Assembly: GCF_030623445.1 (NCBI RefSeq)
Contig: NZ_CP130613.1
Span: 1,612,001-1,676,000, forward strand
From: Pseudogemmatithrix spongiicola
GTDB lineage: Bacteria; Gemmatimonadota; Gemmatimonadetes; Gemmatimonadales; Gemmatimonadaceae
Reading direction: 5' to 3'
Length of the DNA: 64,000 nucleotides
A program made the translations under genes and the position numbers. Below, piece by piece: positions 1-64,000 of the stretch (positions are counted from its first letter, which is position 1; each line of letters opens with the position of its first letter). Below the pieces are notes generated by a model. The model had not been told where the DNA came from, ran no database searches, and saw only the letters and a list, made by a program, of their open reading frames with translations.

Positions 1-175
1 TGACATTCGCCGCGAAGTGACGCGTGACGTAGCCGTCCTTGCCGTCACTCATCGGATTGACGATGACGCCACCGCTCCAGAGCGGCGCGAACAGGATGCC
101 GAGGAACAGGGCCCATCCCGCGGCGAAGAGCAGGCCGGGCAGGAGGCGCTGGAAGCGGGACGTCGTTTCAGTCAT
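1..175 (-). CDS. Membrane protein, N-terminal part only (cut by window edge)
   Basis: An open frame starts with ATG at 175 and runs off the left edge, giving 58 residues. Residues about 10-32 form one hydrophobic, signal-anchor-like segment ending in FAPLWSGGVI. It is followed by NPMSDGKDGYVTRHFAA, a soluble loop that would face outward. The start lies 24 bases downstream of the flippase stop, so it is probably the last or next gene of the same glycan operon. The first-helix-plus-SD loop reminds me of YfhO-like large membrane proteins, but too little is visible for a family call. Treat it as an unassigned envelope membrane protein. Confidence 0.6.
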   Translation of the reverse strand, partial: MTETTSRFQRLLPGLLFAAGWALFLGILFAPLWSGGVIVNPMSDGKDGYVTRHFAANV

Positions 176-198
176 TGCAGGGAAAGGTAAGCGGACTT

Positions 199-1491
199 TC
201 AGGCACTGGCATCAGCGCGCGCGCGGACGGCGCGCCAGCTCGCATAGGTGAGTCCCCCGTACAGCACGGCGCCAAGCACACCATGCACCGCGACCGCGCC
301 GACGGCATCCCAGCCCGCCACTCGTGCCCACGTGAATCCCGCGACCGTCGCGATGAGTCGCAGGATGTCCCACACCAGCTGGCGCCGTTGAAAGCGCAGG
401 ACCACGAGTGTGTGCGCCATCGGGATCGCCACCAACTGCGCTGCGAGCGCGATACCTTGCCACCGCACCATGCGCCCGGCGTCTCGCCATTCCGCGCCGA
501 ATCCCAGCGCGAAGCCGATGGGGCCGAGGAGGATAAGCACGACGGCCGTGAGCGCAGCGAGTCGTCCCAGCGAGAGTACGGTCTCGCGGAAGAGCGGTCG
601 CATGCGCGCCGGCGCCACCCGCGCGCGCTCGGCGAGATCGGCGATGTACACCTGCCCCGCCGAGTCGCCGATGAGGCCGATCGGGATGCCGATGACGCGT
701 TGGCCGACCACGTACAGGCCGGCGGCAGCCGGGCCCCACCAGGAGGCGAGCAAGAACACCGGCACCCACTGTCCCAACTGATTCAGGAGGTGGGCCGGCG
801 TGGCCACGGCCACGAACTCCCGCTGCGAGGCGAATGCCGCGCGAATCTCTGCCCAGCGCAGCGCGCGCAGGCGCTGGCCCTCGCGACGCCAGATGAGGCG
901 GGCCATCGCCGTGACGCTCGCCAGGCGACCGATGACCTCGCCCCACACCAACGGCCACGCGCCGCTGCGCAGGACCAATGCATGCACGAACTGCCAGCCG
1001 CTGGTGCCCACCGCGCGTACGACGCGCTGCCGCACCAACGCCGGAAACTCCCTATGTCGGAGGCACCAACCACTGAGCACGTCCGTGAGGCCCACGCCAA
1101 GGATGCTCGCAGGAATCAACCAGAGCAGCGGCGCGGCATCGGGGGCGTCGAGCCACGCGTTGGCGGCGTGCGAGCCCACGAGGGCCACGGCAATCGTGAT
1201 GACGACGGTCGAGAGCAGCGTCGCGAGGACCCCGGCGGCGAGGACGGCGCTCGCGTCCTCCTCGCGCATGGGCACGGGCACGGCGAGACCGAGGCGCCAC
1301 GACGCCGCACCGCCGAGCGAACCCAACACGGCGAGGTACACGCCGAACGCACCGAACGCCGCGGGGCCGAGCCAGCGGCCGAGGATCGGCGCAATGGCGA
1401 GTCCGAGCAGTTGCCCGAGCGCCGTCGAGCCCATGAGCTGGGCCGTCGAGCCGCCGCGCATCCCCGCGGCCTTCGGGCGCGGGTCAGTCAC
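199..1491 (-). CDS. Polysaccharide flippase, Wzx/MVF-type
   Basis: The 430-residue protein is almost entirely hydrophobic, with about 12 predicted membrane segments. It opens with a positively charged stretch and the block STAQLMGSTALGQLLGLAIAP, typical of Wzx/PST-type exporters of undecaprenyl-linked oligosaccharides. Such proteins move lipid-linked glycan units from the cytoplasmic to the periplasmic leaflet. The frame opens with GTG at 1491, overlapping the glycosyltransferase upstream by 8 bp; an ATG at 1461 (MRGGSTAQ) is an alternative start. Placement after two glycosyltransferases in the Kdo/Lpt run supports a role in surface glycan assembly. The exact substrate cannot be read from sequence. 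Confidence 0.85.
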   Translation of the reverse strand: MTDPRPKAAGMRGGSTAQLMGSTALGQLLGLAIAPILGRWLGPAAFGAFGVYLAVLGSLGGAASWRLGLAVPVPMREEDASAVLAAGVLATLLSTVVITIAVALVGSHAANAWLDAPDAAPLLWLIPASILGVGLTDVLSGWCLRHREFPALVRQRVVRAVGTSGWQFVHALVLRSGAWPLVWGEVIGRLASVTAMARLIWRREGQRLRALRWAEIRAAFASQREFVAVATPAHLLNQLGQWVPVFLLASWWGPAAAGLYVVGQRVIGIPIGLIGDSAGQVYIADLAERARVAPARMRPLFRETVLSLGRLAALTAVVLILLGPIGFALGFGAEWRDAGRMVRWQGIALAAQLVAIPMAHTLVVLRFQRRQLVWDILRLIATVAGFTWARVAGWDAVGAVAVHGVLGAVLYGGLTYASWRAVRARADASA

Positions 1492-2653
1492 GAGCCGCCA
1501 CGGCGCGGTCGTAGAGCGCGCGGTATCCTTGCGCGACGACGCCGGGGGCGAAACGGTCGAGCATCACGCTGCGTGCGCTTGCTCCCCAGCCGCCGACGGC
1601 CCCGGCCGACGCGTGCATCGCCGCCATCGCATCGGCCAGCGCCCGCACGTCGCCCGCAGGCACGAGCCGCCCGCCCCACTGCGGATCTACGACGTCCGGC
1701 AAGCCGCCGGAGCGATACGCAATGACCGGCGTGCGCGAGAGCTGCGCCTCGACGGCGACGAGACCCAGCCCTTCGTGCTGCGAGGGCATGACCACCGATT
1801 GGCTCCGTCGGTACATCGCCGGCAACGCATCGCGCGCGACGGCGCCGTGCCAGGTGATGCGCGCGTCGAGTCCGAGCTCGCGCGCCCGTGCCTTCAAGGC
1901 GACCTCGTCCTCGCCCTCGCCGACGATGTCGAGCGTGATGTCAGCCGGCGCCCAACTCAGCGCCTCGAGCAAGTCGCGCACGCCCTTCTGCGCATTGAGG
2001 CGTCCGACGAACAGGAATCGCCCGGGAATGCGCGGCGTGGCCTCTGCGGAGAACAACTGCGTGTCCACCGGCATCGGCGCGACGGTGATCGCCGTCTTCG
2101 GCGCCATGGCCCGCGCCTCGCCCGCCAACCACGACGACACCGCCGTGACCGCGGCCGACCGGGCCATCACGCGCCGGAACAGCGGGTGCACGAGCTTCAC
2201 CTTGCGGGCGAGGCGCACGTCGGAGCCGTGCATCGTCGTCACCAACGGCACGTCACGGTCAGCGCCCAGCGCCAGCAAGCCGCCCGGGAACCACCAGTGC
2301 GCGTGCACCACGTCCGGTGCGAACTCGTCGATCATCCGGCGCACGGCCATCGTGCCGGCCGTGAGCATGCCAAGCAGCGCGCCCTTGCCGCTGAGGGAGC
2401 CGAGCACCTGCTCGGCCATCGTGCCGGTGTACGCCAACGACTCCATCCCCGCGGGTGCGTAGCGGAAGCGGCGGATCTCGACGCCATCAAGCGACTCGGC
2501 CGGCGGCAGCTTGGGACCGCTCGGCGCCAAGACGCGGACCGTCAGCCCGCCGGCCTGCAGCCCGAGGGCAAGGCGATGCAGGAACGACCCCGCCCCATCA
2601 CCGGCGTGGCGGGGATAGGCGTGCGTGACGAACAGGATGCGGCGCGCGCTCAT
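1484..2653 (-). CDS. Glycosyltransferase family 4
   Basis: The 389-residue protein has the two-domain GT-B layout of GT4 enzymes. The N-terminal acceptor domain starts ILFVTHAYPRHAGDGAGSF; the C-terminal nucleotide-sugar domain contains GRFLFVGRLNAQKGV and an EX7E-type block (EGLGLVAVE) near the end. It probably transfers a sugar from a nucleotide donor to a lipid-linked or LPS glycan in the cytoplasm. The ATG at 2653 was chosen because it overlaps the upstream stop as ATGA, and because the frame extending further upstream is Arg-rich shadow sequence. It is flanked by a GT2 enzyme and a flippase. The sugar specificity is unknown. Confidence 0.9.
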   Translation of the reverse strand: MSARRILFVTHAYPRHAGDGAGSFLHRLALGLQAGGLTVRVLAPSGPKLPPAESLDGVEIRRFRYAPAGMESLAYTGTMAEQVLGSLSGKGALLGMLTAGTMAVRRMIDEFAPDVVHAHWWFPGGLLALGADRDVPLVTTMHGSDVRLARKVKLVHPLFRRVMARSAAVTAVSSWLAGEARAMAPKTAITVAPMPVDTQLFSAEATPRIPGRFLFVGRLNAQKGVRDLLEALSWAPADITLDIVGEGEDEVALKARARELGLDARITWHGAVARDALPAMYRRSQSVVMPSQHEGLGLVAVEAQLSRTPVIAYRSGGLPDVVDPQWGGRLVPAGDVRALADAMAAMHASAGAVGGWGASARSVMLDRFAPGVVAQGYRALYDRAVAARD

Positions 2654-3609
2654 CGCTCCCGTTCGGGATACGCATCGGGACGCAGCGCGTCGAGCCGGCG
2701 ACGCAGCTCGCGCTGCTCGGCGCGTGTGACGGCGACCTGTTCGCCGAGGAGGCCGGTGGCGAAGAAGATGGAGCCGAGGAGCAGGCAGGTCTGGATCAGC
2801 GTCCAGATCCAGCGCAGGCCAATGCCCTGCACGAGCAACACCCCGAGGGCGACGAGGCCTGCGAGCACGCCGAGCGCGAAGAGCGCGGCCCCGAGCATGC
2901 CGAAGGCGAGCAGCGGCTTCTGCCCGAAGCGCAGCTCGAACCATACGGCGAGCATGTCGAGCACGCCGATGGGGATGCGGCTGAGCCCGAACTTGGAGCG
3001 GCCCGCGTGGCGCGGGTACAGCGGGACGGGGATCTCGCTCACCGTGTAGCCCTGCGCGTGGGCGAGCACGATCATGTAGCGGTGCCAGTCCGGGCGCGCG
3101 GGCTGGTCGGCCATGATCTCGCGGCGGTAGGCCTTCACGTTGTTGAGGTCGCGCACGGGCACGTCGAACAGCGAGCGCGACAGCCCGTTATAGATCTTGC
3201 TGACGAAGGCCTTCTCGTAGTGCCCCTGCTTGAAGCCCGTGACCATGTCGGACTGGCCGTCGAGGATCGGCTGGACGAGCCGCGGGATGTCCTCCGGCTT
3301 GAACTGGAGGTCGGCGGGATAGAACACGAGGATGCCGCCGCGGGCCGCGAGGTAGCCCGTGCGCAGCGCGTCGGCGATGCCGCGCTGCGCGCGATGGCGC
3401 TCGCTGCGCAGCCAGCCGTACTTGGCCTTGAGCTGCTCGAGCAGCGCCGGCGTGCCGTCGCGGGAGCCATCGTCGACGACGATGACCTCGTAGGGGACGG
3501 CCGCGGCGCGGATCATCGCGTCGCAGAGCTCGAGGAACATCGGCAGGTTCTCGGCTTCGTCCTTGGCGGGCACGAGCACGGAGACCTGGGGCATGGCGGC
3601 AGTGATCAT
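2650..3609 (-). CDS. Glycosyltransferase family 2, polyprenyl-phosphate type
   Basis: The 319-residue protein begins with a GT-A fold: QVSVLVPAKDEAENLP, then VIVVDDGSRDGT for nucleotide binding, and YPADLQFKPEDIP as the metal-binding DxD-like region. Two hydrophobic segments follow at about 225-290 and end in a charged tail. This is the architecture of DPM1/GtrB/ArnC-like enzymes that load a sugar onto polyprenyl phosphate at the inner membrane. Start choices are ATG at 3609 or the internal ATG giving MPQVSVLV. It lies 10 bp after rpoN and overlaps the GT4 gene by 4 bp. It could provide polyprenyl-linked sugar donors for the downstream flippase cluster. Confidence 0.88.
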   Translation of the reverse strand: MITAAMPQVSVLVPAKDEAENLPMFLELCDAMIRAAAVPYEVIVVDDGSRDGTPALLEQLKAKYGWLRSERHRAQRGIADALRTGYLAARGGILVFYPADLQFKPEDIPRLVQPILDGQSDMVTGFKQGHYEKAFVSKIYNGLSRSLFDVPVRDLNNVKAYRREIMADQPARPDWHRYMIVLAHAQGYTVSEIPVPLYPRHAGRSKFGLSRIPIGVLDMLAVWFELRFGQKPLLAFGMLGAALFALGVLAGLVALGVLLVQGIGLRWIWTLIQTCLLLGSIFFATGLLGEQVAVTRAEQRELRRRLDALRPDAYPERER

Positions 3610-3619
3610 CGTGGGGGGG

Positions 3620-5107
3620 TCAGAGGCGCTTGCGCATCTGCGCCTTGAGGATGCCGAGTTCGTCGCGGTACTTCGCGACGGTGCGGCGGGCGATCGAGAG
3701 ACCGTCCTTGGCCAGCAGCTTCACGATGGCGTCGTCGGTGAGCGGTCGCTTGGGGTCCTCGTCCGCCACGAGCTTCTCGATGGTGGCCTTGATGCCGCGG
3801 GCGGACACGTCTTCGCCGTCGGCGCTCTTGAGGCCCGACGAGAAGAAGAACTTCAGCGGGAGGACGCCGCGGGGCGTCTGCGCGAACTTCTCGTTCGTGA
3901 CGCGCGAGATGGTGCTCTCGTGCATGCCGATGGCATCCGCCACCTCGCGCAGCGTGAGCGGCTTGAGGCCCTGCACGCCCTTCTCGAAGAAGTCGCGCTG
4001 CCGGTCCACGATGAAGTGCATCACCTTGAGCATCGTCTGGCGGCGCTGCTCGATGGCTTGGATCAGCCACTGCGCGGCGCTCAGCCGCGAGGTGATGAAC
4101 TCCTTGTGCTCGGCATCGAAGCGCTTCTTGTCGCGGGCGATCTCCTGGTAGCTGCGCGAGAGGCGCAGGCGCGGGAGGTTGTGGTCGTTGGTGAAGACCA
4201 GGTACTGCCCGTCGATCTTCTCGACGATGAGGTCCGGCACCACGTAGTTGCCGTCGCCCTCGCTGAAGGCACGGCCGGGCTTCGGATTGAGGCGGGCCAA
4301 GGCATCGGCGGCGCTCTGCGCCTCGGCGGGCGTGCAGCCGAGCTTGCGCGCGGCCTCGGCCCACTTGTGCGCGACGAGTTCCGGAAACGCCTCGACCACG
4401 AGCCGCTCCGCGAGCGTGCCCGTGAGATTGGCGGCCGTCAGCTGCAGCGCGAGGCACTCCTTGAGGTCGCGCGCCGCGATGCCGGGTGGATCCAGCGTCT
4501 GCATCACGGTGAGCATGCGCTGCGCGTCTGCCGCCGTGAACAACGGGACTTCGCGCTCCTCGTCCTCCGCCTCGGCGGCACGCAGCAGCACCTCGTTGAT
4601 GCCGTGCAGGATGTCGTCGAGCGAGGCCGCGAGGTACCCGTCCTCGTTGATGTTGCCGATGAACTCCTCGGCCAGCAGGCGGTCGCGCTCGCTGAGGTCG
4701 AGGAGGGCAACCTGGTCACGCAGGTGATCGTCGAGGCCGCGGGACTCGACCGTGACCGGTTCGTAGGGCTCACGGTCATCGCGCGGCTCCGGCATGCCGC
4801 CGCTCTCCATGCCGTCGAGGAGGATCTCCTCCCAGCGCGAATCGTCTTCGCGCTCCTCGGCGGGCAGGCCCTGCTCGGGCTCCGGTTCGACGCTCTGGGA
4901 CTCGGCGAGCTCGACGCTCGCGCTCTCGACGATCTCCTCTTCGTCCTCTTCGACCAACTCGAGGAAGGGATTCTGCAGCAGCTCCTGCTTGAGGTGCTGC
5001 TGCAGGTCGAGCAACGGCATGTACAGCATGTCCATCGCCTGGTACAGGCGCGGATTGGCCCGAAGCTCCTGGCCAAGCCTGGCGGACTGCTGCATGCCGC
5101 CCTTCAC
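3620..5107 (-). CDS. rpoN: RNA polymerase sigma-54 factor
   Basis: The 495-residue protein has all three sigma-54 regions. Region I (about 5-50) is Gln/Leu-rich and binds activator. An acidic region II spans about 50-115. The core-binding part leads to a helix-turn-helix at about 384-408 ([16 protein letters not shown]) and the RpoN box ARRTVAKYR at 473-481, which reads the -24 element. The start is GTG at 5107, overlapping lptB as GTGA; ATG at 5095 is an alternative. The gene order lptC-lptA-lptB-rpoN matches that of Proteobacteria. The factor needs AAA+ activators, none of which is encoded in this window. Confidence 0.97.
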
Positions 5108-6273
5108 GCGACGGTCTCCATGCGTGCCCGCAGGCGCGCCGTGAGCGTCGGTCCGAAGTACACGCGCGAGACCTCGTCGTCGAAGATCAGGTCGCGCACG
5201 GGGCCGGCCACCTTCACCTGCCCCTCGAACATGATGTAGGCGCGGTCCACGATGTCGAGCGTCTGCTCGACGTTATGGTCGGAGATGAGCACGCCGATGC
5301 CGCGGTCGCGCAGCGAGGCCACGATGCCCTGGATGTCGTTCACGGCGATCGGGTCCACGCCGGCGAAGGGCTCGTCCAGCATGATGAACTTCGGCTGCGT
5401 CACCAGGGCCCGCGTGATCTCCAGGCGCCGGCGCTCGCCGCCCGAGAGTGCGTAGGCCTTGCTGAGGCGCAGGTGCTTGATCTTCAGCTCGTCGAGCAGC
5501 GTCTCCAGCCGGTGCTCGCGCTCGTCCTTCGAGATCGGCAGCGTCTCGAGGATCGCGAGGATGTTCTCCTCGACGGAGAGCTTGCGGAAGATCGACGGTT
5601 CCTGCGACAGGTACCCGATGCCGCGTCGCGCGCGCTTGAACATCGGCATGCGGGTGATGTCCTCGCCATCGAGCAGGATCTTGCCCGCGGCAGGCGGAAT
5701 CAGCCCGGCGACCATGTAGAACGTGGTGGTCTTGCCCGCCCCGTTGGGGCCGAGCAGGCCGACGATCTCGCCTTGGCGCAGCTCCAACGACACGTCGTAC
5801 ACGACGTTCCGCTTCTTGTAGGTCTTCACGAGCCCTGCGGCCGCCAGCACGCTGCCACCTTCGACGGGGCCGGTGTGGCGCCGCTGCCGCGCGCTTGGAT
5901 GCTCGCCCGTCTGCTGCAGGGCGGCCAGCCAACTGCTGCGATCCGCGTGGAAGGCGGCGAGGGCCTCGCCGAGGAGCGCCACGCTCCCGGCTCCGGTGGC
6001 GTCGGTCGCCACCGCGCCCGTCGCCACGAGTCGCGGCAGCACGACCGCGACCAAGTGCGCCCGCACTTCATCAACGCTCAGGCGCCCGGCCTCGGCCGAG
6101 ACGTCGCGCCCTTCGGCTTCGAGTGCCTGCAGGTAGTCGCTGCGGTAGGTGACGACGACGTCGTGCAGGTCGGCACGGCCCGTCTCGTCGGCGCGTTGCG
6201 CCACGGCGAGCAGGCAGAGCGCGTCGGAGCGGTCGCCCGCAGTCAGGCGCTGGACCACGTCCGCGTGGCTCAT
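5104..6273 (-). CDS. lptB: LPS export ABC transporter ATPase with extra N-terminal domain
   Basis: The protein has 389 residues; LptB proteins normally have about 240. The ABC domain occupies about 141-389, with Walker [10 protein letters not shown] at 175-183, Q-loop Q224, signature LSGGE at 276-280, Walker B FIMLDE with D300/E301, and switch His333. It powers extraction of LPS from the inner membrane with LptFG and LptC. Residues 1-140 are extra: a Leu/Ala-rich, helix-forming region ([30 protein letters not shown]) that resembles a winged-helix fold by eye. ATG 6273 overlaps ostA as ATGA, and no in-frame ATG lies close to the ABC domain, so the extension appears to be translated. Confidence 0.95.
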
Positions 6274-7616
6274 GGACGCCTCCCGCGCGCCGGACGCGCG
6301 GAGGAATCCGCCGGGGCAAGTTGCGCCGGCTCGAGATAAAGGCCCGAGGCCTGATCGCTGACGCGCACCTGTGCCATCTCTCCCTTGTCGAACTGGACCG
6401 TGATCTGCCGCCCGCGGTTGTAGCTCAGGCCCGGGATGCCGCGTTCGCCGCCGGGCGGCGGCAGTTGGTACAGCGCCCGAGCCCCTCCTGTCGCGATGAC
6501 TTCCCGGAGCGCGGTACGCGTGCCTGTGCTGTCGGTGACTTGCTCGAACTGCGCGAGAAGCGTGTCGCCCAGGATCCAATCCCGCTCGTTGCTGACGATC
6601 CGCGTGCTGTCGGGCGACGAGAGCGCCACGGCGGACCCGAGCGCATGCAGGCGCCGCAGTTCCTGGCCCGGCATCTCCACGTCGAGCGAGTCGGCCTCGA
6701 TGACCTGTGCGCCGGCATCGGCGCGCGCCCGCGTGCCCCACGCGAAGATGCGCGCGATCTCCTGCTCGGCGAACCGGATGTCGATGGTGTCGCTGCGCAG
6801 CGTCAGCGAGTCGCTGGTGGCCACGGCCTCGTGCCGCGCCACCACGCGCTCCAGCTTCCGCTGCTTCGACCACGCGTCGATGATCGTGCCGACCAACGTG
6901 AACGCCCGCGCGCCGCGGCCTTCGATGCGCGGTTCGCGGAGGAACTGCGCGTGCTCCTCGCCATTGTCGACGAACGCCGAGTCCGACGTGGCGCGCATAT
7001 CGTGGCGTTCGAGCACCACGCGCCCGCTGGCGTACAGCAGCGAGTCGTTCCGCGAACGGATCACGTTGGCCGTCATGTCGGTGGAATCCGCGTCGCTGCC
7101 CGGCTCGGCGCCGGTTTCCGTCGGACTCATGCGCACGAACGGCCGCCCGGTGGCGACCCAGCTGTTCTCGGTGCGCAGTCCCGGGCTCGCGCGGAAGTAC
7201 TCCATGAACGGGCCCGTGAACCGCGTGCCGGACGCCGTCCGTCCCTTCACGTTGCCTTCGGCGACCAGTCGTTCCTCGCGCGTGTAGTACACCATGCGGT
7301 CCGACGACATCGTCACGCGCTCTTCGCTGTACCGCACGTTGTGGTACAGGATCAGCACGCCCTGCGCCGCGAAGTGCTCGGCGCTGTCGGCGAGCAGGCG
7401 GTTGCCCTGCCCTTCGCAGGTGGCGTCGACCGAGCCGCCCACGAAGGTGTTGCGCAGCCCGGAGCTGTCGATGACTTCCGAGCGCATGCGCATGGTGCGC
7501 GGTCCGCTCGACGGACCGGTAATCAGCAGGACGCAGGGACGCTCGGCGCGCTGCGCCTCGGCCGACGGCATCGCCGCCAGCAGGCCCAGCAGCGCCAGCG
7601 CCAGCGCGCGCATCAC
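6270..7616 (-). CDS. lptA: OstA/LptA-like LPS transport protein, enlarged
   Basis: The protein has 448 residues, starting with a cleavable signal peptide ([19 protein letters not shown]). The mature part is rich in short beta-strand repeats of the OstA jelly-roll type, for example [24 protein letters not shown] and [20 protein letters not shown]. In the Lpt system this fold forms the periplasmic bridge carrying LPS from LptC to LptD. It is more than twice the size of Proteobacterial LptA (about 185 residues), so it may form a longer bridge segment by itself. It overlaps lptC and lptB by 4 bp each. The family call rests on repeat style and position between lptC and lptB. Confidence 0.85.
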
Positions 7617-8167
7617 GGTGACAACCGTACGGCGCCCCCGCGCCCGCGTTCGACGCGCAGCACGGTGACGACCTGCAGGTTGGGATCGGCGCGGAAGCCG
7701 ACGCCACGCATCTCCTTGCCGTCCGGCTCGGTCATGGTGAACGCCGAGTCCGAGAGGATCTGGTTCTGGGCGCTCTCGAAGCGCAGCATCGGGGACTTGA
7801 GCACACGGCCGTCCACGGAGGTGACGACCACGTTGCCATAGGCCTCGAGGATCTGTGCCTTCGAGTCGTACGCCGCGCGGTCCGCCGTTACGGTGGCGTC
7901 GCGGGAGCCCTGCGCGTTGAAGAAGACGCCGTGCACCCCACGCATCGCGACGCGGGTGTTCTGGCTCAGGAAGAGCGTCGTGTCGGCGAAGATCTCGGCG
8001 CGCAGCAGGCCGGCATCCGTGAGCACCGTGCGCGAGCCGAATGCCACTTGGTCCGCGCTGTCGAGCGCCGACGCCTCTGACACCACGTTGCGCTGCTCCT
8101 CGGCGTTCGAGCAGGCCGCGCCGAGGAGGGCTGTCACGCCCAAGGCAACGAGCACGCGCGGCATCAT
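7613..8167 (-). CDS. lptC: LptC-like LPS export lipoprotein
   Basis: The 184-residue protein has a lipoprotein signal ([14 protein letters not shown], lipobox before Cys19), so it is predicted to be lipid-anchored instead of held by a transmembrane helix as in E. coli LptC. The remainder is a beta-rich OstA-type fold ([30 protein letters not shown]) ending in a short basic tail. LptC hands LPS from the LptBFG complex to LptA. Identity is supported by the order kdsD-lptC-lptA-lptB-rpoN. Its start overlaps the kdsD stop by 4 bp, and its stop overlaps lptA by 4 bp. Confidence 0.85.
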
Positions 8168-9132
8168 GCCGCCCCCGCGCGCATCAGGTCGTGGAGATGC
8201 ACGACGCCCGCGACGCGGCCGTCAGGCGCGAGCGCGGGCAAGGCGATCACGCCGAACTGCTCCATCGTGTGCACCGCCGCCGACGCCAAAGCCTCGGCGT
8301 CCACCGTCTTCGGGCTCCGCGTCATCACGTCGCCGACACGGATGGCCATCACGTCGCCGTCGCGCTGCATGAGGCGCGTGAGATCGCCCGTCGTGAGCAC
8401 GCCCGCGAGGCGGCCGGCACCGTCGAGCACGATGCCCAATCCGCGCTGCTTGGCGAGCACCACGATCGCCTCGCGCATCGTCGCGTCGGAGCCCAGGGTC
8501 GGCAGCGGATCGGCGATCATGACGTCGCGCACGCGCAGCAGCAGCTTGCGCCCCAGCGAGCCGCCGGGATGGAACTTGGCGAAGTCTTCGCGGCGGAATC
8601 CCTTCTCCTCGAGCAGGGCCACCGCCAATGCGTCGCCGATGGCCAGCGCGAGCGTCGTGCTGGTGGTCGGCGCCAAGTCGTGCGGGCAGGCTTCCTCGCG
8701 CACATAGCCATCGAGCGCGACGCGGCTGTTGCGGGCCAGCGTGCTCTCGCGGTTGCTCGTGATCGAGATGCAGGGCACCCCGAGACGCGTGAGCTGCTCG
8801 AGCAGCGGCAGCAGCTCCTGTGTCTCGCCGCTCTTCGAGAGCAGCAGGGCGACGTCGTCGTCGGTGACGATGCCTAAGTCGCCGTGGACGCTCTCCGTCG
8901 GGTGCAGGAAGTACGCAGGCGTGCCCGTGGAGGTCATGGTCGCGGCGATCTTGCGCGCGATGAGGCCGCTCTTGCCGATGCCCGCGACGATCACGCGGCC
9001 CTTGGCCTGCTTGATCAGCTGCACGGCCGCGGCGAACGCGTCGTCGAGCCGCGCCGCCGCCTCGGCGACGGCATCGCGTTCTAGTTCCAGCACCCGCTTG
9101 CCCCGCGCGACAATGCGCGCCGTCTCGCTCAT
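8164..9132 (-). CDS. kdsD: Arabinose-5-phosphate isomerase
   Basis: The 322-residue protein has an N-terminal SIS sugar-isomerase domain (GRVIVAGIGKSGLIARKIA, LLLSKSGETQELLPLL) followed by two CBS domains from about residue 205 onward. It converts ribulose-5-phosphate to arabinose-5-phosphate, the first committed step of Kdo synthesis, in the cytoplasm. ATG 9132 was chosen because it overlaps kdsC as ATGA and MSETARIVARGKRVLELE matches the family N-terminus; the upstream extension is shadow sequence. A TTSTT stretch in APTTSTTLALAIGDALA lies in the SIS active-site region. Length and domain order match KdsD/KpsF. Confidence 0.95.
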   Translation of the reverse strand: MSETARIVARGKRVLELERDAVAEAAARLDDAFAAAVQLIKQAKGRVIVAGIGKSGLIARKIAATMTSTGTPAYFLHPTESVHGDLGIVTDDDVALLLSKSGETQELLPLLEQLTRLGVPCISITSNRESTLARNSRVALDGYVREEACPHDLAPTTSTTLALAIGDALAVALLEEKGFRREDFAKFHPGGSLGRKLLLRVRDVMIADPLPTLGSDATMREAIVVLAKQRGLGIVLDGAGRLAGVLTTGDLTRLMQRDGDVMAIRVGDVMTRSPKTVDAEALASAAVHTMEQFGVIALPALAPDGRVAGVVHLHDLMRAGAA

Positions 9133-9721
9133 CGCTCCTCCGAGCGGCTGGCTACGTACCGTTCCACCTGCGTGTCCCAATCCCCGCGGGCGCGCAGCAA
9201 CAGCTCGACGAACTCGCGCACCGCCCCGGCCCCGCCCGTCTTCTGGAGCCGGAGCTTCGCGGCCTGCACGGCGTCGAACGAGGCATTGCCCACCGCGACC
9301 GGCAGCCCCACCAAGCGCAGGACGCCGATGTCGGGCAGGTCGTCGCCCACGAACGCCACTTCGCTCCAGTCCAGCCCGCGGCGCTCGAGGATGCGGCGCA
9401 GGGCCGGTACCTTGCGCGCCTGGATGTCCTGCACGACTTCATCGACCGCGAGTTCCTTCGCCCGCAACGCCACGGACTCCGACTCGCGGCCCGTGATGAT
9501 GGCCGTGAGGATCCCCGCCTGCTGCAGCATCTTGATGGCCAGCCCATCCTGGATGTCGTAGCGCTTCAGCTCGATGCGCGTGCCACCGGCGTCCCCGAGG
9601 ATGATGCCGCCGTCCGTGAGTACCCCGTCGACGTCGAAACAGACGAGACGGATCCGGGCCGCCAGCGTGGGATCCAGCGGCGGCCCGGACTGTGCTGCGA
9701 GAGTCCCCCCGAGCCCGAGGA

Positions 9722-9725
<4 letters not shown>
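9129..9725 (-). CDS. kdsC: KDO-8-phosphate phosphatase
   Basis: The 198-residue HAD-superfamily protein has motif I CFDVDGVLTDG, with nucleophile Asp31 and Asp33, motif II in the ITGRES region, and motif IV VGDDLPDI binding magnesium. It removes phosphate from Kdo-8-phosphate, between KdsA and KdsB. About 20 residues precede the HAD core (MILGLGGTLAAQSGPPL), slightly longer than usual. The start is ATG 9725, overlapping kdsA by 4 bp. The absence of a large cap domain fits the tetrameric C0-type KdsC subfamily. Confidence 0.95.
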
Positions 9726-10558
<833 letters not shown>

Positions 10559-10559
10559 G

Positions 10560-12994
<2,435 letters not shown>

Positions 12995-13031
12995 ATCAGC
13001 ACCGTCCGGCAGGCGGTCGCCGATGCAAAAT

Positions 13032-13062
13032 CCACGCCAGCGAAATCTATGGGCTGGCGTGG
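13032..13062 (-). terminator. Rho-independent terminator of the 13.1-kb lipoprotein gene
   Basis: On the minus strand, CCACGCCAG and CTGGCGTGG form a perfect 9-bp stem with a 13-base loop, followed immediately by ATTTTGC. It lies about 75 bases after the stop of the gene at 13138-13800 and before kdsB, separating the two transcription units. Confidence 0.75.
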
Positions 13063-13137
13063 GGGCGACAAGAGGGCATCACAAATCGTTCCGGCAGCAG
13101 CATTTCCACGGCCGGCGAAAGCGCCGGGGAGCCCGTC

Positions 13138-13800
13138 CTACCGGAAGATGCGCGGCAGGAACGACAGACCCTTCAGAGTGATGCTCGGGACGACCACCAC
13201 GTTTCCGGTCCGGATGCCGCTGACCGGGCGGTCGTACCACACGGCAATCTCCGGGGCGATCGACACGTCGGCATCCCCGAACCGCCAGCCGAAGGCGGCG
13301 CCTGCCGAGGGGTCATCGCGAAGCGCGCCCCGCGAAATCGGCACGGTGTGCATGACCTTCACTGCGCCGTACGGGATACCCGTCGGGCGACGGCCGCCAG
13401 AGAAATGCAGCGCTCCCTCGAATAGCGCGTGGCTGGCGAAGTTCACGATGCCGACGCCAATTGAGGTCGCGAACGCAGCCGAGTCCACGTGGTTCGCCCC
13501 GCTGTGCCGGCGCTTCAGGTTGCCGACCAGCCCGCTGGCGCTCGTAATCCGCAGGCCGATGTCCGCCCCGTCGTCGATGCCGAAGCGGATCTCCTGGTCG
13601 GAGAGCAGCAGGTTGGCTTGCGGGCTCACCGTGTTCGAGTCGGCGAATCGGCCGCCGACGCCGATCGCGAACCCGGCGGTGGTGGTCTTCGAGATCTCGC
13701 CCTTCGGCGTGGTTTGCGCCGTGTTGCCAATGGTGTACGGCAGACACCCCGTCGCCACGAGACTGGCGAGGAGCACCGCAAGTCGCAGGGAGCGTGTCAT
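13138..13800 (-). CDS. Outer-membrane-type lipoprotein of unknown function
   Basis: The 220-residue protein has a lipoprotein signal (LAVLLASLVATGC, then LPYTIGNTAQ). The mature region is Gly/Ser-rich with alternating hydrophobic residues (FAIGVGGRFADSN, FATSIGVGIVNFASHALFEGALHF) and ends in an aromatic-containing strand. This suggests a small beta-barrel or beta-sandwich on the outer membrane. I do not recognise a named family. ATG 13800 was chosen over the frame's upstream start because the signal sequence begins there. It is followed by its own terminator, so it looks monocistronic. TATCTT sits 6 bases before the ATG and could be a -10 element for a leaderless transcript. Confidence 0.75.
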   Translation of the reverse strand: MTRSLRLAVLLASLVATGCLPYTIGNTAQTTPKGEISKTTTAGFAIGVGGRFADSNTVSPQANLLLSDQEIRFGIDDGADIGLRITSASGLVGNLKRRHSGANHVDSAAFATSIGVGIVNFASHALFEGALHFSGGRRPTGIPYGAVKVMHTVPISRGALRDDPSAGAAFGWRFGDADVSIAPEIAVWYDRPVSGIRTGNVVVVPSITLKGLSFLPRIFR

Positions 13801-13851
13801 GGCGAAAAGATACCCGCCCACAAGGGGAATGTGCGACGCAGCGCGGAACGC

Positions 13852-15150
13852 CTAGGGCTTCAGCCCAGGCTCAATGCGGAACCGTGCCGCATAGTCGACG
13901 TCGTCGGCATCGCGCGTCGTGCCCCAGACGTCGTTGCCGCGGGCGCGCAGCACCCGCGTGCGCGGCGGCAGCTTCACCCGCCCGAGGAAGCGCCCGTCGC
14001 TCGCGAAGACGTCGAAGACCACGGGTTCGCGCGTGGTGAGCACCACGGGTGGCGGCCCGTTGGGACTCGGGCGTGGCGTTGGCAGCTCTTCCGCGGGAAT
14101 CGGTTCCCCCGCGGTGTAGACCCGCACCCAGATGCGACCGTCTTCACCCACGAGGAAGCGGTCGTACGCGGGCTTCTCGGAGGGAATCGGTGCGCCCGTC
14201 CAATTCCAGCTCGGGTCGAGGCGGCGCATGTTCTGCTCGATCTGCGCCTGCCGTTCCCGCCGCTCTGTGTCTGACACGGGCACCGGCGTGAACTCGCGTT
14301 CGATCCGGTTTGGCTTGCCGTCGGCTAGCAGCCGATAGAACACGTAGCGCTGGCCCAACCCCGCGACGATGCCTCCCGCTGGGTGGACGCTTGCCGCCGA
14401 GTTTGCGGACCAGGGCCGGACGGTCATGGTCCGCGAGCGGCCATTGGGGGTCGCCGCTTGCAGCGGCTCGGACTCGTTGGGCCAGAGCGGGATGCGCAGC
14501 GTATCGAGCGTCTTCCCGGCCGTATCGAGGCGGACGTAACTGTCTTGCCGCTCCAGCGAGTTGTCCGGGTTCGTCATGATCGGCAGCCACATGAGAAGGC
14601 GGCCCGCCGCGTCGGCGAACAGCTGATTCTGCGTGAACCACCCCGTGAACGGACTGCGCCAGGTCGTCACGTAGCTGCCGTCCGCGCGATAGCGGTTCAC
14701 GCGACCGCCGCCCGCGTCCCACACGTAGAGGTCGCCGCTCGGGTGCCGCGCGATGCCGTTCACCTGCGTGTACTCGCCCGGTCCCCCGCCCTTGCCACCG
14801 AGGTTGCGCACGTACGCGCCGGTAGAGTCGTACAGGCGGATGATCTCCGCCTCCGAGTCATGCACCAGCAGGCCGCCACCGGGCAGCCCGAGCACGTCGC
14901 CGACATAGCCGAAGGTGAGTTCCTCCGCGCCATCCAACGCGCCGACCTGCAGCACAGGAACGAGTGTGTGGGCGAGCGAGTCTGGAACCGCACCGAGTGT
15001 GCGCACGACGATTGTGTCGCCCGTCGAGTCGGCGACCGTACGCCAGGGCCGTGCGTCCGCCTCGGCGCCTCGGTCTCCCGCGCAGGCCGCGAGGAGGGCG
15101 GTCCCGAGGGCAGCGGTGGCGACGACATGATCGAAGCGACGGGGCATCAT
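13852..15150 (-). CDS. 6-bladed beta-propeller lipoprotein
   Basis: The 432-residue protein has a lipoprotein signal (VVATAALGTALLAACAG). The mature part carries NHL/TolB-like repeats: GDVLGLPGGGLLVHDSEAEI, RLYDSTGAYVRNLGGKGGGP and GIARHPSGDLYVWDAGGGRV. The GGGPGEY block matches the GxGPGEF motif common in 6-bladed propellers of Bacteroidetes and Gemmatimonadota. The likely location is the periplasmic or outer face; the ligand is unknown. It overlaps the amidotransferase upstream by 4 bp, although the functions look unrelated. Two further proteins of the same type follow within 3.5 kb. Confidence 0.85.
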   Translation of the reverse strand: MMPRRFDHVVATAALGTALLAACAGDRGAEADARPWRTVADSTGDTIVVRTLGAVPDSLAHTLVPVLQVGALDGAEELTFGYVGDVLGLPGGGLLVHDSEAEIIRLYDSTGAYVRNLGGKGGGPGEYTQVNGIARHPSGDLYVWDAGGGRVNRYRADGSYVTTWRSPFTGWFTQNQLFADAAGRLLMWLPIMTNPDNSLERQDSYVRLDTAGKTLDTLRIPLWPNESEPLQAATPNGRSRTMTVRPWSANSAASVHPAGGIVAGLGQRYVFYRLLADGKPNRIEREFTPVPVSDTERRERQAQIEQNMRRLDPSWNWTGAPIPSEKPAYDRFLVGEDGRIWVRVYTAGEPIPAEELPTPRPSPNGPPPVVLTTREPVVFDVFASDGRFLGRVKLPPRTRVLRARGNDVWGTTRDADDVDYAARFRIEPGLKP

Positions 15151-15734
15151 GCGAGCACTCCTGCGAGGCTGAGGAAGTTGCCGAGCATCCGCTTGCCATC
15201 TGCGGTGCCGATCGATTCGGGATGGAACTGCACGCCGTACACCGGATGCTCGCGGTGCCGCAGCGCGTGGATCTCTGTCCGGTCATCCATCGCCGTCGCG
15301 GTGACTTCCAACGCGGCGGGAAGCGTCTCGTGCTTCACGACCAGCGAGTGATAGCGCATCACTTCCGCCGGCGACGCAATGCCGGCGAAGAGACCCGTAC
15401 CGTCGTGCAGCACCCGCGAGGTCTTGCCGTGCATCACGCCGCGCGGCGCGCGGATCACGTCGCCGCCGTAGGCCTCGCCGATCGCCTGGTGTCCGAGGCA
15501 GACGCCGAGCATCGGGATCGTCGCCCCGAAGCGCTGAATAACGGGGATCGTGATGCCCGCCTCTGCTGGCGTCCCCGGTCCGGGACCCAAGATGATGGCC
15601 TGCGGCTGCATGGCGCCGACGTCATCCACCGACAGCTGGTCGTTCCGCACCACGCGCAGCTCGGCGCCAAGCTCGCCGAGGTACTGGACGAGGTTGTACG
15701 TGAAGGAGTCGTAGTTGTCGAGGACGAGAAGCAC
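15147..15734 (-). CDS. Anthranilate / aminodeoxychorismate synthase component II (glutamine amidotransferase)
   Basis: The 195-residue class I amidotransferase begins LLVLDNYDSFTYNLVQYL, typical of TrpG/PabA. The triad is Cys79 in GVCLGHQ with His171 and Glu173 in QFHPES. It supplies ammonia from glutamine to a chorismate-using partner (TrpE or PabB), giving anthranilate or aminodeoxychorismate. No component I gene is nearby, so TrpG and PabA cannot be distinguished; one protein may serve both. The start is GTG 15734 with AGGGA four bases upstream. The stop overlaps the propeller gene downstream. Confidence 0.93.
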   Translation of the reverse strand: MLLVLDNYDSFTYNLVQYLGELGAELRVVRNDQLSVDDVGAMQPQAIILGPGPGTPAEAGITIPVIQRFGATIPMLGVCLGHQAIGEAYGGDVIRAPRGVMHGKTSRVLHDGTGLFAGIASPAEVMRYHSLVVKHETLPAALEVTATAMDDRTEIHALRHREHPVYGVQFHPESIGTADGKRMLGNFLSLAGVLA

Positions 15735-15852
15735 AGTTCCCTAGGAGTGTGACATCGGGTCAGTGGAGCGGGCCACGGTTCCCAAGTGCGAGATCGGCTT
15801 CGGCGCCCGATTCGAGGTAGCGCGCACGGATCGGTCGGTTAGCGAGGCAGCG

Positions 15853-17001
15853 TCACTGAACGCGATAGCGAACCACCGCCGGTACCCCATCGGTGTCTCG
15901 AACAACAGCCCACACGTGCGTCGCAGAAGCGCGCATCAGTTGGGCCTCCACGGGTGCCTCGACTTCCCCAATTGACCTCCCGGTCGCATCGAACCGGATC
16001 CACGAGGCCGTGTTCCCGGACCGGCTATCCACCCGCCTAAGCCAAATGGAATCATCGCTTCCAATCAGTATGTCGCCCACCGGTGGCAGAGTTGCGGGGC
16101 GATAAATGGCGCGCCTTACCTGGTCACGTCGCACTGTTCCGGAGCTGGGGCGGCCGCGCTCCGAAGAGGTCAGTCGAGCAACCCACGCGTCGACAACCGC
16201 TTCGAGGTCGGCATCTTCAAGCCGTCGGGCGGTATACTTCACTTCGCGAACGAAAATGACCCGCCCAGCAGTTGAAACTCGGCGGATTCGGTAAATGGCG
16301 TCGCCGGGCCTTGAGGCAAGATTCCGCTCGACCAAGACCAGCGACGTGCCACTCGGACTCACTGCCCAGAGGGGCGTCGTCGTGAAAGGCTGCTGACCTT
16401 GCGCCATGCCAGCTGCGACTGGAATCCGCAGTGGACCTACGCTGTCAGCGTCCAAGTGAAGCAGTGTGTCGACGATTGCTCCTCCAGCACTGTAGCGGAG
16501 GAGCGGGGCCCTCAGGCGGGCAACTCCTCCATCGCGAACCGCGTCCTCATCATACCGCTTGATTGCTACTTCACCGCTGGCCAATAGTCGGGCAGAACCG
16601 ACTGTGCCAAGAGAAATGGTCCGCTGCAGTCGACCGCCTTCATCGAAGACGCTAATGCGCGCTGACGTTGGATCCCATACCCAAAGACTGTCCTGCTTCA
16701 GCCCCAGACGCAGTGGAAACTGAAACTCACCCGGGCCGCTGCCACGCCGACCGATCACCCGCACGCGCTTGCCGCTGCTATCGAAGACCTGGACAACTCG
16801 CAAGTCAGGCTGAAGAACGTACACACGACCGCCACGCCCACTTTCGATGTCGGCGATGGCTGAGAAAGCTAGGCTGTCGCTCTCCGCCGGGAGAATACGA
16901 AAATCTTCGACCAGACGTCTACTTTGCGCAGCCACTCCCGCTGGAACCAAATGTCCAACGAACAAGGCAAGTAGCGCGGCAGCAGATTGAATCGGTTTCA
17001 C
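15853..17001 (-). CDS. Secreted 6-bladed beta-propeller protein
   Basis: GTG 17001 is preceded by GGAG at a spacing of six and starts a clean signal peptide (VKPIQSAAALLALFVGHLVPAGVAAQ), giving 382 residues; the frame stays open to GTG 17064. The mature protein has propeller repeats such as GRGGRVYVLQPDLRVVQVFD, VRVIGRRGSGPGEFQFP and DSLWVWDPTSARISVFD, with the GSGPGEF signature. It is predicted to be periplasmic or exported, with no catalytic motif. Codon use looks less GC-biased than in the fab or nuo genes. It follows a Cys-rich gene and another propeller on the same strand, so these may form one unit of envelope proteins. Confidence 0.82.
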   Translation of the reverse strand: MKPIQSAAALLALFVGHLVPAGVAAQSRRLVEDFRILPAESDSLAFSAIADIESGRGGRVYVLQPDLRVVQVFDSSGKRVRVIGRRGSGPGEFQFPLRLGLKQDSLWVWDPTSARISVFDEGGRLQRTISLGTVGSARLLASGEVAIKRYDEDAVRDGGVARLRAPLLRYSAGGAIVDTLLHLDADSVGPLRIPVAAGMAQGQQPFTTTPLWAVSPSGTSLVLVERNLASRPGDAIYRIRRVSTAGRVIFVREVKYTARRLEDADLEAVVDAWVARLTSSERGRPSSGTVRRDQVRRAIYRPATLPPVGDILIGSDDSIWLRRVDSRSGNTASWIRFDATGRSIGEVEAPVEAQLMRASATHVWAVVRDTDGVPAVVRYRVQ

Positions 17002-17067
17002 GAAGCGCTCCGCTTCCGAGGAAGATATCAGCGCGCGGTCGGGTGGCTGGGTCGCGCGCACCACATC

Positions 17068-17514
17068 CTAGATCTCGATTCGAGCGACCTCTCGCTTCGC
17101 GGCCCGTACGGCGTCCCGTGAGTACGCGCGAGTTACCACGTATCCCCGGCAATCCCTTCTAACGTGTCTAGTTAGACCCTCCCAGTGTCCGGAGATTGCG
17201 AGCAGATCCGCCGCTGAGGCCTCTTCTGCCACAAACGCAGCGGACGCTACCACCGAGGGTGTCTCTCGATACACGGTTCCGTCCGGCCCAACCCTAATGT
17301 CGGACTTGACCTGGTTGCACGAGGAGAACACCACGCAGTACCCCGCACACGAGGGTTGACAGTTCCAGTAACCGTTTCCAAAAACACACGCGCAGCAGTT
17401 GTTGCCTGGTTCCTGACGCGGCCACATGCACTGTGCGTTGGCCCGGCTAGGAGACAACCCGCCAATCGCCAACCAAGCCGCTGCCATCCATGCTATCGTC
17501 CAGTTTCGTCGCAT
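17068..17514 (-). CDS. Cysteine-rich secreted protein of unknown function
   Basis: ATG 17514 follows an excellent Shine-Dalgarno (AAAGGAGGAAGGGT) and starts a signal peptide (RNWTIAWMAAAWLAIGGLSPSRANAQ), giving 148 residues. The first 45 mature residues hold eight cysteines: CMWP, NNCCACVFG, YWNCQPSCAGYC and FSSCNQ. That suggests a disulfide-tied knot or a metal-binding head. The second half is Cys-poor and helical, apart from one Cys in VRRDCRGYVV. The start overlaps the upstream propeller gene by 22 bp, indicating coupling. I know no family with this Cys pattern. It lies in the lower-GC stretch. Confidence 0.75.
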   Translation of the reverse strand: MRRNWTIAWMAAAWLAIGGLSPSRANAQCMWPRQEPGNNCCACVFGNGYWNCQPSCAGYCVVFSSCNQVKSDIRVGPDGTVYRETPSVVASAAFVAEEASAADLLAISGHWEGLTRHVRRDCRGYVVTRAYSRDAVRAAKREVARIEI

Positions 17515-18545
17515 ACCCTTCCTCCTTTGGTTGAATCCCTGCCCAGCCACCCCCACCTGTACAGGACAATCTCATCGTGTGCGAATCTCCGCAGCGCGAT
17601 CAATTCCTTGCGAACCGGATCCGACTCGAGGATGCCGAGGGACACCGTCACCAAACTCTCGCGAAGGAAGCTGCCGTCTTCGTCGTACACAATCAGGCGT
17701 CGCATGTCGCTTCGTAAGTCTGCTAGAACTTGTATATAACCACAGCCAAGCGAATGCGTGTGCAGGCCAACCCATTCCGCGGACTCTGTGTCGCGCTGAA
17801 CATCTACTGCTGCATATGGTGGTTCTAGCGTTCTGCTTTGATCGCCAGCTTCGTCGATGAGGAAAACGCGGAACGGATTCTGAGACGATGAGACAACGAG
17901 TTCACCGCGGTACCAAGTCAGCCACGCATTGGCGAAGAAGCTCGTGTCCCCACGGGGAGCCGCGACGCTGCGCGCCGAAACGACTCCGACGTCTGAGAAA
18001 GATCCGTCTGCGCTACTCAGCGCCAGCAAGCCAACATCGCCGCCTGAAAGCCTGCCGGCGACGATCCACTTGTCACGAGCTCGAACCGCGGCGAACGGCG
18101 CGAAAGGTAGTGACATTCGCAGTTGCGAGAGCACGCGACCATTTGAAGCCACTCGGAAGATCGACGCAGAGTCAATGACTGATAGCAGTTCGTCGGACTC
18201 AAATGCGACTCCGAGGACACGGCCAGTCGGCAGGCGAAGCTTCTCCCACTCGGTTCCATTGTGCGCCTTAAGCAACATGGTATCCGTCACGCTGGACCAC
18301 ACCGCCAAGTACCTCGCGCCGCGGACCGCACCCGAGACCGGGTAGGAGCTCGGCACGGAGTCTGAGGCGAATTCCTCTAGGACGAGCACGGCGTCGTTAG
18401 AATCTTGCGAGGCTCGGTTGCAGCCGACGAACAATAAGGTGAACACCACTACGCCCAGTGCTCGAATCAACTCGTCACATTCTCCCCTGCGTGCCGCCGC
18501 AGAACGAGTTGCAACCCGATTGGTCGAATGGAACTGCGGGCGCAA
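17493..18545 (-). CDS. Beta-propeller-like lipoprotein
   Basis: The 350-residue protein starts with TTG at 18545, with GGAGG four bases upstream. A long basic N-terminus of about 30 residues precedes a lipoprotein signal (ALGVVVFTLLFVGCNRAS). The mature part has loosely repeated strands (RYLAVWSSVTDTMLLKAHNG, DKWIVAGRLSGGDVGLLALS, RFAHDEIVLYRWGWLG) consistent with a divergent 6-bladed propeller. There are no catalytic residues to point to. A later start is possible, since the signal itself begins near residue 27. The 3' end overlaps the Cys-rich gene by 22 bp. It sits in the lower-GC stretch between the pabA-type gene and xerD. Confidence 0.7.
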   Translation of the reverse strand: MRPQFHSTNRVATRSAAARRGECDELIRALGVVVFTLLFVGCNRASQDSNDAVLVLEEFASDSVPSSYPVSGAVRGARYLAVWSSVTDTMLLKAHNGTEWEKLRLPTGRVLGVAFESDELLSVIDSASIFRVASNGRVLSQLRMSLPFAPFAAVRARDKWIVAGRLSGGDVGLLALSSADGSFSDVGVVSARSVAAPRGDTSFFANAWLTWYRGELVVSSSQNPFRVFLIDEAGDQSRTLEPPYAAVDVQRDTESAEWVGLHTHSLGCGYIQVLADLRSDMRRLIVYDEDGSFLRESLVTVSLGILESDPVRKELIALRRFAHDEIVLYRWGWLGRDSTKGGRVCDETGR

Positions 18546-18780
18546 GATTCCTCCAAGCCCTTGACAGCGGCGGCCAAGCGTGAGCGGGATGCGCGCGCCA
18601 CCGCCACTTGGAAGTCGCGTGTGCGTTACTCATGCGGAACGTGCTATTGCGAGCTGCTTTCGCGCAAGGGCGGATACAGACTTGTCGCAAGTGGCCTAGC
18701 ACAATTCAATGGTCGAGTAATCCGCCCTTAGCTCTCAACCAGAGCATCGCTCTGCTCCGAGGCCCAAGCCGCCTTGCGTC

Positions 18781-18795
18781 TAATGCACTGCATTA
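18781..18795. repeat. Perfect palindrome next to the xerD 3' end
   Basis: TAATGCA and TGCATTA flank a single C, a 15-base perfect palindrome six bases beyond the xerD stop. One central base cannot form a normal hairpin loop, so a protein-binding site is as likely as a transcript structure. The surrounding 18546-18801 stretch shows no convincing gene. Confidence 0.5.
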
Positions 18796-18801
18796 CACGT
18801 T

Positions 18802-19734
18802 CTAGGTGCGCGGATGAAACTGCTTGTGCACCTGCCGCAAATGCTCGCGATTCACGTGCGTATACAACTGCGTCGTCGCAATATCCGCGTGCCCCAACAT
18901 CTCCTGCACGGCGCGCAGGTCCGCCCCGCCCTCCAGCAAATGCGTCGCGAATGAATGCCGCAACGTATGCGGAGTCACCGGCTTCGTCACGCCAGAACGT
19001 TCGATGATCTTCTTGAGGATGGTCCACGCCGTCATGCGCTGCAGCGGCCGGCCGCGGCTGTTGAGAAAGAGTCGACCCTCGCCCTTGCCCTTCTCCAAGC
19101 GCGGCCTGAGCTCGCGGAGGTACATCCCAACCGCCCCCGCCGCCTTGCGCCCGATCGGCACCAACCGCTCCTTGCCGCCCTTGCCGAAGACGCGGACCAC
19201 GAGCTCGTCCAGCAGCACGTCTTTCACCTCCAGCGTGCACCACTCGCTCACGCGCAGCCCGGCTCCATACGCCAGCTCCAGCAATGCGCGGTCACGGAAG
19301 GCCATCGCATCCTCCAGCGGGATCGCGTCGATCAACTGCTCGACTTCGCGCACCGTCAGCACGTCGGGCAGGCGCCGCCAGCCGCGCGGGCTCTCCAGCT
19401 TCTCGCTGGGATCCGCCTTCACCACGCCCTCGGCCAGCAGGAACCGATACCAGGTCCGCAGCGCGGAGATGCGACGCTTGATGGTCGTCGCCGCGCGGCC
19501 CTGGTCCTTCTGCTCGTAGACCCACTCGCGCAGGTGCGCGGCCTCGAGGGCGGCCGCTCCGCTCACGCGATGCCGCGTGCTGGCCCAGGTGGCGAGCAGG
19601 GAGAGGTCCCGCAGGTATGCCTCGCGCGTGCGGGGACTCGAGCCGAGTTCCAGCTCGAGGTACTCGCTGAAGCGCTCGAGCAGGAAGCGGCGGGACAGCT
19701 CGTCGGAGATGGGCGGGGCGCCGGCGCGGCTCAC
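18802..19734 (-). CDS. xerD: Site-specific tyrosine recombinase XerD
   Basis: The 310-residue protein has an N-terminal SAM-like core-binding domain (about 14-105) and a C-terminal catalytic domain with the full tyrosine-recombinase set: Arg161 (GLRVSEW), Lys188 (GKGGKER), His256 and Arg259 (HTLRHSFATHL), His282 (LGHADIATTQ) and Tyr291 (YTHV). With XerC it resolves chromosome dimers at dif. The start is ATG 19734, overlapping dedA by 4 bp, making it the last gene of the fab/mqn run. Length and a full catalytic set argue for a housekeeping Xer protein, not a phage integrase; XerC and XerD cannot be told apart with complete certainty. Confidence 0.92.
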   Translation of the reverse strand: MSRAGAPPISDELSRRFLLERFSEYLELELGSSPRTREAYLRDLSLLATWASTRHRVSGAAALEAAHLREWVYEQKDQGRAATTIKRRISALRTWYRFLLAEGVVKADPSEKLESPRGWRRLPDVLTVREVEQLIDAIPLEDAMAFRDRALLELAYGAGLRVSEWCTLEVKDVLLDELVVRVFGKGGKERLVPIGRKAAGAVGMYLRELRPRLEKGKGEGRLFLNSRGRPLQRMTAWTILKKIIERSGVTKPVTPHTLRHSFATHLLEGGADLRAVQEMLGHADIATTQLYTHVNREHLRQVHKQFHPRT

Positions 19735-20387
19735 GCCCGCAATCTACGGCGACGCCAGACCAGCCAGCCAACGATGCCAAGGACGAGCGCGAGCCCCAGC
19801 GCCCCCAGCCCCGCCCCCTGCGCAAACCGCGTCATCCCTGCCTTGACGCTCTCCCAGTCGCGCCCGACGCGCATCGCGATCCACACGATGACGCTGTACC
19901 ACATGAAGGACGACAGCCACATGATGCCCAGCGTCTCCCACAGCGGGACGCGCATCGCCCCCGCGGCAAGCGGCACCATCGCGCGCACGCCGGGAATGAA
20001 TCGGCTTAGGAACAGCGCGACCCACCCGTACTGCCGGTACGCGCGCTCGATCCGGTGCTCCGCGCGCTCGGCCTTGAGTTCGCTCTTGGCCATGCCGATG
20101 CGCCCCAACTGGTGCGTGATCCACTCCGCGCCGAATCGCCGGCCGACCCACCACACCACCGAGGACCCGCCGACGCTGCCGGTCGTGATCACCAGCGCGG
20201 TCGGAAGCATCAGCCCGCCGTTCCGCGCCGAGATGAACGCCAGGAACGCGGCCGCGACGTCGCCCGGAATGGGGGGCAGCATGCCCTCGCAGAACGCCAG
20301 CAGCCCCATGAGGGCGTACAGGGACCCCGCGCCGAGACCTTCGATCCAGGTGAGGAACGTCTCGAGGAAGCCCAGTTCAGTCGGCAC
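19731..20387 (-). CDS. DedA family membrane protein
   Basis: The 218-residue protein has hydrophobic segments at about 15-40, 55-80, 130-160, 162-180 and 190-212. It shows the family motifs EGMLPPIPGD near residue 34 and FLSRFIPGVRAMVPLAAG near residue 125. DedA/SNARE-associated proteins act in the inner membrane; some members flip undecaprenyl phosphate or phosphatidylethanolamine, and others support proton-motive force. Which role applies here cannot be read from sequence. The gene overlaps ispF by 11 bp and xerD by 4 bp. Pairing with an isoprenoid gene is compatible with a lipid-carrier role. Confidence 0.9.
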   Translation of the reverse strand: MPTELGFLETFLTWIEGLGAGSLYALMGLLAFCEGMLPPIPGDVAAAFLAFISARNGGLMLPTALVITTGSVGGSSVVWWVGRRFGAEWITHQLGRIGMAKSELKAERAEHRIERAYRQYGWVALFLSRFIPGVRAMVPLAAGAMRVPLWETLGIMWLSSFMWYSVIVWIAMRVGRDWESVKAGMTRFAQGAGLGALGLALVLGIVGWLVWRRRRLRA

Positions 20388-20874
20388 GCACCAACGTGGC
20401 CACCGCGATCGTCGCGATGCCCTCCCCCCGGCCGATCCAACCCATGCTCTCGTTGGTCTTGCCCTTCACCATCACGTCTGCGGGGGACAGATCGATGGCG
20501 TTGGCCAGCTTCTCACGAATCGCCGCACGGTGCGGCCCGATCTTGGGGAACTCCGCGATCACGGTGATGTCGGCCTGCGCGCAGCGCCAGCCGGCCTTCC
20601 GCACGCGTGCGAGCGCGAGCTGCAGCATCTCGATGCTGTCGCGCCCGGCGTTCTCGGCCTGGGTATCGGGGAACATCTCGCCGATGTCGCCAAGGCCCGC
20701 GCCGCCGAGGATCGCGTCCGTCAGCGCATGGCACACCGCGTCCGCATCGGAATGACCCGTGCAGCGCACGGTGGCCGGAATCAGCACGCCGCCGAGGATG
20801 ACGCCATGCCCCTCGACGAAGCGATGCGAGTCGTAGCCGATACCGACGCGGACGGGCGTGACCGCTGCGCTCAC
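20377..20874 (-). CDS. ispF: 2-C-methyl-D-erythritol 2,4-cyclodiphosphate synthase
   Basis: The 165-residue protein matches IspF in length. It has RVGIGYDSHRF, with metal ligands Asp15 and His17, and TGHSDADAVCHALTDAILG, with His49. The end holds MVKGKTNESMGWIGRGEGIA, the family signature. It forms the cyclodiphosphate of the MEP isoprenoid pathway, upstream of the menaquinone tail and undecaprenyl carriers. The start is GTG 20874, overlapping mqnC as GTGA; the longer frame upstream is shadow sequence. No fused IspD domain is present. Confidence 0.96.
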   Translation of the reverse strand: MSAAVTPVRVGIGYDSHRFVEGHGVILGGVLIPATVRCTGHSDADAVCHALTDAILGGAGLGDIGEMFPDTQAENAGRDSIEMLQLALARVRKAGWRCAQADITVIAEFPKIGPHRAAIREKLANAIDLSPADVMVKGKTNESMGWIGRGEGIATIAVATLVRAD

Positions 20875-21911
20875 GCGCCCACCAGTTCCGGTTCGAGCAG
20901 CGAGTAGTCCTGCTTGCGCTTCTTCGGCGTGAAGCCGGCCTCGCGGATGAGCAGCTCCATCTCCTCGATGCTCGTCCGATGCGTGGTGTTCGCCGCCGAG
21001 ACGACGTTCTCCTCGAGCATCAGCGAGCCGAAGTCGTTGCAGCCGTAGTGCAGCGCCGTCTGGCCGACCTTCATGCCCATCGTCACCCAGCTGGCCTGGA
21101 TGTTCGGGATGTTGTCGAGCACGGTGCGCGCGAAGGCCGTCGTGCGGAGGTACTCCACCGCGTCGGTCTTCGGCATGTGGCTCATCTCCGGCGTGTTCTC
21201 CGGCTGCAGCGGCCAGCAGATGAACGCCGTGAAGCCGTTCGTGCGCTTCTGCACCTCCTTGAGGCGCAGCAGGTGCTCCACGCGCTCGGCCTTGGTCTCG
21301 CCGATGCCGTACATCATCGTGCAGGAGGTCTTGAGGCCCTCCTGGTGCGCGATCTCCATGACCTCGAGCCAGCGGTCGGCGCCGGCCTTCTTCTTGGCGA
21401 CGTTGTCGCGCACGCGCTGCACGAGGATCTCGCCGCCGCCGCCGGGGATCGAATCGAGGCCGGCCTTCACCAGCTCCTGGATGATCGTCCGCGCGTCCAT
21501 GCGGTACAGCGTCGCCCAGAAGTCCACTTCGGAGGGCGAGAAGCCGTGCACGTGGATCGGGTGATTCCGCTTGATGTACTTGAGCAGCTCGAGATACCAC
21601 TCGAACGGGATGTACGGGTTGTGCCCGCCCTGGATGAGGATCTGCACGCCGCCGAGGGCCTTCACCTCGTCGATCTTCGCGCCGATCTGCTCGTAGCTGA
21701 GCGTCCAGCCCTCGCCGTCCTTCGGGCGCCGGTAGAACGCGCAGAAGCCGCAGTCGGCCACGCAGACGTTCGTGTAGTTGATGTTGCGGTCGACGATGTA
21801 CGTGACGATGGGCTCCGGATGGAGCTTCATCCGCATGGCGTTGGCGGCGGCGCCGAGCTCGAGGAGCGGCGTCTTTTCGTAGTACTCGAGGAGGTCCGTG
21901 AGTTCAGACAT
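20871..21911 (-). CDS. mqnC: Dehypoxanthine futalosine cyclase (menaquinone synthesis)
   Basis: The 346-residue radical SAM enzyme has the cluster motif CX3CX2C at Cys50, Cys54 and Cys57 (NYTNVCVADCGFCAFYR). Other family blocks are QILIQGGHNPYIPFEWY, HVHGFSPSEV, GLDSIPGGGGEIL and MMYGIGET. It cyclises dehypoxanthinyl futalosine, the third step of the futalosine route to menaquinone. ATG 21911 is followed by MSELTDLLEYYEKTPLLEL, as in other MqnC proteins. It overlaps ispF by 4 bp and lies 49 bp after mqnA. MqnE, its close relative, is separately encoded in the same cluster, which supports the assignment. Confidence 0.93.
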   Translation of the reverse strand: MSELTDLLEYYEKTPLLELGAAANAMRMKLHPEPIVTYIVDRNINYTNVCVADCGFCAFYRRPKDGEGWTLSYEQIGAKIDEVKALGGVQILIQGGHNPYIPFEWYLELLKYIKRNHPIHVHGFSPSEVDFWATLYRMDARTIIQELVKAGLDSIPGGGGEILVQRVRDNVAKKKAGADRWLEVMEIAHQEGLKTSCTMMYGIGETKAERVEHLLRLKEVQKRTNGFTAFICWPLQPENTPEMSHMPKTDAVEYLRTTAFARTVLDNIPNIQASWVTMGMKVGQTALHYGCNDFGSLMLEENVVSAANTTHRTSIEEMELLIREAGFTPKKRKQDYSLLEPELVGA

Positions 21912-21960
21912 AGCTTCAATCTAAGCGAATCCCAAGGACGGGCGCGCGGTTCGCGCGGGC

Positions 21961-22821
21961 CTACCGCCCCGCCTGCGCCGACGGCAGGAACGCCAACTTT
22001 CCCTTCGGAACGCGTCCGGCGAGTTCCAGGCGTCGCAGGAACTCCGTCAGCCCTTCGAGGTCAGGCATCGTCAGCCGCCAGTCGAGACCCGCGAAGTACT
22101 CCCGGCACTCCCGGAGGCTCACGCCGGTGTTGCGGCTGGCCTGCGCTGAAAGCTCGTCCAAGTGCTGCAAGCCCCAGTCGCGGGAGCGGATGAGCGCCGC
22201 GTGAACCTTGAGGGAGTCTTCCACCGGCGTGTTGCGCTGCGCTACCCACACGGCAAACACGAACGGCAGCCCCGTCCAGCGCTTCCATTCGGCGCCGAGG
22301 TCGTACACGTAGGGGTAGCTGCGTCCATGCCCCTGCGCGACGGGGTGGTCGGCACTCTGGAGCATAAGGGCGGCGTCGCCGATCACGAGCCGCGCGGCGA
22401 TGTCGTCGCTGGCCTGCGCCGCCACGGCATCGGCCTCCGCGTTGCCCGGCACGAACTCCGGCGCGGCCTTCCACACATGCTCGAACAGCAGCTCCAGCAG
22501 GTGCACCGAGGTCATCGACGACCGGCTCACCAGCACGCGCTGCCCCCCGAGCTCCTCGGCCGGCACGTTCGAGAACAGCATCACGCTGCGCACCGGGCCG
22601 TCGCAGGAAATGGCCAGTTCGGGCAGGAGCAGGTAGCGTTCGCTGTCGCGGGCATATTCGACGGCCGAGACCACGCTCACGTCGAGCGCGCCCTGAGCCA
22701 TCATGCGGTTGAGCGTCGTCGGCACCCCATCGATGAGCGTGGCGTCGAGCGGCACGAGGCCGCGGTCGACGCCACCGTAGACCGGATAGCAGTTGATGTA
22801 CGGGATGCGGCCGACACGCAT
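21961..22821 (-). CDS. mqnA: Chorismate dehydratase (menaquinone synthesis)
   Basis: The 286-residue periplasmic-binding-protein-like enzyme begins RVGRIPYINCYPVYGGVDRG, the MqnA signature, and contains LPELAISCDGPVRSVMLFS and LVIGDAALM. MqnA removes water from chorismate to give 3-enolpyruvylbenzoate, the first futalosine-pathway step. ATG 22821 shares its A with the mqnE stop (TGATG), so the two are translationally coupled. The long frame extending upstream is the shadow of mqnE. MqnB and MqnD are not in the window. Confidence 0.94.
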   Translation of the reverse strand: MRVGRIPYINCYPVYGGVDRGLVPLDATLIDGVPTTLNRMMAQGALDVSVVSAVEYARDSERYLLLPELAISCDGPVRSVMLFSNVPAEELGGQRVLVSRSSMTSVHLLELLFEHVWKAAPEFVPGNAEADAVAAQASDDIAARLVIGDAALMLQSADHPVAQGHGRSYPYVYDLGAEWKRWTGLPFVFAVWVAQRNTPVEDSLKVHAALIRSRDWGLQHLDELSAQASRNTGVSLRECREYFAGLDWRLTMPDLEGLTEFLRRLELAGRVPKGKLAFLPSAQAGR

Positions 22822-23990
22822 CAGGCGGCCTTGTCGCCCGTGGTCGGCGTCTCGTCGAACTCGCGCACGACCTTGTAGAAGCTGTCCCGCTCCTTCGGGA
22901 TCTTGCCCGCCCCGCGGATCAGCTTCAGCAGCGCCTCGAGCGTCATGCCCTGCGGCGTCTGCGCGCCCACCGCGTGATAGATCTTCTCGCGCACCACCGT
23001 GCCCTCGAGGTCGTTCACGCCGTAGTGCAGCGCGATCTGGCTCAGGAACGGCGACACCATGATCCAGTGGCTCTTGATGTGCTCGACGTTGTCGAGGAAG
23101 AGCCGGCCGATGGCGAGGTTCTTGAGGTCGTCGGTGCCGCTGGTCGCGATACCCGTGCGGCCAAGCTTCTTGCCGAGTTCGTTGTCGTCCGGGTGGTAGG
23201 CGAGCGGGATGTAGGCCAGGAAGCCGCCCGTCTCGTCCTGCAGGTCGCGCAGCATCTGCAGGTGCTCCATGCGGTCCGCATACGTCTCGACGTGCCCGTA
23301 CAGCATGGTCGTGTTGGTGCGGATGCCGAGCTTGTGCGCGGTGCGATGCACGCCCACGTAGTCGCCGGCGCCGAGCTTCTTGCGGGCGATCTCTTCGCGG
23401 ACGGCAGCCGAGAAGGTCTCGGCGCCGCCGCCGGGCATCGTATCGAGGCCGGCCTCGCGCAGGGCGGTGAGCACTTCCTCCCAGGACTTCTTCTCGATGC
23501 GCGCGATGTGCGCGATCTCGACGGCCGTGAGCGCCTTGATGTGCACGTGGGGCAGCTCGGCCTTGATGGCCCGGAACATGTTCGTGTAGTACTCGAGCCC
23601 GGCCTGCATGTCCAAGCCGCCCACGATGTGGAACTCGCGGGTCATCGAGTCCTTGGCCTGCCGCGCTTCGGCCATGATCTGGTCGAGCGTATAGCGGTAC
23701 GCGCCATCTTCCTTCGGCAGGCGCGCATAGCCGCAGAACACACAAGTGGTGCGCAGCGTGCAGATGTTCGTCGGATTGATGTGCTGGTTCGACGCGAAGG
23801 TGACCACGTCGCCATGCTTGGCGCGGTTCACCGCGTCGGCGAGCGCGCCGATGCCCGTGAGGTCGCGCGATTCGAACATCGCGACGCCGTCGGCCTGCGT
23901 GAGCCGCTCGCCCTTCCCTACCTTCTCCGCAATCCGGCGCACCACCGGATCGGTGATGCGCTCGATCGGAATCGTCAGCGCACCAGGCAT
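22821..23990 (-). CDS. mqnE: Aminofutalosine synthase (menaquinone synthesis), CX5CX2C type
   Basis: The 389-residue radical SAM enzyme has family blocks THINPTN-like QHINPTNIC, FHIVGGLDMQAGLEYY, GLDTMPGGGAETFS, TTMLYGHVET and LAYHPDDNELG. It joins 3-enolpyruvylbenzoate with the adenosyl moiety of SAM to give aminofutalosine. The cluster ligands are Cys77, Cys83 and Cys86, spaced CX5CX2C in place of the usual CX3CX2C; I checked this codon by codon. It follows fabF by 7 bp and is coupled to mqnA. The neighbours leave little doubt about the pathway, although the MqnC/MqnE distinction rests on sequence blocks. Confidence 0.92.
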   Translation of the reverse strand: MPGALTIPIERITDPVVRRIAEKVGKGERLTQADGVAMFESRDLTGIGALADAVNRAKHGDVVTFASNQHINPTNICTLRTTCVFCGYARLPKEDGAYRYTLDQIMAEARQAKDSMTREFHIVGGLDMQAGLEYYTNMFRAIKAELPHVHIKALTAVEIAHIARIEKKSWEEVLTALREAGLDTMPGGGAETFSAAVREEIARKKLGAGDYVGVHRTAHKLGIRTNTTMLYGHVETYADRMEHLQMLRDLQDETGGFLAYIPLAYHPDDNELGKKLGRTGIATSGTDDLKNLAIGRLFLDNVEHIKSHWIMVSPFLSQIALHYGVNDLEGTVVREKIYHAVGAQTPQGMTLEALLKLIRGAGKIPKERDSFYKVVREFDETPTTGDKAA

Positions 23991-23997
23991 GGGTCGC

Positions 23998-25248
23998 TTA
24001 CTCCGTGTATCGCTTGAGAGCGATTGAGACGTTGTGGCCGCCGAAGCCCGACGAGTTGCTCAGCGCGGCGTGTACCTCGCGCGCCACCGGCGTGTTCGGC
24101 GTGATGTCCAGGTCGCACTCGGGATCGGGCGTCTGGTAGTTGATGGTCGGTGGGATGATGCCGTGCACCATCGCCATCGTCGTGAAGATGGCCTCCACCG
24201 AACCGGCCGCGCCCAGCATGTGGCCCGTCGAGGACTTCGTGGACGACACGTTCAGGGCCGTCGCGTGCGCGCCGAAGACCTTCTTGATGGCGCGGATCTC
24301 GTTCGGGTCGTTGAGCGGCGTCGACGTGCCGTGGGCGTTGATGTACTGCACGTCCTCGGGATGCAGGCCGCCATCCTCGAGGGCGCGCGTCATCGCCCGC
24401 TGCAGGCCCTCGTGGTCGTCCGGCTGGCCGGTGAGGTGGTAGGCGTCGCCCGTCGCGCCGTAGCCGACGATCTCGGCGAGGATGCGCGCGCCGCGCTTTT
24501 GCGCATGCGAGAGCTCCTCGAGCACGACGATGCCCGCGCCCTCGCCGAGCACGAAGCCGTCGCGGGTCGCATCGAAGGGGCGCGACGCCGTCGCCGGCGA
24601 GTCGTTGCGGGTGGAGTGCGCCTGCATGTTGCCGAAGCCGCCGATCGACATCGGCGTGACCGCCGCCTCGGACCCGCCGGCGATCATCACGTCAGCGTCG
24701 CCGTAGGCGATCATGCGGAACGCGTCGCCGATGGCGTGTGCGCTGGTGGCGCAGGCCGACTGCACGGCGTAGTTGGGCCCCTTGGCCTGGAAGCGCATGG
24801 ACACCACGCCCGCCGCGATGTCGCCGATGAACATCGGGACGAAGAACGGCGAGATGCGGTTCGGACCGTGCGTCAGGTACACCTTGAGCTGGTCCTCGAA
24901 GGTGGCGATGCCGCCGATGCCGGAGCCGATCACGACACCCGTGCGGTAGGGATCGAAGCCACCGGAGGCGAGACCTGCATCCGTCATGGCCTGCACGGAC
25001 GCCGCCATCGCATACTGCGTGTAGAGGTCGGACCGCTTCACTTCCTTGCGGTCCATGTACAGCGCCGGGTCGAAGCCCTTGGTCTCACAGGCGAACTTCA
25101 CCTTGAAGTCCGTCGTGTCGAACCGCGTGATCGGCGCACCGCCGGACTTGCCGGCCAGCAGGCTCTCCCACGTGGTCTTCAGGTCGTTGCCCACGGAGGT
25201 GACGACACCCGCCCCCGTGATGACGACCCGGCGCTTGCCGCCCGCCAT
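23998..25248 (-). CDS. fabF: 3-oxoacyl-ACP synthase II
   Basis: The 416-residue thiolase-fold enzyme has nucleophile Cys166 (AVQSACATSAHAIGD) and the two catalytic histidines in NAHGTSTPLND and STKSSTGHMLGAAGS. It elongates acyl-ACP with malonyl-ACP in type II fatty acid synthesis. Its C-terminus (NSSGFGGHNVSIALKRY) is complete. The start is ATG 25248, 2 bp after the acpP stop, the classic acpP-fabF arrangement. Length matches FabF (about 412). Confidence 0.97.
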   Translation of the reverse strand: MAGGKRRVVITGAGVVTSVGNDLKTTWESLLAGKSGGAPITRFDTTDFKVKFACETKGFDPALYMDRKEVKRSDLYTQYAMAASVQAMTDAGLASGGFDPYRTGVVIGSGIGGIATFEDQLKVYLTHGPNRISPFFVPMFIGDIAAGVVSMRFQAKGPNYAVQSACATSAHAIGDAFRMIAYGDADVMIAGGSEAAVTPMSIGGFGNMQAHSTRNDSPATASRPFDATRDGFVLGEGAGIVVLEELSHAQKRGARILAEIVGYGATGDAYHLTGQPDDHEGLQRAMTRALEDGGLHPEDVQYINAHGTSTPLNDPNEIRAIKKVFGAHATALNVSSTKSSTGHMLGAAGSVEAIFTTMAMVHGIIPPTINYQTPDPECDLDITPNTPVAREVHAALSNSSGFGGHNVSIALKRYTE

Positions 25249-25250
25249 GC

Positions 25251-25487
25251 TTAGCCGAGCTTCCCGTTCAGGTACGTGATCGCGTCACCGACGGTGCGGA
25301 GCTTCTCGGCGTCCTCGTCGGGGATGTCGATGTTGAACTCCTTCTCGAACTCCATGACGAGCTCGACGATGTCGAGCGAGTCGGCACCGAGATCTTCGAT
25401 GAAGCTCGCGCCGTCGGTGAGCTTCTCGCGCTCGACGCCGAGCTCCTTCTCGATGATGTCCTTGACCTTCGCGGAATGGTCGGCCAT
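25251..25487 (-). CDS. acpP: Acyl carrier protein
   Basis: The 78-residue, strongly acidic helical protein carries Ser37 in [15 protein letters not shown], the phosphopantetheine attachment site. It shuttles acyl chains for FabD, FabF, FabG, FabH and PlsX, all encoded beside it. The start is ATG 25487 and the length matches the family. It sits 67 bp after fabG and 2 bp before fabF. Confidence 0.98.
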
Positions 25488-25554
25488 TGGGGGTCTAGCT
25501 CCAGAGGGGTGGGCTGTGTGAACTATCGGGAAATATAGCGGGACGTTCCCGCGC

Positions 25555-26292
25555 TTACATCACCATCCCGCCATCCACGGTCAGGACCTGCCCCGTGATG
25601 TAGGCGGCGTGGTCGGACGCCAGGAAGGCCACCGCGCCCGCGATGTCCTCCGGCGAGCCGAAACGATCGAGCGGAATCTGCGCGGACAGCTTGGCGATCG
25701 CGTCCGGCGTCATCGCGTCGGTCATGTCGGTCTTGATGAAGCCCGGCGCCACGACGTTGCAGAGCACGTTGCGGCTCGCGAGCTCCTTGGCGACGCTCTT
25801 GCTGAGGCCGATCAAGCCGGCCTTGCTCGCCGCGTAGTTGGCCTGCCCGGCGTTGCCGATCAATCCCACCACACTGGCGATGTTGATGATGCGGCCCCAG
25901 CGCTTCTTCATCATCCCGCGCTGCGCCGCGCGGATCGCGATGAAGGCCGAGCGCAGGTTGGTCTCGAGCACCGCGTTCCAGTCCTCGTCCTTCATCCGCA
26001 GCATCAGGTTGTCCTTCGTGATGCCGGCGTTGTTGACGAGGATGTCGCAGCCCCCGAGCGCCTTCTCCACCGCCTCGACCAACGCCGTCACCTGCGCCGG
26101 ATCGCCGATGTCGCAGGCGAAGCCCTTGGCGCCGCCGCCGATCTCCGCGGCAACGGCATCCGCCTTGGCCTGGTCCCGCCCCACGATGGCGACCGTCGCG
26201 CCGCACTCGGCGAGCCGGCCGGCAATCGCACGGCCGATGCCGCGCGTGGAACCCGTGACGAGGGCGACCTTGCCCGTGAGATCGATGCGCAT
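25555..26292 (-). CDS. fabG: 3-oxoacyl-ACP reductase
   Basis: The 245-residue short-chain dehydrogenase has NADPH motif TGSTRGIG at about 14-21, NNAG in [11 protein letters not shown], and the Ser-Tyr-Lys set in [10 protein letters not shown] and NYAASKAG. It reduces 3-oxoacyl-ACP in each fatty-acid elongation cycle. The C-terminal [14 protein letters not shown] is the standard FabG ending. It lies 31 bp after fabD and starts with ATG 26292. Context within fabH-D-G-acpP-fabF makes the assignment firm among many SDR paralogues. Confidence 0.96.
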
Positions 26293-26323
26293 GTGACGAG
26301 GGGCTGGAGACGTGAGACGCGCG

Positions 26324-27247
26324 CTACAGCTTGAGCAGCGCTTCGACTTCGGCCACGGTACCGCAGGTCATCGTCGTGCAGCCCGGCGCGAGGCGCTTCA
26401 CGAGGCCGCTGAGCACGGCGCCGGGTCCCATCTCGACGAACGCGGTGCCCGGGAACCGCGCGGCGAGATTCCGCACCACTTCCACCCAGCGCACCGGGCT
26501 GGTCAGCTGCTGGTGCAACAGCGACTTCGCCGTCGCCGCATCGCCCACCGCCTCGGCGGTGACGTTGCTCCAGATGGGCCACGAGGGATCGCGCCAGCGC
26601 GCGGCGTCGAGCGCCTGCTGGAGCCCCGCGGCGGCCGGCTGCATCAGCGGGGAGTGGAAGGCGCCGCTCACCGGAAGGCGCAGCGCGCGCTTCGCGCCCG
26701 CGGCCTTGGCGAGCTCCATCGCCTGCTCCACCGCGGCGACCTCACCGGAAATCACGATCTGTTCGGTGGCGTTGTAGTTCGCCGGCACCACGACGCCCCG
26801 CGCCGAGGCCTCGCTGCAGATCTCTTCGATGGTCCGCGACATCTCGCCAAGGATGGCGGCCATCGCGCCCGGGACCTGGACTCCCGTTTCGTACATCAGC
26901 TCGCCCCGGCGTCGCACCAGCTTGAGTGCGTCCTCGAGCGACAGCGCGCCTGCGGTGTGATACGCCGAGAACTCGCCAAGCGAGTGGCCGGCGGCTCCCT
27001 GCACCTTCGCCGCGACGTGGTCCTTGACCACGGCCCACACCGCCGCACCGTGCGCGAGCAGCGCCGGCTGGGCGTTGTGCGTGAGCGTGAGCTCCTCTGC
27101 CGGCCCCTCGAAGCACAGCGTGCTCAGCGGAGCGCCCAAGGCGGCATCGGCGCGGGCGAACACGTCCCGCGCCGCCGGGAAGGCCTCCGCGAGGTCCTTC
27201 GCCATGCCCGGCTTCTGCGAACCCTGCCCCGGGAAGAGGAGGATCAT
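26324..27247 (-). CDS. fabD: Malonyl-CoA:ACP transacylase
   Basis: The 307-residue protein begins ILLFPGQGSQKPGM and has the nucleophile Ser89 in AAGHSLGEFSAYH, with the partner His in SGAFHSPLM. It loads malonyl groups onto ACP. ATG 27247 shares one base with the fabH stop (TGATG); the long frame further upstream is the fabH shadow. Length fits FabD (about 310). Confidence 0.97.
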   Translation of the reverse strand: MILLFPGQGSQKPGMAKDLAEAFPAARDVFARADAALGAPLSTLCFEGPAEELTLTHNAQPALLAHGAAVWAVVKDHVAAKVQGAAGHSLGEFSAYHTAGALSLEDALKLVRRRGELMYETGVQVPGAMAAILGEMSRTIEEICSEASARGVVVPANYNATEQIVISGEVAAVEQAMELAKAAGAKRALRLPVSGAFHSPLMQPAAAGLQQALDAARWRDPSWPIWSNVTAEAVGDAATAKSLLHQQLTSPVRWVEVVRNLAARFPGTAFVEMGPGAVLSGLVKRLAPGCTTMTCGTVAEVEALLKL

Positions 27248-28236
27248 CAGAACCGCACCACCATCGAGCCCCAGGTGAAGCCGGCGCCGAAGGCCACGAA
27301 CATCACGGTCGTGCCCTCCTTCACGATGCCGGCCTTCTGCGCCTCGCTGAGCGCGATCGGAATCGATGCCGCCGAGGTGTTGCCGTACTTCTCGACGTTC
27401 ACGAACACCTTCTCCATCGGGATGCCGGCGTGCTTGGCCGTGGCCTCGATGATGCGGATGTTCGCCTGGTGCGGAATCAGCACGTCGATGTCGGCGGCCG
27501 AGAGCTTCGCGCCATCGAGCGCGCGGTCCGCCGCGTCGGCCATCGACCGCACGGCGTTCTTGAACACCTCGCGCCCGGCCATCTGGATGTAATGCGAGCC
27601 CTCGAGGATGATCTCCGGCGTCACGGGTGCGTTGCCCGCGCCCTTGGGGCGATGCAGCAGGTCGGCCAGCGTGCCGTCCGAGCGCATGTAGGCCGAGAGG
27701 ATGCCCCGCTGCTTCGTGGCCTTCTTCACGACCGTCGCGCCGGCGCCGTCGCCGAACAGCACGCAGGTGTTGCGGTCCTTCCAGTTCACGATGCGGCTCA
27801 GGACTTCGCCGCCGATCACGAGGATCGTCTCGTAGCTGCCGGTCGCGATCAGCCCCTCGGCGATCTGCGAGCCGTAGAGCCAGCCGGAGCAGGCGGCGTC
27901 GATGTCGAAGGCCACGGCGCGGGTCGCGCCGAGGGCGGCCTGCACTTCCACGGCGGTGCTGGGCAGCAGCCGGTCCGGCGAGGCGGTGCCGAGGATGATC
28001 GCGTCGAGTTCGGCGGCGGTGACCCCCGCGGCGGCCATCGCGTCCCGGGCGGCCTGGGTGCACAGTGATGTGAGGTTCTCACCCTCGCCCGCGATGTAGC
28101 GCTGCCCGATGCCCGTGCGCTCGCGGATCCACTCGTCCGACGTGTCGATGCCGATCGACGCGAAGTCGTGGTTCGTGAAGACGCGCTTCGGCACCGCGTG
28201 TGCCGTGGCGGTGAGCATCGCGAACGGCCGCTTCAT
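27247..28236 (-). CDS. fabH: 3-oxoacyl-ACP synthase III
   Basis: The 329-residue thiolase-fold enzyme has nucleophile Cys116 (DIDAACSGWLYG), the His in LIPHQANIRII and the Asn in KYGNTSAASIPIAL. It starts fatty acid synthesis by condensing an acyl-CoA primer with malonyl-ACP. Its N-terminus (AMLTATAHAVPKRVFTNHDF) is typical. It overlaps plsX by 4 bp. Whether it prefers acetyl or branched primers cannot be told by eye. Confidence 0.97.
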   Translation of the reverse strand: MKRPFAMLTATAHAVPKRVFTNHDFASIGIDTSDEWIRERTGIGQRYIAGEGENLTSLCTQAARDAMAAAGVTAAELDAIILGTASPDRLLPSTAVEVQAALGATRAVAFDIDAACSGWLYGSQIAEGLIATGSYETILVIGGEVLSRIVNWKDRNTCVLFGDGAGATVVKKATKQRGILSAYMRSDGTLADLLHRPKGAGNAPVTPEIILEGSHYIQMAGREVFKNAVRSMADAADRALDGAKLSAADIDVLIPHQANIRIIEATAKHAGIPMEKVFVNVEKYGNTSAASIPIALSEAQKAGIVKEGTTVMFVAFGAGFTWGSMVVRF

Positions 28237-29234
28237 GCGTGCACCTTCTCGCCGATGTGGCGGCTCATGCCGCTCTCGACGGCGCGCAGGCCGGCCTTGA
28301 TGCCGTTCTTGATGGCCTCAGGGCTGGACTTGCCGTGGCAGATGATGCTCACGCCCTTCACGCCGAGCAGCGGGGCGCCGCCGTACTTGGCGTAATCGAG
28401 GCCGCTCAGCGCCTGGCCGAGGGTCTCCTTCGAGACCCCCGCCTTCAGCATCAGGCCGCCGAAGAGCTTGGGGACGGCCTCGTAGAACTTGAGCAGCACG
28501 TTGCCGGTGAAGCCGTCGCAGACCACGACGTCGATGGGGCCGCGATCGCAGGCGCCCATCGCCACGTCACGTCCCTCGACGTTGCCGATGAAGTTCAGGC
28601 CGCTCTTGAGCAGCAGCTGATGCGCCTCCTTCACCGCGGCATTGCCCTTCTCGGCTTCCTCACCGACCGACAGCAGGCCGATGGCCGGATTCGGCCGGCC
28701 GAGGATGTCCTTGGCGTAGACGTGGCCGAGCTGCGCGAAGTTCACGAGCTCCTGGGCGGAGCAGTCCACGTTGGCGCCGGAGTCGAGCACGACCACCGGC
28801 TGCGTCGCCGTGGGGAACACGGTGCCGATGGCCGGCCGCTGCAGCCCCTCGTGCAGGCGCAGCACGAACACCGACGCGGCCATCTGCGCGCCGGTGTTGC
28901 CGGCGGACACGAACGCATCGGACTTGCCCTCGGCCTGCAGCTTGAGGCCGACGCCCATCGAGGAGTTCGGCTTGCCGCGGATGGCCACGGAGGGCTTGTC
29001 CGTCATGAGGATGACGTCCGGCGCGTCGATGATCTCGAAATGCGCGGCGGCCGCCTGGGCCTCAGGCCCGGCGGCAGCAAGCTGCTTCGCGAGTTCCTCA
29101 CGGATGACCGCCTGCTGCCCAACGAGCTGCAGCGTGTGGTCAGGGCCCAGTTCGGTTGCGGCCAGCAGGGCCGCCGCAATCGGGGCATGGGGCGCGTGAT
29201 CGCCCCCCATCGCGTCCAGCGCGATGCGAGCCAT
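28233..29234 (-). CDS. plsX: Phosphate acyltransferase PlsX
   Basis: The 333-residue protein begins RIALDAMGGDHAP, the PlsX signature, and contains DSGANVDCSAQELVNFAQLG and VVCDGFTGNVLLKFYEA. It makes acyl-phosphate from acyl-ACP, linking fatty acid synthesis to phospholipid formation with PlsY (not in this window). It sits 2 bp after rpmF and overlaps fabH by 4 bp, the very common rpmF-plsX-fabH order. Confidence 0.97.
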   Translation of the reverse strand: MARIALDAMGGDHAPHAPIAAALLAATELGPDHTLQLVGQQAVIREELAKQLAAAGPEAQAAAAHFEIIDAPDVILMTDKPSVAIRGKPNSSMGVGLKLQAEGKSDAFVSAGNTGAQMAASVFVLRLHEGLQRPAIGTVFPTATQPVVVLDSGANVDCSAQELVNFAQLGHVYAKDILGRPNPAIGLLSVGEEAEKGNAAVKEAHQLLLKSGLNFIGNVEGRDVAMGACDRGPIDVVVCDGFTGNVLLKFYEAVPKLFGGLMLKAGVSKETLGQALSGLDYAKYGGAPLLGVKGVSIICHGKSSPEAIKNGIKAGLRAVESGMSRHIGEKVHA

Positions 29235-29236
29235 AG

Positions 29237-29419
29237 TTAGGCGTCGCGCGCCGCAACCCGCTGTTCACCCGCGTAGAACCCGCACTCCTCGCACACATGG
29301 TGCGGGCGCTTCATGGCGCCGCACTTCGGGCAGGCCTGGATGTTGATCTTCGGCGCCACCTTGTGGGTGTTGCGCGCGCGCTTCTTGCGCTTGGAGGTAC
29401 GGCGCTTCGGGACGGCCAT
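29237..29419 (-). CDS. rpmF: 50S ribosomal protein L32
   Basis: The 60-residue basic protein begins AVPKRRTSKRKKRARNTH. It has a zinc ribbon with CPKCG and CEECG pairs, the C+ form of L32. It is part of the large ribosomal subunit. The gene lies between yceD and plsX, the usual position, linking ribosome and lipid production. Confidence 0.98.
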   Translation of the reverse strand: MAVPKRRTSKRKKRARNTHKVAPKINIQACPKCGAMKRPHHVCEECGFYAGEQRVAARDA

Positions 29420-29462
29420 CGGAGTCTCGGTCTACGGAGTGAGTGAAACGGTAGTTCGGGAA

Positions 29463-29936
29463 TCAGCCCTGCGTGACTGCCGGTGAGCAGGCGCAGGGTC
29501 CAGCATTGAGGTCCGCCCCGCACGATGCGCAGAGTCCCTTGCAGTCGGGACGGCACAGCGGCAGGCCGGAGGCGTCGAGCAACCACTGCTCGCGGATCGC
29601 GGGCCGGAGGTCCAACGCCATCCCGCCCTCAGCGAGCGGGTAGACATCGGGTTCGTCCGCGTTCTCGTCGTCCGCGTCGGCGAAGATCAGGTGGGCTTCG
29701 TTCTGCACCACCGACTCCACCGGCGTCAGGCAGCGACGGCATTCGCCAGCCGCGGTTCCGTGGAACCCGCCGGAGAAATAGAACCGTCCCGCTCCCGCCC
29801 CGCTGAGACGGCCGGTGACCCGGACCGCACCCAACGGACGGACGTCGCCCTCCATCCACACCGGATCGTCGGCGGCGAGGTCACCTTCGACCTGCACGGC
29901 CCCCTGCGAAATGGTGCGGATGGGGAACGAAAGCAT
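29463..29936 (-). CDS. YceD/DUF177 family protein (23S rRNA accumulation protein)
   Basis: The 157-residue protein starts at ATG 29936 (MLSFPIRTI; ATG 29942 is equally possible). It shows the family centre AGECRRCLTPVESVV and a Cys-rich tail, PDCKGLCASCGADLNAGPC. YceD-type proteins precede rpmF in many genomes and are linked to 23S rRNA maturation or L32 expression. It is the first gene of the fab/mqn run; an AT-containing 60-base spacer upstream could hold its promoter, though I saw no clear boxes. Confidence 0.88.
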   Translation of the reverse strand: MLSFPIRTISQGAVQVEGDLAADDPVWMEGDVRPLGAVRVTGRLSGAGAGRFYFSGGFHGTAAGECRRCLTPVESVVQNEAHLIFADADDENADEPDVYPLAEGGMALDLRPAIREQWLLDASGLPLCRPDCKGLCASCGADLNAGPCACSPAVTQG

Positions 29937-30012
29937 AGCCAAGTAAACTAATCGCCCGCCGACGGCTAGGTCAAGCGGGTAACTTGGCGTGGGAAAAGGA
30001 CTTGAACGGACA

Positions 30013-30052
30013 ACGGGAGCCTCGGGACTCGCTGCGCCCCTGAGGCTCCCGT
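30013..30052 (-). terminator. Stem-loop downstream of ndk
   Basis: A perfect 11-bp stem (ACGGGAGCCTC with GAGGCTCCCGT), extendable by three more pairs, lies 17 bases past the ndk stop. The T-rich stretch (CCTTTTCCC) comes only about a dozen bases after the stem, so it is a probable but not textbook terminator. Confidence 0.6.
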
Positions 30053-30068
30053 CTCGCCCCGCCGGACC

Positions 30069-30488
30069 TTAGATGGTGTCCGCTTCGGCAAAGAAGAAGC
30101 GGCTCTCCCGCACCGCATTCTCGTCGGAGTCCGAGGCGTGGATCGCGTTCTTGCCCTTGGACTCTGCATAGAGCTTGCGCACGGTGCCCGCCGCGGCCTC
30201 CGCCGGGTCCGTGGCGCCGATGGCGTCACGCAGCGCGTGCACAGCGTTGTCCTTCACGAGGACGAACGGCATGCAGGGGGCCGAGCTCATGAAGTCGACG
30301 AGCTCGCCGAAGAACGGGCGGCCGCGGTGCACCGCGTAGAACTCCTCGGCCTGCTTCTTGGACATATGCACCACGCGGGCAGCCTTGAGCGTGAAGCCCT
30401 GGGACTCGAGGTGGGCGATGATCTTGCCGGCCTTGCCCGTGTTGAAGGCGTCCGGCTTGATGATGGAGAACGTGTAGTTGAGGGCCAT
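30069..30488 (-). CDS. ndk: Nucleoside diphosphate kinase
   Basis: The 139-residue protein begins LNYTFSIIKPDAF and has the phospho-accepting His117 in KNAIHASDSDENA, both diagnostic. It balances NTP and dNTP pools using ATP. ATG 30488 was chosen since the upstream extension lacks family similarity and 139 residues is the normal length. It appears monocistronic, bounded by hairpin elements on both sides. Confidence 0.98.
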   Translation of the reverse strand: MALNYTFSIIKPDAFNTGKAGKIIAHLESQGFTLKAARVVHMSKKQAEEFYAVHRGRPFFGELVDFMSSAPCMPFVLVKDNAVHALRDAIGATDPAEAAAGTVRKLYAESKGKNAIHASDSDENAVRESRFFFAEADTI

Positions 30489-30530
30489 TGATGGCTCAGA
30501 TGTGCAAGAGGTTAGGAACTGCCACTGATT

Positions 30531-30617
30531 TGCCACGGAGGCACAGCGGCACGGAGGATTGCGCGACGCGACCGAGGATTACGTCGCAGCCCTCTGTGTC
30601 TCTGTGCCTCTGTGGCA
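30531..30617. repeat. Long imperfect inverted repeat between sucD and ndk
   Basis: The outer arms at 30531-30546 and 30602-30617 match over 16 bases with one mismatch. The next 11 bases inward pair with mostly G-T wobbles (for example CGGCACGGAGG against CCTCTGTGTCT). The loop is about 33 bases. It lies 13 bases after the sucD stop and may end the sucCD transcript or shield its 3' end. The CTGTGCCTCTGTGGC wording resembles intergenic repeats found in several environmental phyla. Confidence 0.65.
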
Positions 30618-30629
30618 AGGTTGTTCACC

Positions 30630-31502
30630 CTACTTCAGACGCGCCTTGATCAGCTCGACGAAGTCGATCGGACGCGCGGCGACGCCCATGCCGGCGGCCT
30701 TGAAGGCCTCGATCTTCTCGGCGGCCGTGCCGGCCGAGCCCGAGATGATCGCGCCCGCGTGACCCATGCGGCGGCCCGGCGGGGCCGTCTGGCCGGCGAT
30801 GAAGCCCACCACCGGCTTCTTCATGTGCTTCTTCACGAACTCCGCCGCTTCCTGCTCGTCGGTGCCGCCGATCTCGCCCATCATCGCGATGGCCTTGGTC
30901 TTCGGATCCTTCTCGAAGGCCTCGAGGCAGTCGATGAAGTTCGTGCCGTTGATCGGGTCGCCCCCGATGCCGACGCAGGTGGTCTGGCCGATGCCGGCGC
31001 GGGTGAGCTGGTACACGACTTCATACGTCAGCGTGCCCGAGCGCGAGACCACGCCCACCGGGCCCGGCGTGCAGATGCGGCCCGGGATGATGCCGACCTT
31101 GGACTCGCCCGGCGTGATGAGGCCCGGGCAGTTGGGGCCGATGAGGCGGACGCCGCGCTCCTTCACGAAGGGATAGACCTTCGTCATGTCGAGCACCGGC
31201 ACGCCTTCCGTGATGCAGACCACGAGCGAGACGCCCGAGGCGGCCGCTTCCATGATCGCGTCGGCCGCGAACGGCGGCGGCACGTAGATCACGCTGGTGT
31301 TGGCACCAGTCGCCTTCACGGCGTCAGCCACGGTGTTGAAGATCGGCACCGTGCCCTCGAACTTCTGGCCGCCCTTGCCTGGCGTCACACCGGCGACGAC
31401 CTGCGTGCCGTATTCCATCATCTGCTTGGCATGGAACGAGCCGTCGCGGCCCGTGATGCCCTGGATGACGAGCTTGGTGTTCTTGTCGATGAAGACGCTC
31501 AT
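30630..31502 (-). CDS. sucD: Succinyl-CoA synthetase, alpha subunit
   Basis: The 290-residue protein has a CoA-binding Rossmann fold at the N-terminus ([18 protein letters not shown]) and the phospho-histidine His248 in [11 protein letters not shown]. With SucC it converts succinyl-CoA to succinate with NTP formation in the citric acid cycle. It lies directly after sucC with a 1-bp gap. Length matches the family. Confidence 0.98.
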
Positions 31503-31503
31503 C

Positions 31504-32643
31504 TTACTTGCCTCCCTTGGCCAGCTCGACCGCGCTCTTCACGGCCGTGTCCATGTCGCTGGAGGCGGAGAATCCGTTCTCCGTGAGGATCTTCATGGCG
31601 ATCTCTTCGTTGGTGCCCGTGAGGCGGATGACGATCGGCACCTTCAGCGGATTCGCCTTCGTGGCCGTCACGATGCCGTTGGCCACGTCGTCGGTGCGCG
31701 TGATGCCGCCGAAGATGTTGAACAGGATGGCCTTCACGTTCGGGTCGGCCGTGATGATGCGCAGCGCATTGACGACCTTCTCGGGATTCGACGAGCCGCC
31801 GATGTCGAGGAAGTTCGCCGGCTCACCGCCGTAGTACTTCACCAGGTCCATCGTCGCCATCGCGAGGCCGGCGCCGTTCACCACGCAGCCGACGTTGCCG
31901 TCGAGCTTGATGAACGTGAGGTTCGCATTGCGCGCGTCCACCTCGGACGGCTCTTCGCTCGACTCGTCGCGCAGCGCGGCGATCTCCGGCTTGCGGTCGA
32001 GTTCGTTGTCGTCGATGACCATCTTGCCGTCGACGGCGATCAGCTCGCCCGTCGGCGTGACGACCAACGGATTGATCTCGGCCAGCGAGCAGCCGGCGGC
32101 CATGAACGCGGCGTAGAGCTGCTGCATGATCTTCGCGGCGGCGCGGGCGAGCTTCACGTCCTCGTAGAGGAAAAAGCCCATGCGCATCGCGTCATAGGTC
32201 GGCAGGCCGTAGCGCACGTCCACCGGCACGTAGAGGATCTTCTCCGGCGTCTTCGCGGCGACCTCTTCGATGTCGATGCCGCCGGCGGCGGACACCATGA
32301 ACACCGGCTTCTTGGTCGCGCGGTCGACGATGATGCCGACGTACGCTTCGCTGCCGATGTCAGCGGCGATCGTGACGAGCACCTTCTCGACCGTGAGGTC
32401 CTTGATCTTCATGCCGAGGATGGCCGTCGCCTTCTCCTTCGCGTCGGCGGGCGTCTTGCAGAACTTCACGCCGCCAGCCTTGCCGCGGCCGCCGGCGTGC
32501 ACCTGCGCCTTCACCATGACGGCCGTGCCGTACTTGGTGGCGATCGCCTCAGCCTCGGCGGGCGTCGTCGCGATCTCGCCGGGCGGGATCGGTACGCCAT
32601 AGCCGCGGAGGATTTCCTTCGCTTGGTACTCGTGGATATTCAC
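31504..32643 (-). CDS. sucC: Succinyl-CoA synthetase, beta subunit
   Basis: The 379-residue protein begins [19 protein letters not shown]. It contains an ATP-grasp domain ([20 protein letters not shown]) and a C-terminal CoA-ligase domain ([20 protein letters not shown]). It forms the nucleotide-binding half of the enzyme with SucD. It starts with ATG 32643; the 86-bp spacer upstream has TATTTTTAG on the minus strand, a possible -10 region, without a matching -35 that I can defend. Confidence 0.98.
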
Positions 32644-32729
32644 ACGGTCTCCGTGTTGGATTCGAGTGGGGGGAAGCCCCTAAAAATAGCCGGAAGGCCG
32701 CGCCAATGGCACCGCTGCCCGCAGGAGAA

Positions 32730-35177
32730 TCAGGGGCGCTGCAGCAGGCGGCCGAGCGCCGTCCAGGCCTCGCCGTAGGCCCGCCAATCACCGGAGTGCT
32801 GGGCGGCCTGCATGGCGTCGTAGAGCCGCGCGACGCGCTCGCGGAAGGCGTCGCCCACGGGGCTCTCCGCAGAGCGGCGCTCTCCGAAGGCCTCGGCCAG
32901 CGTCCGCGCGGCCATCACCTTGCCGCCTTGACTGACCACGACGCCAGCGAGTCGGGGTTCGCCGTCCTGGGGCCATTCGTAGTAGCTCTGCACCCACACC
33001 GGGCCACCGGCCGTGGGAATCGCCTGCACGCGTCCGCGACGTGCATCCGGCAACGAGCGACCGAAGCCCGCTTGGTCTGCGGCATTCTGCAGCGACTCGA
33101 GGATCGTCGTCCAGCGGGCCGTCTCGTAGGCGAGATACTCCGTCCGGCGCTGCGCGCCGCCACGCGCCACGAGGATGCCGAGCGTGCGTCCGGCAAACGG
33201 CAAGTCGACAGGGAGCGCCCAGCCCAAGGTCCCCGCGGAGTCGTAGGCGAAGAGTGTCGGGCCGCCAGCCGAGACGTCAGCGTCCGCATCGTCCGGGCGG
33301 GCGAGCCGCCGGATGCCGAACGAGTCCGCGGGGAACCCCACGTGCGCGAGCCCGCTGCCCTGCACCGTCATCCAATCGACCGCCGGCGGTCGCTCGCGGC
33401 GGATCCACTCCGGGGCCGCCGCGAGCGGCGTGAACGTCCCGCTGGCCATGCCCTGCCAGGCACGCATGATCGCCTCGGGCGTGTCCGTCGGGATGACGGT
33501 CAGCTGCCCAGTCTGGGCCTGTACCACCACCGTGGCCGCATGTTGGATGTAGTGGTACGGTCTCCCGTCGAGCAGCACCGCCTCGCTCAATGGGTAGCGC
33601 CGCGCCGTGATGAAGCCTTCGACGAACCAGTACAGGGAATCGCCGCGCACATGCGGGGTGATCGTCGGACCAAGCGTCAAGAACGGCAGCAGACGTCCGA
33701 TGCGCGACCGCACGTCGCGCGCGGTCATGAGCCGCGGGCGCGGCGACGGCAGTTCACGCAGCAGCAGGCGCGGATCCTGCTCGGCCCAGGCCAGCGCGAT
33801 CCGCTGCGTGGTCGTCTCGAATGCGGACGCGGCGACATCACCGCGGCGGTCCGGGACGAGGCGCGAGCCCTTGGCGTCCGGATGCACCAGGACGGCCGGG
33901 AGGCGACCATCGCCCAGCGACGGCGCGTAGAAGGGACGACCGCTGTCATCGGCGCCGGCCGCAACGAAGCGATGCGTACCCCACGCATCGGCCTCGACGT
34001 CGCGGCTGCGGTGCACGGCGATGGCCTCAAGCCCGGTCGCGGTGGACGCCCACCCGAGCGTGACCGTCGTGTCGCGCCGCCGGCCACCCTCGGCGAGCTC
34101 GACGAGCGCGGCGGGATCCCACGCACTCACGCGGCGGCTCAATTGGTCGGCGGGCACCACCGCCACGCTGTCACGGGCGATGGCATCGACGCCGAAGGCG
34201 CGCCGCGTGTAGAGCGCCGCCGTGTTGCGATACGGGCGCGCCGCCGCGCGTCCCTGCGCCGAGTACGGTGCCAGCGGCCGCTTGGCGATCACGGGCAGCA
34301 GCGCGCTGGCGACCGGGCCGATCAGCACCAGCGTGCTGAGCATTACCAACGCCGTCCGCACGTATCCGCGCCACCCCGCGTAGACGAGCACCGTCGCGAT
34401 GGGCAGCGTCGCGAACGCCGCCAGCGCGCGGTACGGCAGCGCGATGCGATGGTCGAAGGCGCTGAACACCGCCTCCGTGGTCGCGTCCAGCCAGACCCCG
34501 CTCCCGGGCGTCATCCGTTCGAAGCGATCGATGCGCCAGCCCCAGCCGATGAGGGCGACCAGCGTGCCGGCCAGCACGGCGAGATGACGACGCACCCAGG
34601 TCGACACGTACAGGCCGTTCGCCGTCCACCGCAGGCTCGGCGTCAGGGCGTACAGCGTCGTGACCAGCGCACCGAGCACGAGCGTGAGCAACATGGCGCG
34701 CGTCTGCAGCGCACGTTCCCACGGCAACCACGCGACATAGAACCCGAGGTCGCGCTGGAGGTACGGATCGACTTCGCCGAAGCGCACGCCATCCCAGGCG
34801 AGTGCCGCCTGCGTCCAATCCTGCGGGAGTGCGGCGAAGCCCAAGGCGACGAGCACGGCCAGCACGAAGGCCAGCCAGGTCAGGCGGCCGGCCGGGATCT
34901 CTTCAGGAATCTCGAGTCCGCCAAGGCGCGACGGCAGCACGAGCGAGACGATCGACTGCCTCACGGCGACGAAGTGCGCGAAGGCGTACGCGACGGCAAT
35001 CGTGAACGCGCCGGCCCGCAGCACGACCAGGGTGCTGGCCTTCGTGCGCCACAGATCGTCGAAGCCCAAGGACTGATGCAGCGCCCAGTCCGCATACTGG
35101 CCGGCCAACCAGCGGCCGGCCAGGAGGGCCAGCGCGCCTGCGGCGAGGAATCCGTAGAGTCCGCGCCGTCCGCGCAT
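32730..35177 (-). CDS. UPF0182 family membrane protein
   Basis: The 815-residue protein has seven hydrophobic segments in the first 300 residues or so, then a long soluble C-terminal part predicted to lie outside the membrane. Family-like blocks include [18 protein letters not shown] and the [19 protein letters not shown] region. UPF0182 (COG1615) proteins are known mainly from Actinobacteria, Cyanobacteria and related groups, and their function is unknown. The family is usually 900 or more residues, so this copy is on the short side. It starts 7 bp after the phosphohexomutase and so continues the nuo transcript. The C-terminus ([20 protein letters not shown]) matches the family's typical ending. 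Confidence 0.85.
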
Positions 35178-35184
35178 GGTCAGC

Positions 35185-36564
35185 TCAGTGCGCCGAGGCC
35201 CCGACGCGCACGCCGCGCGAGGCCAGCCAGCCCTCGACCTCCGCGCGCAACGCAGCCAACCGCGCCTCGCTCGACGCCTCGAAGCGCAGCACGAGGATGG
35301 GCTGCGTGTTCGAGCTGCGGATCAGGCCCCAGCCGTCGCCGAACAGGATGCGCACGCCATCGACGTCGCTGACGTCGTACTTGGCGCGGAAGTGCGCCAG
35401 CGCCTCGGCGACGATCGCTTCCTTGCGGTCGTCGGGGCAGTCCACGCGGAGCTCTGGCGTGGAGACGAAGCGCGGCACGTCCGAGAGCAGTGCCTTCACC
35501 GATCGCTTGGCATCGGCCACGATGCGCAGCACGCGGGCCGCCGCGTAGAGCGCGTCGTCGTGGCCGTAGAAGCCTTCGGTGAAGAACATGTGGCCCGACA
35601 TCTCGCCGGCAATCGGCGCCTTGAGCGCCTTCATCTTGTCCTTGATCAGCGAGTGGCCGGTCTTCCACATCACCGGCTCGCCGCCCGCCTTGCGGATGCC
35701 GTCGGGCAGCGCCTGCGAGCACTTCACGTCGAAGATGATCGGCTGCCCCGCCCCGGTGCGCGCGAGCACGTCGCGGGCGTACAACAGCAGCAGGTAGTCG
35801 CCCCAGATGATCGTGCCGTCGCCGTCCACGATGCCGATGCGGTCGGCGTCGCCGTCGAAGCCGATGCCGATCTCGCTGCCGGTCTCGCGCACGCTGCGGA
35901 TCAGGTCCTGCAGGTTCTCGACGACCGTCGGATCGGGATGGTGGTTCGGGAACGTGCCGTCGCTCTCGGCGAACAGCCAGGTGGGCGTGAGCCCGAGTGC
36001 GGCGAAGAGCTTCGGCGCCACGACCGCGCCCACGCCGTTGCCGCAGTCCACGACGACCTTCATGGTGGACGGCAGCGGGCCGATCTTCTGCGCGATGTCG
36101 GCGACATAGCGGTCGACGATCTCCTCGCTGCGGACACCGCCCGTACCGCTGCGGAACGTGCCGGCCTCGATGATCTCGCGCAGGCGCTGGATGCCGGCGC
36201 CATGCAGCGAGCCCGTGCCGACGCAGCACTTGAAGCCGTTGTACTCGGGCGGGTTATGCGACCCGGTGATCTGGATGCCCGCGACCACCGGGAGGTGATG
36301 CAAGGACCAATAGAGCAGCGGCGTCGGCACGACGCCCACGTCGATGACGTCGAGGCCGCTCTCCGTCAGCCCCCGCACCAAGGCATCCCGCAGGGCGGAG
36401 CCGCTGGGGCGGTTGTCCCGCCCCACGGCGACCGCCCCGCTGATGCCACGCTCGTGCAGCAGCACGGCGTAGGCGCGCCCGATGGCCAGCGCGGCCTCGA
36501 CCGTGAGGTCGTGGCCGACGATGCCGCGGATGTCGTACTGTCGAAAGATCCCCGCCGCGATCAC
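35185..36564 (-). CDS. Phosphomannomutase/phosphoglucomutase
   Basis: The 459-residue alpha-D-phosphohexomutase has the phosphoserine loop GIQITGSHNPPEYNG, the magnesium loop GFDGDADRIGIVD, a sugar-binding loop (GEMSGHMFF) and a C-terminal phosphate-binding domain. It interconverts hexose 1- and 6-phosphates for nucleotide sugar synthesis. The N-terminus FRQYDIRGIVG is typical of AlgC/ManB-type enzymes. It overlaps nuoN by 4 bp, an unusual place for a sugar enzyme. Mannose and glucose specificity cannot be separated by eye; dual activity is common in the AlgC group. Confidence 0.94.
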   Translation of the reverse strand: MIAAGIFRQYDIRGIVGHDLTVEAALAIGRAYAVLLHERGISGAVAVGRDNRPSGSALRDALVRGLTESGLDVIDVGVVPTPLLYWSLHHLPVVAGIQITGSHNPPEYNGFKCCVGTGSLHGAGIQRLREIIEAGTFRSGTGGVRSEEIVDRYVADIAQKIGPLPSTMKVVVDCGNGVGAVVAPKLFAALGLTPTWLFAESDGTFPNHHPDPTVVENLQDLIRSVRETGSEIGIGFDGDADRIGIVDGDGTIIWGDYLLLLYARDVLARTGAGQPIIFDVKCSQALPDGIRKAGGEPVMWKTGHSLIKDKMKALKAPIAGEMSGHMFFTEGFYGHDDALYAAARVLRIVADAKRSVKALLSDVPRFVSTPELRVDCPDDRKEAIVAEALAHFRAKYDVSDVDGVRILFGDGWGLIRSSNTQPILVLRFEASSEARLAALRAEVEGWLASRGVRVGASAH

Positions 36565-38087
36565 CGCGGCTGCCCCTGCGCGTTCACGTCGGACAGCACA
36601 TCCGCCTCCAGCGGCTTGACCCCGGCGTTACCCGTCGCCCACTTGGCGACCGGACCGGGGAAGATACCGAGGGCGAGGATGGCCGCGGCAGCCCCGGCCA
36701 GCACCACGCGCGTGAGGACGCCAGCCGACTGGGGCGCCAGCGCCTGCTCGCCGCGCTCCTGCATGAACATCGCGCGGACAATCTGCAGGTAATAGCCGGC
36801 GGACACCAGCGAGGTGAGGACCAAGATGACCACGACGACCTGCAAGCCGACGTTCGACGCGAGGGCGGCGCCAAGGAGGTACCACTTGGCGAAGAAGCCC
36901 AGGCCGCCGAAGACCGGGAAGCCGAGCAGCGAGAGCAGGTACACGGTCATGCCGACCGCCAACACCGGCCGCGTCTGCCACAAGCCGGCGAAGTCCGCCG
37001 TCGTGACGGCGCGCTCGCTCCCGTCCTGCAGGATGGTCACGACGGCGAAGGCGCCGAACGTGGCCAGCGTGTAGGCAAACAGGTAGAACACGAGGGCCGC
37101 CGACCCCGCGCTGGAGAGCGCGAGGAGCGTGACGAGGAGGTAGCCCGTGTGCGCCACGCTCGAGTACGCGAGCATGCGCTTCACGCTCTGTTGGCGCAGG
37201 GCCATCACGTTACCGACGATCATGCTCGCGATCGCCACCCATGCAAAGACGGTCGGCCACACCTTCACGAGGTACAGCGACTCGTACCAGATGCGCGCGA
37301 AGCCGGCGAATACCGCCGCCTTGACCGCGGCGGCCATGAAGGCCGTGATCGGCGTCGGGGCGCCTTCGTACACGTCGGGCGCCCAGGTGTGGAACGGCAC
37401 CGCCGCGACCTTGAAGAACAGGCCGATGGAGAGCAGGCCCACGCCGACCAGCAGCATCGGGTGGTCACCCAGCGTGTACCGCAGCACGATGCGCGAAATC
37501 TCGGTGAGTTGCGTCTGGCCGGTCGCACCGTAGATGAGCGCCATGCCGTACAGCAGGAAGCCCGTGGCGAAGGCGCCGAGCAGGAAATACTTCAGCGAGG
37601 CCTCCGCGGCCTTGCCCGAGCGCCGATTCATGCCGGCGAGCACGTACACGGCCACCGACATGATCTCGAGGCCGATGAAGAACGTCATCAAGTCGCGCGC
37701 GGCGGCGAGGACCATCATGCCGGCGGTCGCGAAGAGCACGAGCACGTGCATCTCGCCGTGGGCGATGCCGTGGCGCTCGTTGTACTCGATGGCCAGCGCC
37801 ACCGTGCCCATGGCGGCGAGCAGCACGACGATGTCGACCGTCCAGCGCAGCGAATCCGCGGCAATGACGCCCGGGGCCGCCGACGCACCGGCAAGCGCGT
37901 ACTTGATGGTCGCGGCGAGGGTCACGGCCAACACGACCAAGGAGCCGACGCCCACCGTACGCTGATGGGCAAGCGATTCCGGCTTCCACGCGGCCACCAG
38001 CATGAGGATCGTGGCGCCGGTGAGCAGCAGGATGTCGGGCAGCAACGCCGTGGCCAGCTGCATCGGGAACGCAAGATCGTAGGTCAT
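36561..38087 (-). CDS. nuoN: NADH-quinone oxidoreductase subunit N
   Basis: The 508-residue antiporter-like membrane subunit has about 14 hydrophobic helices. Family blocks include FFIGLEIMSVAVYVLAG, KYFLLGAFATGFLLYG and PFHTWAPDVYEGAPTP, which hold the Glu and Lys residues of the proton channel. It is one of three proton-pumping subunits with NuoL and NuoM. It overlaps nuoM and the phosphohexomutase by 4 bp each. Confidence 0.96.
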   Translation of the reverse strand: MTYDLAFPMQLATALLPDILLLTGATILMLVAAWKPESLAHQRTVGVGSLVVLAVTLAATIKYALAGASAAPGVIAADSLRWTVDIVVLLAAMGTVALAIEYNERHGIAHGEMHVLVLFATAGMMVLAAARDLMTFFIGLEIMSVAVYVLAGMNRRSGKAAEASLKYFLLGAFATGFLLYGMALIYGATGQTQLTEISRIVLRYTLGDHPMLLVGVGLLSIGLFFKVAAVPFHTWAPDVYEGAPTPITAFMAAAVKAAVFAGFARIWYESLYLVKVWPTVFAWVAIASMIVGNVMALRQQSVKRMLAYSSVAHTGYLLVTLLALSSAGSAALVFYLFAYTLATFGAFAVVTILQDGSERAVTTADFAGLWQTRPVLAVGMTVYLLSLLGFPVFGGLGFFAKWYLLGAALASNVGLQVVVVILVLTSLVSAGYYLQIVRAMFMQERGEQALAPQSAGVLTRVVLAGAAAAILALGIFPGPVAKWATGNAGVKPLEADVLSDVNAQGQPR

Positions 38088-39658
38088 CGTGCGGCCTCCG
38101 CGGCAGTCACCTGCGCCGGCTCCACCATGCGCACCAGGCGCGCGGCGGCGGCTTCGGTCTTCTCGAGCACGGGCTTGGGATACACGCCGATCCAGAGGAT
38201 GCCGGCCACGAGCGGCACCAGCAGGCCGATCTCGCGCCAGTTGAGGTCCATGCCCTTGAGCGCCTGGTTCTCAGGCTTCACGAGCGGATTGTAGATGATG
38301 CGCTGCACCGCCCAGAGGAGGTACGCGGCGGCGAAGATGACGCTCGTCGCGGCGATCACCGCATGGAACGGCGCCGTCTTGAACGAGCCGATGAGCACGA
38401 GGAACTCGCCGATGAAGCCGTTGGTCCCCGGCACGCCGATGCTCGAGAGCGCCACGATCGTGAGGAACACGGCGAACACCGGCATCACCTTGGCGATGCC
38501 GCCGAAGTCGTCGACGAGGCGCGTGTGGCGCCGCTCGTAGATCATGCCGATGAGCAGGAACAGCGCGCCCGTCGACAGGCCGTGGCTGATGGTGACGACC
38601 AGCGCGCCCTGCATCGACTCCACCGTGGCGGCGAAGATGCCCAGCATCACGAAGCCGAGGTGCGAGACCGACGAGTACGCGACCAGCTTCTTGAAGTCCG
38701 GCTGGACCAAGGCGACCAGCGCGCCGTAGACGATGCCGATCACCGCGAGGGCGAGCATCAGCGAACGCACGCCCGGATGCATGGCCGCCTCGGGGAACAG
38801 CGGCAGCGCGAACCGCACGAAGCCGAACGTGCCCATCTTGAGCATGATGGCCGCCAGGATCACCGAGCCCGCCGTCGGGGCCTCGACGTGCGCATCGGGC
38901 AGCCAGGTGTGGAACGGCCACATCGGCACCTTCACGGCGAAGGCGATCGCGAAGGCGCCGAAGAGCCAGAGCGAACCGCTCCACTCGCTCGTGCGCGACA
39001 GCGCAAGGATGGCGTCGTAGCTGAAGTTCGGCACGCTGCCCTGCGCCGCGGCGATGCCCAGCCAGATCACGGCCACGAGCATGAGCAGCGAGCCGAGCAT
39101 CGTGTAGAGGAAGAACTTGAGGCTCGCGTAGAGCCGGCGCTGGCCGCCCCACACGCCGATGATCAGGTACATCGGCACGAGCATCACTTCCCACATCACG
39201 TAGAACAGCACGAGGTCCAGCGAGACGAACACGCCGATCATGCCGGTGGTGAGCAGCAGCAGCAGGCCGTAGTACCAGCCCGTCTTCTCGCGGATGCTCG
39301 TCCAGCCGCCCAGGACGGCGAGCGGCATGATGATGGTCGTCAGCAGCACCAGCATCAGGGCGATGCCGTCGAGGCCCACGTGGAAGCTGACGCCCCACTG
39401 CGGGATCCACGGCAGCTGCACTTCGGCCTGCCAGGCCAGCGCCGCCGGATCCACCGACCACCAGAGGCCGAGGGAGAGCAGCGCTTCGAGCACGAAGATG
39501 CCGAGGGCCAGCTGGCGGTCGGCGGCCATGCGGGCCTGCGCGTCGCCGGTGCCGGAGAGCGCGCGGCCGAAGAGCACGAGCGCGCCCAGCACGGGAAGCC
39601 CGAGCAGGACCGGCAGGATCCAGCCGTTATAGCCGATGGAGTCGAGGAACGCGGTCAC
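38084..39658 (-). CDS. nuoM: NADH-quinone oxidoreductase subunit M
   Basis: The 524-residue polytopic protein shows MrpD-like antiporter blocks: FYVMWEVMLVPMYLIIGVWG with the channel Glu, and VPMWPFHTWLPDAHVEAPTA. It forms the second proton channel of complex I. It overlaps nuoN by 4 bp and starts 7 bp after nuoL. Length is in the usual range (about 500). Confidence 0.97.
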   Translation of the reverse strand: MTAFLDSIGYNGWILPVLLGLPVLGALVLFGRALSGTGDAQARMAADRQLALGIFVLEALLSLGLWWSVDPAALAWQAEVQLPWIPQWGVSFHVGLDGIALMLVLLTTIIMPLAVLGGWTSIREKTGWYYGLLLLLTTGMIGVFVSLDLVLFYVMWEVMLVPMYLIIGVWGGQRRLYASLKFFLYTMLGSLLMLVAVIWLGIAAAQGSVPNFSYDAILALSRTSEWSGSLWLFGAFAIAFAVKVPMWPFHTWLPDAHVEAPTAGSVILAAIMLKMGTFGFVRFALPLFPEAAMHPGVRSLMLALAVIGIVYGALVALVQPDFKKLVAYSSVSHLGFVMLGIFAATVESMQGALVVTISHGLSTGALFLLIGMIYERRHTRLVDDFGGIAKVMPVFAVFLTIVALSSIGVPGTNGFIGEFLVLIGSFKTAPFHAVIAATSVIFAAAYLLWAVQRIIYNPLVKPENQALKGMDLNWREIGLLVPLVAGILWIGVYPKPVLEKTEAAAARLVRMVEPAQVTAAEAAR

Positions 39659-39665
39659 GGTCGGA

Positions 39666-41855
39666 TCAGAAGAAGGTGAAGGCGCCGAGCACCATCACCG
39701 CGCCAAGCACGAAGATCCAGGCGTAGGTCCCGACGCGCCCGGTGTGCAGCTGCGCGCCCGCCCAGGCCAAGGCCTTGGTGAAGACGGCGCTGCCATTCAC
39801 GAGAAGTCCGTCGATCAGGCCCACGTCGATGCCCTTCCAGAGCACCGTGCGCGACACCGCGACCGTCGGCTGGACGATGGCCTTGTCGTAGCCCTCGTCC
39901 ACGTACCACTTGTTGTACAGCGTCTTGGCCAGCCCCTGCTCCGCCGGCGACTCCTTGGCCGGCTTGAGCGCCTCCGGCTTCAGCTTCGCGAAGGCGAAGG
40001 CGATGCCGGCGACGGCGATCGCGATGGCCGTGCCGATCAGCACATACTCGGTGCTGTGCGAGAGATGCGCGGCCTCGCCGTGCGTGACCATCAGCTCGGC
40101 GGCGCCGGTGACCGGCTCCAACCAGTGATGCAGCACGCCGTCGGCGCCGAGGAACCCGAGGATCGGCGGGATGTTGAACCAGCCGCCCGCCAGAGACAGG
40201 ACGCCGAGCACCACCAGCGGCCCGGTCATGATCCACGGCGCTTCCTTCAGGTGCGGCCGCTCGGCGTCGCCCGTGCGGTTCGGTCCATGGAAGGTGTACA
40301 GCATCATGCGCGTCATGTAGATCGCCGTCATCAGCGCGGCCGCGAGGCCCAGCGCGTAGACCACGTACAGCACCACGCTGCCCGGCACGCCCAGCAGCGC
40401 GCCCTCGGCCAGCGTCGAGCCATGCGTGCGCGCGAACACGCTCGCGAGGATCTCGTCCTTGGAGAAGAAGCCCGAGAAGAACGGGATGCCGGCGATCGCC
40501 AGCGTCGCGATCCACATCAGGTAGAACGTCACGGGCATGTGCGCCTTGAGGCCGCCCATGTTGCGCATGTCCTGCGCGTCCTCGTGCTTGTGCGTCGCGT
40601 GGTACGCCTGGTGCATGGCGTAGATCACGGAGCCCGAGCCAAGGAACAGCAGCGCCTTGAAGAAGGCGTGCGTCATCAGGTGGAACACGCCTGCCGTGTA
40701 CGCGCCCACGCCAACGCCGACGAACATGTAGCCGAGCTGCGAGACGGTGGAGTACGCGAGCACCTTCTTGATGTCCCACTGCTTGAGGCCGATCGTCGCG
40801 GCGAACACGGCCGTGAGCGCACCGACCAGGGCCACCGTGAGCTGCGCCGTGGGCGCCAGCGCGAAGAGCAGGCCCGAGCGGGCGATCAGGTACACACCCG
40901 CCGTCACCATCGTGGCGGCGTGGATGAGCGCCGAGACCGGCGTCGGGCCCGCCATGGCGTCCGGCAGCCACACGTACAGCGGGATCTGCGCCGACTTGCC
41001 CGTGGCGCCGAGGAACAGGAACAGCGCGATCGCCGTCGGCACCAGCGCCCCGACCTCGACGTCGCCCAGCGCGCCCTCGAGGCCCGTGAAGCTCAGGGTG
41101 CCGAAGTTCGCGAACATCAGGAACATCGCGACCAGCATGCCGAAGTCGCCGATGCGGTTCACGATGAAGGCCTTCTTGCCGGCGTCGGCGTTGGCCTTCT
41201 CCGAGAACCAGAAGCCGATGAGCAGGTACGAGCAGAGTCCCACGCCTTCCCAGCCCACGAACATCAGCGGGTAGCTCGAGCCGAGCACCAGCAGGAGCAT
41301 GAAGAAGACGAACAGGTTGAGGTACGCGAAGTAGCGCGGATACCCCGGGTCGTCCTGCATGTAGCCGACGGAGAACAGGTGGATCAGCGAGCCGATGCCC
41401 GTGATGATCAGCACCATGACCATCGAAAGCTGGTCGAGCTGGAAGGCCACGTCGATGCTGAGATCGCCGGTGGGCATCCACTGGAACAGCGTGAGGATGT
41501 AGGGATCCTCGATGTGCGCGGCGCGCATGGCGCCGAAGATCGCGACGGCGAGGCCGAAGCTCAGCAGTAGGACGCCGGGGCCGATCAGCGAGACCAGCTT
41601 GGCCGCAGGATGGCGCGCCGCGTGATGGTCGTCGTGCCCGTGGTCATCGTGGCCATGCGCCGCATGGCCGTGGTCGCCGTGCGCATGTTCAGAGGCGGCC
41701 GTCGGGTCCGCGGGACCCGCGTGCGCGGCGTGCTTCAACGAGAGGAACCCGTTGAGCGCGAAGCCGAGCAGCGGCAGCACCGGCAGCAGCCACGCGAAGC
41801 GCGCGACCGTGTCGGCCAGCGGATGGCCCATCTCGGGGGGAGGAGTCTGGATCAT
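39666..41855 (-). CDS. nuoL: NADH-quinone oxidoreductase subunit L, with His-rich loop
   Basis: The 729-residue subunit forms the outermost proton channel and, near its C-terminus, the long lateral helix region (about 590-660) that braces the membrane arm. Blocks include GWEGVGLCSYLLIGFW and PLYVWLPDAMAGPTPVSALIH. Between the first two membrane helices (about 41-82) it has an insertion dominated by His and Asp (HAHGDHGHAAHGHDDHGHDD), absent from E. coli NuoL. The start shares one base with the nuoK stop. E. coli NuoL has 613 residues; the extra length here is in this loop and the C-terminal part. Confidence 0.97.
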   Translation of the reverse strand: MIQTPPPEMGHPLADTVARFAWLLPVLPLLGFALNGFLSLKHAAHAGPADPTAASEHAHGDHGHAAHGHDDHGHDDHHAARHPAAKLVSLIGPGVLLLSFGLAVAIFGAMRAAHIEDPYILTLFQWMPTGDLSIDVAFQLDQLSMVMVLIITGIGSLIHLFSVGYMQDDPGYPRYFAYLNLFVFFMLLLVLGSSYPLMFVGWEGVGLCSYLLIGFWFSEKANADAGKKAFIVNRIGDFGMLVAMFLMFANFGTLSFTGLEGALGDVEVGALVPTAIALFLFLGATGKSAQIPLYVWLPDAMAGPTPVSALIHAATMVTAGVYLIARSGLLFALAPTAQLTVALVGALTAVFAATIGLKQWDIKKVLAYSTVSQLGYMFVGVGVGAYTAGVFHLMTHAFFKALLFLGSGSVIYAMHQAYHATHKHEDAQDMRNMGGLKAHMPVTFYLMWIATLAIAGIPFFSGFFSKDEILASVFARTHGSTLAEGALLGVPGSVVLYVVYALGLAAALMTAIYMTRMMLYTFHGPNRTGDAERPHLKEAPWIMTGPLVVLGVLSLAGGWFNIPPILGFLGADGVLHHWLEPVTGAAELMVTHGEAAHLSHSTEYVLIGTAIAIAVAGIAFAFAKLKPEALKPAKESPAEQGLAKTLYNKWYVDEGYDKAIVQPTVAVSRTVLWKGIDVGLIDGLLVNGSAVFTKALAWAGAQLHTGRVGTYAWIFVLGAVMVLGAFTFF

Positions 41856-42148
41856 CAGCCTTTCAGCAGGTTGATGTCATCGAGGTTCACCGACTGGCGG
41901 TGACGGAAGATCGAGATCACGATCGCGAGCCCGACGGCCGCTTCGGCGGCGGCCACCGTGATGACGAAGAGCACGAAGACCTCGCCGGACGCGCCGTACA
42001 CCTTGCTCAGCGCCACCAGCGAGAGATTCACGGCGTTGAGCATCAGCTCGATGCACATGAAGAGGATGATCGCGTTGCGGCGCGTGAGCACGCCGATCAC
42101 GCCGATGGCGAAGAGCGCCGCGGAGAGCGCGAGGGATTCAGCCAGCAT
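41855..42148 (-). CDS. nuoK: NADH-quinone oxidoreductase subunit K
   Basis: The 97-residue protein has three hydrophobic helices. It includes [21 protein letters not shown] with the conserved membrane-buried Glu, and [18 protein letters not shown] with the second Glu. It is a core membrane-arm subunit beside the quinone channel. It lies 3 bp after nuoJ and touches nuoL. Confidence 0.97.
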
Positions 42149-42151
42149 GGG

Positions 42152-42697
42152 TCAGCTCCTCTTGCGGCCGAGGGTGACCGCGCCGACGATCGCCACGAGC
42201 AGCAGGATCGAGGCCAGCTCGAAGGCCAGCAGTTGGTCCCTGAGCAGCACCTCGGCGATCGGGGCGATGATGCCGCCCGGCTCGTTGCGCATCGCCTCGC
42301 CGCTCGCCACCGGCAGCGTGAGCTGCGCGCTCCACTTGGCCCGCGCCAGCACCATCACCTCGGCCAGCAGCGCCGCGCCGACGAAGCCCGCCGTCACGCG
42401 CGGCAGGTTGCCGCGGATGTCGCTCACGTCCTCGGGCTTGCCGAGGTTGAGCAGCATGACGACGAACAGGAACACGACCATGATGGCGCCGGCGTACACC
42501 AAGATCTGGATGGCGCCGATGAACTGCGCATCCAGCATCACATAGAGCGCCGCCAGGCAGAACATCACGTTCACCAACCACAGCGCGGCCGCCACCGGGC
42601 TCTTGCGCGTCACGAACAGGATCGCCGAGACCAGCGCGATCACCGCGAAGAGATAGAAGTGGAACGAGAAGAAGAGCGGGAAGAACTCGTTGTTCAT
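42152..42697 (-). CDS. nuoJ: NADH-quinone oxidoreductase subunit J
   Basis: The 181-residue, five-helix membrane protein contains QFIGAIQILVYAGAIMVVFLFVVML, the pi-bulge helix region conserved in NuoJ (given here in part: AIQILVYAGAIMVVFLF). It forms part of the central proton path. It lies 3 bp after nuoI and 3 bp before nuoK. Length matches the family (about 180). Confidence 0.95.
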   Translation of the reverse strand: MNNEFFPLFFSFHFYLFAVIALVSAILFVTRKSPVAAALWLVNVMFCLAALYVMLDAQFIGAIQILVYAGAIMVVFLFVVMLLNLGKPEDVSDIRGNLPRVTAGFVGAALLAEVMVLARAKWSAQLTLPVASGEAMRNEPGGIIAPIAEVLLRDQLLAFELASILLLVAIVGAVTLGRKRS

Positions 42698-42700
42698 CCG

Positions 42701-43198
42701 TCACTCCCCCCGCGGGTCGGCGGGGTCCCACAGCTCGCTCACCGGGTGCGTCTGGGCCGTGAGGCGCTCGAGGTCGTACACGAACTTGTCGCGCGAGTAC
42801 TCGGCGTTCTCGTAGTGGCGGCCCATGTGGATCGCCTCTTCCGGGCAGACTTCCTGGCAGTAGCCGCAGAAGATGCAGCGGAACTCATCGATCTCGAACA
42901 CCAGCGGGTAGCGGTTCCCCGCCTCGTCCTCGCCGGGCACGAGCTTGATGCAGTTGGCCGGGCACACCGTCGGGCAGAGGCCGCAGGCCACGCACTTCGC
43001 CTTGCCGTCCTCGGTGGTGAGCATGCGGTGCGTGCCGCGCCAGCGCGGGGAAATGTCCCAGCGCTCGTCGGGATACTGCACCGTGACCTTATGCGGGTTC
43101 ACGAGATGCTTGAGTGTGAGCCCAAGGCCCGACAGCGTGGCGCGCACGTAGCTCACCTCGCCGACCGGCCGCTCCATGACCTTCACGTTGATCGCCAT
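42701..43198 (-). CDS. nuoI: NADH-quinone oxidoreductase subunit I
   Basis: The 165-residue protein has two ferredoxin-type [4Fe-4S] motifs, CVACGLCPTVCPANCI and CIFCGYCQEVCPEEAI, which carry clusters N6a and N6b in the peripheral arm. It passes electrons from NuoG to NuoB. It starts one base after the nuoH stop. Length matches the family. Confidence 0.97.
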   Translation of the reverse strand: MAINVKVMERPVGEVSYVRATLSGLGLTLKHLVNPHKVTVQYPDERWDISPRWRGTHRMLTTEDGKAKCVACGLCPTVCPANCIKLVPGEDEAGNRYPLVFEIDEFRCIFCGYCQEVCPEEAIHMGRHYENAEYSRDKFVYDLERLTAQTHPVSELWDPADPRGE

Positions 43199-43199
43199 A

Positions 43200-44453
43200 T
43201 CAGCGGATCTCCTCGGGGGCCAGCGTCGCGCGCATCGGGGCGCGGCCGCGCAGGCGTTCGATTTCCTCGGGGCTCAGGCGCGTCGACGCCGGGCTCACCA
43301 AGCGGCCGCGGTCGAGCACCAGGAAGAGCAGCAGCACGCAGACCAGGTTGAGCCCGCCCATGGCGTACCCGAAGGTCGCGCCGCGGCCGAGTCCGGCCAT
43401 GTCCATCACCACGATCGCGCCCGAGATGAGCACCAGGTACACCAGCGCGATCGGCAGCATCACCTGCCAGCCCAGCGACATCAACTGGTCGTAGCGGAAG
43501 CGCGGGAGCGTCCAGCGCACCCAGATGTAGAAGAAGACGAAGAAGATCGTCTTGAACGCGAACATGCCGAAGGTCGCGGCCGCCTTGGCCACGCTGTACG
43601 GACCGGTCGAATCCCAGTCCGTAAACGGGATGTCCCAGCCGCCGAGGAACAGCGTCACGAACATCGCGCTCGTCGTGACCATGTTCGCGTACTCGGAGAT
43701 GGGGAACATCGAGAACTTCATCGCGCTGTATTCGCTGTGGTAGCCGGCGATGAGCTCCGATTCCGCTTCCGGCATGTCGAAGGGCACGCGGTTCGTCTCG
43801 GCGAACGCCGACACGAGGAACAGGAAGCCCGCGACCGAGAGGATGATCGCGTTCCAGGTCGAGCCCTGCTGCTGCGCAATGATCTCCGTCAGCGACACGT
43901 TGCCGCTCACGAGCAGCACGCAGAGCAGCGCCATGCCCATCGTGATCTCATAGCTGACCATCTGCGCCGAGGCGCGGAGGCCGCCGAGCAGGGCGTACTT
44001 GTTGTTCGAGCTCCAGCCGGCGATCACGATGCCGTAGACGCCGAGCGAGGCGATGCCGATCGTATACAGGAAGCCGATCGGCAGGTCGGCGACGACCATG
44101 TCCACGCGGCCCCAGGCCGTCGGCATGGGTGCGGCAAAGGGAATCACCGCCCAGGCGATGAGCGCCGGGATGAACGCGATGGCCGGCGCGAGGATGAACA
44201 GCGGCTTGTTCACGCCGCCGGGCATCGACTCTTCCTTCATGATGTTCTTCACGCCGTCAGCCAGCACCTGGAACAAGCCCCAGGGGCCCACGCGGTTGGG
44301 GCCGTGCCGGTCCTGGATCCAGCCCGAGATCTTCCGCTCGGCCAGCGTCGTGTAGGCCACGCCGACCATGTAGAGCGTGAAGATGGCCAGCATCTTGATG
44401 ACCGTGAAGATCACGAAGGGCCAGAAGCCCAGCTCGAGTTGCGTCTGATCCAT
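43200..44453 (-). CDS. nuoH: NADH-quinone oxidoreductase subunit H
   Basis: The 417-residue membrane subunit has eight or more helices. It contains ERKISGWIQDRHGPNRVGPW and FAETNRVPFDMPEAESELIAG, the signature loops that line the quinone chamber. It joins the peripheral and membrane arms. The C-terminal tail of about 55 residues (SPASTRLSPEEIERLRGR) is longer and more charged than usual. It shares one base with nuoG. Confidence 0.97.
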   Translation of the reverse strand: MDQTQLELGFWPFVIFTVIKMLAIFTLYMVGVAYTTLAERKISGWIQDRHGPNRVGPWGLFQVLADGVKNIMKEESMPGGVNKPLFILAPAIAFIPALIAWAVIPFAAPMPTAWGRVDMVVADLPIGFLYTIGIASLGVYGIVIAGWSSNNKYALLGGLRASAQMVSYEITMGMALLCVLLVSGNVSLTEIIAQQQGSTWNAIILSVAGFLFLVSAFAETNRVPFDMPEAESELIAGYHSEYSAMKFSMFPISEYANMVTTSAMFVTLFLGGWDIPFTDWDSTGPYSVAKAAATFGMFAFKTIFFVFFYIWVRWTLPRFRYDQLMSLGWQVMLPIALVYLVLISGAIVVMDMAGLGRGATFGYAMGGLNLVCVLLLFLVLDRGRLVSPASTRLSPEEIERLRGRAPMRATLAPEEIR

Positions 44454-46012
44454 TACGCGGCCCCCGCCTTCGCGTCGCTCACGGAGGCACCGTAGAGACC
44501 GAGCGTCTCATAGCTCAGCCCCGCGAACGCGCGCTCGCTCTGCGCGAGCGCCGCGAACACCGCGCTGGGCAGGAAATAGTCGCTCTTCACGCCGATGGCG
44601 TTGTTGAGGTCGGCCAGGGCGAACCAGCTCGGCCGGGCCAATCCCGGCGCCGCCTTGGCCTGCAGGAAGCGCTGCACGCGGCCGCGCAGGTTCGTGAACG
44701 TGCCTTCCTCCTCGGCCACGTTCGCGATGGGCAGCACCACGTGCGGCGTCACGACGCCGTGCGGCAGCGTCGTGCCGACGACGATGATCGCGCTGGCGCG
44801 CGACACCTTGCCGAGGTCGAGACCCGTGAGTTCCTCGTCCGCGAGCACGAGCACGTCACCGTCCTTGAGGCCGGCGAGCGGGTCGGCATCGTTGCGCACG
44901 AAGCCGAGCAGCTCGGCGCCCACCACGTTCGGGGCGCGATCGGCGCGCAGCGAGAGGTCCGCCACGCCCGGCAGCGGCGCCTCGGGGCCCGTTTCGCAGC
45001 GGAAGCTCCCCTGCCCGCCCGTCTTGGCAATCAGCTGCTTGAGCAGGAACAGCGCCTCGTTCGAGAGCTTCGGGCTCGCGAGCACGAACGCCCGCTTACC
45101 GCTGAGGAGCTTGGACGCCTCGTTGTAGGCGATCTCCCAATCGACCGGCGAGAGCACGCCGGCCAGCTGGATCTTCGGCGCCTCGTTGCGGTCGGGGCGA
45201 TTCATCCAGCGATAGTCGAGCCGGCCCTGGTCGCAGAGGTAGAACTGGTTGACCTGGTCGTTGGAGCGCGGCTTCTGGCGCACGACGACGTTGTCGCGCG
45301 TCTCGAGGATCGTGTTGCAGCCCTGCGTGCAGCCGGTGCACACCGAGGCCGTGCGATCGAGCTCCCAGGCGCGCGCCTTGTTCAGGAAGTCCTTGGAGAC
45401 GAGGGCGCCGACCGGGCAGAGATCGATGACGTTCGCCGCCCACGGCTGCGTGAGGTCGGCGTCGCCCGCCTTGCCGATGGTCGCGCGATCGTCGCGCTCG
45501 GAGACGTTGAGCACCGGCGCCTGATGCACGTCGTCCATGAAGCGGACGCAGCGCGTGCAGAGGATGCAGCGGTTGGTGACGTAGAGGACGTCGCCGCCGA
45601 AGTCCTCGACCGGGTTGAAGCGCTTGGGCTCGCGGTAGCGCGAGTCGGCGCGCCCTTCCTGGAAGGTGTAGTCCTGCAGCTCGCACTCGCCGGCCTGGTC
45701 GCAGATCGGGCAGTCGAGCGGATGGTTGATGAGCAGCAGCTCGAGCACGCCCTTGCGGGCCTCGAGCGCCTTCTCGGAGTAGACGTGCACCACCTGCCCT
45801 TCGGCCACCGCCGTCGCACAGGACGGCGCCAGCTTCGGCATCTTCTCGACTTCCACGAGGCACATGCGGCAGACGCCGGCCACGGGGAGCCCCGGGTGGT
45901 AGCAGTAGTGCGGGACGAGCACGCCCGCCTGCTTGGCCGCCTCGAGAATGCTGGTGCCCGCGGGCACCGACACCTGCCGGCCTTCGATCGTGAGATTGAC
46001 CTGCTGGCTCAT
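44453..46012 (-). CDS. nuoG: NADH-quinone oxidoreductase subunit G, short form
   Basis: The 519-residue protein has an N-terminal [2Fe-2S] domain (CYHPGLPVAGVCRMC). Next come the His-ligated N5 site (HPLDCPICDQAGEC) and N4 (CILCTRCVRF with CPVGAL), then an N7-type set CX2CX3CX27C (CTGCTQGC to FYLC). The molybdopterin-like domain that follows is much reduced: E. coli NuoG has about 900 residues. It passes electrons from NuoE/F to NuoI. ATG 46012 overlaps nuoF as ATGA; the frame upstream is the nuoF shadow. Confidence 0.96.
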   Translation of the reverse strand: MSQQVNLTIEGRQVSVPAGTSILEAAKQAGVLVPHYCYHPGLPVAGVCRMCLVEVEKMPKLAPSCATAVAEGQVVHVYSEKALEARKGVLELLLINHPLDCPICDQAGECELQDYTFQEGRADSRYREPKRFNPVEDFGGDVLYVTNRCILCTRCVRFMDDVHQAPVLNVSERDDRATIGKAGDADLTQPWAANVIDLCPVGALVSKDFLNKARAWELDRTASVCTGCTQGCNTILETRDNVVVRQKPRSNDQVNQFYLCDQGRLDYRWMNRPDRNEAPKIQLAGVLSPVDWEIAYNEASKLLSGKRAFVLASPKLSNEALFLLKQLIAKTGGQGSFRCETGPEAPLPGVADLSLRADRAPNVVGAELLGFVRNDADPLAGLKDGDVLVLADEELTGLDLGKVSRASAIIVVGTTLPHGVVTPHVVLPIANVAEEEGTFTNLRGRVQRFLQAKAAPGLARPSWFALADLNNAIGVKSDYFLPSAVFAALAQSERAFAGLSYETLGLYGASVSDAKAGAA

Positions 46013-47325
46013 ACGCCCGCCCCCATCGCCACCGTGGACGAGCGCTTGCCCTTGATCAGCGCCTCGAACTCGCCGCGGAACTTGTTGATGCCGGAGGTCA
46101 CCGGCGCCGCGCAGGAGTCCGACAGCACGCAGATCGTCTTGCCCGTCATGTTCTCGGCCAAGTCGAAAATGGTATCGAGGTCCTCGAACGTGCCCTGACC
46201 GGCGACGATACGCTCGAGGATCTTGGTCATCCACGCGGTGCCTTCGCGGCACTGCGTGCACTGGGCGCAGCTCTCATGCGCATAGAAGCGCGAGAGGCGT
46301 GCGAGCTGGCGCGGCATGGACTGCGCGTCGTCGAAGATGATCACGCCGCCGGAGCCGAGCATGGTGCCGACTTCGAGGAAGCCCTCGTAGTCCATCTTCA
46401 CGGATTCGGCTTCGTCGATCGTGATCACCGGCACGGACGAACCGCCCGGGATCAGCGCCTTGAACTTGCGGCCCGGCAGCGGTCCGCCGCAGAGGTCGTA
46501 CAGGAACTCCTTGAAGGAGAAGCCCATCACGACTTCGTAGTTGCCCGGCTTGGCCACGTTGCCGCAGACCGAGAAGAGCTTGCTGCCCGTGCTCTTCGGC
46601 GACGACAGGCACATCGCCTTGTACCACTCGGCGCCGTTGTTGAGGATGTGCGGTACGGCGGTCAGCGTCTCGACGTTGTTGATCGTCGTCGGCTGGCCGA
46701 ACAGCCCGCTCACCGCCGGGAACGGCGGCTTGATGCGCGGATTGCCACGCTTGCCCTCGAGCGAGTTCATCAGGGCGGTTTCTTCGCCGCAGATGTACGC
46801 GCCGGCGCCGCGATGCACCCACACATCGATCTTCTTGCCGCTGCCCATCGCGTTGTTGCCGATGATGCCGGCGGCGCGCGCTTCCTTCAGCGCCTCCTCG
46901 AGGCGCGCGATGGGCTCCGTGAACTCACCGCGCACGTAGATGTAGGCCGTCTCCGCGCCGATGGCATACGCGCCGATGGCGCAGCCCTCGATGAGCGCAT
47001 GCGGCGTCCAGCGCATGATCTCGCGGTCCTTGAACGTGCCCGGCTCGGATTCGTCGGCGTTGCAGGCGAGGTAGTGCGGCTTGCCGTCGTTCAGCTTCAT
47101 GAACGACCACTTGAGGCCGGTCGGGAAGCCGGCGCCACCACGACCGCGCAGGCCGGACTCCTTCACGACGTTCTGGATCGCCACCGGATCCATCGTGAGG
47201 GCCTGCTGCAGCGCCTTGTAGCCGCCGAGTGACTTCCAGGTCTCGAGCTTGCGCGCCTCAGGATTGCCGAAGTGCTTGGAGAGCACCGGCGTCTCGCGCG
47301 GATGCGACTTATGCGGGTATCCCAT
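46009..47325 (-). CDS. nuoF: NADH-quinone oxidoreductase subunit F
   Basis: The 438-residue protein carries the NADH and FMN site (GLRGRGGAGFPTGLKW, and YLACNADESEPGTFKDRE) and cluster N3 (ESCAQCTQCREGTAW, plus a distal Cys in LSDSCAAP). It oxidises NADH and feeds electrons into complex I. It lies 37 bp after nuoE, the largest gap in the nuo run; that gap holds a short repeat-like stretch (GAGATGTAAGACGTGAGA). Confidence 0.98.
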   Translation of the reverse strand: MGYPHKSHPRETPVLSKHFGNPEARKLETWKSLGGYKALQQALTMDPVAIQNVVKESGLRGRGGAGFPTGLKWSFMKLNDGKPHYLACNADESEPGTFKDREIMRWTPHALIEGCAIGAYAIGAETAYIYVRGEFTEPIARLEEALKEARAAGIIGNNAMGSGKKIDVWVHRGAGAYICGEETALMNSLEGKRGNPRIKPPFPAVSGLFGQPTTINNVETLTAVPHILNNGAEWYKAMCLSSPKSTGSKLFSVCGNVAKPGNYEVVMGFSFKEFLYDLCGGPLPGRKFKALIPGGSSVPVITIDEAESVKMDYEGFLEVGTMLGSGGVIIFDDAQSMPRQLARLSRFYAHESCAQCTQCREGTAWMTKILERIVAGQGTFEDLDTIFDLAENMTGKTICVLSDSCAAPVTSGINKFRGEFEALIKGKRSSTVAMGAGV

Positions 47326-47362
47326 TACTGCAGACCTGAGATGTAAGACGTGAGATTGAAGG

Positions 47363-47908
47363 TCACTGCAGGCCTCGCAGAATCTCGGGCACCTTCTCGG
47401 GCGTCACGTTCTCGACGTAGTCCTCGTTGATCTGCACCGGCGTGGCGAAACCGCAGGCGCCGAGGCACTCGACCTCGATCACCGTGTACTTGCCGTCAGG
47501 GCTCGTGAGGCCGAGCTCCTTGCAGCCCGTGTGCTCGAGGAAGGCCTCCACGACCTTGTCGGCACCGGCGCAGAGGCAGGGCGACGTCGTGCAGACCTGG
47601 ATGAAGTGCTGCCCCACCGGATGCTGGTGGTACATGGTGTAGAAGGTCACGACGCCCTTCACGTAGGCGGCCGTGACGCCGAGCTGCTCGCCGATCTCGC
47701 GCATCGCGTCTTCGGAGATCCACCCGCGGTCCTGCTGGATCATCCAGAGACCCGGCAGCAAGCAGGCGCGCTTGTCGGGATAGCGGGTCTTCAGGTCGTC
47801 GAGCTCCTGCTTGCGCGCGGAGCCCGGCGTGAAGACCGGCTGGTACGGCTCGTGGTCGTGGCTCTGACCGTGGGGGGCGGCGCTAGGCGCCGAAGGTCCG
47901 TGGCTCAC
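47363..47908 (-). CDS. nuoE: NADH-quinone oxidoreductase subunit E
   Basis: The 181-residue thioredoxin-like [2Fe-2S] protein (cluster N1a) has cysteines in CTTSPCLCAG and ECLGACGFATP. It pairs with NuoF in the NADH module. The first 25 residues are a His/Ser/Pro-rich extension (SHGPSAPSAAPHGQSHDHEP) before the conserved core. It overlaps nuoD by 4 bp. Confidence 0.96.
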   Translation of the reverse strand: MSHGPSAPSAAPHGQSHDHEPYQPVFTPGSARKQELDDLKTRYPDKRACLLPGLWMIQQDRGWISEDAMREIGEQLGVTAAYVKGVVTFYTMYHQHPVGQHFIQVCTTSPCLCAGADKVVEAFLEHTGCKELGLTSPDGKYTVIEVECLGACGFATPVQINEDYVENVTPEKVPEILRGLQ

Positions 47909-49209
47909 CGGTCGATCTCTCCCATCACGATGTCGATGGAGGCGTTGATCGCGATGACGTCGGAGAGCAGGTGGCCCTCCACCATCTTCGGGATCGCCGA
48001 CAGGTTCACGAAGCTGGGCGGGCGGATGCGCCAGCGCGCCGGCTTGGCCGTGCCGTCGGACACGAAGTAGTAGCCCTTCTCACCCTTGGGGCTCTCGATC
48101 GGCACGTACACCTCGCCGATCGGCGGCCGCGGGCCTTCCATCACCAGCTTGAAGTGATGGATCATCGATTCCATCTCGCTCGTCGCCTTGGACTTCGGCG
48201 GCAGGATGATGCGCGGGTCATCCACGTTCACCGGCCCGTCGGGCAAGCGCTTCAGCGCCTGGTCGAGGATGCGCACCGACTGGCGCAGCTCTTCCTGCCG
48301 CACGAGGAAGCGGTCATACACGTCGCCGTTCGTGCCGACCGGGACGTCGAAGTCGTAGGTCTCGTAATCGAGATACGGGAAATCCTTGCGCACATCGTAC
48401 GCCACGCCGCTCGCGCGCAGCATCGGACCCGTGAGGCCGTAGTTGAGCGCCTCCTGCGGCGTCATCACGCCCAAGCCCACCGTACGACCGACCCAGATCG
48501 CGTTCTTGTTGAGCATGCGCTCAACCTGATCCAGCGTCTTCGGGAAGGTGTCGATGAAGTGCCGCAGCTGGTCGGTCCAGCCTTCCGGCACGTCGGCGAT
48601 CATGCCGCCCACGCGCGCCCCGCTCGTCGTCAGGCGGGCACCCGTCCAGCGCTCGAGCAGGTTGTACACGTTCTCGCGCTCCTGGAAGCTCCACAGGAAG
48701 GGCGTGAACGCGCCGATGTCGATGCAGGTCGTGCCCAGCCACACCAGGTGCGAGATGATGCGCGAGAGCTCCATGCCAATCACGCGGAGCACCTTGCAGC
48801 GCTCGGTGATCTCGATCCCGAACAGCCGCTCGGCGCCCAACGCATAGGCAATGTTGTTGCCCAGCGAGTTGAGATAGTCCTCGCGGTCCGTCCACGGGAT
48901 GATCTGGTTGTACTGGCGGTACTCGCCGATCTTCTCGAAGCCGCAGTGCAGGTAGCCCACGTGCGGGATGCAGCGCACGACGGTCTCACCGTCGAGCTCG
49001 AGCACGAGGCGCAACACGCCGTGCGTGGCCGGGTGCTGCGGGCCGATGTTGATCAGCATGTGCTCGCCTTCGAACTCCGGCTCGGCGGGCGCATGCGGGC
49101 TCATCAAGCCCTCGGCGCCGAGCGGGATGCGCTGCGGCTTGCCGTCGGGCCCGAGGCCGGTGGTCGAGAGCGCGACCTCGATGGTGCGCTTGTCAGTCAT
49201 CGTTGGCAT
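47905..49209 (-). CDS. nuoD: NADH-quinone oxidoreductase subunit D
   Basis: The 434-residue protein is the 49-kDa-type subunit that lines the quinone site with NuoB. Blocks include NIGPQHPATHGVLRLVLELDGE, whose His and following region face the quinone (here in part: GPQHPATHGVLRLVLE), and GYLHCGFEKIGE. ATG 49209 has GGGAGAG nine bases upstream; ATG 49200 is a possible alternative. It lies 6 bp after nuoC and is not fused to it, unlike in E. coli. Confidence 0.97.
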   Translation of the reverse strand: MPTMTDKRTIEVALSTTGLGPDGKPQRIPLGAEGLMSPHAPAEPEFEGEHMLINIGPQHPATHGVLRLVLELDGETVVRCIPHVGYLHCGFEKIGEYRQYNQIIPWTDREDYLNSLGNNIAYALGAERLFGIEITERCKVLRVIGMELSRIISHLVWLGTTCIDIGAFTPFLWSFQERENVYNLLERWTGARLTTSGARVGGMIADVPEGWTDQLRHFIDTFPKTLDQVERMLNKNAIWVGRTVGLGVMTPQEALNYGLTGPMLRASGVAYDVRKDFPYLDYETYDFDVPVGTNGDVYDRFLVRQEELRQSVRILDQALKRLPDGPVNVDDPRIILPPKSKATSEMESMIHHFKLVMEGPRPPIGEVYVPIESPKGEKGYYFVSDGTAKPARWRIRPPSFVNLSAIPKMVEGHLLSDVIAINASIDIVMGEIDR

Positions 49210-49215
49210 TCGCGC

Positions 49216-49926
49216 TCACTCTCCCGTCTGCGCGCCGCCACCGAGGCGACGACGCATGTCGAGGGGCAGGTCTTCGAAGGCATCGGCGATCGAGAGCTCT
49301 TCCTTGGAGTAGCGTGCCTCGGGATTCGCGGCGAGCGCCTGGCGGAGCTGCTCCGAGCGCGAGAAGCGCCCGCGCATCGGGAAGTCCTTCCGGAGGGGAT
49401 AGCCTTCCTTGTACTGCTCCCACATGAGGATGCGGCGCAGGTCGGGATGGCCCGTGAACTCGATGCCGAACATGTCGTAGCACTCCCGCTCCATCCAATC
49501 CGCGGCCTTCCACACGCCCCACACGCTGGGCACGGCGAGCGGCGTCTTGCCGTCCTTCGGCAACTCCGCCTTGAGACGCAGGAAGCGGCGGAACTTGAGC
49601 GAGCGGATGTGCCAGACGACTTCGATGGCCCGCATCGCGTCGCGGTACTCGACGGCGGTCACGTCGACGAGCATCTCGTATGACTGGTCCGGGTCGCCCT
49701 GCAGCCAAGCGGCGATCTCGGCGACCTTCGCGCGGTCCACGTATACAGTGCTGTCGCCCCAGACGACCTCGGCGCGGCCGATGGCCGAGCCGAAGCGCGC
49801 GCGCAGCGCCTCGACGCTGGGGTTCATGGCGCCACCGCGGTGGGCGATGCCCGTCGGCGTGGTCGGCTGCTCGCCCGGGTTCCCGGGGCGCACGACCGTG
49901 AAGGAGGGAGTGCTGTGCTTGCTCAC
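49216..49926 (-). CDS. nuoC: NADH-quinone oxidoreductase subunit C
   Basis: The 236-residue protein is the 30-kDa-type subunit. Its core contains [19 protein letters not shown] and [17 protein letters not shown], the family signature. The first 40 residues ([20 protein letters not shown]) are a low-complexity extension not found in short homologues. It connects the peripheral arm to the quinone module. It overlaps nuoB by 4 bp. Confidence 0.96.
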
Positions 49927-50552
49927 GGCGCCGACCGCGTCTGATGGACCGAGTTGCCGAACGGCTCGGAGAGCTCGTCGATGCGCGACGGCGGGATGTA
50001 GAGCTGCGAGGTCGGGTCGGCCATGAACTCATCGCGCAGCGACTCGTTCGACATCCGCTCCTGCATCACCTTCTTCTGCAGCATCATGATGCCGTAGATG
50101 AGGCCTTCCGGACGCGGCGGGCAGCCCGGGACGTAGACGTCCACCGGGATGATCGTGTCGATGCCCTGCGCCACCGCGTAGGAGTCGAACATGCCGCCCG
50201 ACGAGGCGCAGGCGCCCATCGAGATCACCCACTTGGGCTGGTGCATCTGCTGGTAGATGCGGCGCAGCACCGGCGCGAGCTTGAACGGCACGCGGCCGGC
50301 GCAGATGAGCACGTCGCTCTGGCGCGGCGAGAAGCTCATGCGTTCCATGCCGAAGCGCGCGAGGTCGAACTTCGAGGCCGCGGTGGCCATGAACTCGATC
50401 GCGCAGCACGCGGTGCCGAAGGGCATCGGCCACAGCGAGTTCGCGCGGCCCCAGTTCACGAGGAAGTCGAGGCGGGTGGTGATCCACCCTTCCTGCGACT
50501 GCGGGTTGTACGAGACCGCCGTCGCCGGATCCGGCTGCGTGATCAATCCCAT
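49923..50552 (-). CDS. nuoB: NADH-quinone oxidoreductase subunit B
   Basis: The 209-residue protein binds the terminal [4Fe-4S] cluster N2, using the tandem cysteines in [11 protein letters not shown] and those in [11 protein letters not shown] and VPGCPPRPE. It hands electrons to quinone. ATG 50552 lies inside the end of nuoA (10-bp overlap); the longer upstream frame is a nuoA shadow. The last 45 residues form a polar extension. Confidence 0.97.
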
Positions 50553-50947
50553 TGCATCGCTCCCTTCTTCCACTCGTAGATGAAGCCCGCCACGAGCACG
50601 GTCATGAAGACCAGCATCGTGCCGAAGCCGTAGAAGGTCACCTGGTCGGGCGCGCACACCCCGTTCACGAGGGGCACCTTGCAGGACAGTTGCTGGAAGT
50701 ACGCCGCCCACGGCACGAGCAGCACCGTCTCCACGTCGAAGACGATGAACAGCATCGCGACCATGTAGAACTTCACGGAGAAGCGTTCGCGGGCATCGCC
50801 GAGGACCGGCATGCCGGACTCGTACGGCTCCTGCTTGACCGGCGTCGGGCGGTGACGGGTCAAATAGTGCGACAGGCCCAGGATCAAGACCGCGTTGACG
50901 GCCACGAATCCGAGCAGCAGGAGAACGGGGAGGTACGTCCGTTCCAT
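50543..50947 (-). CDS. nuoA: NADH-quinone oxidoreductase subunit A
   Basis: The 134-residue protein has three membrane helices and the family loop [20 protein letters not shown] followed by [14 protein letters not shown], which hold the conserved acidic residues. Between helices 2 and 3 it has a short Cys-containing insert ([17 protein letters not shown]). It is the first gene of the nuo run. A palindromic Rex-like operator lies 30-47 bases before its ATG. No strong Shine-Dalgarno is visible. Confidence 0.95.
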
Positions 50948-50976
50948 TCGGGGGGAGATGGGGGTCGGAGCGCGAT

Positions 50977-50994
50977 TCGTGAATTATTTCACGA
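50977..50994. promoter_or_regulatory. Predicted Rex-family operator upstream of nuoA
   Basis: TCGTGAA-TTAT-TTCACGA is a perfect 18-base palindrome, 30 bases from the nuoA start. The Rex consensus is TTGTGAA-N4-TTCACAA; each half differs by one symmetric base. Rex represses respiratory genes until NADH rises, and complex I genes are known Rex targets in Streptomyces. A CRP/FNR-like reading (GTGA-N6-TCAC) also fits. Confidence 0.6.
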
Positions 50995-51195
50995 GCTTCA
51001 TACTTTCGGGTGGGAAGCTATCCCGACGACACGCGCATTGCAACCGCTTCGTCGCCGCAACTCGTAGTGCGCATTGGACTTGGGCGTCCAATCCCGAATC
51101 AGTTCATCTGCATTGCCACGGCCGATGCAACGAACCGATTCCGGGCAATCGGGTACGACTGGCGCACTCGTTCGACTCCCCTTTCTGAGGCCTGC

Positions 51196-51861
51196 ATGCG
51201 CCACTCGATTCGCACGGTCCTTCCCGCCCTCGCCTTCACCGCTCTCGTGCCGGCCACCGCGGCCGCACAGGCCTGCCTCGGCAACCCATCGTTCGCCACC
51301 AATCATCTCCAACTGGCGGGCGACTACACGTTCTCGTCGGACTTCGACCAGCTCGGCGCGAGCTTCGTCAGCGGTAGCAACACCGTGTTCGCCGGCCTCG
51401 GCGCGAACAGCTATTCGTACCGGGGCGGTGATCCCAACCTGCGCCTCGCCGGCACCCTCGGCTACCAGGTACCGATCACCAGCAGCAGCCGCGTGCAGGC
51501 CTGTCCCCTGCTTCGCGCCAGCTACGGTCTCGCCACCGATGACTACAACGGGACCGGCGGCGAACTCACCACGCGGTCGTACGGGTTCGGCCTCGCACTC
51601 GGTGGCACGCTGCTGCAGCGGCCGCGCTTCGCGCTGGTCCCGTCGGTGCAGGCCAGCGTGCAGCGCGATGCATTCACGGTGCGCGGCGGCTTCGCGCCGG
51701 ACGACGTCAATGACACCTACGGATTGCTCGGTGTGGCACTCGGCTTCGTGATGAGCGAATCCCTGAGCCTGCGACCCAGCGTGCAACTGCCGCTCAACGC
51801 GTCCTTCGACGAGCCCCTGTTCGGGATCGGGCTTTCGTTGAACTACGGCAGGCGTCGCTGA
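51196..51861 (+). CDS. Outer-membrane beta-barrel-like secreted protein
   Basis: The 221-residue protein starts with ATG 51196, with GAGG five bases upstream, and a signal peptide (SIRTVLPALAFTALVPATAAAQ). The mature part has alternating strands (LQLAGDYTFSSDFDQLGASF, TLGYQVPITSSSRVQACPLL, FGIGLSLNYGRR) of an 8- to 10-strand barrel, ending close to an aromatic residue as outer-membrane barrels do. One Cys pair (ACLG and QACPLL) may form a disulfide. No family name can be given. The last 19 bases overlap the convergent lipoprotein gene. Two small hairpins (51074-51091 and 51135-51152) precede it. Confidence 0.75.
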   Translation: MRHSIRTVLPALAFTALVPATAAAQACLGNPSFATNHLQLAGDYTFSSDFDQLGASFVSGSNTVFAGLGANSYSYRGGDPNLRLAGTLGYQVPITSSSRVQACPLLRASYGLATDDYNGTGGELTTRSYGFGLALGGTLLQRPRFALVPSVQASVQRDAFTVRGGFAPDDVNDTYGLLGVALGFVMSESLSLRPSVQLPLNASFDEPLFGIGLSLNYGRRR

Positions 51862-52703
51862 TAGCGTAGCAGCAACTGCGGAACGTCGAGCTCGACTTCC
51901 GAGGTCGTCATGTAGGCCGTCCCGCCAAGCGTGAAGGCGATCGCCTCGCCTTGGCGCTCGGCGGTGTACGGCTGCGGCATCGGGGTACGCCCGAGGGTCT
52001 CGGCGAGCGACTCGCCCGCTCGCCGCTCCCAGTAGTAGACCGCATCGTAGGTCTTCACGAGCACCTCGCGGCCGTCGGCGGAGACGTCGCCGCCGACGGC
52101 GAGCCGAAACGGCAGCTCGCCCGGAACCCGCTCGAGTGTTACCAGGACACCTGGGCGCTGCGGCGCGGGGTAGCGATAGAGCCGCGAGCGCTCCTCGCGC
52201 TTGCTGACGATGAACCAGTCACCAGTGAGCGGATCGACCAGCAGGGTCTCGGCATCGCGAGGCCCGTCGGGGTACCGGAACGGGAACGTCGCGAGCACGC
52301 TCGCCGTGCTGTCGGCGCGAGACTTCGGCTCCATCACGGCATGCACGAACACGGTATCCCAGCGGGCATCATTGTCGCCCGTCTCGGCGATGAGCAGCGT
52401 GTCCCCGCGTCGGGCGATGTCTTCCCAGTCGCGGTTCGCGACGCCCTCGACGCGCACGCGCAGCTGTGCCGCGCCCGTGGAATCGATCAGGAACAACTCC
52501 GCGTCGTTGCCTGAGTCGTTGTGGAGCCAGTAGTGACCCGGATACGTCACCGACGCGACGAGGCCGGAAGCCTCCCGCAGGTTGGCGCCGCGCAGCTCGC
52601 CGACGTCGCTGCCGTCGAGGAAGATGTTCGCGCCGCCCGTCGTCCGCACTGGCTCGCAACCCGCGACGAACGCCGCGATGGCGACGGCAGGCCAGCGGCG
52701 CAT
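51843..52703 (-). CDS. Conserved beta-propeller-like lipoprotein
   Basis: The 286-residue protein has a lipoprotein signal (WPAVAIAAFVAGCEPVRTT). The mature part contains the blocks YWLHNDSGNDAELFLID, GVANRDWEDIARRGDTLLI and AETGDNDARW. That NDSG/DWEDIA/TGDN set occurs in a widespread family of SMP-30- or NHL-like propellers whose role is unknown. It has no visible catalytic residues. ATG 52703 shares a base with the upstream stop (TGATG), so it is coupled to the NTF2-like gene. Its 3' end overlaps the barrel gene on the other strand by 19 bp. Confidence 0.8.
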   Translation of the reverse strand: MRRWPAVAIAAFVAGCEPVRTTGGANIFLDGSDVGELRGANLREASGLVASVTYPGHYWLHNDSGNDAELFLIDSTGAAQLRVRVEGVANRDWEDIARRGDTLLIAETGDNDARWDTVFVHAVMEPKSRADSTASVLATFPFRYPDGPRDAETLLVDPLTGDWFIVSKREERSRLYRYPAPQRPGVLVTLERVPGELPFRLAVGGDVSADGREVLVKTYDAVYYWERRAGESLAETLGRTPMPQPYTAERQGEAIAFTLGGTAYMTTSEVELDVPQLLLRYQRRLP

Positions 52704-53242
52704 CACGGACTGCCTCGCAGCAGCTCGGCGGGAATGGGATTCGCCGGCGACTCCTGCTCCCAGAAGATCGTCACGACCCACCAGCGCGTCCCGTCGAACC
52801 AGAGCTGGAAGCTGTTGACGCCGCGCGCGAACGGTTCGGCGTCCTGCAGCGTGCGCTTGGAGTCGTAGGCGCTCATCAGGTGCACGATGTTGCCGTACCG
52901 CTCCACCTTACGGCCCAACTCGCGCTCGAAGAAGCCGTCGCGCTCCAGCAGGGGGCCGATCTCCGCGATGTACGCTTCGGCGGTCATGGGTCGGTGGACC
53001 GGCTGGCCCGTCGAACGGCTGATGCCGGTCGGGATCAACCGCGCGTGCGGTGACATGAGGGAACGGAAGCGGTCCCAGTTCCGGGGCTGGCCCGCAGGGC
53101 CGGAGATCACGTCATAGACGGCCGCCATGATCGCGTCGATCGAGTTGACGTCACGCGGGTCGGCCACCGGCGCTTGGGCAACGGCCGGGACTGCGGAGGC
53201 GGCGAGGAGCAGCGCGAGGACTGCCGGGAGGACGCGTCGCAT
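52703..53242 (-). CDS. Secreted NTF2/SnoaL-like protein
   Basis: The 179-residue protein has a signal peptide ([22 protein letters not shown]). The mature region resembles a SnoaL/NTF2-like cone: [38 protein letters not shown], and a final [13 protein letters not shown] strand. Such domains bind small ligands or act as light enzymes; nothing here shows which. ATG 53242 is one codon inside a GTG (53245). A TATACT box ends only six bases before the ATG, so the transcript may be leaderless. Confidence 0.75.
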
Positions 53243-53248
53243 CACGGA

Positions 53249-53254
53249 AGTATA
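53249..53254 (-). promoter_or_regulatory. Candidate -10 box of a leaderless transcript
   Basis: On the minus strand, TATACT is followed by TCCGTG and ATG, so transcription would begin at or next to the start codon. TTCCCG at a spacing of 18 is a weak -35. The 86-bp divergent spacer also must hold the dcd promoter. Confidence 0.35.
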
Positions 53255-53331
53255 AGCCGGGGTTTCGGCGGGCGGGAACCCGGGGCAGATTTCCCGCGAG
53301 CGGCACTGGCCCCACCCTCACCGATCACACT

Positions 53332-53883
53332 GTGTCCATCAAGAACGATCGCTGGATCATCGAGCAGGCCAAGAAGGGGATGATCGAGCCCTTCGAGAGC
53401 TCCCAGATGCGCGAGGGCGTCGTCTCCTACGGCGTTTCCGCCTACGGCTACGACATGCGCGTCGCGCCGGAGTATCGGATCTTCACGAACGTGCTGAACA
53501 GCATCGTCGATCCGAAGCACTTCGACCCCAAGAGCTTCGTCGAATACGAGGGCGATGTGTGCATCGTGCCGCCCAACTCCTTCGCCCTCGCGCGCTCGAT
53601 CGAGTACTTCCGCATCCCGCGCAACGTCATGACCATCACGGTCGGCAAGTCGACGTATGCCCGCTGCGGCATCATCACGAACGTGACGCCCTTCGAGCCG
53701 GAGTGGGAAGGCTACGTCACGCTCGAGATCTCCAACACGACGCCGCTGCCCGCCAAGATCTACTCGAACGAAGGGATCGCGCAGGTGCTGTTCTTCGAGG
53801 GCGATGAAGGGCCGCTCGTGAGCTACAAGGACAAGAAGGGCAAGTATCAGGGACAGGTCGGCGTCACGCTGCCGAAGATCTAG
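53332..53883 (+). CDS. dcd: dCTP deaminase
   Basis: The 183-residue trimeric dUTPase-fold protein converts dCTP to dUTP for thymidylate synthesis. Family blocks include [33 protein letters not shown], and [19 protein letters not shown], which contains the catalytic Glu. It begins with GTG 53332 (MSIKNDRWI); no closer ATG keeps the N-terminus. It is close to E. coli Dcd (193 residues) in length. Its TAG stop is shared base-for-base with the TAG of the convergent gene within the palindrome CTAG. Confidence 0.96.
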
Positions 53884-54425
53884 TCCGCGACGAGGGCCGT
53901 GATGCCCGGCCACGCCGCGGCATTGTAGTGCGCGATCGTCCGCAGATAGTGCTTGCCATCCTCGCCGAAGCGCTGGAGCACCGCCGCGGCGCCGCGCCGC
54001 ACCCCATCCTCGTCCGCAAAGGGCGCCGTGAGCGATTCGTCGATCACGGCGCCTTCCGCCTTCACGCCGGCCGCCTGCAGGAACGTCTCCTGGATCTGCG
54101 GCTCGACGCTGACGTAGAGCGCATGCAGCAGATCGAGCTCGTCCTCGGCCGTCTGCGCGTTCATCCGTACGACTTCCGCCGCGAGCTTGGCCGGCGCCCA
54201 GGACTGCAGCGTCACCGCGCGGAACCCGCCGCCGCGCGCCACCATGCGCTGGATGAACAGGGCGCGTGTGTCGCGATTGGCCGCGATGAGTTTGGTCAGG
54301 AGGGCGACGCGGCGCTCGGCAGGCAGCTCGCGGAACAGGGACAGGCGCTTGGGCGTGGCTTTGGAGGGAATCACGGGGTGCTGTGGTAGGAGGCCCCGCA
54401 AGATAGCGCTTCGCCCTTCACGCAC
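53880..54425 (-). CDS. Conserved hypothetical cytoplasmic protein
   Basis: The frame gives up to 181 residues from ATG 54425; GTG 54374 ([14 protein letters not shown]) may be the true start because the first 17 residues are Arg-rich and atypical. The protein is mainly helical, with no signal peptide or membrane segment. Blocks include [20 protein letters not shown] and [21 protein letters not shown] do not recognise a family. Third-position GC bias supports real coding. It is convergent with dcd, sharing the CTAG stop. Confidence 0.65.
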
Positions 54426-54466
54426 GTAGCATCATGCATCGACCACCCAGAACCCCGTTAGCTACC

Positions 54467-57400
54467 ATGCGACTTCCGCTCGTGACCCGCTCGGCATTCG
54501 CCCTTGGCCTGCTGGCTCTCGTCGCCGGCCCCACCCTCGCGCAGCAGCGCGCTGAGGCGCCCGCCCGTAACGCGGCCCAGGAGACGGCGGCCAACCCCCA
54601 GCTCAGCCTGCCCTACGGCGCCGCCAGCGCCGCGCCGGTCTCGCGCTGGACGCCTCCTGCGTCGGTCGGCCGCCAGCTCACGCTGGCCGACCTCCTCGGC
54701 TGGAAGAACATCCGCAACCCCCAGCTCTCGCATGACGGACGCTGGTTCGCCTACGAACTGGCGCCGAACGAAGGCGACGCCGAGGTGGTCATCCGCGGCA
54801 CGGCCGCCGGCGCAGCGGAGACCCGGATTCCCGTCGGCTCCGCGCCGGCACCCGGAGCCGGCGGTGCCGGTCCCGCAGGCACCTCGCTTACGGTCAGCGG
54901 CAACAGCCGTTGGGCTGCGTTCTATGTGCGTCCGAGTGCCGAGTCTGCCCGCTCGCGAGGGCGCAGCGGTGGTGCTGGCGGTGCGGGTGGTGCGGGTGGT
55001 GCGAGTGGAGCAAACGGGCAGGCCGCCCAGCCGAAGCTGATGGTCGTGACGATGTCCGACGGCACGCGGCGCGAGTTCGAGAACGTGCGCAGCTTCCGTT
55101 TCGCCGGCGATACCTCGAGCTGGCTCGCAATCCATTTCGCCGCGCCCTCGGGCGGTAACGCCGGCGCTGCGGCGGGCGGCAGCGCCTCGCCGAGCGGTAC
55201 GGTGCTGCATCTCATCAATCTTGCAGCGCCGTCAGCGCCGCCCATTCCGATCGCCAACGTCTCGGAGTTCGCGTTCGACGATGCGGCGCAGTGGATCGCC
55301 TACGCCATCGCCACGCCCGACGAACTCGGCAACTCGCTGCAATTGCGCCGTCTCTCCACCGGCGAGACGCGCGTGCTCGACACCGAGAAGGCCAGCTATC
55401 GCCGCATCACCTGGGCGGACTCCAGCACTGCGCTCGCGGCACTGCGCGTGGACTCCGACACCAGCAACAGCGTGGACGAGCTCGTGACCGCGCTGGTGTG
55501 GCCGCGCGTCGCGACGCCCGCTGAGGTGTTGATTGTCGACGGCAAGACCAGCGGCCTGCCCGCCGGCCAGGTGCTCAGCGCGGACTATGCGATCGCGTTC
55601 AGCGCCACGGCCAACGCGCTTTACGTCGGCCTGCGCGCCCCGCGTCCGCCGCGCCCGCGCACAAGCGGGCCCGGAGCCAGCGCGTCCAGCGCGCCTGCCC
55701 CTGGTGCCGGCGCGGGCGGCCGACTCGCCGCCGCGCCGCAAACCGATGCCGACGTCCCGTCATTGGTCCTCTGGCACTGGAAGGACACGCGCACGCAGTC
55801 CACGCAGCAGGTCCAGGAGAACCAGGACCGCAACTTCGTGCACGTGGCGTCGTATCAGTTCGCGAGCAAGACGCTCGTCCCGCTGAGCAACGACTCGGTG
55901 CGGAACCTGCAGCGTGGCCCCCGCGATACCTGGGGCATCGCCAGTGACGTCGCGCCCTACGAGCGCGAGGCGAGCATCCGCGGCTATCAGTTCCGCGACA
56001 TCTACGCCGTGAACCTGCAGACCGGCGAGCGCAAGCTCGTGCAGGCCAAGGTGCCGGGCGGTCCGGGCGGTGGCTTCGGCGGGGTCACGCCGGCCTTCTC
56101 GCCGGACAACAGCAAGTATGCGTACTACGACTCGGGCGACTGGAAGGTCTACGACTTCACCAGCGGCCGCACGACGGTCGTGACACAGGGCGTCAACAAC
56201 GCCTTCTGGGATGACGAGGACGACCACAACCAAGTGAAGCCGCCGATCGGAGGCGCGTTGCTCGGCTGGACGCGCGACAACGCCAGCATCCTCGTGCGCG
56301 ACAACTGGGACATCTGGCGCCTGCCGATCGCCGGCGGCGCGCGGAACCTCACCGGCAACGGCCGCAGCAGCCACACGCGGTATCTCTCGCGAGTCACGTG
56401 GGACAACCGCGATCGCCGCGGCATCGACCCGGCCGCGCCGATGTTCGTCGAGACCTACGGCGAGTACACCAAGCGCGAGGGCCTCGTGCAGGTGGACGTC
56501 GCGCGTGGCGGCGTGCGTGTGATCTCCGACGAAGACGCCAAGGTCGACTATCGCCGGGCGCGTGATGCCAACGTCTGGGCCTTCACGCGGCAGACGGCGA
56601 CGCAGTTCCCCGACTGGCATGTGGCCGATGCCGGCCTCGCGAATCCGCGGCGGCTCACCACCGCGAACCCGCAGCAAGCGGAGGTTGCGTGGACGCCCGG
56701 CGCGCGCTTGATCGAGTACAAGTGCGAGAACAGCGATGCGCGTCGGCAGGCGGTGCTGTACCTGCCCGCCGGCTACGAGCAGGGCAAGACGTACCCGATG
56801 CTCACGTACATCTACGAGCTGCTGTCGCAGAGCTACAACGTCTACCCCGCCCCGAATGCCACGCGCTACGCCAACGTCGGCGTCTACACGTCGCGCGGCT
56901 ATGCGTACCTCATGCCGGACATCACGTATCATCTCGACGATCCGGGCCGCAGCGCGGTCTGGTGCGTCGTGCCGGCCGTGAAGGCGGCGATCGCCACGGG
57001 GCTTATCGACGCCGAGCGTGTGGGCCTGCAGGGCCACAGCTGGGGCGGCTACCAAACGACGTTCATCACGACGCAGACCGACATCTTCAAGACCGCCGTC
57101 GCCGGCGCGCCGCTCACGGACATGGTCTCGATGTTCGGCAGCATCTACTGGAACACCGGCAGCACCGACGCGTCGATCTTCATCTCGAGCCAGGGCCGCT
57201 TCACCGGCAGCCCGAACGAGGTGCCCGAGGCGTACCGGCGCAACTCGCCGCAGGCCTTCGCGCAGAACCTGAACATCCCGTTCATGATCCTGCACAACGA
57301 TCGGGACGGCGCGGTGGACTTCAACCAAGGCATCACCTACTACAACCACCTGCGGCACCTGAACAAGGAAGTCGTGCTGCTGGAGTATGTGGGCGAGAAT

Positions 57401-57595
57401 CACGGGCTTGCCCGCCCCGCGAACCAGAAGGACTACGCGCTGCGCATGACGGAGTGGTTCGACACGTTCCTCCGCGACCAGCCCGCGCCGCAGTGGCTCA
57501 CGGATGGTGTGCCGCGGCTGCAGATGGAGTCGCATCTCAAGGCGCGGCGGTCGCTGACTGACGCCAAGGCAGAGGTGCCGCGGGTGGTGCCGTAG
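54467..57595 (+). CDS. Secreted S9-family (prolyl oligopeptidase-type) peptidase
   Basis: From ATG 54467 the protein has 1042 residues (ATG 54434 adds 11). A signal peptide (FALGLLALVAGPTLAQ) leads to an extended beta-propeller, then a C-terminal alpha/beta hydrolase. The triad is Ser858 in GLQGHSWGGYQTT, Asp947 in HNDRDGAVDF and His979 in GENHGLARP. S9 enzymes normally have about 700 residues; the extra length includes a Gly-Gly-Ala tandem repeat (residues about 168-182) and a Pro/Ala/Gly-rich linker (PPRPRTSGPGASASSAP). It likely degrades peptides in the periplasm or outside the cell. Three bases separate it from the metalloprotease gene, so they are probably co-transcribed. Confidence 0.92.
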   Translation: MRLPLVTRSAFALGLLALVAGPTLAQQRAEAPARNAAQETAANPQLSLPYGAASAAPVSRWTPPASVGRQLTLADLLGWKNIRNPQLSHDGRWFAYELAPNEGDAEVVIRGTAAGAAETRIPVGSAPAPGAGGAGPAGTSLTVSGNSRWAAFYVRPSAESARSRGRSGGAGGAGGAGGASGANGQAAQPKLMVVTMSDGTRREFENVRSFRFAGDTSSWLAIHFAAPSGGNAGAAAGGSASPSGTVLHLINLAAPSAPPIPIANVSEFAFDDAAQWIAYAIATPDELGNSLQLRRLSTGETRVLDTEKASYRRITWADSSTALAALRVDSDTSNSVDELVTALVWPRVATPAEVLIVDGKTSGLPAGQVLSADYAIAFSATANALYVGLRAPRPPRPRTSGPGASASSAPAPGAGAGGRLAAAPQTDADVPSLVLWHWKDTRTQSTQQVQENQDRNFVHVASYQFASKTLVPLSNDSVRNLQRGPRDTWGIASDVAPYEREASIRGYQFRDIYAVNLQTGERKLVQAKVPGGPGGGFGGVTPAFSPDNSKYAYYDSGDWKVYDFTSGRTTVVTQGVNNAFWDDEDDHNQVKPPIGGALLGWTRDNASILVRDNWDIWRLPIAGGARNLTGNGRSSHTRYLSRVTWDNRDRRGIDPAAPMFVETYGEYTKREGLVQVDVARGGVRVISDEDAKVDYRRARDANVWAFTRQTATQFPDWHVADAGLANPRRLTTANPQQAEVAWTPGARLIEYKCENSDARRQAVLYLPAGYEQGKTYPMLTYIYELLSQSYNVYPAPNATRYANVGVYTSRGYAYLMPDITYHLDDPGRSAVWCVVPAVKAAIATGLIDAERVGLQGHSWGGYQTTFITTQTDIFKTAVAGAPLTDMVSMFGSIYWNTGSTDASIFISSQGRFTGSPNEVPEAYRRNSPQAFAQNLNIPFMILHNDRDGAVDFNQGITYYNHLRHLNKEVVLLEYVGENHGLARPANQKDYALRMTEWFDTFLRDQPAPQWLTDGVPRLQMESHLKARRSLTDAKAEVPRVVP
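54968..55012 (+). repeat. In-frame 9-bp tandem repeat encoding Gly-Gly-Ala units
   Basis: Five consecutive 9-base units (consensus GGTGGTGCG, the last diverged to AGTGGAGCA) encode GGA-GGA-GGA-GGA-SGA inside the S9 peptidase propeller. Two adjacent units are identical, so the copy number may vary by slippage without breaking the frame. Confidence 0.7.
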
Positions 57596-57598
57596 CGC

Positions 57599-59650
57599 AT
57601 GTCGCGCAGGGTGCTGCGCCGGAGCCTGTGTGTGCTGTCCGCGCTCGCACTCGCAGCCTGCGCGGACAGCGGGCCGGCGGTGGCCGTCTTCTCCATTGAG
57701 GTGACGGCCCCGTCCGCCACGCTGCTCGTTGGTCCAGGAGGCGGCCAGACGGTCCAGATGACGGCGACGTTGCGCTCGGCATCCGGTGACGTCCTCACGG
57801 GCCGGCGCATCGAGTGGTCGGTGGACCCTTGGGGATTTGCATTCGTCGACGACAACGGGCTCGTGACGGCACGCCTGCCTGGCACGGCGGTCGTGCGCGC
57901 GAGATCGGAGGAACGGACCGGAGCATTCGCGATTACGGTTGCGCCCGTCCCGGTCGCGACCATCGACATCACGAGCCCCGGCATCGCGCTCACGCGCACA
58001 CCGCTCGCCGTGGCCGCGCAACAGGTCGCGGCGGTCGCCTACGATTCCGTCGGCACCGCCCTTCCCGACCGCACCCTCAACTGGCTGAGTCGCGATGCTG
58101 CGGTCGCCTCGGTGAACGCGAGCGGCCTCGTGACGGCCGTCGGGGCCGGGAGCACGTACGTCCTCGCGACCGGCGACCGGGGAAGCGACTCCGTGCTCGT
58201 CACGGTGACGGTGGAGAACGGCCTGCCAGCCGGCTTCGACGTCGCCATCACCGACGCCTCGTGGACGCAGGCGTCGCAGAACGCCGAGGGCACGATCCCG
58301 ATGCTCACGGGCGGCCGTGCAGCCGTCGTGAACGTCATGACCTCCGCGCCATCGGCGATGGCGGCGCCGAGCGTGTTTGAACTGCGTCTCACCGACGCGA
58401 ACGGCGCCACGCGATGGTCGGCACGTCGCAGCGCCACTATTCCGGCGGGCGCGACGACAGCCGCGAACCCGACGCTGCAGTTCCTCGTTCCGGCGGCCGA
58501 GCTTGCCCCTGGCCTGCAGTGGGAGCTGCGCTGGAACCCCGATGGGGAGTTCAGCGACGCCGACGCCGCCACCGACCGGTACCCACGCATCGGCCGCGCC
58601 GGACTCGCGGTCGTGCAGCCGCCGACGCTCAAGCTGCGCTTCGTGCCCGTGACGCTCACGGCGCACAACAACACCACCGGCGTGGTGTCGGCGGCGAACG
58701 CCGAGGAGTACCTGCGCGTCATCCGGCAGATCGCACCCGTTGGCGCGATCGAGTTCAGCATCGCGCCGCCGTTTGCCACCAGCACCTCGTTCGGCGCGCC
58801 GCCCAACGGCGCCGGCAGTGCCTTTTGGATTGCGCTGCTGCAGCAGCTGGACGTGGAGCGTGTGGCCAGCGCCGAGTACGCAGACGCGCACTGGGTCGGC
58901 GTGGTGCAACCCCCAGCGGGCTTCACCTTCGCGACCTTCGGGGGCTTCGGGTTCATCCCGAGCAACGGCGCCTCGTTCGGGCCGGGCACGCGCACCTTCG
59001 GCGTCATCAACACGAACTGGTTCTTCCGCGAGTCGCAGACGCGTGAGCTCGTGATGCACGAGCTGGGGCATAACCTCGGTCGCAATCACGCGCCCTGCGG
59101 TGGCGCCACCGGGACCGACGTGAACTTCCCGGACCCCGGCGGCCGCGTCGGCGAGGGTGGCCATGACACACACTCCTTCCAACGCGGGGTCGCCGAGCGG
59201 GCGTTCAGCATCTCGTCCAACCACGGGGACACCATGGGCTACTGCACGCCAGTGTGGATCTCGACCTACAGCTATGCAGCGATGCTGACGTTCCGCGGCA
59301 GCGCCACGCTGGCCGCGCGCCAGGCGACGCCGCCGACCCGCGCCGTCGTCGTCCACGGCGCCGTGCAGGCGACCGGGCAGGTGTCCCTGCGCCATGCGGT
59401 GCTTCTCCCGGCCACGTATGCGGATGCCCCGGACGCCGGCGACTGGGTCGCCATCGCGCGCGATGCATCGGGCGAGGTGCTCGCACAGCGGCGCTTTGCC
59501 CTCGGCCGCCTCGACCACAGCGACAGCGAGCGCCCGATCGCGGTCGCCATCCCGCTGAGCGACCTCTCGGCGGCCCGCGTCGCGTGGATCGAGGTCCGAG
59601 CCCCCAGCGGCACCAGCACCCGCCTCGACGTCACGCGCGGCGCGCCGTAA
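57599..59650 (+). CDS. Metzincin-like zinc metalloprotease lipoprotein with Ig-like domains
   Basis: The 683-residue protein has a lipoprotein signal (SLCVLSALALAACAD). Residues about 30-205 hold two BIG2-like bacterial Ig repeats (WSVDPWGFAFVDDNGLVTAR, WLSRDAAVASVNASGLVTAV). The catalytic domain has the complete HExxHxxGxxH zinc site MHELGHNLGRNH (His487, Glu488, His491, His497) and a Met-turn in DTMGYC (Met546). The last 100 residues or so form a beta-rich domain. It is probably anchored on the cell surface or outer membrane. It starts 3 bp after the S9 peptidase, suggesting joint protein breakdown. The exact peptidase family is not assigned. Confidence 0.88.
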   Translation: MSRRVLRRSLCVLSALALAACADSGPAVAVFSIEVTAPSATLLVGPGGGQTVQMTATLRSASGDVLTGRRIEWSVDPWGFAFVDDNGLVTARLPGTAVVRARSEERTGAFAITVAPVPVATIDITSPGIALTRTPLAVAAQQVAAVAYDSVGTALPDRTLNWLSRDAAVASVNASGLVTAVGAGSTYVLATGDRGSDSVLVTVTVENGLPAGFDVAITDASWTQASQNAEGTIPMLTGGRAAVVNVMTSAPSAMAAPSVFELRLTDANGATRWSARRSATIPAGATTAANPTLQFLVPAAELAPGLQWELRWNPDGEFSDADAATDRYPRIGRAGLAVVQPPTLKLRFVPVTLTAHNNTTGVVSAANAEEYLRVIRQIAPVGAIEFSIAPPFATSTSFGAPPNGAGSAFWIALLQQLDVERVASAEYADAHWVGVVQPPAGFTFATFGGFGFIPSNGASFGPGTRTFGVINTNWFFRESQTRELVMHELGHNLGRNHAPCGGATGTDVNFPDPGGRVGEGGHDTHSFQRGVAERAFSISSNHGDTMGYCTPVWISTYSYAAMLTFRGSATLAARQATPPTRAVVVHGAVQATGQVSLRHAVLLPATYADAPDAGDWVAIARDASGEVLAQRRFALGRLDHSDSERPIAVAIPLSDLSAARVAWIEVRAPSGTSTRLDVTRGAP

Positions 59651-59743
59651 GCGCCCGCCGTGAGCGCCCGCTGGTGCCCTGGGCGCGCTTGCACGCCTCG
59701 CAGGCCCGCCGTATGCTAGGGCGCTCGCTTCAACGAGGCAGCA

Positions 59744-61918
59744 CTGCACACCGGGATCGAGCGACTCGTCGAGGATCTCGCTAGCCGCTACCGCGTCGAG
59801 CACGAGATCGGACGCGGCGGCTGGGGCGTCGTCTATCGCGCCCGCGACCTCCGCCTGCCGCGCACCGTTGCCCTCAAGGTGCTGCGCGTCGACTCGGCCG
59901 ATCCCGACGCCCGCGAGCGCTTCCGTCGGGAAATCGACTTCGAAGCGCGCCTCGTGCACCCGCACATCATCCCGGTCATCGAATCGGGCGAAGTCGACGG
60001 CGCCCTCTACTTCGTCATGCCCTACGTCGAGGGCAGCACGCTGCGCGAGTTGCTCACGCAGAGCGGTCCGCTGCCGATCGCCGATGCGTTGCGCATCACC
60101 CGCCAGATCTGCGAGGGCCTCGCGCACGCGCACGAGCGCCAGATCGTGCATCGCGACATCAAGCCCGCCAACATCCTGCTCGCCTCGGGCAACGCGATGA
60201 TCGCCGACTTCGGCATCGCCCGTGCGCTCGACAGTGCCGACATCGGCGCCTGGACCACCGGCACCGGCCTCCGCCTCGGGACCCCCGCCTACATGTCGCC
60301 CGAGCAGAGCGCCGGCGATCCCGAGCTCGACCACCGGTCCGACCTCTACAGCCTGGGCTGCGTGCTCTTCGAGATGCTCGTCGGCCAGCCACCCTTCGCG
60401 GCCGCTGCGTACGCCACCGTGCTCGGGCAGCACGCCGTCACGCCGGCGCCGGCGGTACGGAGCCTGCGTGCGGAGGTGCCACCGCGTCTCGATTCGCTCG
60501 TCGCGCGTCTGCTCGCCAAGCAGCCGGCGGAGCGGTTCCAGAGCGCCCGCGAGCTGATTGCGGCCATCGATGCGGCGCTCGCGGAGCTGCAGGCGCCGCC
60601 CGCGGAGGAGCCAACGTGGCGGCGCTCACGCATCGCGCTCGCCGCGGTCGTCGCGCTTGCCGTGGTCGGGACCATCGCCCTTACCAGCTCGGCTTCGCGG
60701 CTCGCGGCGCATCGTGACAGCCTTGCCGACACGACGCGCGTCGTGCTCTTCCCCTTTGAGGGTGATGCCTCGGAGCGCGAGGCGGCGACGGAGCTGCTGC
60801 GCCGCGCATTCGCGCGCTGGGACGGCGTCGCGCTCGTGGATGCGTTCCAGGTGGACGATGCCATTGGCGACCGCCCGCTCTCGTCCCGCCGCGCAGGGAG
60901 CGTCGCGCGCGATCTTGGGGCCGGCCGGTTCATCCGCGGGAGTGTGGTGCGGACCGACGCGGGATTGGAACTGCGGGCCGTGCTTTCGTCGGCGGGGCGG
61001 CGACCGATCACGTTGGCGGAGTATACGGAACGGCTGCCGGCGGGGACGTGGGTGAGTCGCGACTCACTGGCCGCACGCGCCGTCGCGAGCCTGCTCTTCC
61101 GCGGGGCGCCACGCGGCGACACCGACCTCCCCGCGTTGCGCACCGCAAGCGTGGAGGCGGCCCAGCTGTATCTCGCGGGACGGGGCAGCCTCGACCGCTG
61201 GGCCCTCGACACGGCCGCGACGCTTCTCGACGAGGCATGGCGCCGCGACCCGAAGTTCACCGAAGCCGCACTGTGGCTATCACTCGTGCGCTTCTGGCGG
61301 GACGAGGCACCCGCCAAGTGGCTGCTGCCCGCTCAGGCCGTCGCGCAAGATAGCGCGCGTGCCACCAATGCAGTTGCCCGACGACACGCGACAGCCTTAC
61401 TCGCGCTCACGGAGGACAATCGCCCCAAGGCCTGTGTCGAGTGGGAGGCGTTGACGGCGACGGCCCCGTTGGAGTTCTCTGGCTGGTACAGCGCAGCGCT
61501 CTGCCGCGATCGAGACAACATCGTCTTGCGGGATCCGTCGGCGCCGACGGGCTGGCGCTTCCGAAGCTCGTTCCACACCGCTCAGCTGTACTACCTCCGC
61601 GCGTTCCAGCAGTTGCCCACGATGCACCATGCGCTGCGAGACCGAGCGTACGAGCGCGTGCGTGGCTTGCTATTCCTTTCGATGAACCGCGTCCGGACTG
61701 CCCGCGTCGCGGAGTCCGGCGCTCGCATGATTGCATTCCCAATGATCGACGGCGATTCGCTGGTCCTGGCTCCGATCGCCTTTGCACAGATGTCCGGCGC
61801 CGACACGAGTGTCGCGCATCTCCGGCGACGGTCGGCGCGCGAGGTCGTCCGGCAGCAACGGGAGCTGTTCCGCGACATCACCAGCGTATGGACGTCTGCC
61901 GCGCCGCAGAGCGCTTAG
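59744..61918 (+). CDS. Receptor-type Ser/Thr protein kinase, probable CTG start, ends at an in-frame TAG
   Basis: The 724-residue reading keeps a whole Hanks-type kinase: Gly loop GRGGWGVVY (from residue 23), Lys45 in VALKVL, HRDIKPAN with Asp138, and DFG with Asp155, then the APE-like YMSPEQ. A membrane helix (about 296-314, IALAAVVALAVVGTIAL) separates it from an outer part. No ATG, GTG or TTG occurs between the upstream stop (59717) and GTG 59879, which would delete the Gly loop and Lys45. CTG 59744, with GAGG five bases upstream, is the best start. The frame ends at TAG 61916, but coding continues beyond it (see the next entry). Confidence 0.85.
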   Translation: MHTGIERLVEDLASRYRVEHEIGRGGWGVVYRARDLRLPRTVALKVLRVDSADPDARERFRREIDFEARLVHPHIIPVIESGEVDGALYFVMPYVEGSTLRELLTQSGPLPIADALRITRQICEGLAHAHERQIVHRDIKPANILLASGNAMIADFGIARALDSADIGAWTTGTGLRLGTPAYMSPEQSAGDPELDHRSDLYSLGCVLFEMLVGQPPFAAAAYATVLGQHAVTPAPAVRSLRAEVPPRLDSLVARLLAKQPAERFQSARELIAAIDAALAELQAPPAEEPTWRRSRIALAAVVALAVVGTIALTSSASRLAAHRDSLADTTRVVLFPFEGDASEREAATELLRRAFARWDGVALVDAFQVDDAIGDRPLSSRRAGSVARDLGAGRFIRGSVVRTDAGLELRAVLSSAGRRPITLAEYTERLPAGTWVSRDSLAARAVASLLFRGAPRGDTDLPALRTASVEAAQLYLAGRGSLDRWALDTAATLLDEAWRRDPKFTEAALWLSLVRFWRDEAPAKWLLPAQAVAQDSARATNAVARRHATALLALTEDNRPKACVEWEALTATAPLEFSGWYSAALCRDRDNIVLRDPSAPTGWRFRSSFHTAQLYYLRAFQQLPTMHHALRDRAYERVRGLLFLSMNRVRTARVAESGARMIAFPMIDGDSLVLAPIAFAQMSGADTSVAHLRRRSAREVVRQQRELFRDITSVWTSAAPQSA
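61916..61918 (+). other. In-frame TAG splitting the kinase C-terminal domain
   Basis: The frame before (AAPQSA) and after (AREAQALALQMLGDAGALD) the TAG is the same and reads as one helical stretch. It could be a nonsense mutation, a sequencing error or a readthrough site. Confidence 0.7.
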
Positions 61919-61948
61919 GCACGAGAGGCACAGGCGCTCGCACTACAG

Positions 61949-62884
61949 ATGCTCGGTGACGCCGGTGCGCTGGACACGCTGCTGCGGGCGCGGGCGCTCG
62001 CCACGACACCGCTGCAGCGGCGGCAGCTGGCCGCGACCGAAGTGTGGATGCGCGTCCGACTGGGCGTGCCGGATGAACTCCCGAGCTTGCGTCGCGCACG
62101 ACTGGTCGCCGACTCGCTGCTTCGCACAGCCATCGCCGCGGATGGCGACGCTGCCGAGCTCGCGGCCGCCGTGCTGGCAGGACGTCTCGCCCACCTCCTC
62201 CGTGTTCACGATTCCGTCCCCGCGTCACGGGTGCGCCCGGATGCTGAGGGCCGCCTCATGCTGGATGCAGAGATCCTCGCGCTCCACCTCGCCGCGGGAA
62301 TCGGCGCTCCCGATTCCTCGCTGGCGCGCCGCGCGTGGCGAGTGGACTCGCTCATCAGCACGGTGATGCCCGAGCCTGTCCGGAGCGCGACACGAGCCAG
62401 CGCGTTTTCCCGCGCGGAGGCGCTCGCGTATCCCGCGCGACACCTACCACCGGAGCTCCTGACCGGACTCGACGACGACTATCTCATTCGCCTCATTCAC
62501 GCTGAAGCACGTGGGGACTCGCTCGCGTTGCACGCGGGTCTTCAGGACTTGATCGCACTGCGGACGGACTGGTCGCCGGCGGAGACGGCCGCCCTTGACG
62601 CGCTCATTGCGGAAGTGGCGTTGCTGGTGCGCGGCGGTCACATCGCGATGGCCGCCGACTGGCTCGACGCCGCCCTCCGCGCACAGCGTCAGTCAGCACC
62701 AGAGTTCGATCCTGTCGGAGTCGTTGCGTTCGTGCGCGCCATGGCACTTCGCGGACACATCGCTGCGGCGATGCAGGACAGCGCGACCGCCAGACGTTGG
62801 ACCGGCGCCGTGTCGGAACTGTGGGCCAATGCCGATGCAGAAGCGCGCGGCATGCTGACGCTCTGGCCATCCGGAAAACAGTAG
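61949..62884 (+). CDS. Separated C-terminal helical-repeat part of the kinase
   Basis: The 311-residue frame is in phase with the kinase gene and begins 30 bases after its TAG. The protein is Ala/Leu/Arg-rich and helical, like the TPR-type tail of receptor kinases (ALDTLLRARALATTPLQRRQ, MAADWLDAALRAQRQS). It has no signal peptide or membrane segment, so as a separate protein it could not reach the periplasm where the kinase tail lies. There is no Shine-Dalgarno at a useful distance from ATG 61949. Most likely it is the severed end of the kinase, made only by readthrough or re-initiation, or not at all. Confidence 0.6.
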   Translation: MLGDAGALDTLLRARALATTPLQRRQLAATEVWMRVRLGVPDELPSLRRARLVADSLLRTAIAADGDAAELAAAVLAGRLAHLLRVHDSVPASRVRPDAEGRLMLDAEILALHLAAGIGAPDSSLARRAWRVDSLISTVMPEPVRSATRASAFSRAEALAYPARHLPPELLTGLDDDYLIRLIHAEARGDSLALHAGLQDLIALRTDWSPAETAALDALIAEVALLVRGGHIAMAADWLDAALRAQRQSAPEFDPVGVVAFVRAMALRGHIAAAMQDSATARRWTGAVSELWANADAEARGMLTLWPSGKQ

Positions 62885-62940
62885 CAGGACACGGGTCGCA
62901 GCCCGTGCAGCAGGTCGGAACGCCACCCTCGGAGGGCCCG

Positions 62941-64000
62941 ATGCCCAAGAATCGTACGCTGCTGATGGTTTCGCTGCTCCTGGTCGTCGCATCCGTTGCC
63001 ACGTGCAGGAAGCGACCGCGCGTCATCACGCCCCATTCGAAGCCCATCGCGGTCGCGGGTCTACCGGAATGCCCGCATGACTGGCGGAGGAGCAAGCGGG
63101 AGGTCACGACTTTCGCAGGCGTCGGTGCGCACGTGCCCGAGCTGAACGATTGCCAGCGCCTCGTCCTGGGCAATGAACAGGATGGCTACACGTACGGTGA
63201 CATTGCCGGGGTGTTTGTGAACAAAGACGGCGGCACGTACACGGACGCCAGCCTCAGCACGCCCCGCGCGCTGGCACTGGTGTATTTCCCGTACGGAGGC
63301 AAGTACGATCCCCTGCACCTAACCGCGGAACTGAGCTGTATCTGGGTACAGCGCACCCGTCAGGGCTATGACGCGTGGGTTCGTGCGGCGAGCGAGGACC
63401 ACGATTGCCTCGACACGGCTACCGCTGCGAACGATAAGTCGCTCACACTCGCCGTCCGCGCCACCAAGCCGCAGGCAGCGAGCCGCACGTTGCCGGACAC
63501 CCTCTACAACGTCGTACGCTGGGACTGGGATCCCGTTACCAGCACACAGTTCGTGAGCGTGCGCTGCGGCGACTCATGGTGCGAAATCGGCCAAGAAGGC
63601 TTTGGTGGCTCCCGCTCCCATGTCGATGGACTTCCGACCGCCGCCATCGCATTCAATGCGTTGCGCGTGAAGGGGTACTACGACGAACAGTATCTGGCGG
63701 AGTGGCGCAACGATCGGCTCGTCGTCGGCCGCAATCGCGGTACGATCTTCCCCACCGCGCAGCTGGCGGCGTTCGCCGCGAACAAGCCGACGATCGGCGA
63801 ATGGATTCCCGTTGCGGAAATCAACATGGCCCCGGAGGTCGGGCAGTACGAACACATGCTGAACTTGGTCGGAAACAGCGAGAGGCTCGTCGCCGGTCCC
63901 CGTGCCATCGTTTCCCTGTGCCTCGGCGACGGACGCTCCTGCGCGCCAATCAAGAACGAGGTCATCTTGAACGAATCGTCCTGCCCACCCACGGAGGATG
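62941..64000 (+). CDS. Secreted protein of unknown function (cut by window end)
   Basis: ATG 62941 follows GGAGG (spacing five) and the frame stays open to the end of the window, at least 353 residues. It starts with a signal peptide (TLLMVSLLLVVASVATC), possibly a lipoprotein although Thr before the Cys is uncommon. The mature part has repeated Cys-containing strands: GLPECPHDW, LNDCQRLVL, AELSCIWVQ, HDCLDTA, VSVRCGDSWCEIG, VSLCLGDGRSC and ESSCPP. That suggests a disulfide-rich extracytoplasmic fold. I recognise no family. It follows the kinase tail by 56 bases and may share its transcript. Confidence 0.75.
   Translation, partial: MPKNRTLLMVSLLLVVASVATCRKRPRVITPHSKPIAVAGLPECPHDWRRSKREVTTFAGVGAHVPELNDCQRLVLGNEQDGYTYGDIAGVFVNKDGGTYTDASLSTPRALALVYFPYGGKYDPLHLTAELSCIWVQRTRQGYDAWVRAASEDHDCLDTATAANDKSLTLAVRATKPQAASRTLPDTLYNVVRWDWDPVTSTQFVSVRCGDSWCEIGQEGFGGSRSHVDGLPTAAIAFNALRVKGYYDEQYLAEWRNDRLVVGRNRGTIFPTAQLAAFAANKPTIGEWIPVAEINMAPEVGQYEHMLNLVGNSERLVAGPRAIVSLCLGDGRSCAPIKNEVILNESSCPPTED

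Follow-up and report, generated by a model that had tools for sequence, protein, structure and literature searches.

Which protein, if any, acts on the inverted repeat that lies directly upstream of the complex I (nuo) operon of Pseudogemmatithrix spongiicola? The window, meaning the whole 64,000-nucleotide stretch of DNA that we analyzed (contig NZ_CP130613.1, positions 1,612,001 to 1,676,000), carries the sequence TCGTGAATTATTTCACGA at positions 50977-50994, and rereading it there confirmed a Rex-type inverted repeat. The initial annotation had called it a Rex-like operator, a proposal that is supported at the sequence level by a Rex homolog in the genome, conservation of the site, and joint loss of rex and site. 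We put the probability at roughly 0.92 that the repeat is the operator of the NAD(H)-sensing repressor Rex, which would govern complex I according to the NADH level. The relevant features of the window are as follows.

50543..50947, minus strand: nuoA, NADH-quinone oxidoreductase subunit A (PF00507, 113 bits)
49923..50552, minus strand: nuoB (PF01058, 95.5 bits)
36561..49209, minus strand: further nuo genes (nuoD, E, F, G, H, L, M and N by Pfam; I, J and K by position and size only)
50977..50994, minus strand: predicted Rex operator, reading TCGTGAAATAATTCACGA on the nuoA strand
51015..51020, minus strand: predicted -10 element TAGCTT, counterpart of TAACTT/TAATTT in relatives
51038..51043, minus strand: predicted -35 element TTGCAA (TTGACA in many relatives), with a 17-base spacer

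The 7-base arms of the repeat, written TCGTGAA-TTAT-TTCACGA, are perfectly complementary, but the 4-base spacer TTAT is asymmetric, so this is a 7-4-7 inverted repeat and not the perfect 18-base palindrome first described. As had been stated, each half of the site departs from the Rex consensus, TTGTGAANNNNTTCACAA, at one base, symmetrically (outer positions 2 and 17). It also lies before nuoA as claimed, although the gap to the nuoA ATG (50947, minus strand) counts 29 bases (50948-50976) rather than 30. With its perfect GTGA-N6-TCAC core, it qualifies as a close variant of the Rex operator TTGTGAA-N4-TTCACAA in a promoter region. The 3.26 Mb genome contains the exact 18-base sequence once. 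When the 249-base intergenic stretch was shuffled (first order), 1.6% of the shuffles held some 7-4-7 inverted repeat, whatever its bases, and 0.045% held a match to the Rex consensus with at most two mismatches.

The initial annotation suggested looking for a rex gene, and the genome, a single 3.26 Mb contig, has one. Judged by its domains and alignments, the only PF06971 protein encoded (211 aa) is a clear Rex: it scores 254 bits against the NCBIfam NF003992 cut-off of 226, combines a winged-helix domain (PF06971, 67 bits) with an NAD(H)-binding Rossmann domain (PF02629, 59 bits), and aligns to Rex chains in the PDB at an E value of 4e-43. The closest solved structures by sequence are those of Thermotoga maritima Rex (5zz5, 7wb3), in which Arg48, Lys49, Arg60 and Gly61 read the DNA (PMC8836258). 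Counterparts of all four are present here (VRKD and KRGLGY in the alignment to 5zz5), so the DNA-reading residues are common to both proteins. A perfect canonical site, TTGTGAAAGATTTCACAA, stands 4 bases ahead of the rex start. When 30 other Gemmatimonadota rex loci were added to this one, the site before rex was perfect at 26 of the 31 and had one mismatch at the other five. This set defines the binding sequence to be expected of Rex in Gemmatimonadota.

Alignment of the nuoA upstream region across relatives, another suggestion of the initial annotation, showed that the repeat is kept. By nuoB, almost all of the nearest relatives are labeled Gemmatimonadaceae or other Gemmatimonadota. We found nuoA in 79 relatives and judged 78, leaving out L086, whose sequence ends early. 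Upstream of nuoA, 65/78 had a site with a perfect GTGA-N6-TCAC core and no more than three mismatches to the consensus, and three more had a site with one core mismatch. In the nuo alignment (67 rows, one of which, from L086, is false and derives from coding sequence), GTGAA and TTCAC are near-invariant; the left outer bases vary and the right CGA is nearly fixed. The G at position 17, found in 88% of rows, is a fixed deviation from the consensus, unlike the situation at the sites before rex and the alternative complex III (act) operon. An A or T stands beside each GTGA/TCAC in 94-97% of nuo rows, as in the autoregulatory site of rex. The scan upstream of nuoA found no site in eight rex-bearing relatives (L046, L081, L105, L113, L114, L116, L118 and L119).

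The position of the operator relative to the promoter is best seen in the relatives. A -35 element resembling TTGACA and a -10 element of the form TA...T, spaced 16-19 bases apart, precede the operator in 31 of the 65, compared with 0.5 expected in shuffles, and a gap of 14 bases between -10 and operator is the most frequent. With the promoter pair on that side and at that distance, the operator probably starts at about +8, just inside the predicted transcript start, a position at which a repressor, once bound, would obstruct initiation or the earliest stages of transcription. In P. spongiicola itself, the end of the predicted -10 lies 20 bases from the operator (TTGCAA-N17-TAGCTT, 51043-51015). 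Its promoter score of 6.0 falls below the threshold of 7 set for the relatives and makes it a weak match.

Since Rex and CRP sites are alike in core and spacing, we turned to phyletic evidence. Our sample comprised 186 genomes from Gemmatimonadota, each with a completeness of 95% or more, with rex present in 172 and absent in 14; most are metagenome assemblies, so that single absences may be gaps. Within the class, all 13 sampled rex-bearing genomes had a core-perfect nuo site. Among 12 rex-lacking genomes of the class, the nuo site was missing in 10, decayed in one (G125) and intact in one (G103). The association between rex and the nuo site gave a Fisher p of 2.7e-6 when the decayed site was counted as none, and 4e-4 when collapsed by genus. 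Outside the class, three genomes of family f9 had no nuo site, two of them being rex-bearing. The rex-less set includes the whole genus g45 together with G170 (genus g46) and G187 (genus g55), whose congeners have both rex and site; absence from an entire genus and from single members of two others points to several independent losses. A full-length Rex query confirmed the absence of rex from the rex-less genomes, save for a weak Rossmann-only match in G125. Across the sample, the exact canonical motif occurred in 157/172 rex-bearing versus 2/14 rex-less genomes, and a reversed-pattern control motif had no match in any of the 186. The operator is kept at orthologous promoters and depends on the presence of rex, and this co-loss ties the site to Rex.

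Two of the rex-less genomes merit separate mention. G103, with its intact nuo site, also has two canonical sites; its missing rex is likely an assembly gap, because its listed congeners have the gene. G125 (loci L276 and L165) has degraded sites at both nuo and atp and has apparently been caught midway through losing the Rex regulon.

The same distribution bears on whether a CRP/FNR-family protein binds the repeat instead, an outcome that the initial annotation had named as fatal to its proposal and that the phyletic pattern contradicts. The core is spaced like that of a CRP site, and a single CRP-like protein is encoded in the genome (locus L122, 1851-1180, minus strand); it has a cNMP domain at 100 bits and a CRP-like NCBIfam match below the cut-off. 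Its recognition helix, RETVSR, resembles that of E. coli CRP and could read GTGA. However, this protein has no homolog at an E value of 1e-8 in G166, G169, G175, G176 or G178, all of which have the nuo site, whereas G073 encodes a 59% identical ortholog and has neither rex nor the nuo site. The nuo site instead follows rex in its distribution and keeps the A/T flanks of the rex site. Because the site occurs without a CRP ortholog and is missing where the ortholog occurs, we rejected its assignment to CRP/FNR, which we consider very improbable. Weaker still, and in our view barely credible, is the idea that the repeat acts as an RNA hairpin or is a chance feature with no protein bound: it is self-complementary and lies in the predicted nuo leader, but the bases themselves are conserved beyond pairing, match a known protein site and vanish with rex, and compensatory changes are not the pattern among relatives.

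What the sequences show directly is the site, its conservation, its evolutionary tie to rex and the layout of promoter and operator in relatives. That Rex binds and represses there, and which way it responds to NADH, we infer by homology from Rex proteins already studied. At a low ratio of NADH to NAD+, a Rex dimer would occupy the nuo site and block RNA polymerase. As NADH builds up, Rex would release and allow complex I, which re-oxidizes NADH, to be made. Other predicted targets are the rex gene itself and the operons for alternative complex III and ATP synthase, so that Rex would determine how much is made of most of the respiratory chain.

Further copies of the motif, which the initial annotation suggested looking for, were found. 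Sites in the P. spongiicola genome precede rex, the alternative complex III operon, atpI-atpB, atpA, nuoA and a gene for a plastocyanin-like blue copper protein; the motif search looked at the stretches around motif matches. The act operon is identified as encoding alternative complex III from its domain matches and layout, with a multiheme cytochrome c gene followed by those for a fused molybdopterin-like/iron-sulfur protein and an NrfD-like membrane protein. Of 30 family members, 23 retain the act site and 29 the atpI-atpB site; in downstream control stretches of the act and atp loci, the best matches had 4-6 mismatches. The sites also differ by operon: those at rex and act are canonical, the nuo site ends in CGA, and the atpI-atpB site starts with TTGCGAA (TTGCGAA...TTCACAA in 24/30 rows). 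On these predicted sites, Rex seems to control the greater part of the respiratory chain throughout Gemmatimonadota. We suggest more tentatively, and with considerable doubt, that Rex might be a phylum-wide master controller of the aerobic chain, including alternative complex III, with each operon's fixed operator variant giving ordered NADH thresholds.

For atpA, the blue copper gene and clpX, the sites were considered in this genome only. The Rex-like site before the blue copper gene is TTGTGATATTTTTCACAA (L028:6643-6660, genome position 46642), and the encoded protein may carry electrons downstream of alternative complex III. Another Rex-like site, TTGTGATTTTTTTCACGA, lies in the clpP-clpX gap (L034:6477-6494, genome position 2299476). 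Many other genome matches with 2-3 mismatches fall within or next to high-GC coding sequence and contain GC-rich spacers; we took these as chance.

Control of nuo and atp by Rex is proven in Streptomyces, so both the kind of mechanism and these targets are already known. In S. avermitilis, Rex represses nuoA1-N1, atpIBEFHAGDC, cydA1B1CD and rex-hemAC1DB, and its footprints include TTGTGATACGGTTCACGA at atpI, which ends in TTCACGA (PMC5355995). The two systems share the Rex protein, the consensus, a site at rex itself, and the nuo and atp targets, and the S. avermitilis atpI site has the same CGA end as our nuo site (PMC5355995). They differ in that the phylum studied here is Gram-negative, rex is not followed by hem genes, and alternative complex III and a blue copper protein are among the candidate targets. 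Position relative to the promoter differs as well: our operator lies 3' of the predicted -10, but at nuo and atp of S. avermitilis it is the -35 that the sites cover (PMC5355995). The survey of Rex regulons across bacterial phyla by Ravcheev et al. (2012, J. Bacteriol. 194:1145), to the extent that it is cited in PMC5317091, gives the same generalized consensus and logic. The initial annotation called such control little described in a Gram-negative phylum. For Gemmatimonadota this is a fair statement, and we found no paper on it in the openly licensed literature, but Rex is known outside Gram-positives, for example in T. maritima and Thermus thermophilus (PMC8836258). That literature likewise yielded no report of a link between Rex and alternative complex III or of fixed operon-specific variants. 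The new parts are therefore the phylum, the predicted alternative complex III target, and the operon-specific fixed variants of the putative operator.

Together, these sites yield a regulatory map that can be put to the test, in a phylum that is common yet hard to work with; one NADH sensor would preside over complex I, ATP synthase and alternative complex III. With a fixed variant for each operon, graded control by a single sensor can be measured directly, and the repeated independent loss of rex and site amounts to a natural experiment. Genus g45 (G156-G161), which lacks rex throughout, is also without any canonical Rex site. Genus g46 (G162-G176), of the same class, has an expanded Rex regulon, with 5-17 exact consensus sites per genome versus 0-4 elsewhere; the single-contig G176 has 17 and the rex-less G170 has none.
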